A DNA stretch of 29,998 nucleotides from a virus, in the IMG/VR virus record IMGVR_UViG_3300025769_000559, positions 1 through 29,998 of that record. The stretch is one strand, 5' to 3'. Both the position numbers and the translations under genes were made by a program. This document shows, one piece after another, positions 1 to 29,998 of the stretch. The notes below the pieces were generated by a model. That model did no database searches. It saw only the letters and a program-made list of their open reading frames with translations, and was not told the DNA's origin. The first letter of the stretch is position 1. The number at the start of each line of letters is the position of its first letter.

Positions 1-263
1 CAGGATTAATTATTCATACAAGTTGTAAGCGGTTACGTAAATCATTAGCCGGCGGTTATCATTTTAAACGTGTCAGCGTTGGTGCCGGACAAGAACGTTT
101 TAGAGACAGTCCTAATAAAAACGAACATTCACACATTGGTGATGCGTTTGGATACTTAATGTTAGGTGGAGGGGAACATAAACGTATGACCAAGTCTAAT
201 TTAAGTGCTAAAACAATTATTACACAAACTGTTGTTAATTCAGACTTTGATGTGTTCTCATGA
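1..263 (+). CDS. Large terminase subunit, C-terminal part (cut by window edge)
   Basis: This is the last 86 residues or so of the ATP-driven DNA packaging motor, in the frame that ends at the TGA at 261-263. The translation contains PNKNEHSHIGDAFGYL. That matches the end of the RNase H-like nuclease domain of large terminases, where a 'K-x-x-x-H-x-x-D-A' segment carries the third metal-binding acid (the Asp of GDA). A basic tail without obvious motifs follows. The stop overlaps the next gene by 4 nt (ATGA), so the two are probably translationally coupled. The ATPase domain and start lie outside the window. The family call rests on the short motif and on the phage neighbourhood. Confidence 0.8.
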   Translation, partial: GLIIHTSCKRLRKSLAGGYHFKRVSVGAGQERFRDSPNKNEHSHIGDAFGYLMLGGGEHKRMTKSNLSAKTIITQTVVNSDFDVFS

Positions 264-748
264 TGTATAATGAAATTGATATTATCAAACATATGCCCAA
301 AGTCAAAGGTGCATATTTTTTACCCTTTCACATGGATCATGCATGGAGATGCGATGCAATTAAAGAGTACAGGGCTAAATCGCTTACGTTTGAAGATCGA
401 ATCCGTATGCTGGAGATACAGTCTCTTAGTGGCCCGACTGTGTCTGCGTTTCTTGGTGACGAGCCTGTCGCTATGTTTGGTTGCGTGTTACTGTGGGTTG
501 GGGTTGGTGAAGCGTGGTCTTTACTATCAGAAAAAGCAAGACGATATCCAATTGCGATGACCAAAGCAGCACGTATCTTTTTTGATCAATGCGAGTCCAT
601 TTTTAATTTACATCGATTACAAATTACGGTAAACTCTAATGACAAGCGTGCTATGGGGTGGGCAAAAACTATTGGGTTTGAACCTGAAGGTTTGATGTTG
701 CGTTATAGTGCAGATAAAGACGATACTTATATGATGAGGAGAATCTAA
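260..748 (+). CDS. GNAT-fold phage protein, T7 gp13 / DUF2833-like
   Basis: The 162-residue product looks like a small acetyltransferase-fold protein. The second half shows the GNAT pattern: a central GVGEAWSLL strand, a helix with KAARIFFDQ, then LHRLQITVNSNDKRAMGWAK, IGFEPEG and a final strand ending TYMMRRI. T7-type phages carry a protein of this size and fold (gp13, DUF2833) needed for virion assembly, so a virion-related role is inferred rather than metabolic acetylation. The start is ATG at 260 or the second ATG at 263; both sit on the terminase stop. The stop codon overlaps the next start (TAATG). Whether it binds acetyl-CoA cannot be judged from sequence alone. Confidence 0.65.
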   Translation: MMYNEIDIIKHMPKVKGAYFLPFHMDHAWRCDAIKEYRAKSLTFEDRIRMLEIQSLSGPTVSAFLGDEPVAMFGCVLLWVGVGEAWSLLSEKARRYPIAMTKAARIFFDQCESIFNLHRLQITVNSNDKRAMGWAKTIGFEPEGLMLRYSADKDDTYMMRRI

Positions 749-999
749 TGGGTGGACTTATGGGCGGTAAACCAGACAATTCTGCTGCTTTAGAGTCTTT
801 ACGCTTACAACGCGAGCAAGCTGAAACTGCACGTAAACAAGCGGAAGAACAAAAAAGACAATATGCAGAAGATTTGGCAACCAAGCAACGAGCAAGACGT
901 ACGGGTGGTAAACGTAGTTTATTAGCTGAAGGTCGTTTCTCGCCAGAGCTTGGGGTAACTGACGAAGAAGACAAAACATCAACTTTAGGAACAGCATAA
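748..999 (+). CDS. Small phage protein with central coiled coil
   Basis: The 83-residue product begins with a Gly-rich MGGLMGGK segment, then a charged helix (about residues 15-50) rich in Arg, Gln, Glu and Ala that should form a coiled coil, then a conserved-looking block TGGKRSLLAEGRF. Small proteins with a Gly-rich start, a charged helix and an 'R-x-S-L-L' block are common next to virion genes of podoviruses. No enzymatic motif is present. It is joined to both neighbours by 1-nt TAATG overlaps, so it is expressed with the packaging and head genes. Function is unknown; a virion or head-assembly accessory role is a guess from position. Confidence 0.7.
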   Translation: MGGLMGGKPDNSAALESLRLQREQAETARKQAEEQKRQYAEDLATKQRARRTGGKRSLLAEGRFSPELGVTDEEDKTSTLGTA

Positions 1000-1643
1000 T
1001 GGCAGCTCTTGATTTTGGTATGGCTAAAGCCCGTGGTGTATTTGCTGGATTAACTCCAGCCATGGAACAAGAAGTTTTGCGCTTATCAGGTGGAAAACAA
1101 GATGTTTTTAAGTCTGAAGACTTTTGGGGTCAACAAGTAGATCAATTAATCAAGCAAGGCTATAAAGAAACAAGCCGTGTTTCTCCTGGAGTATTCTCTG
1201 GACGAGGTACGTTTGATTCTAAAGTGCGTAGAAAAGGTTATGAATCAGCAACACCTGTTTATGAAGAACGATATATTAGACGTGGTCGTGGATCTGGCCC
1301 TCAATATTTACCTATTGATACGCCTAATATTGATACAAGACGATACAGGGTGCAAAAAAATATTATTGGTTATGACGCTGTCAAAAAAAGAGATTTATCT
1401 CAATCAGAATTAGATACCATTACCAAAGAAACAAAGGCACGTACAGCTAAAACCAAAGCAGCCTTTGAGCGTGCAAAAAAAGAAGGCGCAATGCCAAGAA
1501 AAGCTCGTGGTGCTGGTGGTGTGTTAGCTAAAGCAGTCTTACCTGGGCAAGAAGGTGCTGGTACAGGTATGCCTATTTTAGGCGAAACAGGCTTGGGCAT
1601 TATGGGTAGTGTCTTGGGCGCTAAACAAAAATTAGGAGCATAA
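999..1643 (+). CDS. Hypothetical phage protein, basic, Gly-rich C-terminus
   Basis: The 214-residue product is not recognised. The middle is rich in Arg and Tyr (residues about 70-115). A Lys/Ala-rich helical part follows (about 130-165). The tail is Gly- and Ala-rich and mildly hydrophobic (GETGLGIMGSVLGAK). It lies in the head-gene run between a coiled-coil protein and small Lys-rich proteins, overlapping the first by 1 nt and ending 1 nt before the next ATG. The composition suggests a nucleic-acid-contacting or virion protein, but nothing in the sequence proves it. One internal A-run (about 1475-1481) resembles a slippery site but has no supporting structure. Confidence 0.65.
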   Translation: MAALDFGMAKARGVFAGLTPAMEQEVLRLSGGKQDVFKSEDFWGQQVDQLIKQGYKETSRVSPGVFSGRGTFDSKVRRKGYESATPVYEERYIRRGRGSGPQYLPIDTPNIDTRRYRVQKNIIGYDAVKKRDLSQSELDTITKETKARTAKTKAAFERAKKEGAMPRKARGAGGVLAKAVLPGQEGAGTGMPILGETGLGIMGSVLGAKQKLGA

Positions 1644-1644
1644 C

Positions 1645-1836
1645 ATGGCAGAAAAATTTAAAGATGTACCTAAGGGCGATGATGGTAGACCAACTAAAGC
1701 TTATATGAAATGGGCATTTGAAAATGATAAAGAGTTATTTATGGATTTACAAAATGAATTCTTTACAACAAAAGCCAACATGAATCCAGATCGTTTTACT
1801 AAAAAATCTAAAGATAAAATGAAGGATAAAAAATGA
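1645..1836 (+). CDS. Small Lys-rich hypothetical protein
   Basis: The 63-residue product is highly charged, with an aromatic middle (AYMKWAFENDKELFMDLQ) and a C-terminus that is almost all Lys and Asp. Its ATG follows the previous stop by 1 nt, with GGAG upstream at 1634-1637 inside the previous gene. Its TGA overlaps the next small gene in an ATGA junction. No family recognised. The tight packing among structural genes argues that it is real. Confidence 0.6.
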   Translation: MAEKFKDVPKGDDGRPTKAYMKWAFENDKELFMDLQNEFFTTKANMNPDRFTKKSKDKMKDKK

Positions 1837-1976
1837 ACAAACCCGGACTTTATGCAAACATGAATGCACGTAAAAAAGCTGGCACAAGCCGACCAAAATC
1901 CAAATCTACTATATCAGACAAAGCATATAAAAATATGTTGGCTGGTTTTCCAAAGAAGAAAAAAGATAAAGCTTAA
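1833..1976 (+). CDS. 47-residue basic phage protein
   Basis: This gene was found by reading the gap. ATG at 1833 sits in an ATGA overlap with the previous stop, and TAA at 1974-1976 sits in a TAATG overlap with the next start. The product carries PGLYANMNARKKAGTSRPKS, then SDKAYKNMLAGFPKKKK. Short basic proteins with a 'GLYANxxAxxKR' start are frequent in head-gene clusters of marine podoviruses and siphoviruses, but have no known function. Perfect coupling on both sides is strong evidence that it is translated. A small virion-associated basic peptide is the likeliest role. Confidence 0.7.
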   Translation: MNKPGLYANMNARKKAGTSRPKSKSTISDKAYKNMLAGFPKKKKDKA

Positions 1977-2560
1977 TGGTTCTAACTGTTAAAAGAGAAT
2001 CAGATAATACTAAAAGTAGGCTTGTTACATTAACGCAAGCTGATGAAAATAACAGCCAACATGTAATAGGAAGTGAACGACCACTTATTACTGTTAATAC
2101 TAATCATCATAGGCTACATGAAGGTGTTGCATTTTTTATTTATGAAAACAGACTTAATGGATCACAATTGCTTGATAACGCCTCTATTGATATTGTCATT
2201 GCCTCTGCATCGGGTGTGCCTATGCACATGACGGTTGGTGCGTTTTGTGGTGGTGATGCTGAACTTTATTTATATGAAGGGACAACAGCCACAGGTGGCA
2301 CAAGTAAAGTAGCAAAGAATAGAAACAGAACAAGCCTTAAAACAAGTAGCACAGCAGCATTGCTTGATCCAACTATATCAGTATTAGGTACAGAATTGTT
2401 TGCTGAATTATTGCCAGGAGGTGTTAAAAAAGCTGCTGGTGGTGGTGGAGCCGAGGCATTAGAATATATTTTAGCTCCGCTAACAAATTATTTAATAAGA
2501 GTGACTAATATAAGTGGGGCGTCACAAAATGCCACATTAACATTAGAGTGGTATGAATAA
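1976..2560 (+). CDS. Putative virion structural protein (decoration-like)
   Basis: The 194-residue product looks all-beta and rich in Thr, Ser, Ala and Asn. Features include a YENRLNGSQLLDNASIDIVI stretch, LYEGTTATGGTSKV, a 'NRNRTS' turn, PTISVLGTELFAELLPGG, then LAPLTNYLIRVTNISG and a terminal LTLEWYE. This arrangement recurs in phage proteins encoded close to the portal and annotated as virion or decoration proteins. No catalytic residues are seen. It is coupled to both neighbours by TAATG overlaps. I am confident that it is a structural-type beta protein and less sure of its exact place on the capsid. Confidence 0.55.
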   Translation: MVLTVKRESDNTKSRLVTLTQADENNSQHVIGSERPLITVNTNHHRLHEGVAFFIYENRLNGSQLLDNASIDIVIASASGVPMHMTVGAFCGGDAELYLYEGTTATGGTSKVAKNRNRTSLKTSSTAALLDPTISVLGTELFAELLPGGVKKAAGGGGAEALEYILAPLTNYLIRVTNISGASQNATLTLEWYE

Positions 2561-2832
2561 TGGTAGCTAAAAAATATCAAAATCCAGAAGGAGGCTTGAA
2601 TGAAGCTGGGCGAAAATACTTCAAAAGGACTGAAGGCTCAAACCTTAAAGCACCGCAAAGCTCTGGCACTGATGGTCGCCGTGTATCTTTTGCTGCTCGT
2701 TTTTCTGGGATGGATGGCCCGTTAAAAGATGAAAAAGGTAAACCGACTCGACTCAAATTAGCATTACAAAAGTGGGGATTCAGTAACAAAGCAGAAGCAC
2801 GCGCATTTGCTAACAAAAATAAAAAGGCATAA
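2560..2832 (+). CDS. Conserved phage protein, DUF6321-like
   Basis: The 90-residue basic product has two recognisable blocks: NPEGGLNEAGRKYFKRTEGS near the start, and RRVSFAARFSGMDGP followed by DEKGKPTRLKLALQKWGF. The pair (GGLxxxGRKxF... and xxFxxRFxGxxGPxKDxKGxPTRxxLxxxxWG) is typical of a small family seen in many phages; I believe it is DUF6321, but the accession needs checking. Function unknown. Basic charge and position just before the portal suggest a role in packaging or head assembly. It ends 2 nt before the portal start. Confidence 0.6.
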   Translation: MVAKKYQNPEGGLNEAGRKYFKRTEGSNLKAPQSSGTDGRRVSFAARFSGMDGPLKDEKGKPTRLKLALQKWGFSNKAEARAFANKNKKA

Positions 2833-2834
2833 TT

Positions 2835-4427
2835 ATGGCAGAGATGATGAGATTAAAAGCAGAAGACGTATTAAAGCGTCATGAAAAAGCTTTAACACGC
2901 AAAGAAGATTTTAGAAGTTTGTATGAAGAGTGCTATGAGTTTGCTCTGCCACAACGTAATTTATATGATGGACATTATGAAGGTAAAGTTGGTGGCACAA
3001 AAAAAATGAATCGTGTGTTTGATTCAACCGCGATTAATTCAACACAACGCTTTGCTAATAGAATGCAGTCAGGCATCTTTCCTCCACAAAGAAAATGGTG
3101 TCGACTCGAACCTGGATCAGATATTCCAATGAATCGTAGAGCAGAGGCACAAGCTGCATTAGATGCATACAATGATAAGATGTTTGATACACTCAAACAA
3201 TCTAACTTTGATATTGCTATTGGCGAATTCTTACTTGATTTGTGCGTAGGCACAGCCGTGATGATGGTACAACCTGGTGACGAAAACTCACCCATTAACT
3301 TTATACCTGTACCTCAATACTTAGTTTCATTTGAAGAAGGAGCAAATGGTCATGTGGATAATGTATATAGACGTATGCGCCTTAAAGGCGAAGCCATTCA
3401 AAGACAATGGCCCGATGCAAAAATACCCAAAGAACTTGCAGACAAAATTGAACAAAAACCCACAGATGAAGTCGAACTCTTAGAAGCAACTATTTTTGAT
3501 CAAAAGCGTGGTGACTATTGTTATCATGTTATTGACAAAAATTCTAAACAAGAAATTCTCTATAAACGCATGATCCGTAGTCCATGGATTGTATCTCGTT
3601 ATGCTAAAGTAGCGGGTGAGATTTATGGTCGTGGGCCACTTATTACTGCACTCCCTGATGTTAAAACATTAAATAAAACATTAGAGCTTGTGTTAAAAAA
3701 TGCATCACTTGCAATTAGCGGTGTTTATACTGCCGCGGATGATGGTGTATTAAATCCAAATACCGTAAAGATTATGCCAGGTGCAATTATTCCTGTAGCA
3801 CGTAACGGTGGCCCACAAGGTGAATCGCTTAGACCATTACCACGATCAGGTGATTTTAATGTATCACAGATTGTTATGAATGATCTACGTCAGAATATCA
3901 AACGTATCTTATTAGACGAATCATTACCTCCAGACAATATGTCAGCCCGTTCTGCAACAGAAGTTGTTGAGCGAATGAAAGAGCTTGCACAAAACTTAGG
4001 TTCTGCGTTTGGACGTTTAATTAATGAGACCATGATTCCATTAGTGTCTAAGATATTAGAAGTCATGGATGAGCGTGGTGATATTACATTACCACTTAAA
4101 GTCAATGGTTTAGAAATTAAGATTAGTCCTATTGCACCATTGGCAATGGCACAGAACATGGAAGATGTACAAAACTTAATGCAGTACGCACAAATTGCTC
4201 AATCAACAGGTAATCCTCAAACAGCCATTAAGATGGATGAAATGATGGATTACATTGCTGACAAATTGGGCATTCCACAAAGACTTCGTCCGACACCACA
4301 AGAAAGGATGATGATTCAACAACAACAGGCTCAAGCTATGCAAGAACAACAAATGATGCAAATGGCGCAAGAAAATCCTGAAGCTGTTGCTCAAGTTGCC
4401 CAAGCCGCTACACAACAACAAGGATAG
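2835..4427 (+). CDS. Portal (head-to-tail connector) protein
   Basis: This 530-residue protein matches the T7 gp8 / 'head-tail connecting' portal family in length (T7 gp8 is 536) and features. The helical N-terminus RHEKALTRKEDFRSLYEECY leads into ALPQRN. A 'DSTAINSTQRFANRMQSGIFPP' block gives the conserved entry to the wing domain. GPLITALPDVKTLNKTLEL is the usual stem region. LPPDNMSARSATEVVERMKE is the typical helix before the crown. The last 45 residues are Gln/Met-rich. The ring forms the vertex through which DNA is packaged and leaves, and on which the tail-tube proteins assemble. Its start has AAAAAGGCATAATT upstream as a weak ribosome site. Confidence 0.9.
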   Translation: MAEMMRLKAEDVLKRHEKALTRKEDFRSLYEECYEFALPQRNLYDGHYEGKVGGTKKMNRVFDSTAINSTQRFANRMQSGIFPPQRKWCRLEPGSDIPMNRRAEAQAALDAYNDKMFDTLKQSNFDIAIGEFLLDLCVGTAVMMVQPGDENSPINFIPVPQYLVSFEEGANGHVDNVYRRMRLKGEAIQRQWPDAKIPKELADKIEQKPTDEVELLEATIFDQKRGDYCYHVIDKNSKQEILYKRMIRSPWIVSRYAKVAGEIYGRGPLITALPDVKTLNKTLELVLKNASLAISGVYTAADDGVLNPNTVKIMPGAIIPVARNGGPQGESLRPLPRSGDFNVSQIVMNDLRQNIKRILLDESLPPDNMSARSATEVVERMKELAQNLGSAFGRLINETMIPLVSKILEVMDERGDITLPLKVNGLEIKISPIAPLAMAQNMEDVQNLMQYAQIAQSTGNPQTAIKMDEMMDYIADKLGIPQRLRPTPQERMMIQQQQAQAMQEQQMMQMAQENPEAVAQVAQAATQQQG

Positions 4428-4430
4428 ATT

Positions 4431-4769
4431 ATGGATGACGACTATGGAATGAGGCATAATCTAGCTGATGGTAAAAAATACACAGGCTGGAAAGGTGTTC
4501 ATACAGATAAAGATGGATACAAAGTAACTGAAAAATCTATTGGTGTTGGCATGAATGGTAAGGAAGTAGAAATTCCACTTATCGTACCAACCACTACAAA
4601 AAAAGAATTAGATCGCATTTTACAAAATAAACCAGCTACAGAATCTATGATAAAAAAAGCTATTGCACATGCTGAAATGAGAATGGCTCAAGGTAAATCA
4701 CCATTTAAAAACCCTGACGATGATGTATCTATGATGACCAATCCTAACGTTATGGGTACAAGGAAATAA
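4431..4769 (+). CDS. Conserved hypothetical phage protein
   Basis: The 112-residue product has a compact motif: SIGVGMNGKEVEIPLIVPTT, then TTKKELDRILQ and a helix KKAIAHAEMRMAQGKSPF. The same 'S-I-G-V-x-x-x-G-x-E-V-x-I-P-x-I-V-P-T' plus 'A-x-x-H-A-x-x-R-x-x-x-G-K-S-P-F' pattern occurs in proteins near phage portals, but no function is known to me. It lies 3 nt after the portal and 1 nt before the next gene, within the head operon. Confidence 0.65.
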   Translation: MDDDYGMRHNLADGKKYTGWKGVHTDKDGYKVTEKSIGVGMNGKEVEIPLIVPTTTKKELDRILQNKPATESMIKKAIAHAEMRMAQGKSPFKNPDDDVSMMTNPNVMGTRK

Positions 4770-4770
4770 T

Positions 4771-5034
4771 ATGGCTGGATGGGATGATTTAGAGCAAGCA
4801 TTACCGCTTGATACTCGAGATGTACAGCAACAAAGAGATGATTTAGACCGATTAGTGCTTAGAGTAATAGGCAATGAAGAAGGTCAAAAACTAATGCAAT
4901 GGCTGCGCGATGCAGTTGTTGAGCAACCTGTCGCCTTGCCGGGTAGCGATCCAAGTTACGCTTACTACCGTGAAGGACAAAATAGTATTGTAAAGGACTT
5001 AGAAGCAAGGTTAATTAGAGCAAGGAAATTATAA
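4771..5034 (+). CDS. Small hypothetical protein upstream of scaffold
   Basis: The 87-residue product looks fully helical and acidic. LEQALPLDTRDVQQQRDDLDRLVLRVI near the start is a likely coiled coil. YAYYREGQNSIVKDLEARLIRA ends it with another helix. Similar short helical proteins with a 'REGQxxIxxxLxxxI' tail sit between portal and scaffold in other podoviruses. No enzymatic motif is present. The stop overlaps the scaffold start by 1 nt (TAATG), implying coupled expression with head assembly. Confidence 0.6.
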   Translation: MAGWDDLEQALPLDTRDVQQQRDDLDRLVLRVIGNEEGQKLMQWLRDAVVEQPVALPGSDPSYAYYREGQNSIVKDLEARLIRARKL

Positions 5035-5837
5035 TGAGCGAAGAAACAATCGAGCCTAGTGTTCAAGAAGAAACAACTCCTGAAGAAACTGGCCTACTCG
5101 ATTCAGCAACAGTCGAAAATGAGGAAGCCAGCTCAGAAAATCCTGATAAAGTAGAAATTGATCATCGTGATCCAGCAGAACTCGCTGCACAGGAAGACGA
5201 TGAACCTTTAGAGCGACCAGATTGGTGGCCTGAAAACTTTTGGAAAGGGGAAGAAGCAGAACCCGATCTAGAAGGTATTGCTAAATCTTGGATGGATTTG
5301 CGCAAACAAATCTCTCAAGGTAAACATAAAGCACCTGAAGACGGTAAATACAATACTGAAATCTTTGGTGCAACACCTGAAGATGATCCAATCAGAGCGC
5401 ATGTAATGAATTGGGCAAAAGAGTATGGTATTAGTCAAGCTGCATTTGATGCATTGGTAGGCAATGTTGTTGAGATGAATCAAAACGTTGCTGAAACTTA
5501 CCAAGCTAATCTTGCTGATGAACGTAAAACTCTAGGGCCAAATGCTGATGCTAGAATCAATAATATGGTTAAATGGGCATCAGGCTTAGTTAACAAAGGC
5601 GTTTGGTCTAAAGATGACTTTGAAGAGTTTAAAATTATGGGCGGTACTGCTAAAGGAATTGCTGCACTAGAAAAACTTAGATCATCTTACGAAGGACGTT
5701 TGCCTGTAGAAACCACACCTGTTGAAGGTGCGCCAACCAAAGAAGAGCTATACGCTATGGTTGCAGACGAACGTTATCAAACTGACCCATCATTTAGGCA
5801 AAAAGTAGAAAGAGCTTTCTCTCAAAACTTTAGTTAG
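5034..5837 (+). CDS. Scaffolding protein (T7 gp9-like)
   Basis: This 267-residue, strongly acidic protein lies directly before the capsid gene. Residues 1-75 are dominated by Glu, Asp, Ser and Thr and should be disordered. They are followed by PDWWPENFWK, a short aromatic segment often seen in T7-like scaffolds. The centre is helical, with a NWAKEYGISQAAFDALVGNV helix. The last 25 residues (AMVADERYQTDPSFRQKVER) form the charged C-terminal helix that in scaffolds contacts the capsid protein. Gene order (portal, scaffold, capsid) supports the call. It acts inside the procapsid and leaves before DNA fills the head. Confidence 0.8.
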   Translation: MSEETIEPSVQEETTPEETGLLDSATVENEEASSENPDKVEIDHRDPAELAAQEDDEPLERPDWWPENFWKGEEAEPDLEGIAKSWMDLRKQISQGKHKAPEDGKYNTEIFGATPEDDPIRAHVMNWAKEYGISQAAFDALVGNVVEMNQNVAETYQANLADERKTLGPNADARINNMVKWASGLVNKGVWSKDDFEEFKIMGGTAKGIAALEKLRSSYEGRLPVETTPVEGAPTKEELYAMVADERYQTDPSFRQKVERAFSQNFS

Positions 5838-5842
5838 TTTTA

Positions 5843-5871
5843 TTGCAATAGCCTTGATTTGATACTATAAT
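5843..5871 (+). promoter_or_regulatory. Sigma-70-type promoter for the capsid gene
   Basis: A -35-like TTGCAA at 5843-5848 and a perfect -10 TATAAT at 5866-5871 are separated by 17 nt, the optimal spacing. Transcription would start near 5878 and read through the structured leader into the capsid gene at 6021. It lies within the longest gap of the head region, where extra capsid transcription is expected. Inferred from consensus only. Confidence 0.6.
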
Positions 5872-5888
5872 TGACTCAAGGCTTATTG
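5846..5888 (+). other. Inverted repeat enclosing the promoter -10
   Basis: CAATAGCCTTGA (5846-5857) can pair with TCAAGGCTTATTG (5876-5888), a 12-bp stem with one bulged T. The 18-nt loop contains the TATAAT box. There is no T-run after the stem, so this is not a good intrinsic terminator. It could be an operator for a dimeric repressor or activator, or an attenuating hairpin for transcripts arriving from the scaffold gene. Confidence 0.5.
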
Positions 5889-5930
5889 TATCTATTCTGT
5901 ATACAACCCTTAACGCAAGTAATCTTGACG

Positions 5931-6001
5931 ACTGGCTATCGTAAATAGCAAGCACCGGCCCAGATTCTCTGGCATACCACAGCGATTAATTTTTTATTAA
6001 T
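5931..6001 (+). promoter_or_regulatory. Structured 5' leader of capsid mRNA
   Basis: Between the promoter and the capsid ribosome site lie several short GC stems in an otherwise AT-rich genome. GCTAT/ATAGC (5935-5939 with 5945-5949, loop CGTAA) is the first. CCAGA/TCTGG (5960-5964 with 5968-5972, loop TTC) is the second. An AT hairpin ATTAAT/ATTAAT (5985-5990 with 5996-6001) is the third. The TCTGG strand can instead pair downstream: CTCTGG 5967-5972 with CCACAG 5977-5982, loop CATA, one mismatch. Two structures therefore exclude each other. No known RNA family was recognised. Confidence 0.45.
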
Positions 6002-6020
6002 TTCTATAAGGAGAATAACA

Positions 6021-6863
6021 ATGGCTATTGGTTTATCTAATGCTTTTGTTTCACTCTTTGATGCCGAAGTTAAACAGGCGTACCAAGCTAAAGCACAATT
6101 AGTTGGTGCTACACGCATGAGACGAGGCGTTGAGGGTGAAGTTGTGAAATTTCCAAAAGTAGGTAAAGGGGCGGCTACACTTCGTGTACCACAAACCGAT
6201 GTTACACCTCTTAATGTGGATTTTTCACAAGTAACTGCAACACTACAAGATTGGAATGCTGCTGAGTATTCTGATATTTTTATGCAACAAAAAGTTAACT
6301 TTGACGAAAGACAAGAGTTAGTACAAGTTTTATCAAGTGCTATTGGTCGCCGTCAAGATCAGTTAATTATTGATGCATTAACAGCTTCAGGCACATCATT
6401 GACCGTTTCTAACGACATTGGTGGTACTGATACAAACTTAAACGTAGCTAAACTACGTGAAGCTAAAAAACTTATGGATAAAAATAACGTTCCTCCAATG
6501 GATCGTCATATCGTTATTCATGCTAATTCTTTAGCTAATTTACTTTCAGAAAACGCTGTTACATCATCTGATTTCAATACAATTAAAGCTTTAGTACAAG
6601 GTGAACTTGATACATTCTTAGGCTTTAAGTTCCATGTATTGGGTGATCGTGCAGAAGGTGGTCTTGCTATTGATGGTTCTTTAGATAGAACTGTTTGGGC
6701 ATTCCACAAGCAAGCTATGGGTTATGCTGAAGGTATCGCTCCTCGCACCGAAATCAACTACATCGCAGAAAAAACTTCTTACTTAGTAAATACAGTTCTT
6801 TCTGCTGCTGCTGTTGCGATTGATGCTGAGGGTATTGTTCAACTCACATGTCGTGAATCTTAA
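6021..6863 (+). CDS. Major capsid protein
   Basis: The 280-residue product follows the scaffold, as expected for the major head subunit. Features common to HK97-fold capsid proteins of podoviruses include an N-terminal helix (FVSLFDAEVKQAYQAKAQL), an extended segment with EGEVVKFPKVGKG, a spine-helix-like region around residues 140-200, and a C-terminal half with GFKFHVLGD and TEINYIAEKTSYLVN followed by an Ala-rich helix. It is shorter than T7 gp10A (345). The start has a strong TAAGGAG ribosome site 7 nt upstream, stronger than most genes here. Its own promoter and structured leader fit the need for hundreds of copies per virion. Confidence rests on context and fold-like features. Confidence 0.85.
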   Translation: MAIGLSNAFVSLFDAEVKQAYQAKAQLVGATRMRRGVEGEVVKFPKVGKGAATLRVPQTDVTPLNVDFSQVTATLQDWNAAEYSDIFMQQKVNFDERQELVQVLSSAIGRRQDQLIIDALTASGTSLTVSNDIGGTDTNLNVAKLREAKKLMDKNNVPPMDRHIVIHANSLANLLSENAVTSSDFNTIKALVQGELDTFLGFKFHVLGDRAEGGLAIDGSLDRTVWAFHKQAMGYAEGIAPRTEINYIAEKTSYLVNTVLSAAAVAIDAEGIVQLTCRES

Positions 6864-6880
6864 GATAAGGAGAAGTTATA

Positions 6881-7162
6881 ATGGCTTATACTAAAGACAA
6901 CCTACAACCGATTGGTGGTCAGTCTAAAGCTGGTAACGCTCCTCAAATGTGGAGTTATACAGCACCTGGTACTGATGTTATTGCTGATATTAATACATCT
7001 GGTTATTTCAATGGCGCTTCTACTGTATTAAAAGTAGGTGACTTAATTCATGTATGGGACGCTTCTGTTCCTACATCAACATTAGTTACTGTACTTTCTA
7101 ATGCAAGTGGCGTTGTTGACGTTTCTGATGGTACAGCACTATCAGTAGCTGACGCAGACTAA
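6881..7162 (+). CDS. Small head protein downstream of capsid (decoration/fibre-like)
   Basis: The 93-residue, beta-rich product contains GGQSKAGNAPQMWSYTAPGT, GYFNGASTVLKVGDLIHVWD and a Thr/Ser/Val tail. Short proteins of the pattern 'P-x-x-W-x-Y...GYF...LKVGDLIxV' regularly follow capsid genes in marine phages, where they are suspected of being capsid decoration or head-fibre proteins. It has a good AAGGAG site (6867-6872). It is followed by a hairpin that may end most capsid transcripts, so expression with the capsid is likely. Exact function unproven. Confidence 0.65.
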   Translation: MAYTKDNLQPIGGQSKAGNAPQMWSYTAPGTDVIADINTSGYFNGASTVLKVGDLIHVWDASVPTSTLVTVLSNASGVVDVSDGTALSVADAD

Positions 7163-7172
7163 GTAGTAAAAA

Positions 7173-7209
7173 TGCAGATGACGGGGGTGTATGCTCCCGT
7201 CTATTTGCA
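7173..7209 (+). terminator. Hairpin after the capsid/decoration pair
   Basis: GACGGGGG (7180-7187) pairs with CTCCCGTC (7194-7201) with one G-T wobble and a 6-nt loop. TGCA at 7173-7176 and 7206-7209 can extend the base. It lies just after the capsid cluster, the place where T7-like phages have a partial terminator. The following sequence has only a weak T-run, so it may be a leaky terminator or a 3'-end protecting structure rather than a strong stop. Confidence 0.5.
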
Positions 7210-7225
7210 CATTTGGAGATAATGA

Positions 7226-7840
7226 ATGGCAACTGGTGATACCGATATTAAAATATGCTCTGATGCACTAATCATGTTAGGTGCTAATCCTATTTCATCT
7301 TTTACAGAGGGAACGGATGAAGCCAATACATGTGATCGTTTGTACCCAGATGTTAAGATTAAAACCATGGCAAGTTATCCATGGTCTTTTTCATTTAAGA
7401 AAGTACAACTTTCAAGGCTGATTACAACGCCTACAAATGAATACAAATATGAATATCAAATGCCATCAGACATGATTGCAAGACCAAGAGCAGTCTATGA
7501 TACAAGTTCTACCTACGCTACACCTAGGCGTGATTATAAAATTCAAGGTGACAAGATATTAACTAATTACGAAAAGGTGTACATTGATTATCAATATAAT
7601 GCACCTGAATATGCTTTGCCTCATTTCTTTGTACAATTACTGCGTTATCAAATGGCATGGCATTTAGCTACACCGATTACTGATCAAACAGAAAAAACAG
7701 AATATTGGCGTACCATTGCAGAAGGCTCACAAGCTGAAAATGGTCGAGGTGGTTACATGCGTACGGCAATGTCAATAGATTCCCAAGGACAACCCACCAA
7801 CGCAATTCAAGACTTTTCACTTATTGATGTGAGGTACTAA
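7226..7840 (+). CDS. Tail tubular protein A (T7 gp11-like adaptor)
   Basis: The 204-residue product closely matches the length of T7 gp11 (196). The N-terminal block GDTDIKICSDALIMLGANPI followed by TCDRLYPDVKIKTMASYPW is the classic adaptor motif (a helix, then 'YPxVRxxxLxxYPWxFA'). The middle (EYKYEYQMPSDMIARPRAVYD) and the ALPHFFVQLLRYQMAWHLA helix also fit. It forms the ring that joins portal to tail nozzle. GGAGAT lies 7-10 nt before the start. Its TAA overlaps the next gene start. Confidence 0.85.
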   Translation: MATGDTDIKICSDALIMLGANPISSFTEGTDEANTCDRLYPDVKIKTMASYPWSFSFKKVQLSRLITTPTNEYKYEYQMPSDMIARPRAVYDTSSTYATPRRDYKIQGDKILTNYEKVYIDYQYNAPEYALPHFFVQLLRYQMAWHLATPITDQTEKTEYWRTIAEGSQAENGRGGYMRTAMSIDSQGQPTNAIQDFSLIDVRY

Positions 7841-9816
7841 TGGCTAGGTTTGTAAATCTACAAACTAACTTTACTTCAGGTGAACTCGATCCGTTGATGC
7901 GTTCACGTGTTGATATTGAGTCTTACAAGAATGCATTAGAACGAGCCAAGAATGTTATCTGCCAACCTCAAGGCGGTGTTAGACGTAGACCTGGTACTCG
8001 TTTTTTAAAAGAGTTAGGTGGCAGTCCTGAAAACGGTGTACGTTTAGTACCATTTGAATTCTCAGTTGACGATAGTTACATGTTAGTTTTTACAACTAAC
8101 AGAATGTATATATTTAAAGACAAAGTTCTTATTACCAACATTAATGGTTCAGGGAATGATTATCTAGACACATCAGGATATAACTTAAGTGGTTCACATA
8201 TGGATCATTTATGCTGGACTCAATCTGCTGATACTTTAATTATTGTGCATGAAGATCAAGCCCCAGTAAAAATTGTACGTGGTGTATCTGATAGCACATG
8301 GACTATATCAGCTATATCATTTAATTCTGTTCCTCAATATGCTTTTACACTTACTACAAGTAATCCAGCAGCGACACTTACGCCAAGCGATGTGTCTGGC
8401 AAAATTACATTGACTGCATCAACGGGTGTATTTAATAGCGGTCATGTTGGTCAATACATTAATGCTGATCCACAAGGACGAGCCAAAATTGTTAAGTATG
8501 TTAGCTCAACAGTTGTTAATGTAGTGACAGAATTTCCATTTTTTGATACATCAGCTATAGCCTCAGGTGATTGGGAATTAGAAACTGGGTATGAAGATGC
8601 ATGGTCTGCATCACGTGGATGGCCTAGATCAGTTACTTTTCATCAAGGACGCTTATTCTTTGGTGGTTCTAAATCAAGACCGTCAACTATATGGGGGTCT
8701 AAAGTTGCTTTATATTTTGACTTTGAAGCTGTGGAAGGATTGGATGATGATGCTGTTGAAGCTACCCTTGATACTAATACTTTTAATGCTATCGTTGATA
8801 TTATTAGTGGTCGTGATTTGCAAGTGTTTACTACGGGCGGTGAGTTCTATGTTCCGCAAGAAGGATTAACACCGATTACACCTTCAGACTTTTTCTTATC
8901 ATCTACTTCACGTAATGGCTGTCGAGAAGGGCCAAGAGTTAAACAGTTAGAATCAGGCGTATTATTTTTACAAAGACAAGGTAAACAATTATCAGAGATT
9001 GCATATTCTGATACACAATTGACTTATGTAACTTCTAAAATATCTTTATTGTCAGGACATTTATTAAAAGAACCTAGCCGTATGGATATTAGACGTGCTG
9101 TGGCTACAGATGAAAATGATCTATTACTTATTGTAAACAAGACTGACGGTACAATTGCTGCATTCTCATTACTTCGCGCACAGAATGTCATTGCGCCAAG
9201 TGAGTTTGTAACCGAAGGTGAGTTTATTGATGTGGCTGTTGATATTACAGATATTTATACGGTAGCTAAACGTAATGATGGTGGTATAAATAAATATTAT
9301 GTTGAAGTCTTTGAAGATGAAAGGCTAACAGATTCTGCTGTGATTGGCACTACTGCTACTAGTTTGGACGCATCACATATTGATGGACAAACTGTCAATG
9401 TACTTTCTGATGGTTATGTAGAGTTAGATCAAACCGCAGATAGTGCTGTGACATTTGTAAATCCGCCGACAACTTCATCTGAAGTAGGATTACCTATTGA
9501 CGTACAAATTAAGACTATGCCAATAGAATTAAAAATGCAAGCGGGTAGCCGTATTGGATTTAGAAAACGTGTACTTGAAGTTAATGCATTGCTTTACAAA
9601 ACACAAAATATAGTAATTAATGATAATTTGCTACCTATACGATCATTAGGTGCTGGTGCATTAGGGTCACCCGTGCCTGAGTTTACAGGAACAAAGACGT
9701 TACATGGTATACTAGGGTATAGCGCAGATGGGCAAATTACTGTGACACAAAATGCTCCTCTCAAGCTTACATTACTAGGTTTAGAATATAAAGTGTCAGT
9801 ACATCAAGGAACTTAA
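7840..9816 (+). CDS. Tail tubular protein B-like tail nozzle protein
   Basis: This 658-residue protein begins LQTNFTSGELDPLMRSRVDI and continues with CQPQGGVRRRPGTRFLKEL. That is the signature start of a widespread family of podovirus tail proteins that fill the position of T7 gp12 (794 residues). SASRGWPRSVTFHQGRLFFGG at about 255-280 and a beta-rich body with a QSRIG-like late segment (MQAGSRIGFRKRVLEVNALLY) also fit. It should form the hexameric nozzle below the gp11-like ring. It overlaps its partner by 1 nt. The family is sure by pattern; equivalence with gp12 is inferred from gene order. Confidence 0.8.
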   Translation: MARFVNLQTNFTSGELDPLMRSRVDIESYKNALERAKNVICQPQGGVRRRPGTRFLKELGGSPENGVRLVPFEFSVDDSYMLVFTTNRMYIFKDKVLITNINGSGNDYLDTSGYNLSGSHMDHLCWTQSADTLIIVHEDQAPVKIVRGVSDSTWTISAISFNSVPQYAFTLTTSNPAATLTPSDVSGKITLTASTGVFNSGHVGQYINADPQGRAKIVKYVSSTVVNVVTEFPFFDTSAIASGDWELETGYEDAWSASRGWPRSVTFHQGRLFFGGSKSRPSTIWGSKVALYFDFEAVEGLDDDAVEATLDTNTFNAIVDIISGRDLQVFTTGGEFYVPQEGLTPITPSDFFLSSTSRNGCREGPRVKQLESGVLFLQRQGKQLSEIAYSDTQLTYVTSKISLLSGHLLKEPSRMDIRRAVATDENDLLLIVNKTDGTIAAFSLLRAQNVIAPSEFVTEGEFIDVAVDITDIYTVAKRNDGGINKYYVEVFEDERLTDSAVIGTTATSLDASHIDGQTVNVLSDGYVELDQTADSAVTFVNPPTTSSEVGLPIDVQIKTMPIELKMQAGSRIGFRKRVLEVNALLYKTQNIVINDNLLPIRSLGAGALGSPVPEFTGTKTLHGILGYSADGQITVTQNAPLKLTLLGLEYKVSVHQGT

Positions 9817-9818
9817 TT

Positions 9819-10508
9819 ATGGGCGCAGCCGTACCCTTTGCCGGGGCAACAATGACAGGATTTGGAGGTGCAGCAGCTACCGCTGGAACAATGGCTGCCG
9901 TTTCTGCGCCTATAGCAGCCGTTGGATCATCTATGATGATGAACCCAGCTATTTTAAGCCCTGGAGGCACAGGATTCTTTGCTGGCATTTCAAATGCATT
10001 TAGTGGTTTAAATAATGCACTTAGCAGACCTTTATTTAGTACCGATTTATTTGGTGACATTTCACTTAAAACCATTGGCAATGTAGTTTCTACAGGCGGC
10101 AGTATCATACAAAGCATACGCCAAGGTCAAATTATGAAGCAACAATATGAGTTGCAAAGTATACAGACGATGGCAGATATGGAAACCAAACGTGCTAACG
10201 CAGCTATTCAAGCAGCAGAAAGATTACGAATATTAAGACAAGTTCAAGCTACTAATTTAAATTATGCAGCTAGTCGTATGGTAGATGCATTAAGTGGTTC
10301 TGCACATTTAATGAATGTAGTTAGCTCACAAGAATATGGAGAAGACTATAAACTTGATTTATTTAATGTAAATCAATTAGTCAATCGTGGCAAGGTTAAT
10401 GCTGCTATTTATAAAAATACAGGTAAGAATGCAGCAACTGAAGGCTTTATTAATGCAGCCATTAAGCTTGGTGAAGGCGTATACCGAGAAAGTAAACTAG
10501 GAACATAA
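9819..10508 (+). CDS. Internal virion protein (T7 gp14-like position)
   Basis: The 229-residue product has a very Gly/Ala/Met-rich, hydrophobic N-terminus (residues 1-60) that could insert into a membrane. A helical region with QGQIMKQQYELQSIQ, MADMETKRANAAIQAAERLRIL and YAASRMVDALSGSA follows. T7 gp14 (196 residues) is an ejected protein that forms a pore in the outer membrane, and proteins at this position have the same layout of hydrophobic start plus Gln/Ala helices. It starts 2 nt after the tail nozzle gene and ends 1 nt before the next gene. The ejection role is inferred from composition and order. Confidence 0.65.
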   Translation: MGAAVPFAGATMTGFGGAAATAGTMAAVSAPIAAVGSSMMMNPAILSPGGTGFFAGISNAFSGLNNALSRPLFSTDLFGDISLKTIGNVVSTGGSIIQSIRQGQIMKQQYELQSIQTMADMETKRANAAIQAAERLRILRQVQATNLNYAASRMVDALSGSAHLMNVVSSQEYGEDYKLDLFNVNQLVNRGKVNAAIYKNTGKNAATEGFINAAIKLGEGVYRESKLGT

Positions 10509-10509
10509 T

Positions 10510-12270
10510 ATGGCATTAGATAGATACACTAGAAAAGCAACATTAGATGTACCTGATCCAATAACGGATGTGGCATCTCGTCAAGCATTAAGCAGCTCTC
10601 AATCGTTAGAAAGACGATTAGATGCCATATCTAACATGTTTTATGAGTCACGTGTTGCAGATGCAGAACAACAAGGCAAATTGTTTGGTGTCAAAAATGC
10701 TCCAACCATGGAACGTATTACTCTTGCTATGCAAAAAGGCGAAGATACTGAACAATTTTTTCAAGAAGGCGGTACAGTTTTTGGTGATGCTGCTCGTAAT
10801 ATTCAAGCTGAAATATTTAGAAACACGAGTTATGCTGCATTTGCTGATAAGGTCAATGTTCTTTCTGATGAGATTGAAAAAGATTTAATTACACCCGATC
10901 AAGCAGAAAACATAGGTAATACATTGCAAGCCGAAATTGATGGTGTCTATGATGTCATTGCTGAAGTATCGCCTGAACAGGCAGTTAAGTTTGGCACACA
11001 AGCAGCTACATTAGCCAATACTGTTTATCAAAAAGCTAATTTAAAAGCAATTGAAATACAAAAAGCAGCACAACTAGAACTTATTGGTAACTATGAAACT
11101 ACTTTTAAAGATAACTTTGCCATGACATTACGTACTCATAAAGGTGATCTAAATACAACATTGATCAAGATGGGGCCAGATATGCAAGTGCTAAGTGATA
11201 TTTATAGAGACTTACCTAATGACGCTATTAAACGCTCACAAATTCTTACTAAATTAGTTCCTGAAATATTAGTTGGCCAAGCTACTAACTTGCTTGTTGC
11301 AAATCCTCAATATGTTGAGAACATGTCAGAAACATTATTGGCATTACGTACAGGTAAAGTGCCTGAAGAATTATCATTCTATAATCATGAATTATTAAGC
11401 GAGGCAGATCGAGCAAGCATACTTAAAAACTTTAGAGACTATTATAAAGAAAACACACAAATTCAAACTAAACAGAGAGAGTTGCAAAAAGTAAACGACA
11501 CTAAAAATGTGGCAGACTTAACATTTCAATACAATGAACTTAAAGATGAAAAAGCCAAAGCTGATGTATTAACTAAATTAGAAGATATAGCTAAACGCAA
11601 TCCATCTGCATTATCATATAAAAATTTACAAGAGATTGTAAATGGCAGATCAACATTAACAGTTGCAGAAAAATCAACAAATGAGTATTTTTCTATACAA
11701 CAAATGATTACTAACCAAGTTATTACTAATTTAGATGACTTAGAAACTGTTGCAAAAGAAAAAGGATTAAACGACAGGCAAATTCAGTTTGGATTAAAAC
11801 CTTATCTTCTTAGTATAGATGAGCGCAGATTTGTTAATGGTGTTAAAGTTGAAGTAAAAACCGCATTACCTCCCGGTACACCAACAAATATTATAAATTC
11901 TGAAATTGATAAAACTACTATTAGAACGCGTGAGTTAAATGCTGAAGATTTAAGAAACGGCAAAACCCCTGATGTAACAGCCAATATTAAAAAAGCAGCA
12001 GACGAAGTTGCGGATAACAGACTAAGAAAATCATTAAATACAAAATTACAGACATTAAATGATACGATTAATGACCCATCATACTCTGAAGATATTCAAG
12101 ATATTTTAGCTGGATTCCCAAAAGATGGCGATCAATATTCAGTTGATTTGGATGACCCAGCAGTACACGCAGTTCTTAATAAATTGAAAAGAGAAAGCTC
12201 TAGCACATATACACTCATTTATAATAACATCATTTCTATTAATAATACGATAGAAAAATTAGAGGATTAA
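10510..12270 (+). CDS. Internal virion protein (T7 gp15-like position)
   Basis: The 586-residue product is almost entirely helical with low Gly and Pro. It is rich in Lys, Asn, Thr and Asp, and has several coiled-coil-like segments (for example around residues 310-370). The start RYTRKATLDVPDPITDVASR resembles the N-termini of long helical internal core proteins in T7-like phages (gp15 of T7 is 747 residues). No enzymatic motif was seen. It lies between the gp14-like and gp16-like genes, and would be part of the ejected core that helps carry DNA through the cell envelope. Sequence similarity to T7 gp15 itself is not visible by eye. Confidence 0.6.
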   Translation: MALDRYTRKATLDVPDPITDVASRQALSSSQSLERRLDAISNMFYESRVADAEQQGKLFGVKNAPTMERITLAMQKGEDTEQFFQEGGTVFGDAARNIQAEIFRNTSYAAFADKVNVLSDEIEKDLITPDQAENIGNTLQAEIDGVYDVIAEVSPEQAVKFGTQAATLANTVYQKANLKAIEIQKAAQLELIGNYETTFKDNFAMTLRTHKGDLNTTLIKMGPDMQVLSDIYRDLPNDAIKRSQILTKLVPEILVGQATNLLVANPQYVENMSETLLALRTGKVPEELSFYNHELLSEADRASILKNFRDYYKENTQIQTKQRELQKVNDTKNVADLTFQYNELKDEKAKADVLTKLEDIAKRNPSALSYKNLQEIVNGRSTLTVAEKSTNEYFSIQQMITNQVITNLDDLETVAKEKGLNDRQIQFGLKPYLLSIDERRFVNGVKVEVKTALPPGTPTNIINSEIDKTTIRTRELNAEDLRNGKTPDVTANIKKAADEVADNRLRKSLNTKLQTLNDTINDPSYSEDIQDILAGFPKDGDQYSVDLDDPAVHAVLNKLKRESSSTYTLIYNNIISINNTIEKLED

Positions 12271-12273
12271 CGA

Positions 12274-12795
12274 ATGAGAGACTTATTTGAAGAATACGAT
12301 AATTATAGTGCAGATGTACGTACAAGCGTGCCTGAAAATGCTGCATCTATTCGTAAGCGTGCTGCTAGATCAGGATTACAAGCGCGTGTAAAAGTAGAAC
12401 CAACCGATGTAGATTTAGGTGAAGCATTAGTAGAAGGGGCAAAGGCTGTACCTCTTAGCATGGCTTCAGGAGCAGTTGAAGGTTTTGTAGGTTTACCGGG
12501 TGATCTTGAATCTATCTTACGTGGATTAATTGCTATGTCTCAAACACCTGAAGGGCAAGATAAAACTAAAGAGTTGCTAAAAGGCTTTGAAGAAAATACA
12601 GTTGCACCTACATCAGAAGACGTAGCTCAATGGATTAATCAAAACATTATTGACTTGGGTGAAAATGCCATGAGAACAATAGGACAATTTTTAGCACCAG
12701 CGGGGTATGTCAAACCAGCAAAAGCTGTATTAAAAGGCAAAGCAAAAGGTCTTGCAGCCAAAGTAGCTACAGAGGAAATCAATAATGATCAATAA
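12274..12795 (+). CDS. Hypothetical virion-region protein
   Basis: The 173-residue product has a charged helical N-terminus, then a hydrophobic Gly/Ala-rich middle (AVPLSMASGAVEGFVGLPGDLE, shown in part) and a late segment IGQFLAPAGYVKPAKAVLKGK. The middle could touch a membrane, as in ejected proteins. It overlaps the 3' neighbour by 11 nt in a different frame, so the two are probably coupled. It may be a separate small core protein or a split-off N-terminal part of the large protein after it. No family recognised. Confidence 0.6.
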   Translation: MRDLFEEYDNYSADVRTSVPENAASIRKRAARSGLQARVKVEPTDVDLGEALVEGAKAVPLSMASGAVEGFVGLPGDLESILRGLIAMSQTPEGQDKTKELLKGFEENTVAPTSEDVAQWINQNIIDLGENAMRTIGQFLAPAGYVKPAKAVLKGKAKGLAAKVATEEINNDQ

Positions 12796-15700
12796 AGAAG
12801 ATGACATCATACGTGATATAAAAACAGAGATTGAAGCTCCTAAGCAACCTCCTGTTGATGAGTCTGTATTTACTGGCGAAAAAACAGAAGTAGCTGGCAG
12901 AGGTAAATTTCTTAAAGATGTAATCATTGAATCAGTAGGTGGTAAGCGCATTATTCAAGGTGAAGTTAAACAAGGCAGTAAATTACCACACGAAAAAAAA
13001 GTTATTGAACAAACTGATCCTGTACCACAAGAAGTTCCACAAGATCAACCTAAGACTATAGCTACAGAAGAAGACATCAAGGCTGTTGCAGATAGACAAG
13101 AAGAGTTATTAAGTGAAGGTGTACCATCAACAGCTAAATCACCTACTAAAAAACAAAAAGGTGAGGGGGTAGTACAAGCTAGAATTACTACCGTTAGAAC
13201 AACAGATGAAGAAAAGCGTGCTATTGAATTAGCACAATGGGAGCGTCTATCAAAAAATCCTGAAATTACTAAAACTACTATTAAAGATTTACGTGAGCAA
13301 GCACTTGATATGGGGATTACTCAACAAGAGATTGATCGAGTATTACAAGGGAAAAAACTAACAGCGAAGATTGGTGATTATGATTTAAGTAAACGTATTG
13401 CCGCACTTAAAGGTGAGTATGATGCGAACTTAGAAATTATTAGCCAAGGTATAGATAAGTATCAAACGGCTAGACTTGATTCTTTAGAAAAATATAATCT
13501 ATTAGTGGCTATGACTAACAACTCACAGATTGCAGCAGACTTAACTCAATCAGGTAGAGAGATTGGTACTGCTTTAAATGCATTTAAATCTATCAAGAAT
13601 TTAGGCGGTAATGTGCAATTGTCTGATATTGATGAAGTATTGTCACAACATTGGAGTGATAACTCATTTGAGCGCATGATTAAAATGTATGAGCAAGCGC
13701 AAACAAATGCACAACGAGCTAAGATTCTTAATAGTACAGGTGGTAATTTAGAAAGATGGTTTGATTCAGCTTACTATACATTCCAAGCTAACTTGCTAAG
13801 TTCGCCTACAACATGGATGGATAACTTTGTTGGATCATTTATGCACGGTTCATTAATGACAGTTGAAGATATTGTGGCTGCGTCAGTCGTACGCCCTATT
13901 CGTAAAGGTGTGGAAAAAATTACACGAACTGCACCCAAAGAATTACCGCAAGAAATAGAAGAGTTAGATGATGTCTTGGTAGGAATGACAGGCATTTGGG
14001 ATGGTTTAAAAGATGGTTTACATAACGCTGCCCACGTTATTAAAACAGGTGAGCGTGCTGGATTTAAGGGTGAAAAGTTTCAGCCTATTTCATCTGATAT
14101 GTTAAAAACAAATAACGGTAGCTCTAAACTTGCACGAGCTATTTCTCAATCTGAATTAGCAACAAATTGGGTAGGCAAATTACTTGATGCCGTTGGATTT
14201 GTACAAAGCGTTCCTATGAGAGCCTTAGCTGCTGGCGATGAAATTATAGGTAGTACATTTAGCCGTATGCGTTTAAATACCGAGATGAACAAATATGGTA
14301 AGAAAAGACTGAAAGAGTTACGTGCTGCTGGCTTAAATGAACAAGAAGTTAAAGATGCATTAGTTAAAGAAATGACTCAGTTTGTAGATACACAACCAGC
14401 TGAAATCTTTGACAATGTAAAAGAAGTGAAAGATATGATTCAATTTACTTATAAATGGGATCGGACTAAACGTTTAGACAAAGCTTATGCTTCAGTTAAT
14501 GCATTTTTAAATAAACCTGTCGTACGATTTATGACACCATTTGCTAATACTTTAACAAAGATTGTAGACCAAACAGCCTCACGCATTCCAGGCATGAATT
14601 TTATTTCACCACAATTCTATAAGGATGTGAGTCGTGGTGGTAGACATGCAGATCGAGCAATTGCAAGATTATCCGTTGGCACACTTGGTATGTATTATGC
14701 ATTTGAAGGCACAGCCAATAATGTATTAACAGGTTCTGGCCCAACAGACCCAACACAACGCAGAGCATTAATGCAGACAGGATGGCAACCATATGCTATT
14801 AGACTTAAAAAAGATGGTGTACCAGGTAAGATTATTAAACAATTTGAACGTTTAACCAATGTCACACAAACAGATGATGAATATTTTATTAGTTATCAAC
14901 GATTTGATATGGTCGCTCAAGTTTTAGCAATGGGGGCTGATATGTGGGATGCTATGAAGTTTGCTAATGAAGACCCTTCAGCAGAAGTTTGGGAAGAAAT
15001 GTTGTTAGCATACGGTACAAGTAGTGGTGAGTTTATGAGCAATTTACCTGTCATGCAGTTTGTGGGTGAGTTGTCTGACATTGGTAGTGGTAACTATGAA
15101 ACACAAGCAGAGCGGTATTTAGATTTAATGGAAAGAATGATGATCCATACAGGTAAAACTATTGTGATGGCTACCCCTGTGGCGGGATGGACACAGTCTA
15201 CTTTAGCTTATCAAATCGCTAAAACTTTAGATAAAGACAATCCATTACAAAAAGGGCCAGATGCTCCTATGATTAAAAAAGGTATTTCAGATTCTGCTTC
15301 TGCTGCCATTGACCGTATCCAAAATGATCTGATTGCTAGAACGCCTGTATTGCGTGGTGAGTATGATAAGGATAGAGATGAGGCTGGACGTTTAATTTAC
15401 AATAAAAATACCATACATCAGAATTGGTTAAATCTTATCCCATCTGCAAGAATCTCTTCATCTATACATTCTGAAATGGATCAAGTATTAGCCGATAATT
15501 ATATGGGCATATCTATTCCATCAAGCACTTGGGATGATGTGACACTATCAAGTGAGCAATACACTATGTATAAATACTTATATGGACAAAAGTTAAATTT
15601 AACTCAAGTAAGTCCTACAGGTGAAATTGAGCTTATGAACATGGAAAAAGCAATTCCTAATAATGTTAAACGACTTACAGAAGAATTTGCTATGTTAGGT

Positions 15701-15946
15701 GAAGTACCTCAACCTGAAGATATTAGAAATGAAATTAATTCAACTATATCTGCATATAGAAAAGAAGCAAAGCGAGTGATGTTAGGCGATAGTATGAATG
15801 TAGATGATACTGGTTTAACAACACAAACAAGATATACAGATAGTTATATAGATATGGATGGGGTTGAGCAATCCGCAATGTACCCGGATTTAGTACGATT
15901 AATTAATAAATCAAAAACATTTAAGAGAGCATCAAAAAGACCCTAA
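12785..15946 (+). CDS. Large internal virion (ejection) protein, T7 gp16-like position
   Basis: This is one of the two longest genes of the window: 1053 residues. Residues 1-150 are acidic and Pro/Lys-rich, probably flexible. The rest is helical with Ala-, Trp- and Tyr-rich segments. GMYYAFEGTANNVLTGSGPT and LLSSPTTWMDNFVGSF are distinctive blocks also typical of long proteins at the end of podovirus tail clusters. The lytic transglycosylase motif seen at the start of T7 gp16 is not visible here, so no peptidoglycan-cutting activity is claimed. Position before the tail fibre and length fit the ejected channel protein. It overlaps the previous gene by 11 nt. Confidence 0.65.
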   Translation: MINKEDDIIRDIKTEIEAPKQPPVDESVFTGEKTEVAGRGKFLKDVIIESVGGKRIIQGEVKQGSKLPHEKKVIEQTDPVPQEVPQDQPKTIATEEDIKAVADRQEELLSEGVPSTAKSPTKKQKGEGVVQARITTVRTTDEEKRAIELAQWERLSKNPEITKTTIKDLREQALDMGITQQEIDRVLQGKKLTAKIGDYDLSKRIAALKGEYDANLEIISQGIDKYQTARLDSLEKYNLLVAMTNNSQIAADLTQSGREIGTALNAFKSIKNLGGNVQLSDIDEVLSQHWSDNSFERMIKMYEQAQTNAQRAKILNSTGGNLERWFDSAYYTFQANLLSSPTTWMDNFVGSFMHGSLMTVEDIVAASVVRPIRKGVEKITRTAPKELPQEIEELDDVLVGMTGIWDGLKDGLHNAAHVIKTGERAGFKGEKFQPISSDMLKTNNGSSKLARAISQSELATNWVGKLLDAVGFVQSVPMRALAAGDEIIGSTFSRMRLNTEMNKYGKKRLKELRAAGLNEQEVKDALVKEMTQFVDTQPAEIFDNVKEVKDMIQFTYKWDRTKRLDKAYASVNAFLNKPVVRFMTPFANTLTKIVDQTASRIPGMNFISPQFYKDVSRGGRHADRAIARLSVGTLGMYYAFEGTANNVLTGSGPTDPTQRRALMQTGWQPYAIRLKKDGVPGKIIKQFERLTNVTQTDDEYFISYQRFDMVAQVLAMGADMWDAMKFANEDPSAEVWEEMLLAYGTSSGEFMSNLPVMQFVGELSDIGSGNYETQAERYLDLMERMMIHTGKTIVMATPVAGWTQSTLAYQIAKTLDKDNPLQKGPDAPMIKKGISDSASAAIDRIQNDLIARTPVLRGEYDKDRDEAGRLIYNKNTIHQNWLNLIPSARISSSIHSEMDQVLADNYMGISIPSSTWDDVTLSSEQYTMYKYLYGQKLNLTQVSPTGEIELMNMEKAIPNNVKRLTEEFAMLGEVPQPEDIRNEINSTISAYRKEAKRVMLGDSMNVDDTGLTTQTRYTDSYIDMDGVEQSAMYPDLVRLINKSKTFKRASKRP

Positions 15947-15949
15947 CTA

Positions 15950-15958
15950 TGCTAAAAT
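15950..15958 (+). promoter_or_regulatory. Possible extended -10 promoter before tail fibre
   Basis: The gap before the fibre gene contains TGCTAAAAT (15950-15958), an extended -10 pattern (TG-N-TAAAAT, 5 of 6 matches to TATAAT). No good -35 box lies at the right distance. It could give extra fibre transcription. The gap is only 28 nt, so chance occurrence in AT-rich DNA is quite possible. Confidence 0.3.
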
Positions 15959-15974
15959 ATATTGAGGAAAAATT

Positions 15975-17777
15975 ATGGCTATAGACATCTCATCAACCAC
16001 TAGACGTATAGTATACACAGGCTCAGCTGGTGTAGGCCCTTACGCATTTAACTTTGAAGTCTTAACTCAGACTGACATTGCTGTCTATTTTAATACCACC
16101 GAATTAACACTTACCACAGACTATACTGTATCAATCTCTGGTAGTGGTACAGGTTCTGTAACGATTGTCGTAGGCACGAATGTTCCTAGCACCCCTACAG
16201 CTTCTGATCGTATTACCATTGTCGGTGATAGAACGATTCAAAGATCAACAGACTTTACCACAGGTGGCCCACTCTTTGCTACCTCATTAAACGATGAGTT
16301 TGATAGTCAAACCATATTTGTTCAACAAGTCCAAGAGCAAGCTGATCGATCTATGCGTGCGCCTAATACTGACCCTACTACAGTTAATATGGTATTGCCT
16401 ATTAATACTGTGCGTGCTAACAAGACACTTGCATTTGATGCGAATGGTGATCCAGTTATTGGTGAACAGATTGGTGACAACCGTGGTAATTGGGCAGCAT
16501 CTACAGTTTATAATAAACGTGACTTAGTTAAAGACACAAGCAATAACAATATTTATTTATGTAATACAGCACACACCTCATCAGGTTCACAACCAATATC
16601 TACAAACACAGATTCAGCTAAATGGGATTTATTAGTTGATGCAGCAAGTGCTGCGGCTTCTGCTGCCGCTGCTGCTGCAAGTGAGGCTGCTGCTGCTACC
16701 TCAGAATCCAATGCAGCAACAAGTGAAAGTAATGCCGCAACATCAGCAACAACGGCAACAACAAAAGCGTCTGAGGCATCCACATCAGCAACCAATGCAG
16801 CGACTTCTGAAAGTAACGCATCTACTTCAGCAACTTCAGCTGCTGCTTCTGCATCAACAGCAACAACGAAAGCAAGTGAGGCATCAACTTCTGCAACGAA
16901 TGCAGCTACATCTGAAACTAATGCTGCAAGCTCTGCGTCAACTGCTTCTAGTGCCGCAACGACAGCAACCACACAAGCAAGTAATGCAAGTACATCAGCG
17001 ACTAATGCTGCGACAAGTGAAACCAATGCTGCAAGTTCTGCATCAACTGCAAGTACGGCAGCGACTAATGCTGCAACATCAGCGAGTGCTGCGGCCACAA
17101 GTGCGACAGCTGCACAAACGGCTGCTGAAAGTATTGATGCTTTCTACTTGGGCGCACAATCATCTGATCCAACAGTTGATCTTAATGGTGATCCTGTAAC
17201 TGCGGGTGATTGGTACTTTAATACAGGTGCAAATGAAACAAGAATTTATAATGGTTCAACATGGCAAGTAACTGCTATATCTACTGCTGGCTTATTAACT
17301 TCTGCCAACAACTTATCTGATGTAGCCAATGCGACAACTGCTCGATCTAATTTAGGTTTGGTTATTGGTACTGATGTACAGGCATACGATGCTACCATTG
17401 TTGTGGATGCAGATATTGGTGTCACAGTACAAGGCTATGATGCTGATACTTTAAAAGCAGATGTAGCAGATACACTCACTGCTCCCTTTAGAGGCACAGT
17501 CACAACAGATAATGATTTATCATTTGACCAAAACACAACTAATAACTTCTCATGCACACCTACATCTGGTGCTGCACTTACATTTACTAATCACACATCA
17601 GGTCAATCAGGTTACATCTTGCTAGACAATAGTGCTGGTGTTGCTATTACAGCAGCAGCAACTACTAAGATTACTGCAACAGATTTAACAACTATCTCAA
17701 CTGCTGGTGTTTATCTTGTATCTTATTTTGATAACGGCACTAATGCTTATGTAACTGTTAGTGCTACTTATAGTTAA
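15975..17777 (+). CDS. Tail fibre protein with T7-type N-terminus and repeat shaft
   Basis: The 600-residue fibre has clear parts. Residues 1-150 (TTRRIVYTGSAGVGPYAFNF, later TTGGPLFATSLNDEFDSQTI) match the virion-attachment domain of T7 gp17. Residues about 170-220 (GNWAASTVYNKRDLV ... YLCNTAHTSSGS) resemble a small carbohydrate-binding module of the CBM5/12 type. Residues about 222-385 are nearly pure Ala, Ser, Thr and Asn and include three copies of a 35-residue unit, a predicted trimeric coiled shaft. Residues 390-600 (YLGAQSSDPTVDLNGD, GDWYFNTGANETRIYNG) form a beta-rich end. It would attach to the nozzle and may hold the larger receptor-binding protein that follows. GAGGAAAAATT precedes the start. 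Confidence 0.85.
   Translation: MAIDISSTTRRIVYTGSAGVGPYAFNFEVLTQTDIAVYFNTTELTLTTDYTVSISGSGTGSVTIVVGTNVPSTPTASDRITIVGDRTIQRSTDFTTGGPLFATSLNDEFDSQTIFVQQVQEQADRSMRAPNTDPTTVNMVLPINTVRANKTLAFDANGDPVIGEQIGDNRGNWAASTVYNKRDLVKDTSNNNIYLCNTAHTSSGSQPISTNTDSAKWDLLVDAASAAASAAAAAASEAAAATSESNAATSESNAATSATTATTKASEASTSATNAATSESNASTSATSAAASASTATTKASEASTSATNAATSETNAASSASTASSAATTATTQASNASTSATNAATSETNAASSASTASTAATNAATSASAAATSATAAQTAAESIDAFYLGAQSSDPTVDLNGDPVTAGDWYFNTGANETRIYNGSTWQVTAISTAGLLTSANNLSDVANATTARSNLGLVIGTDVQAYDATIVVDADIGVTVQGYDADTLKADVADTLTAPFRGTVTTDNDLSFDQNTTNNFSCTPTSGAALTFTNHTSGQSGYILLDNSAGVAITAAATTKITATDLTTISTAGVYLVSYFDNGTNAYVTVSATYS
16755..17069 (+). repeat. Three in-frame 105-bp tandem repeats in the tail fibre
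   Basis: Units start at 16755, 16860 and 16965 and each encode 35 residues (five heptads). All share the core A-T-T-[KQ]-A-S-[EN]-A-S-T-S-A-T-N-A-A-T-S-E-[ST]-N-A. Protein identity between units is much higher than DNA identity (many synonymous changes), so the repeats are old and kept by selection on the protein. Degenerate copies extend on both sides. Confidence 0.9.
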
Positions 17778-17787
17778 TAGGGACTAA

Positions 17788-20700
17788 ATGAGTTTATTAC
17801 AAAACAGTAATGCCATATCAACAGGTGGTGCTTATGACCTTACCGATAGTGTACGCTTTCGTGAGTCTGCTTCTGCTTATCTACAAAGAACTCCTGCTAG
17901 TGCAGGTAATCTTAAAACATGGACATGGAGTGGTTGGGTTAAAAGGGGTAATGTAGCAGCTTCTTCTTATTATTGTTTATTTGGTGTTGACGGAGTTACT
18001 CCTAATAATAGAACAGAAATTACATTTTCAAGTAATGCTATATTTATATATGAAGAAGTAACATCAGCTACTATTTCATTAACTACTACAGGTTTATTTC
18101 GTGACCCTTCTGCTTGGTATCATATAGTAGTAGCAATAGATACTACACAAGCAACATCAACTAATAGAGTAAAACTTTATGTTAATGGTGAGCAAATAAC
18201 ATCATTTTCTTCGGCAACGTACCCAAGTTTAAATTATAATACTTTTGTTAATTCAACAAATACCCATGTTATTGGTGCTAGAAGGTACGCAGGGGGAACA
18301 GTAAATAAATACTTTGACGGCTACCTAACAGAAGTCAACTTAGTAGACGGACAAGCACTTACACCATCAGACTTCGGTGAATACAATGCAACTACAAGTG
18401 TATGGAAACCTAAAAAATACACAGGTACTTATGGTACTAACGGATTCTACTTACCATTAAAACCTACTACACAGGCTACAGGATTTAATACAGTGTTGTA
18501 TACAGGTAATGGAACAAGTCAGTCTATAGATGGTGTTGGTTTTGCTCCTGACTTTGTATGGGTTAAGAATAGAGATCAACCAGATAGTAATCATTTATAT
18601 GATACAGTTAGAGGCGCATATTATAGATTAATATCAGATAATACTGCAGTAGATGCATATAGTGCATTACAATTGTCTTCTTTTAATGCAGATGGATTTA
18701 GTTATGGTTCAGCACATGCAGGTAATGCTAGTGGTGAAGATTATGTAGCATGGTGTTGGGATGCAGGTTCATCTACAGTCTCTAATACAGATGGAGATAT
18801 TACTGCTAGTGTTCGTGCTAATCCTGCTACTGGATTCTCTATTGTTACTTATGACCCAACTCCATCTGGAACTGTTGGTCATGGACTTAGCACTGCTCCA
18901 GAATTAATTATAGAAAAGAAACGAGATACTACAGGCGATTGGATAGTAGGTACAACAGTAATTGATGGTTCTTATGATTACTTAAGGTTAAATACAACCG
19001 CAGCCGCAGCCGCTTCTGGTGTAGCCGCTCCAACAGCTACAGTATTTACTCCAAACGTAGGTGGTGATAGTGCAGTTGCTTACTGCTTTACAAGTGTAGA
19101 AGGATACAGTAAGATTGGTTCATATACTGGTAATGGTACAAGTCAATCTATTAATTTAGGGTTTAGACCAGCATTTGTAATGTGGAAACGAACTGATGCT
19201 GCTGGTAATTCTTGGATTATTAAAGACAATACTCGTTATGCAGATAATCAAGGTAATTTATTTCCTAATGTAGCAACAACAGAAAATACAGATACAAGTG
19301 TAACTTTTACAGATACAGGTTTTGATGTAGATAGTTCTCTTGGATACAATGGTTCAGGTCGTGAGTTTATCTACATGGCATTTGCTGACACTAGAGATTT
19401 CCAATGGAACTTTGATGCAAGTGGTAACAAGAACAACTGGACTGCTAACAACATTAACTCTAATGCGTCTAGTGACACTACCTATGACATCATGTCAGAT
19501 GTACCTACATTAACCGATGAAGATACGGCTAACTTTGCTACATTGAATCCTTTAGATCACTTTAGCACTAATGTAGACTTCAGTGAAGCAAACTTAAAAT
19601 ATACAGTTCCTGCAGGTTCGTATACCAACGGAAGTGTTGCAACATCTACTATTACTATGACATCTGGAAAATGGTATTGCGAAATGACTGCATTATCCGA
19701 TTACAGTATGATGGGAGTAGCAAAACTCCCTCGTGCTAACATGAGATATTTGGGTGATGATGTTACTGGATATGGTTATTACACTAATGGAAGTAAATAT
19801 AATAATGCAGTTGGTGTATCTTATGGTGCTTCTTTTACTATTAATGATATTATTGGTGTTGCACTAGATTTAGATGCAGGCACACTCACATTTTATAAGA
19901 ATGGAGTAAGTCAAGGAACTGCATTTACTGGGTTATCTGGAGAATTTGTTTTTGCAACAGGAAATACAAATGTAAGTAATAATGCAATTACTGCAGTCAA
20001 CTTTGGGCAACGACCATTTGCCTACACACCACCTGCAGGATATTTAAAACTAAATACCTATAACTTACCTGATAGTGCTATTAAAAATGGTAGTCAGTAT
20101 TTTGGAGTAAATACATGGAGTGGGGATAGCACATCACCAAGAGTAATAGTAAACCAAGCACAGTTTAAACCTGACTTGGTATGGGTAAAAGGTAGAAATG
20201 GAATTATTAACCATGTTCTTATTGACTCTGTTCGTGGAACTCAAAAGAATTTAATTTCTAACTCAACAAGTGCTGAAGTAACATCACCTGTAAATGGTAG
20301 TGTGAGTGCATTTAACTCCAACGGCTTTAGTGTTATTACAGGAACTTCAGATACTGTAGAAGTTAATTATACAGGTTATAACTATGTAGGATGGCAATGG
20401 AAAGCAGGAGGTACAGCAGTATCTAACACAGACGGAACAATAACATCACAAGTATCTGCTAATACAACAGCAGGGTTTAGTGTGGTGACTTATACAGGAA
20501 CAGGTGCTAACGCTACCGTTGGACATGGACTTGGTGCTGCACCTAACATGATGATAATAAAAAATAGAACTTCTGCAAATAGCTGGCCAGTTTATCATTC
20601 TTCTTTAGGAAATACTCAATTAATAGTTTTAGATTTAACTAATGCAGCATCAACATCTTCTGTATATTGGAACAATACTTCACCAACTACTTCAGTATTT

Positions 20701-21105
20701 ACTATTGGAACGGCAGGTTCAGTTAATACAAATACTTCTAACTATGTAGCCTACTGCTTTGCAGAAGTAGAAGGATTCAGTAAGTTTGGTTCTTACACAG
20801 GTAATGGTTCTACTGATGGTACATTTGTATACACAGGGTTTAGACCTGCTTTTGTGATAATTAAAAAAACTGACTCGTCAGAAGAGCATTGGTATATGTT
20901 TGATGACACAAGATCATCTTACAATGGCGAAGGCGCAAGACTTAAAGCAAATGTTAGTGACTCAGAAACAACCAATAATAACCTTGATATACTGTCTAAT
21001 GGTTTCAAGAATAGATTAAGCGGAACAGGCACTAACGGTAATGGATCAACATACATATACATGGCATTTGCCGAAAACCCTTTTAAAAATTCTTTAGCGA
21101 GGTAA
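17788..21105 (+). CDS. Large receptor-binding / tail spike-like protein with LamG and SPRY domains
   Basis: The 1105-residue product is the longest of the window. Residues about 25-200 form a concanavalin-type (LamG/laminin-G-like) domain: TWTWSGWVKRG, AWYHIVVAIDT, RVKLYVNGEQI and DGYLTEVNLVDGQAL. Residues about 231-532 and 766-1105 are two copies of a long unit (see the repeat entry); each contains two 'YTGNG...F.P.FV..K' blocks of the DUF7483-like type and ends in IYMAFA. Between them, residues about 617-762 show a SPRY/B30.2-like domain: TMTSGKWYCEMTA, GVALDLDAGTLTFYKNGVSQG and PPAGYLKLNTYNLPD. Such multi-lectin proteins bind cell-surface sugars and probably decide host range. It follows the fibre gene by 10 nt. 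Confidence 0.8.
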   Translation: MSLLQNSNAISTGGAYDLTDSVRFRESASAYLQRTPASAGNLKTWTWSGWVKRGNVAASSYYCLFGVDGVTPNNRTEITFSSNAIFIYEEVTSATISLTTTGLFRDPSAWYHIVVAIDTTQATSTNRVKLYVNGEQITSFSSATYPSLNYNTFVNSTNTHVIGARRYAGGTVNKYFDGYLTEVNLVDGQALTPSDFGEYNATTSVWKPKKYTGTYGTNGFYLPLKPTTQATGFNTVLYTGNGTSQSIDGVGFAPDFVWVKNRDQPDSNHLYDTVRGAYYRLISDNTAVDAYSALQLSSFNADGFSYGSAHAGNASGEDYVAWCWDAGSSTVSNTDGDITASVRANPATGFSIVTYDPTPSGTVGHGLSTAPELIIEKKRDTTGDWIVGTTVIDGSYDYLRLNTTAAAAASGVAAPTATVFTPNVGGDSAVAYCFTSVEGYSKIGSYTGNGTSQSINLGFRPAFVMWKRTDAAGNSWIIKDNTRYADNQGNLFPNVATTENTDTSVTFTDTGFDVDSSLGYNGSGREFIYMAFADTRDFQWNFDASGNKNNWTANNINSNASSDTTYDIMSDVPTLTDEDTANFATLNPLDHFSTNVDFSEANLKYTVPAGSYTNGSVATSTITMTSGKWYCEMTALSDYSMMGVAKLPRANMRYLGDDVTGYGYYTNGSKYNNAVGVSYGASFTINDIIGVALDLDAGTLTFYKNGVSQGTAFTGLSGEFVFATGNTNVSNNAITAVNFGQRPFAYTPPAGYLKLNTYNLPDSAIKNGSQYFGVNTWSGDSTSPRVIVNQAQFKPDLVWVKGRNGIINHVLIDSVRGTQKNLISNSTSAEVTSPVNGSVSAFNSNGFSVITGTSDTVEVNYTGYNYVGWQWKAGGTAVSNTDGTITSQVSANTTAGFSVVTYTGTGANATVGHGLGAAPNMMIIKNRTSANSWPVYHSSLGNTQLIVLDLTNAASTSSVYWNNTSPTTSVFTIGTAGSVNTNTSNYVAYCFAEVEGFSKFGSYTGNGSTDGTFVYTGFRPAFVIIKKTDSSEEHWYMFDDTRSSYNGEGARLKANVSDSETTNNNLDILSNGFKNRLSGTGTNGNGSTYIYMAFAENPFKNSLAR
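18478..21105 (+). repeat. Internal duplication inside the receptor-binding protein
   Basis: Protein region 231-532 (DNA about 18478-19383) and region 766-1105 (about 20083-21105) share order and motifs: FAPDFVWVK versus FKPDLVWVK, DSVRG/DTVRG, SFNADGFS versus AFNSNGFS, YVAWCWDAG versus YVGWQWKAG, VSNTDGDIT versus VSNTDGTIT, VGHGLSTAPE versus VGHGLGAAPN, and IYMAFA at both ends. A SPRY-like domain sits between the copies. Divergence is high, so this is an old duplication. Confidence 0.8.
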
Positions 21106-21110
21106 TAAAA

Positions 21111-21656
21111 ATGGCTTATAAACATAACGGAAAAACTCTACAAGTAGGTAGAAGTTTTACTTTAGATGACATTATGTATCCAGCTAACTGGTTACAAAAG
21201 TCTACTGAAGCAGAACGAACTGCTGTAGGTATTACATGGGAAGATGACCCAGTAAGAGCAGATGATAGATACTACTGGAATGGTGACATCAACAATCCTA
21301 AGATGTTAGATGATAGATTAGAGGTTGATGAGAATGGTGACCCACTATGGGAAAAAGTATTAGATAATACTGACCCAGAAAATCCTGTTATGGTAGATTC
21401 TAATGTTCAAATGAAAACACTTGGTCTTAAATCTAATATGGTTTCACAAGTTAAACATACTGCTGGTACAATCCTCGCTCAAACTGACTGGTATGTAACT
21501 CGTAAATCAGAAAAAGGTGTAGACATTCCTGTTGAAGTAGAAACTAAACGAGATGCAGTTAGAACAGAATGTGATAGGTTAGAAGTTGCTATCAATGCAG
21601 TAACCACAGTAGAAGAATTAATTACAGTAATGAACTTACAGAATTGGGGTGAATAA
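21111..21656 (+). CDS. Tail fibre assembly-like protein
   Basis: The 181-residue product follows the receptor-binding gene by 5 nt. Its C-terminal part (HTAGTILAQTDWYVTRKSEK, then an 'iP..v...RdavR.e' helix and TVEELITVMNLQNW) has the pattern of fibre-assembly chaperones and C-terminal fibre accessory proteins (Tfa/DUF4376-like): 'L..TDWyv.R..E.g..vP..i...R'. The N-terminal part (LDDIMYPANWLQKSTEAERT, GITWEDD) also recurs in such proteins. It may help fold or trimerise the fibres or remain at the tip. The exact family was not confirmed. TAATG overlap with the next gene. Confidence 0.6.
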   Translation: MAYKHNGKTLQVGRSFTLDDIMYPANWLQKSTEAERTAVGITWEDDPVRADDRYYWNGDINNPKMLDDRLEVDENGDPLWEKVLDNTDPENPVMVDSNVQMKTLGLKSNMVSQVKHTAGTILAQTDWYVTRKSEKGVDIPVEVETKRDAVRTECDRLEVAINAVTTVEELITVMNLQNWGE

Positions 21657-21826
21657 TGACACCGCATGAAGAATTAGTAGCTCACGAAAAACTTTGTGCA
21701 GAAAGATATGACACAATACATCATAGATTAGATCGCATTGAAGCAATGCTTAACAAATTAATCTGGGGAATCATGGCTGGCTTCGGGGCCATCGTAGTCG
21801 CTGTCGTCATGAGTGCATTACACTAA
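21656..21826 (+). CDS. Small membrane protein, XhlA/holin-accessory-like
   Basis: This 56-residue gene was read from the junction. Its ATG overlaps the previous TAA and its TAA is at 21824-21826. Residues 1-35 form a charged amphipathic helix with a heptad pattern (HHRLDRIEAMLNKL). Residues 36-52 (IWGIMAGFGAIVVAVVM) form one transmembrane segment. This layout matches XhlA-type haemolysin/holin accessory proteins. As the first gene of the lysis cassette it may modulate the holin. No signal peptide was seen. Confidence 0.65.
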   Translation: MTPHEELVAHEKLCAERYDTIHHRLDRIEAMLNKLIWGIMAGFGAIVVAVVMSALH

Positions 21827-21830
21827 TTCC

Positions 21831-21902
21831 ATGAGAGAAGAAGCAGTCATACTAGCATTTGCCTTAATGTTATTATTTACGTATTGTTATTTATTATTTT
21901 GA
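21831..21902 (+). CDS. Possible 23-residue membrane peptide
   Basis: A very short frame (MREEAVILAFALMLLF then TYCYLLF) sits 4 nt after the previous stop and would be one hydrophobic helix with a charged start. It has no clear ribosome site, and a small frame of this kind could occur by chance. It is listed because all genes around it are small membrane proteins of the lysis cassette and the gap is otherwise empty. Confidence 0.3.
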   Translation: MREEAVILAFALMLLFTYCYLLF

Positions 21903-21916
21903 TATGGAGACAGAGC

Positions 21917-22087
21917 ATGGAGATATTAATTGCAGTAATCCTACTGACAATATTAGCACTGATGATAGCCTGGATAGCAACCGAGTATCAGATGATATGG
22001 AATTGGATCAAAACACAAATAAAAAACCTCGTCCAAAAATGCATCGCATTGTTACAGACTGTTGTTAACTGGTTACTACGTCTATGA
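21917..22087 (+). CDS. Small membrane protein of the lysis cassette
   Basis: The 56-residue product starts at ATG 21917, preceded by GGAG at 21905-21908. An upstream TTG in frame has no ribosome site and was not chosen. Residues 1-21 (MEILIAVILLTILALMIAWI) are a transmembrane segment. The rest is Trp-, Gln- and Lys-containing and amphipathic (QMIWNWIKTQIKNLVQK). The TGA overlaps the holin start (ATGA). It could be a second holin, antiholin or spanin-like piece; no motif decides. Confidence 0.6.
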   Translation: MEILIAVILLTILALMIAWIATEYQMIWNWIKTQIKNLVQKCIALLQTVVNWLLRL

Positions 22088-22476
22088 TTAGCGCAATACT
22101 TCCTCTAATCTCTACCGTTATTGATCGAGTCATTCCTGATAAGAATGGTGCAGAGAAGGCCAAACAAGAGATTGAAAAGACACTCATTGATAATGCTAAC
22201 CAACTTAATCTCGCACAAGTTGAAGTCAATAAAGTAGAAGCAGAACATCGCTCAGTCTTTGTTGCTGGCTGGCGACCTATGATTGGTTGGAGTTGTGCCA
22301 TTGGAATTTTTTGGCTATTTGTCGGACATCCACTTGTTGTCTATATAGATGGACTAGACGGTATAACAAGTCCTATCCCTACAATAAACCATGACATTTT
22401 ATTAGAGCTTACCTTTGCTATGTTAGGCATGGCTGGCCTACGCACATTTGAAAAACTGAAGGGCATTACTAAGTAG
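22084..22476 (+). CDS. Holin of the 3TM (Holin_3TMs) type
   Basis: The 130-residue product matches the 3TM holin family. It has a short helical N-terminus (MISAILPLISTVIDRVIPD), a charged coiled middle (AEKAKQEIEKTLIDNANQLN), then VFVAGWRPMIGWSCAIGIFW, the family's key 'F.AGWRP..GW' block leading into a transmembrane helix. A second helix lies near residues 103-118 (ILLELTFAMLGMAGLRTFEK). Holins open the inner membrane at a set time so the endolysin can reach the wall. It is directly followed by the endolysin with a 1-nt overlap. Confidence 0.8.
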   Translation: MISAILPLISTVIDRVIPDKNGAEKAKQEIEKTLIDNANQLNLAQVEVNKVEAEHRSVFVAGWRPMIGWSCAIGIFWLFVGHPLVVYIDGLDGITSPIPTINHDILLELTFAMLGMAGLRTFEKLKGITK

Positions 22477-22913
22477 TGTACTTAACAGACCACTTTAGCA
22501 AAGAAGAACTGTGCCATAGTAATACTGCCATCCGATTGGGTTTAAAAAATGAACCTAACCAGGTGCAACTAACTAATCTTTATAAACTCGCTGAAGGATT
22601 AGAGCATGTCAGGTCTAAGCTGGGTGGACTACCTATCATTATATCTAGTGGGTTTAGGTCAATGGACGTTAATCGTGCTGTTGGTTCGAAAGACACGAGC
22701 TTTCACACTTTCGGTCTGGCAGCAGATTTTATCTGTCCTCGTTATGGCAGCATTCATGATGTGTTTCATGCTGTGGTATCCAGCTCGATAGAATATGACC
22801 AGTTAATCCTTGAACATGATGCTTGGTGCCATGTCGGATTTGCTAAAGGTACAGACAAACCTAGACGACAATCACTCATTATAGATAAGCATGGCGTACG
22901 CGCACATAGTTGA
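22476..22913 (+). CDS. M15-family peptidoglycan peptidase (endolysin)
   Basis: The 145-residue product begins at GTG 22476, which overlaps the holin TAG. It matches Peptidase_M15_3: FSKEELCHS near the start, a helix with GLEHVRSKLGGLPIIISSGF, RSMDVNRAVGSKDTSFHTFG with zinc ligands H77 and D84 (H-x6-D), and a late EHDAWCHVGF with the third zinc ligand H119 and the likely catalytic Glu113. Such enzymes cut peptide bonds of the cell-wall stem peptide and act as phage endolysins. No signal peptide is present, so it depends on the holin. GTG start and coupling suggest holin and endolysin are made in step. Confidence 0.85.
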   Translation: MYLTDHFSKEELCHSNTAIRLGLKNEPNQVQLTNLYKLAEGLEHVRSKLGGLPIIISSGFRSMDVNRAVGSKDTSFHTFGLAADFICPRYGSIHDVFHAVVSSSIEYDQLILEHDAWCHVGFAKGTDKPRRQSLIIDKHGVRAHS

Positions 22914-22937
22914 CCAACAACAGATATAAGATATACT
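22910..22937 (+). promoter_or_regulatory. Sigma-70-type promoter upstream of phosphoesterase
   Basis: TTGACC (22910-22915, 5 of 6) and TATACT (22932-22937, 5 of 6) are separated by 16 nt, overlapping the end of the endolysin gene. Transcription would begin about 22944, 23 nt before the next start. It marks the change from lysis genes to the accessory group. Inferred from consensus. Confidence 0.55.
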
Positions 22938-22966
22938 TATAAGGTATTAACTTTGTAGAGAATCTT

Positions 22967-23674
22967 ATGACGAAATATAAATCTGTTTTAGTTATATCAG
23001 ATCTCCACATTCCCTATCATCACAAAGACGCATTCAAATTTCTCAAGGCACTTAAAGATAAATATAAGCCTGACCTCATAGTTAACATTGGCGATGAGTT
23101 AGATCAGCATGCTATTAGTATGCACGATTCTAATCCTGATCTGATGTCAGCCGGGGATGAATTAAAATCGTCTCGTGTATATGTAAAAGAGTTAGAAAAA
23201 ATTTTTCCTAAGATGTCCATCGTACACTCCAATCACTCCTCCTTAGTCTATAGACGTGCGTTGAAGTATGGATTACCCAAGGAATATTTACGTTCTTACA
23301 ATGAGTTTCTTGGTGTCGGCAAAGGTTGGCAATGGGTTGATGACCTACGCATTACCTTATCTGATAACTCAAGATGTTTCTTTACCCATGGTATGTCCGC
23401 CACGGTGCTACAAGTGGCAATGCAATACGGCATGAACACAGTTCAAGGCCATTACCATACCAAGTTTTCTATCGGGTACTATTCAAATCCAGACGCTTTA
23501 ATCTGGGGCATGCAAGTTGGTTGTCTTATCGATCAGAAATCCATGGCATTTGATTATGCTAAAAACTTTAAGACAAGATTTATTGTTGGTTGTGGTATGA
23601 TAATAGAAGGACAACCAAAGCTAATGCCGATGGTATTAAAGGACGGTGGAGATTGGATAGGAAAGATAGTTTAG
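22967..23674 (+). CDS. Calcineurin-like metallophosphoesterase
   Basis: The 235-residue product has the metal-binding order of this superfamily: D12-L-H14 (SDLHIPYH), G42-D43-E-L-D46, N89-H90 (SNHSS, where the usual form is GNH followed by Asp or Glu), H141 and G161-H162-Y-H164. It should bind two metal ions and split a phosphate ester or diester; the substrate is unknown. Phages carry such enzymes outside the virion cluster, possibly for nucleotide or RNA processing. It has its own promoter, and its 3' end overlaps the next gene. The altered third motif may change substrate choice but both ligands remain. Confidence 0.8.
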   Translation: MTKYKSVLVISDLHIPYHHKDAFKFLKALKDKYKPDLIVNIGDELDQHAISMHDSNPDLMSAGDELKSSRVYVKELEKIFPKMSIVHSNHSSLVYRRALKYGLPKEYLRSYNEFLGVGKGWQWVDDLRITLSDNSRCFFTHGMSATVLQVAMQYGMNTVQGHYHTKFSIGYYSNPDALIWGMQVGCLIDQKSMAFDYAKNFKTRFIVGCGMIIEGQPKLMPMVLKDGGDWIGKIV

Positions 23675-23886
23675 AAGCAGAATTTATTACTGAGGCTGAT
23701 GAGAATCAGGCAAAGTTACTTGATCAATTGGTTGGCAAAAAGATTTGGAACATTGAGTTTCTAGAATCCGACAGCCAATCAATGATCAAGATATTATTCT
23801 CGGATAAAGAAGATGATTTTCTTGTCATCCACTGCGAAGGCGCAGACTTATATTTAGTCGAACCTAAACCTAAAAATCTGCACTGA
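23653..23886 (+). CDS. Small hypothetical protein with TTG start
   Basis: The 77-residue product is acidic (FITEADENQAKLLDQLVGKK, IKILFSDKEDDFLVIHCEGA) and looks like a small alpha/beta protein. No ATG or GTG exists in frame. The chosen start is TTG at 23653, inside the phosphoesterase gene, with AGGA and GGAG just upstream. The frame stays open to a TTG at 23590, but that start has no ribosome site. TGATG overlap with the next gene. Function unknown; the TTG start suggests low, coupled expression. Confidence 0.55.
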   Translation: MDRKDSLEAEFITEADENQAKLLDQLVGKKIWNIEFLESDSQSMIKILFSDKEDDFLVIHCEGADLYLVEPKPKNLH

Positions 23887-24146
23887 TGCCCCTCGAATAT
23901 GTATTGATAGTTATGATGGGTGGCAACCCATTATATGTGGGTACATTCTTAAATTGTGAAGTTGCAAATGCCTATGCTGATAAAAATTTATTAGATGATA
24001 CTTACAGAATTTGCCTTCATCAAGATTTTATTAACCTTCCTCCCGACCATAAACACAAATATATCTTTTATGACTATCATAAGACAGAATTACAGGTTGG
24101 AATAGAAAAACGACCTCGTATAACGCTCTCTGTTGCACGATCTTAA
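23886..24146 (+). CDS. Small hypothetical protein at end of plus-strand operon
   Basis: The 86-residue product has a hydrophobic start (LEYVLIVMMGGNPLYVGTF) that is more likely a buried beta strand than a signal, then a helix (NCEVANAYADKNLLDD) and a basic tail. The pattern 'V-L-x-x-M-x-G...F..C..A..YA' recalls small phage proteins of unknown function. It is the last gene of the long plus-strand operon. No clear terminator follows, only a G-rich stretch (24144-24164). Confidence 0.6.
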   Translation: MPLEYVLIVMMGGNPLYVGTFLNCEVANAYADKNLLDDTYRICLHQDFINLPPDHKHKYIFYDYHKTELQVGIEKRPRITLSVARS

Positions 24147-24204
24147 GGTAGGTAAGGGGTAGGTATCAAAAAGTTTAAAGTCTTCACCACGAGGCTTAGA
24201 CGTG

Positions 24205-24414
24205 CTAGAACGGGGGTTCTCCATAAATGGCTGTAAATTCTTCATTTGATAGAGGTTTTATCTCTTCAACTCGACAATCCGGGCGTAATTTTAGAAAAGT
24301 TTCTACCGATTCTAAAGTTGCAAAGGATCTTAGGCTATCACCGAAGCCATCGAATACTACATATTTGTGATCAGGGTCTATCATTAGTCTTAACTCATGT
24401 TTATCTTGATTCAT
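24205..24414 (-). CDS. Small hypothetical protein divergent from pqqA
   Basis: The 69-residue acidic product (HKYVVFDGFGDSLRSFATLE, LSNEEFTAIYGEPPF) is not recognised. It is transcribed away from pqqA. A good minus-strand promoter ends so close to the ATG at 24414 that a transcript would be leaderless, or the real start is Met11 (ATG at 24384). It stands alone between the late operon and pqqA, so it is part of the accessory island. It could be a regulator or accessory protein of the island; nothing in the sequence proves this. Confidence 0.55.
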   Translation of the reverse strand: MNQDKHELRLMIDPDHKYVVFDGFGDSLRSFATLESVETFLKLRPDCRVEEIKPLSNEEFTAIYGEPPF

Positions 24415-24442
24415 CTTACACTTTATATAGTTAAACTACAAT
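24415..24442 (+). promoter_or_regulatory. Candidate promoter for pqqA
   Basis: CTTACA (24415-24420, 4 of 6) and TACAAT (24437-24442, 5 of 6) are 16 nt apart. The start would be near 24449, leaving a leader of about 23 nt with a GAAAGGG ribosome site. It overlaps the minus-strand promoter almost completely, so the two probably compete. Confidence 0.4.
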
Positions 24443-24450
24443 CTTGACAA
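24422..24450 (-). promoter_or_regulatory. Sigma-70-type promoter for the divergent small gene
   Basis: On the minus strand TTGTCA (24450-24445, 5 of 6) and TATAAA (24427-24422, 5 of 6) are exactly 17 nt apart. The start would fall at the first ATG of the 24205-24414 gene. Confidence 0.5.
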
Positions 24451-24471
24451 ACTAACTGAAAGGGAATAATC

Positions 24472-24543
24472 ATGTGGACAACTCCATCAGCTACTGAAAT
24501 GCGTTTTGGTTTCGAAGTAACAATGTATGTAATGAACAAATAA
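24472..24543 (+). CDS. pqqA: PqqA, precursor peptide of the cofactor PQQ
   Basis: This 23-residue gene is below the size of normal gene calls. The peptide reads MWTTPSATEMRFGFEV, then TMYVMNK. It has the same length and layout as bacterial PqqA (start MW-x-x-P, core G-[FL]-E-V-T-[ML]-Y). The two residues that become the PQQ skeleton, Glu15 and Tyr19, are present. In bacteria PqqE (radical SAM) with PqqD links them, and proteases plus PqqB and PqqC finish the cofactor. A GAAAGGG ribosome site lies 8 nt upstream, two stop codons end it, and a strong hairpin terminator follows at once. No other pqq gene is in the window, so it would feed the host's enzymes. It lies alone on the plus strand between minus-strand genes, like a cargo gene ('moron'). 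Confidence 0.9.
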   Translation: MWTTPSATEMRFGFEVTMYVMNK

Positions 24544-24544
24544 T

Positions 24545-24572
24545 AAAGGGCCTTTCGGCCCTCTATTGTTTT
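24545..24572 (+). terminator. Terminator after pqqA, usable from both strands
   Basis: AGGGCC (24547-24552) pairs with GGCCCT (24557-24562), loop TTTC, followed by CTATTGTTTT. On the minus strand the same hairpin is followed by TTATTATTTG, so it can also stop the early operon, whose last stop codon is at 24571-24573. Confidence 0.8.
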
Positions 24573-25293
24573 AAAAGAATCCAACCTTTTGAGAACGAGG
24601 TACTTTGAAATTATAAATATCTCGTATTGCATTGAAATAAATTTCTTTATCCCCTGTCTTGGGAATCATATGTGATTGACACTTTAATTTTTGTATCATT
24701 CTTTTATGATCATAATCAGCATGGTAAAACAACTCAATCATGCAGCTTAAAAAATTACTACTCTTATAGTTAGAATAATAATTACCAATCTCGTCCAGTC
24801 TTTTGGCATTCTCCAATGCACGCTCATAGTTTTTAATCTTAAAGTCACCAGATTTAAACATACGTCCATGCTCACCGGAGCGTTGTCGACTATCACTAAG
24901 TAACGAAATACAAACAGTATAGTTGAATCCAGTCTTCTGCATAAACTCTTTAAACTTTAAATATTCTGGATACCCAAGCTCACAAAACGATTGAAGCCTG
25001 TCATTGTTATTCCAGTTTGCTGTATTCTCATTAAGTCTACGCACCTCATCAAGATCTAAATTATTAATCTTCATAAAATACACTTCTTTTTTGAGAAATT
25101 TTGCAGCTTCAAATCGATGTTGGCCATCGATAATTTGCCTTTTCTTATTAACGATAATCGGAATAGGAATATATTTTTCCTTCATAGATTTCAATAGCCT
25201 TCTAAAATTAGCTTTGTTAATATTTCTATTACCGTTAATATAAGTAAACGCATTATAATCAGTAGTTACGTATACATCATTTGCTTTTTTCAT
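24571..25293 (-). CDS. ParB-like nuclease/partition-domain protein
   Basis: The 240-residue product (start chosen at ATG 25293, with AAGGA 6 nt upstream; the ATG at 25299 lies directly on that ribosome site) has the ParB/sulfiredoxin-fold signature. NKANFRRLLKSMKEKYIPIP leads to IIVNKKRQIIDGQHRFEAAK, the 'IxDGxHRxxA' nucleotide-binding block, and LNENTANWNNNDRLQSFCEL follows. Phage ParB-like proteins are often DNA-binding, CTP-binding or nickase-like and are made early. The rest is a Lys/Tyr-rich helical domain of unknown role. It is the last gene of the early minus-strand operon. Confidence 0.75.
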   Translation of the reverse strand: MKKANDVYVTTDYNAFTYINGNRNINKANFRRLLKSMKEKYIPIPIIVNKKRQIIDGQHRFEAAKFLKKEVYFMKINNLDLDEVRRLNENTANWNNNDRLQSFCELGYPEYLKFKEFMQKTGFNYTVCISLLSDSRQRSGEHGRMFKSGDFKIKNYERALENAKRLDEIGNYYSNYKSSNFLSCMIELFYHADYDHKRMIQKLKCQSHMIPKTGDKEIYFNAIRDIYNFKVPRSQKVGFF

Positions 25294-25314
25294 AATCATT
25301 CCTTGTAAAGTTAG

Positions 25315-25626
25315 TTAATTGTTTCTTGGTTTACGTAAACGTTCACCTTGTTTACGCATCTTACTTATTTGTTTGCGAAAATAATCTTTGTCTACGTGAA
25401 TTAACTGTAGACATAACTCCAAGACTTCATTATCTTCAAACAAAAATTGTGCTGCTTCTTTGCGTACCTCTTTCTTTACTTTCTTACCTAAGTATTCATC
25501 CAATGCATTTTGCAATACACCTAAAATTAAACGTCCACGCCAATCATCAAGTGAATAACTGTGTTGATGGGTGATACGTTCACATTCAGGATCCGCTAAA
25601 AAATCTAAACTTTTAAATGTGGCCAT
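25315..25626 (-). CDS. Small hypothetical early protein
   Basis: The 103-residue product is helical: SYSLDDWRGRLILGVLQNAL, a Lys-rich middle (EYLGKKVKKEVRKEAAQF), LELCLQLIHVDKDYFRKQIS and a strongly basic end. No family recognised; the basic tail may contact nucleic acid. Its ATG overlaps the stop of the upstream frame (TAATG). It lies between the annealing-protein extension and the ParB-like gene, so replication or recombination support is the likely setting. Confidence 0.6.
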   Translation of the reverse strand: MATFKSLDFLADPECERITHQHSYSLDDWRGRLILGVLQNALDEYLGKKVKKEVRKEAAQFLFEDNEVLELCLQLIHVDKDYFRKQISKMRKQGERLRKPRNN

Positions 25627-25811
25627 TAAAGTCCTTTCATTGCATCCATTAATGCATACTTGATTTTCACTTGCTTATCACCTGTCAGTTTTTGTACGAC
25701 TGAAAGATTGGCTGTTGCAAATGCCTCCATCTTTTTTAACTTTTCTTTTGCATCGAGTTTCTCTTCATCTATTTCCTTAATTTGTTTAAGGATCTCAATG
25801 TATCGATTCAT
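25626..25811 (-). CDS. C-terminal frame of the annealing protein (reached by -1 frameshift)
   Basis: Read alone from ATG 25811 this gives 61 helical, Lys/Glu-rich residues (MNRYIEILKQIKEIDEEKLD). However, no ribosome site precedes that ATG, and the frame stays open upstream through 20 more sensible residues (AYALNLPGKEALTFVDEHAL) to the frameshift site at 25871-25877. It is therefore best read as the C-terminal extension of the DUF1071-type protein. Independent translation from the ATG, or a sequencing error in the A-run that split one gene, are the other options. Confidence 0.6.
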   Translation of the reverse strand: MNRYIEILKQIKEIDEEKLDAKEKLKKMEAFATANLSVVQKLTGDKQVKIKYALMDAMKGL

Positions 25812-25847
25812 CAATGCATGTTCATCTACAAAAGTTAAAGCTTCTTT

Positions 25848-25891
25848 CCCTGGTAGATTCAGGGCATAGGCTTTTTTGCAGCCACCTCCCT
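25848..25891 (-). promoter_or_regulatory. -1 programmed ribosomal frameshift signal
   Basis: Minus-strand order: an SD-like AGGGAGGTGG (25891-25882); a slippery A AAA AAG (25877-25871) set exactly in the reading frame (GCA-AAA-AAG); 6 nt; a hairpin CCCTG/CAGGG (25864-25860 with 25852-25848, 7-nt loop) whose loop begins the zero-frame stop. The three parts and their spacings resemble the E. coli dnaX signal. Confidence 0.7.
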
Positions 25892-26347
25892 TACTTGCTT
25901 TGCCATGCTAGATTTATCTTTGTCTTCCTCTTCATTAATACCAAGATCACCCGCATACAAACTAATACCAAGGCCTGTTGTAGTGCTTATGCATTTAGCT
26001 AAACATCTTTTATAGGCTGTATTAATTTGATGTGAATTAGGATTAGTAATGGCTTTATTACCTCCCGCAATGACAGGCATAATCTCAGATTGACTTGTGC
26101 CTAATGTATGCAATGTAACTTGCACCATCATCGTGCCATCAGGGTAAAACTTTTCTTTATCTAAATCATAAGTAAAGGTAGCATTTGGATCATGTGTTTT
26201 TAATAAATCCAATGCATTTGCCCATGAAATATAGTCAAGTTCTGCACCGAAGCTTGATTTTTTCTTTTCAACTAATCCTAATTTATGTACATCAATTGCT
26301 CTTAACTCTTTATAAGCCTCAGCAATCACCGAAGTTTTCGTTGTCAT
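25859..26347 (-). CDS. Single-strand annealing protein (DUF1071-type), zero-frame product
   Basis: From ATG 26347 (GGAG 6 nt upstream) the product is 162 residues; an upstream TTG and GTG lack proper spacing. Key blocks are ELDYISWANALDLLKTHDPN (residues about 36-55), VQVTLHTLG (75-83), MPVIAGGNKAITNPNSHQIN (90-109) and AYKRCLAKCISTTTGLG with LYAGDL (111-135). This is the pattern of DUF1071 annealing proteins (Rad52/Red-beta-like role), which pair complementary single strands, usually with a partner exonuclease. Here the YqaJ-type exonuclease is two genes upstream. The gene ends with PMP after a frameshift site; frameshifting gives a 240-residue form. It overlaps the previous small gene by 29 nt. 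Confidence 0.75.
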   Translation of the reverse strand: MTTKTSVIAEAYKELRAIDVHKLGLVEKKKSSFGAELDYISWANALDLLKTHDPNATFTYDLDKEKFYPDGTMMVQVTLHTLGTSQSEIMPVIAGGNKAITNPNSHQINTAYKRCLAKCISTTTGLGISLYAGDLGINEEEDKDKSSMAKQVREVAAKKPMP

Positions 26348-26495
26348 CACATTCTCCAAAATAAAGTTTAATAATTTCTTGTCTTTTTGTAGTGTCTTTA
26401 ACGTTGCGATAAAGCACTTGCAAAAACGTATTTGTATCTTCTTGTTTCATACTGTGATCGTATTGATCACCCCCTAAGTTATTGATATCACTCAT
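26319..26495 (-). CDS. Small acidic protein between exonuclease and annealing protein
   Basis: The 58-residue product (MSDINNLGGDQYDHSMKQED, QVLYRNVKDTTKRQEIIKLY) starts at ATG 26495, which has GGGAG 8-9 nt upstream and overlaps the exonuclease stop (ATGAGTGA). A longer upstream frame has no ribosome site. It ends inside the annealing-protein gene. Acidic small proteins next to exonuclease/annealing pairs are sometimes partners or inhibitors of host nucleases, but no motif shows this here. Confidence 0.65.
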   Translation of the reverse strand: MSDINNLGGDQYDHSMKQEDTNTFLQVLYRNVKDTTKRQEIIKLYFGECDDNENFGDC

Positions 26496-27456
26496 TAATA
26501 TTCTCCCTATCTTTAATTTTAAGTTTTGATTGTCGAATGACATACCCATCTTTAGCCGGCAATGTCCTTGCGGGTTGCGGCTTAAATTGTCGAACAGGCC
26601 AATCAATTCCATAACGCCCCGCTACGGCATATTGATTGTCACGCATTTCATCCATGATTTTTGTCTGATGATTATCAATTTCCTTTTCTCGCTCAGTAAT
26701 TTCATCACGGAGTGTAACAATTCTTTCAGCAAGCTCTTCACAATGAGGCAATTCAATTTTAGTTTTATCTGCTTCATTAAATACTCGTGCAGCTTCATCC
26801 GGGGATTGACTCTCGTAAAAATCAATTTCCTCATTCGTTAGATACTTATCAATTCTTTTTTGAAAATCCATAATAGCGTCATGCAATTGAGATAAGACTT
26901 CATCATCCCTTTTGTATACAAAAAGTCTCAGCGTGGTGCCTTTATATAGCACGCACAATACACCTACTTCAGCATGACAAATATCCATCTGCATCTGTAA
27001 TTGTAATACCCCACGATAAAGCGGCAATGTATCGGCTGTCTCGACATCATGGGCGGTCACTTTAGATTCTAAAATAATCGTACCCTCAAGTTTAATGGAA
27101 TCTGCATTAACACAAATGATCCCCTTTTCTATATCAGTCATGATCTCTTTGCCATCGCCCTCAATTGTGCCATCCAGTGAGCATGCAATGGGTAAGGTGT
27201 CATGATGATACGCCTTTTCATGTGTTGTTTTTGGATTGCCTAGGCCTAACCTGGCACATGCTTCATTTAATATGATTGGTTCTAAAGTATTGCCCCAATT
27301 CATAGGTTCTGAACTTATTTGAGGTGGTTCGATACCATGATTGGCATCCATGATCATTTTTAATAATTCATTACGCGATTGAAAGCGCGAACACCCCATC
27401 AATACAGGCATCTGAGATGCACTCAACTCTTTGTTACTTGTGACTTTTCCTACCAT
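26488..27456 (-). CDS. YqaJ-type exonuclease (lambda exo-like)
   Basis: The 322-residue product has the PD-(D/E)XK fold of YqaJ/lambda exonuclease: an early SASQMPVLMGCSRFQSRNEL, W54-G55...E59 (MNWGNTLEPI), the catalytic Asp95 in ACSLDGTI, Glu130-x-Lys132 in IILESKV, and the helix GVLQLQMQMDICHAEVGVLC with Gln152. A charged coiled segment (residues 235-270) and an unusual Pro-rich tail follow. It would resect one DNA strand from double-strand ends so the annealing protein can pair the other. GGGAG lies 9 nt before the start. Confidence 0.85.
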   Translation of the reverse strand: MVGKVTSNKELSASQMPVLMGCSRFQSRNELLKMIMDANHGIEPPQISSEPMNWGNTLEPIILNEACARLGLGNPKTTHEKAYHHDTLPIACSLDGTIEGDGKEIMTDIEKGIICVNADSIKLEGTIILESKVTAHDVETADTLPLYRGVLQLQMQMDICHAEVGVLCVLYKGTTLRLFVYKRDDEVLSQLHDAIMDFQKRIDKYLTNEEIDFYESQSPDEAARVFNEADKTKIELPHCEELAERIVTLRDEITEREKEIDNHQTKIMDEMRDNQYAVAGRYGIDWPVRQFKPQPARTLPAKDGYVIRQSKLKIKDRENINE

Positions 27457-27458
27457 TT

Positions 27459-27599
27459 TTAACTCTCCCTTTTTTCTAATTCAATTAAAATTTGATCGAC
27501 CGCGCGTAAAAATTCCCAACACGTCCGATCATCAATCTTGCCTTGCTTTTCTAAGTTTTCGGCATGATGTAAAGCATCATATAAAACTTGATTAGTCAT
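27459..27599 (-). CDS. 46-residue early protein
   Basis: This gene was found by reading the apparent gap. ATG 27599 overlaps the previous stop in an ATGA junction, and TAA at 27461-27459 is 2 nt before the exonuclease start. The product is helical (YDALHHAENLEKQGKI, CWEFLRAVDQILIELEKRE). The ribosome site of the exonuclease lies inside its last codons. No family recognised. The packing argues that it is real. Confidence 0.7.
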   Translation of the reverse strand: MTNQVLYDALHHAENLEKQGKIDDRTCWEFLRAVDQILIELEKRES

Positions 27600-27841
27600 C
27601 TTATTTCCTCCAATGCAGTCTCAATGCATTCTTTTTTTGTTTTTAAATACACCGATCCACCGTAACTAATTTGCTCAAAGAGTTTCCCCTTTTGACAAAC
27701 AACTTCTTTCGGTGTCGGATACCAAATATCTAAAAAATCTTCAATGGTATTTTGTAGACCGATACCAATTAAAGAACCAATAAGGATGCCGATAGCAAGC
27801 CACCAGCACCCATACGAACCATCAACGATTTTACTTGTCAT
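27596..27841 (-). CDS. Small membrane-anchored early protein
   Basis: The 81-residue product has one transmembrane helix near the start (WWLAIGILIGSLIGIGLQ, residues 13-30) followed by a soluble part with Cys49 and Cys72 (EVVCQKGKLFEQ, KKECIETALEE) that could form a disulfide outside the cytoplasm. It overlaps both neighbours by a few nt. Membrane proteins made early may block superinfection or alter the envelope; this is inference only. Confidence 0.6.
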   Translation of the reverse strand: MTSKIVDGSYGCWWLAIGILIGSLIGIGLQNTIEDFLDIWYPTPKEVVCQKGKLFEQISYGGSVYLKTKKECIETALEEIR

Positions 27842-28025
27842 TAAATACCCCCTTATGAATTAAATCTTCACGTATGCATCGATAACCATTGAAGTTATCT
27901 TTGCCACGATAAAAAGATTCATAAAATGTAGCGGCCTCATCACATGTACTAAAAGAACCTTCGATAGTCTCATGAGTGCCAAAAGCCGTTACATTGCTCA
28001 CGATTAGAATGAATTCAGCTATCAT
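27831..28025 (-). CDS. Small early protein with hydrophobic N-terminus
   Basis: The start is taken at ATG 28025, which has GGAG 9 nt upstream; four other in-frame ATGs up to 28070 lack a better site. The 64-residue product starts MIAEFILIVSNVTAFGTHET, a short hydrophobic stretch that could be a weak signal or a buried strand. Cys27 and Cys50 follow, with SFSTCDEAATFYESFYRGKD and YRCIRED. It overlaps the next gene by 11 nt. Two Cys in a possibly exported protein recall its downstream neighbour. Function unknown. Confidence 0.6.
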   Translation of the reverse strand: MIAEFILIVSNVTAFGTHETIEGSFSTCDEAATFYESFYRGKDNFNGYRCIREDLIHKGVFNDK

Positions 28026-28167
28026 GAATTGCCTCTCCATTTTCATCAAAAACCATAACATCTTGATCATGGCCTATTAAATTAATAAACTCTTTTTTTG
28101 CCTCTTGAGGTGTTTCAAAACCCTCAATAGTTTTAGTTACACGTCCTGTAATAATATATTTATTCAT
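28015..28167 (-). CDS. 50-residue early protein
   Basis: This gene was found by reading the junctions: ATG 28167 with GGGGG 5 nt upstream, TGA at 28017-28015. The product MNKYIITGRVTKTIEGFETP, then EAKKEFINLIGHDQDVMVFD looks like a compact beta-alpha-beta fold. It overlaps the next gene by 11 nt. No family recognised. Confidence 0.65.
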   Translation of the reverse strand: MNKYIITGRVTKTIEGFETPQEAKKEFINLIGHDQDVMVFDENGEAIHDS

Positions 28168-28169
28168 GG

Positions 28170-28214
28170 TTACCCCCTTTTATCCATAATTAATTCATAA
28201 TGAGATATTTGCAT
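28170..28214 (-). CDS. Possible 14-residue leader-type frame
   Basis: MQISHYELIMDKRG sits between two genes. Its ATG comes 2 nt after the upstream stop and its TAA 2 nt before the next ATG, and both junctions read TAACCATG. It has no ribosome site of its own. It may only carry ribosomes across the gap, or be chance. Confidence 0.25.
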   Translation of the reverse strand: MQISHYELIMDKRG

Positions 28215-28216
28215 GG

Positions 28217-28486
28217 TTATTTATCCATTAATCTGTTATACAATGTCAATCCAAAGTCATATCCCTGATTATAGGAATACATGTCAGGGTGTTGAATTGC
28301 CCTATTACCCTCAAGCAACCCATTAGCTACGCCATCTTTGAAAGCACTTAAATTAATTCTTTCTTTACTCATTTCTGGCTTACTAAGTGTTAATTTTTCT
28401 AATGTTTTCACGTTGCGCGGGGTTCGGTCGATGTTATCCGCTAAAATAATGTCGGCCAATTCTGAATACATCTTTTTATAATTCAT
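28217..28486 (-). CDS. Hypothetical early protein
   Basis: The 89-residue product (MNYKKMYSELADIILADNID, KDGVANGLLEGNRAIQHPDM, SYNQGYDFGLTLYNRLMDK) is mixed helical. The end pattern 'Y-x-x-G-Y-x-x-G-x-x-L-Y' is regular but matches no family I know. AGGA lies in the shared leader element before the start. It belongs to the early minus-strand operon. Confidence 0.65.
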   Translation of the reverse strand: MNYKKMYSELADIILADNIDRTPRNVKTLEKLTLSKPEMSKERINLSAFKDGVANGLLEGNRAIQHPDMYSYNQGYDFGLTLYNRLMDK

Positions 28487-28487
28487 T

Positions 28488-28502
28488 TTTAATATATCCT
28501 TT
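28488..28502 (-). repeat. Shared leader element, copy 1
   Basis: On the minus strand AAAGGATATATTAAA stands just before the ATG at 28486. The identical 15 nt precede the Cys-rich gene (29238-29224). Shorter variants precede 29418 and 29631. The element contains the ribosome site. Confidence 0.6.
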
Positions 28503-29223
28503 AATTAATGTATGCGGCACCATTGCCATGCGCTACAATAGCAATTGAAGGTGCGGTTGAATGTGATCCCATGCAAAGTTTACAAGTGTTGCATTGCGCT
28601 TTGCGTCCGGCTTCCTCTGATGCGGGACATAATATTTCATTGCTTTGCTTATCAGATACGGCCGTTATAATGCGAAAAGTGCGGCGTTTACTTTGCCATG
28701 CAATACGCGCGTCCTTTAATGTATCGGCACTAATCATGGTGAGATCAGGCCTAACATCCGCGCCTTTAATGTTTGATTGATGCGTATAACCGGTATGACC
28801 TTTTGATTGAGATAATAAAGCATCCCATATATAAGATGGAACAGCGGCCGGATCCCCGTAAGTGCCTAGGCGCACCATGCGATTATGGCCTAGTGCGGCA
28901 ATATCTGTAGAATGTTTATAATTGCCCTTAATAAATGACTTATAAACTTGTAAGGGGCCATGAAATAACGTTACATAACATGATCGTTTAATAGCTTGCT
29001 TCTTATTTGGATCATCGGTCGGAAGCCCTTTATGATCACAATTGCCGCAAATAGAATAATCCGCGCCGGTTTTTGATGCTATTAATGGATCCATATCCGA
29101 CCGGATAATGTAAGTTTGAACCATATTGCCAGTTTTCTTATTGGTGCTTTTGGCAAGTGCAATGACTACAATAGGTGCGCCGTCAATTAAGGACTTGCCT
29201 TGATAGATTATTTCATTATTCAT
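28501..29223 (-). CDS. Conserved Cys-rich phage protein (DUF7227-like)
   Basis: The 240-residue product belongs to a family found in many unrelated phages and, to my knowledge, without known function. It has GKSLIDGAPIVVIAL, then TGNMVQTYIIRSDMDP, SKTGADYSICGNCDHKG, NRMVRLGTYGDPAAVPSYIW, GYTHQ and a C-terminal CPASEEAGRKAQCNTCKLCM. Seven Cys occur in metal-site spacing (C59-x2-C62, C82, C199, C211-x2-C214-x2-C217). They could hold zinc or an iron-sulphur cluster. The name DUF7227 is from memory and needs checking. It is one of the first genes of the early operon and has the shared leader element. Confidence 0.75.
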   Translation of the reverse strand: MNNEIIYQGKSLIDGAPIVVIALAKSTNKKTGNMVQTYIIRSDMDPLIASKTGADYSICGNCDHKGLPTDDPNKKQAIKRSCYVTLFHGPLQVYKSFIKGNYKHSTDIAALGHNRMVRLGTYGDPAAVPSYIWDALLSQSKGHTGYTHQSNIKGADVRPDLTMISADTLKDARIAWQSKRRTFRIITAVSDKQSNEILCPASEEAGRKAQCNTCKLCMGSHSTAPSIAIVAHGNGAAYIN

Positions 29224-29238
29224 TTTAATATATCCTTT
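29224..29238 (-). repeat. Shared leader element, copy 2
   Basis: This is the same AAAGGATATATTAAA as copy 1, with an ATTAATTAA run upstream in both cases. It suggests gene addition with leader included, or a common translation signal for early genes. Confidence 0.6.
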
Positions 29239-29247
29239 CCAGATTAA

Positions 29248-29418
29248 TTAATGATTGATAATGCTTAAAACAACGTTGATGATTAAAAATAGTATTGCAC
29301 ATGCGATCATGTAGAATGATATAGTCATCGCGACCATATCACCGTGCGCACCTACAATACCAAACATTAGTGCAATAAATGCACATAAAACCGAAGTAAT
29401 AATTAAGCCTAAGTTCAT
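29248..29418 (-). CDS. Small two-helix membrane protein
   Basis: The 56-residue product begins at ATG 29418 with AAAGG upstream; an in-frame ATG at 29433 overlaps that site and is rejected. Two transmembrane helices (LGLIITSVLCAFIALMFGIV and MTISFYMIACAILFLIINVV) are joined by a short GAHGD turn. It is an early membrane protein of unknown role; superinfection exclusion is one possibility. It follows the first gene of the operon. Confidence 0.65.
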   Translation of the reverse strand: MNLGLIITSVLCAFIALMFGIVGAHGDMVAMTISFYMIACAILFLIINVVLSIINH

Positions 29419-29439
29419 AATGTATCCTTTCATGGTTTA

Positions 29440-29631
29440 TTAATGATTATTTAAAGCACGTAATAAACGACAATAATATCTTGATGCGCCATATTGCATA
29501 TCAAGTTTGTCGGCGTATGATCTTGCGCGATTTCTGTTCTTATATTGATATTTTGCAATGATCTTATTGTTATTATGAGAGTCAATAATTACATAAGTCT
29601 CGTTCGGATCTATTTCTTTTATTGTTAACAT
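29440..29631 (-). CDS. First gene of the early operon, hypothetical
   Basis: The 63-residue product (MLTIKEIDPNETYVIIDSHN, KYQYKNRNRARSYADKLDMQ, YCRLLRALNNH) is basic, with a beta-strand pair and an Arg/Tyr-rich helix; nucleic acid binding is possible but unproven. AAAGGG lies 9 nt before the start. It is the gene nearest the origin-like region and probably the first transcribed. Confidence 0.6.
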   Translation of the reverse strand: MLTIKEIDPNETYVIIDSHNNNKIIAKYQYKNRNRARSYADKLDMQYGASRYYCRLLRALNNH

Positions 29632-29998
29632 TTTATATACCCTTTCAAAGTTAATAAAATATGAATATCAGATATCCATAACGGGTACATTAAACTAAAA
29701 AGATATCTATGTATAATTGATTTTTCTTATCAATGCCTAGATCGTGATAAGTATTCTAAATCAATGTGTGTATGTATATATATTAAAGGTATGAGATTGA
29801 TATAACACCGTGAATGAATGATGATGATTAACTAGTTTGAAATATATTAATCAAATAAGTAAGTAATTCAGATCATTTAACATAACTACCCAGGGTTGTG
29901 GATAACATGTGGATAAGTCTGATCACTAGCCTGTGGATAAATAAACCTTTCCCCCCCCCTACCCTATCGGTATCTATATAGGGGTATTACTCAAATTT
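29632..29998. other. Non-coding region with DnaA boxes, probable replication origin
   Basis: No gene is seen in these 367 bases. 29632-29890 is very AT-rich (possible unwinding part). It ends in three perfect DnaA boxes (TGTGGATAA) at 29897-29905, 29908-29916 and 29932-29940, all in the same orientation. A run of nine C (29951-29959) and an inverted repeat CCCTAT/ATAGGG (29962-29967 with 29978-29983) follow. It lies upstream of the early operon. No convincing early promoter could be assigned, though one must lie here or farther on. Confidence 0.6.
29897..29940 (+). promoter_or_regulatory. Three tandem DnaA boxes
   Basis: Each is the exact complement of the strongest bacterial box, TTATCCACA. 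Starts are 11 and 24 bp apart (about one and two helix turns), so bound DnaA molecules would lie on the same face. This suggests use of host DnaA for phage replication or for control of the early promoter. Confidence 0.75.

What the first reader, a model, noticed from the sequence alone, without database searches (positions are those of the whole stretch)
24472..24543. A phage-borne pqqA gene: the PQQ precursor peptide as cargo
Seen: a 23-residue frame with GFEVTMY core, Glu15 and Tyr19 in the standard places, ribosome site, own terminator and candidate promoter. Known: PqqA is the ribosomal precursor from which PqqE, PqqD, protease, PqqB and PqqC make PQQ, the cofactor of methanol dehydrogenases. 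Inference: the phage raises precursor supply to keep methanol or alcohol oxidation, and so energy supply, running during infection. A peptide gene this short is skipped by most gene finders, so such genes may be missed in other phages. It may already have been noted in methylotroph phages; I cannot check.
Basis: partly seen in the sequence, partly recalled or inferred. Interest (0 to 1): 0.9.

Follow-up and report, generated by a model that had tools for sequence, protein, structure and literature searches.

The report
Phage gene for PQQ precursor peptide
This virus of methanol-eating bacteria carries a genuine 23-residue PqqA gene, the disposable starting peptide from which the host makes its methanol-oxidation cofactor; one such viral gene had been reported before, but the same tiny gene sits unrecognised in every cultured virus of these bacteria that I could examine and in well over a hundred uncultured viral sequences.

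Summary
Window 24472-24543 (+) encodes MWTTPSATEMRFGFEVTMYVMNK, a PqqA by Pfam (41.3 bits, cut-off 21.1) and NCBIfam (38.5, cut-off 20), with Glu15 and Tyr19, a ribosome site and a strong bidirectional terminator. The window is a MEP301-like methylophage.

The gene is unannotated, or hidden under an ORF called on the opposite strand, in all nine cultured methylophage records found, which belong to at least four dissimilar phage groups. It occurs in more than 120 IMG/VR contigs. Glu15 and Tyr19 were kept in 121 of 121 loci chosen without reference to them. pN/pS is about 0.11. It lies downstream of the phosphoesterase gene, always on the same strand, in 37 of 42 relatives with enough sequence; pelagiphages sharing that gene show no match. 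Of 47 viral records with pqqA, none has pqqC or a convincing pqqE and one has an alcohol dehydrogenase. Host genomes carry 1-12 pqqA but a single pqqC.

Best reading: an auxiliary gene that supplies the single-use substrate of host PQQ synthesis, so methanol oxidation continues during infection. The idea is not new: pqqA was reported in a T4-like Baikal virus in 2020. The breadth and the systematic annotation miss appear new. Function is untested.

The parts
24472..24543 (+). pqqA: 23-aa pyrroloquinoline quinone precursor peptide, MWTTPSATEMRFGFEVTMYVMNK
   Evidence: Pfam PF08042 and NCBIfam TIGR02107 above curated cut-offs; 95.7% identical to unannotated ORFs in P19250A and Venkman
24460..24465 (+). 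ribosome-binding site AAGGGA, 6 nt before the ATG
   Evidence: sequence; AAGGAGA-type sites enriched upstream of viral pqqA
24415..24442 (+). candidate promoter CTTACA-16-TACAAT (weak; 9 of 12)
   Evidence: as a group, viral pqqA leaders hold exact TATAAT in 47 of 150 against 23 in shuffles, mostly 36-60 nt before ATG
24542..24567 (.). bidirectional intrinsic terminator: can end the + strand pqqA transcript and the convergent - strand early transcript
   Evidence: terminator-like stems follow 25 of 54 pqqA of relatives against 0.6 expected
22967..23674 (+). calcineurin-like phosphoesterase, conserved upstream neighbour on the same strand
   Evidence: phrog_221, PF00149; used to select relatives without reference to pqqA
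24571..25299 (-). ParB-like protein, convergent neighbour of the early region
   Evidence: phrog_12305

Best explanation
The gene is a functional phage-borne pqqA. During infection the phage template makes extra PqqA. Host PqqD presents it to host PqqE, which cross-links Glu15 to Tyr19; host protease, PqqB and PqqC finish PQQ. PQQ loads the periplasmic methanol dehydrogenases, so electron flow and ATP continue while the phage takes over the cell. Shown by sequence: identity as PqqA, conservation under purifying selection, presence in unrelated methylophages, absence of the other pqq genes tested on the viral records. Inferred: expression, processing, precursor limitation in infected cells, benefit to the phage.
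For: Family match. Glu15 and Tyr19 in 121/121 viral loci selected only by the N-terminal half; no E15 or Y19 change in the phosphoesterase-selected set, although the filter allowed D, F, W and H. pN/pS 0.11 in 36 distinct viral genes. 75 of 172 distinct viral coding sequences give a peptide identical to a host PqqA in the sample, only 4 with identical DNA. Same gene in different settings in P19250A/Venkman, MEP301, MEP401/402 and T4-like Melnitz. Pelagiphages with 49-70% identical phosphoesterase have no PqqA match at E 10. In 47 viral records with pqqA: no PqqC, no PqqE over cut-off, while 18 of 20 hosts give PqqC. Hosts hold 1-12 pqqA, one pqqC and PQQ alcohol dehydrogenases; solo amplification of pqqA in Methylophilaceae is published (PMC4109929). 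Added PqqA is converted to PQQ by Gluconobacter extract at 70-80% (cited in PMC9851590).
Against: No transcript, protein or PQQ measurement. The promoter of this copy is weak. One near-complete MEP301-like record (34,431 bases) and 5 of 42 phosphoesterase-selected loci lack it, so it is not essential. Hosts already have up to 12 copies, so a shortage of precursor is not shown.
Confidence: 0.78

Rival explanations
1. Phage PqqA acts as a decoy or brake: made in excess, it ties up PqqD/PqqE or feeds back on PQQ synthesis to redirect host metabolism.
For: The phage brings the substrate without the enzymes, so stoichiometry would be disturbed.
Against: A decoy would be freer to lose Glu15 or Tyr19, yet none of the viral copies has; host genomes themselves amplify pqqA alone.
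Confidence: 0.08
2. Passenger gene: small host fragments with their own terminator are picked up repeatedly and persist without benefit to the phage.
For: The gene is tiny, hosts carry many copies, and many host and viral copies come with a terminator.
Against: pN/pS about 0.11 in viral copies, mostly not identical in DNA to sampled host genes, conserved strand and place in relatives, and no match in pelagiphages with related neighbouring genes.
Confidence: 0.09
3. The peptide serves a PQQ enzyme carried by the phage itself rather than host enzymes.
For: One of 47 records (72 kb) also encodes a PQQ alcohol dehydrogenase, as do Baikal viruses.
Against: 46 of 47 records have none, although many are fragments.
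Confidence: 0.04

Closest known systems
pqqA in T4-like Methylophilaceae virus VP_266, Lake Baikal (PMC7678222)
   Same: phage-borne PqqA predicted to support methanol oxidation
   Different: there a large T4-like population that also encodes methanol dehydrogenase; here a small MEP301-like phage with pqqA and no dehydrogenase seen, and the gene is found across several phage lineages
Host PqqA of Methylophilaceae (PF08042, TIGR02107)
   Same: same length and core, E15/Y19; many viral peptides identical to host peptides
   Different: located among phage genes without pqqBCDE; viral leaders more often hold TATAAT than host leaders
Other phage auxiliary metabolic genes (for example cyanophage psbA)
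   Same: host-derived gene thought to replace a quickly consumed component of energy metabolism (own knowledge)
   Different: supplies a ribosomal precursor of a small-molecule cofactor, not an enzyme or reaction-centre protein

Membership tests
PqqA (PF08042 / TIGR02107) | profile score above curated cut-off | tested here: met
   41.3 against 21.1 bits and 38.5 against 20 bits
PqqA (PF08042 / TIGR02107) | Glu and Tyr in E-x3-Y, the atoms of PQQ | tested here: met
   E15, Y19; kept in 121/121 viral loci not selected for them
PqqA (PF08042 / TIGR02107) | short peptide of the same length as the host's PqqA | tested here: met
   23 aa, as in the sampled Methylophilaceae hosts
PqqA (PF08042 / TIGR02107) | cross-linked by PqqE with PqqD and converted to PQQ | not testable with these tools
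   needs biochemistry
Phage auxiliary metabolic gene | metabolic gene with a host homologue, located in a genuine phage genome | tested here: met
   between phosphoesterase/lysis genes and ParB-like/recombination genes; MEP301-like
Phage auxiliary metabolic gene | maintained by selection in phages | tested here: met
   pN/pS 0.11 among 36 distinct viral genes
Phage auxiliary metabolic gene | expressed and beneficial during infection | not testable with these tools
   no infection transcriptome or mutant at hand

The most novel reading that the evidence does not exclude
pqqA is a near-universal, convergently acquired and systematically overlooked signature gene of phages of PQQ-making methylotrophs: such phages as a rule supply the single-use precursor peptide of the host's key cofactor, and the gene predicts the host's metabolism.
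Probability: 0.6. Interest if true: 0.68.

Novelty: new member of a known kind. Interest (0 to 1): 0.58.

Why it matters
Methylotrophs such as OM43 are abundant coastal methanol consumers, and their phages may keep methanol oxidation running during infection. A 72-base gene missed in the annotation of all nine cultured methylophage records found is directly testable with phage-host pairs already in culture (Venkman and Melnitz on H5P1, MEP301 on FZCC2181, MEP401/402 on FZCC0133). It also suggests a class of auxiliary gene, single-use peptide precursors, that standard pipelines drop because of length, and it could serve as a marker for assigning methylotroph hosts to viral contigs.

Tried and rejected
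The TTGACA at 24444 as the pqqA promoter: its partner hexamer overlaps the ATG. Acinetobacter phage MD-2021a hits: a 144-kb contig with ppk and a pqqA-B-C-D-E run, which looks like bacterial chromosome deposited as phage, so not counted. No Rfam match at 22000-27000. PHROGs holds no family that matches this PqqA. MEP431-434, Venkman EXVC038S and HIM624-A are in the taxonomy but were not seen in any search, so they are neither counted for nor against.

Full report
What is there. Window 24472-24543 on the + strand encodes MWTTPSATEMRFGFEVTMYVMNK. Both curated models of the family recognise it far above their cut-offs, and it is the only hit in the whole record. AAGGGA stands 6 nt before the ATG. 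A GC-rich hairpin follows the stop; it folds at -16.9 kcal/mol (z -5.1) and is flanked by T-rich tails on both strands, so it can end both the pqqA transcript and the opposing early transcript. The gene is a + strand island between two - strand genes, an unknown 69-aa ORF (24205-24414) and a ParB-like protein (24571-25299), downstream of holin, M15 endolysin and phosphoesterase genes.

Whose phage. The record is a virus record of IMG/VR. Its nearest named relative is Methylophilales phage MEP301 (DNA; capsid 86% identical). The other named DNA matches near the gene are methylophages and, over the phosphoesterase gene, pelagiphages.

The gene in other phages. A tblastn of the peptide against 50,697 phage records finds nine cultured methylophage records (P19250A, Venkman, MEP301, MEP401, MEP402 and four Melnitz), one uncultured spring phage, and an Acinetobacter contig that is probably bacterial. 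These belong to at least four groups: P19250A/Venkman, MEP301, the Zobellviridae MEP401/402 and the T4-like Melnitz (taxonomy lines). In P19250A, Venkman, MEP301, MEP401 and MEP402 nothing is annotated at the spot; in Melnitz and the spring phage an ORF is annotated on the opposite strand. The full texts of the MEP301 and MEP401/402 papers do not contain pqq, nor does the Venkman paper; the Melnitz paper names PQQ only as a medium supplement.

Depth in uncultured viruses. All 120 matches of the first are short frames of the PqqA type. In the set chosen by the N-terminal half only, the unconstrained C-terminal half keeps Glu15 and Tyr19 in 121 of 121. In a third set chosen only by the neighbouring phosphoesterase, 56 of 80 loci show pqqA; of those with at least 4.5 kb downstream, 37 of 42 by my count, always on the phosphoesterase strand. 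In 36 distinct genes of that set third positions vary most and pN/pS is about 0.11. Terminator-like stems follow 25 of 54 copies against 0.6 expected. Exact TATAAT occurs in 47 of 150 distinct viral leaders against 23 in shuffles, mostly 36-60 nt before the ATG, and in only 2 of 132 host leaders; this suggests phage-type promoters for the group, though the copy in this window has no strong one. Of five capsid-selected records longer than 33 kb, four have pqqA.

Control phages. Pelagiphages whose phosphoesterase is 49-70% identical gave no PqqA match even at E 10. The gene therefore follows the host's metabolism rather than the phage lineage. SAR11, their host, is not known to make PQQ (own knowledge).

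Only the precursor is carried. All 47 larger viral records tested carry pqqA; none has PqqC and none has PqqE above cut-off. The PqqC model works in hosts, 18 of 20 genomes. One 72-kb record carries a PQQ alcohol dehydrogenase. Many records are fragments, so absence in a given virus is not proven.

Hosts. Twenty genomes, chosen because they hold pqqA and nearly all Methylophilaceae by title, carry 1-12 pqqA each but one pqqC, and all have matches to the quinoprotein alcohol dehydrogenase family, 17 over the cut-off. The literature notes the same: 3-12 pqqA and a single set of the other genes (PMC4109929). Of 172 distinct viral coding sequences, 75 give a peptide identical to a sampled host PqqA, but only 4 have the same DNA: the peptide is held fixed while synonymous sites drift.

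Mechanism. PqqA is the substrate, destroyed in giving one PQQ; the enzymes are reused (established knowledge of the pathway). A phage that stops host transcription would be expected to run short of the substrate first. Supplying that peptide costs 72 bases. This explains why the peptide and not the enzymes is carried, why the two PQQ-forming residues never change, why the gene follows methylotroph hosts, and why hosts themselves multiply only pqqA. Support for substrate supply mattering comes from a cited cell-free experiment in which added PqqA was turned into PQQ at 70-80% (PMC9851590). Expression, cross-linking, PQQ output and fitness effect are inferred, not shown.

Novelty. pqqA in a methylophage was published in 2020 for a T4-like Baikal virus (PMC7678222), with the same functional proposal. 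This window is therefore a new member of a known kind. What I did not find in the held literature is that the gene is present across unrelated methylophages, including every cultured one found here, and had been overlooked.

Noticed in passing
L122-L125, L127, L128: pqqA is missing from the annotation, or replaced by an ORF on the opposite strand, in public records of P19250A, Venkman, MEP301, MEP402, Melnitz and a Manatee Spring phage.
   Followed up: yes
L126 (CAKLQF020000010.1): A 144-kb contig named Acinetobacter phage MD-2021a carries ppk and a pqqA-B-C-D-E run and looks like bacterial chromosome.
   Followed up: partly
L052 / L463 (IMGVR_UViG_3300025120_009955): A 72-kb viral record encodes a PQQ alcohol dehydrogenase about 6 kb from pqqA, resembling the Baikal T4-like viruses.
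   Followed up: partly
L430 (IMGVR_UViG_3300028027_000073): A 52-kb viral record with two pqqA copies about 39 kb apart.
   Followed up: no
L035 (IMGVR_UViG_3300023174_000036): A 356-kb viral record with pqqA; either a very large methylophage or a misfiled bacterial contig.
   Followed up: no
L194, L197: Marine Nitrosomonadales/OM43-type genomes carry two pqqA in tandem about 200 bases apart.
   Followed up: no
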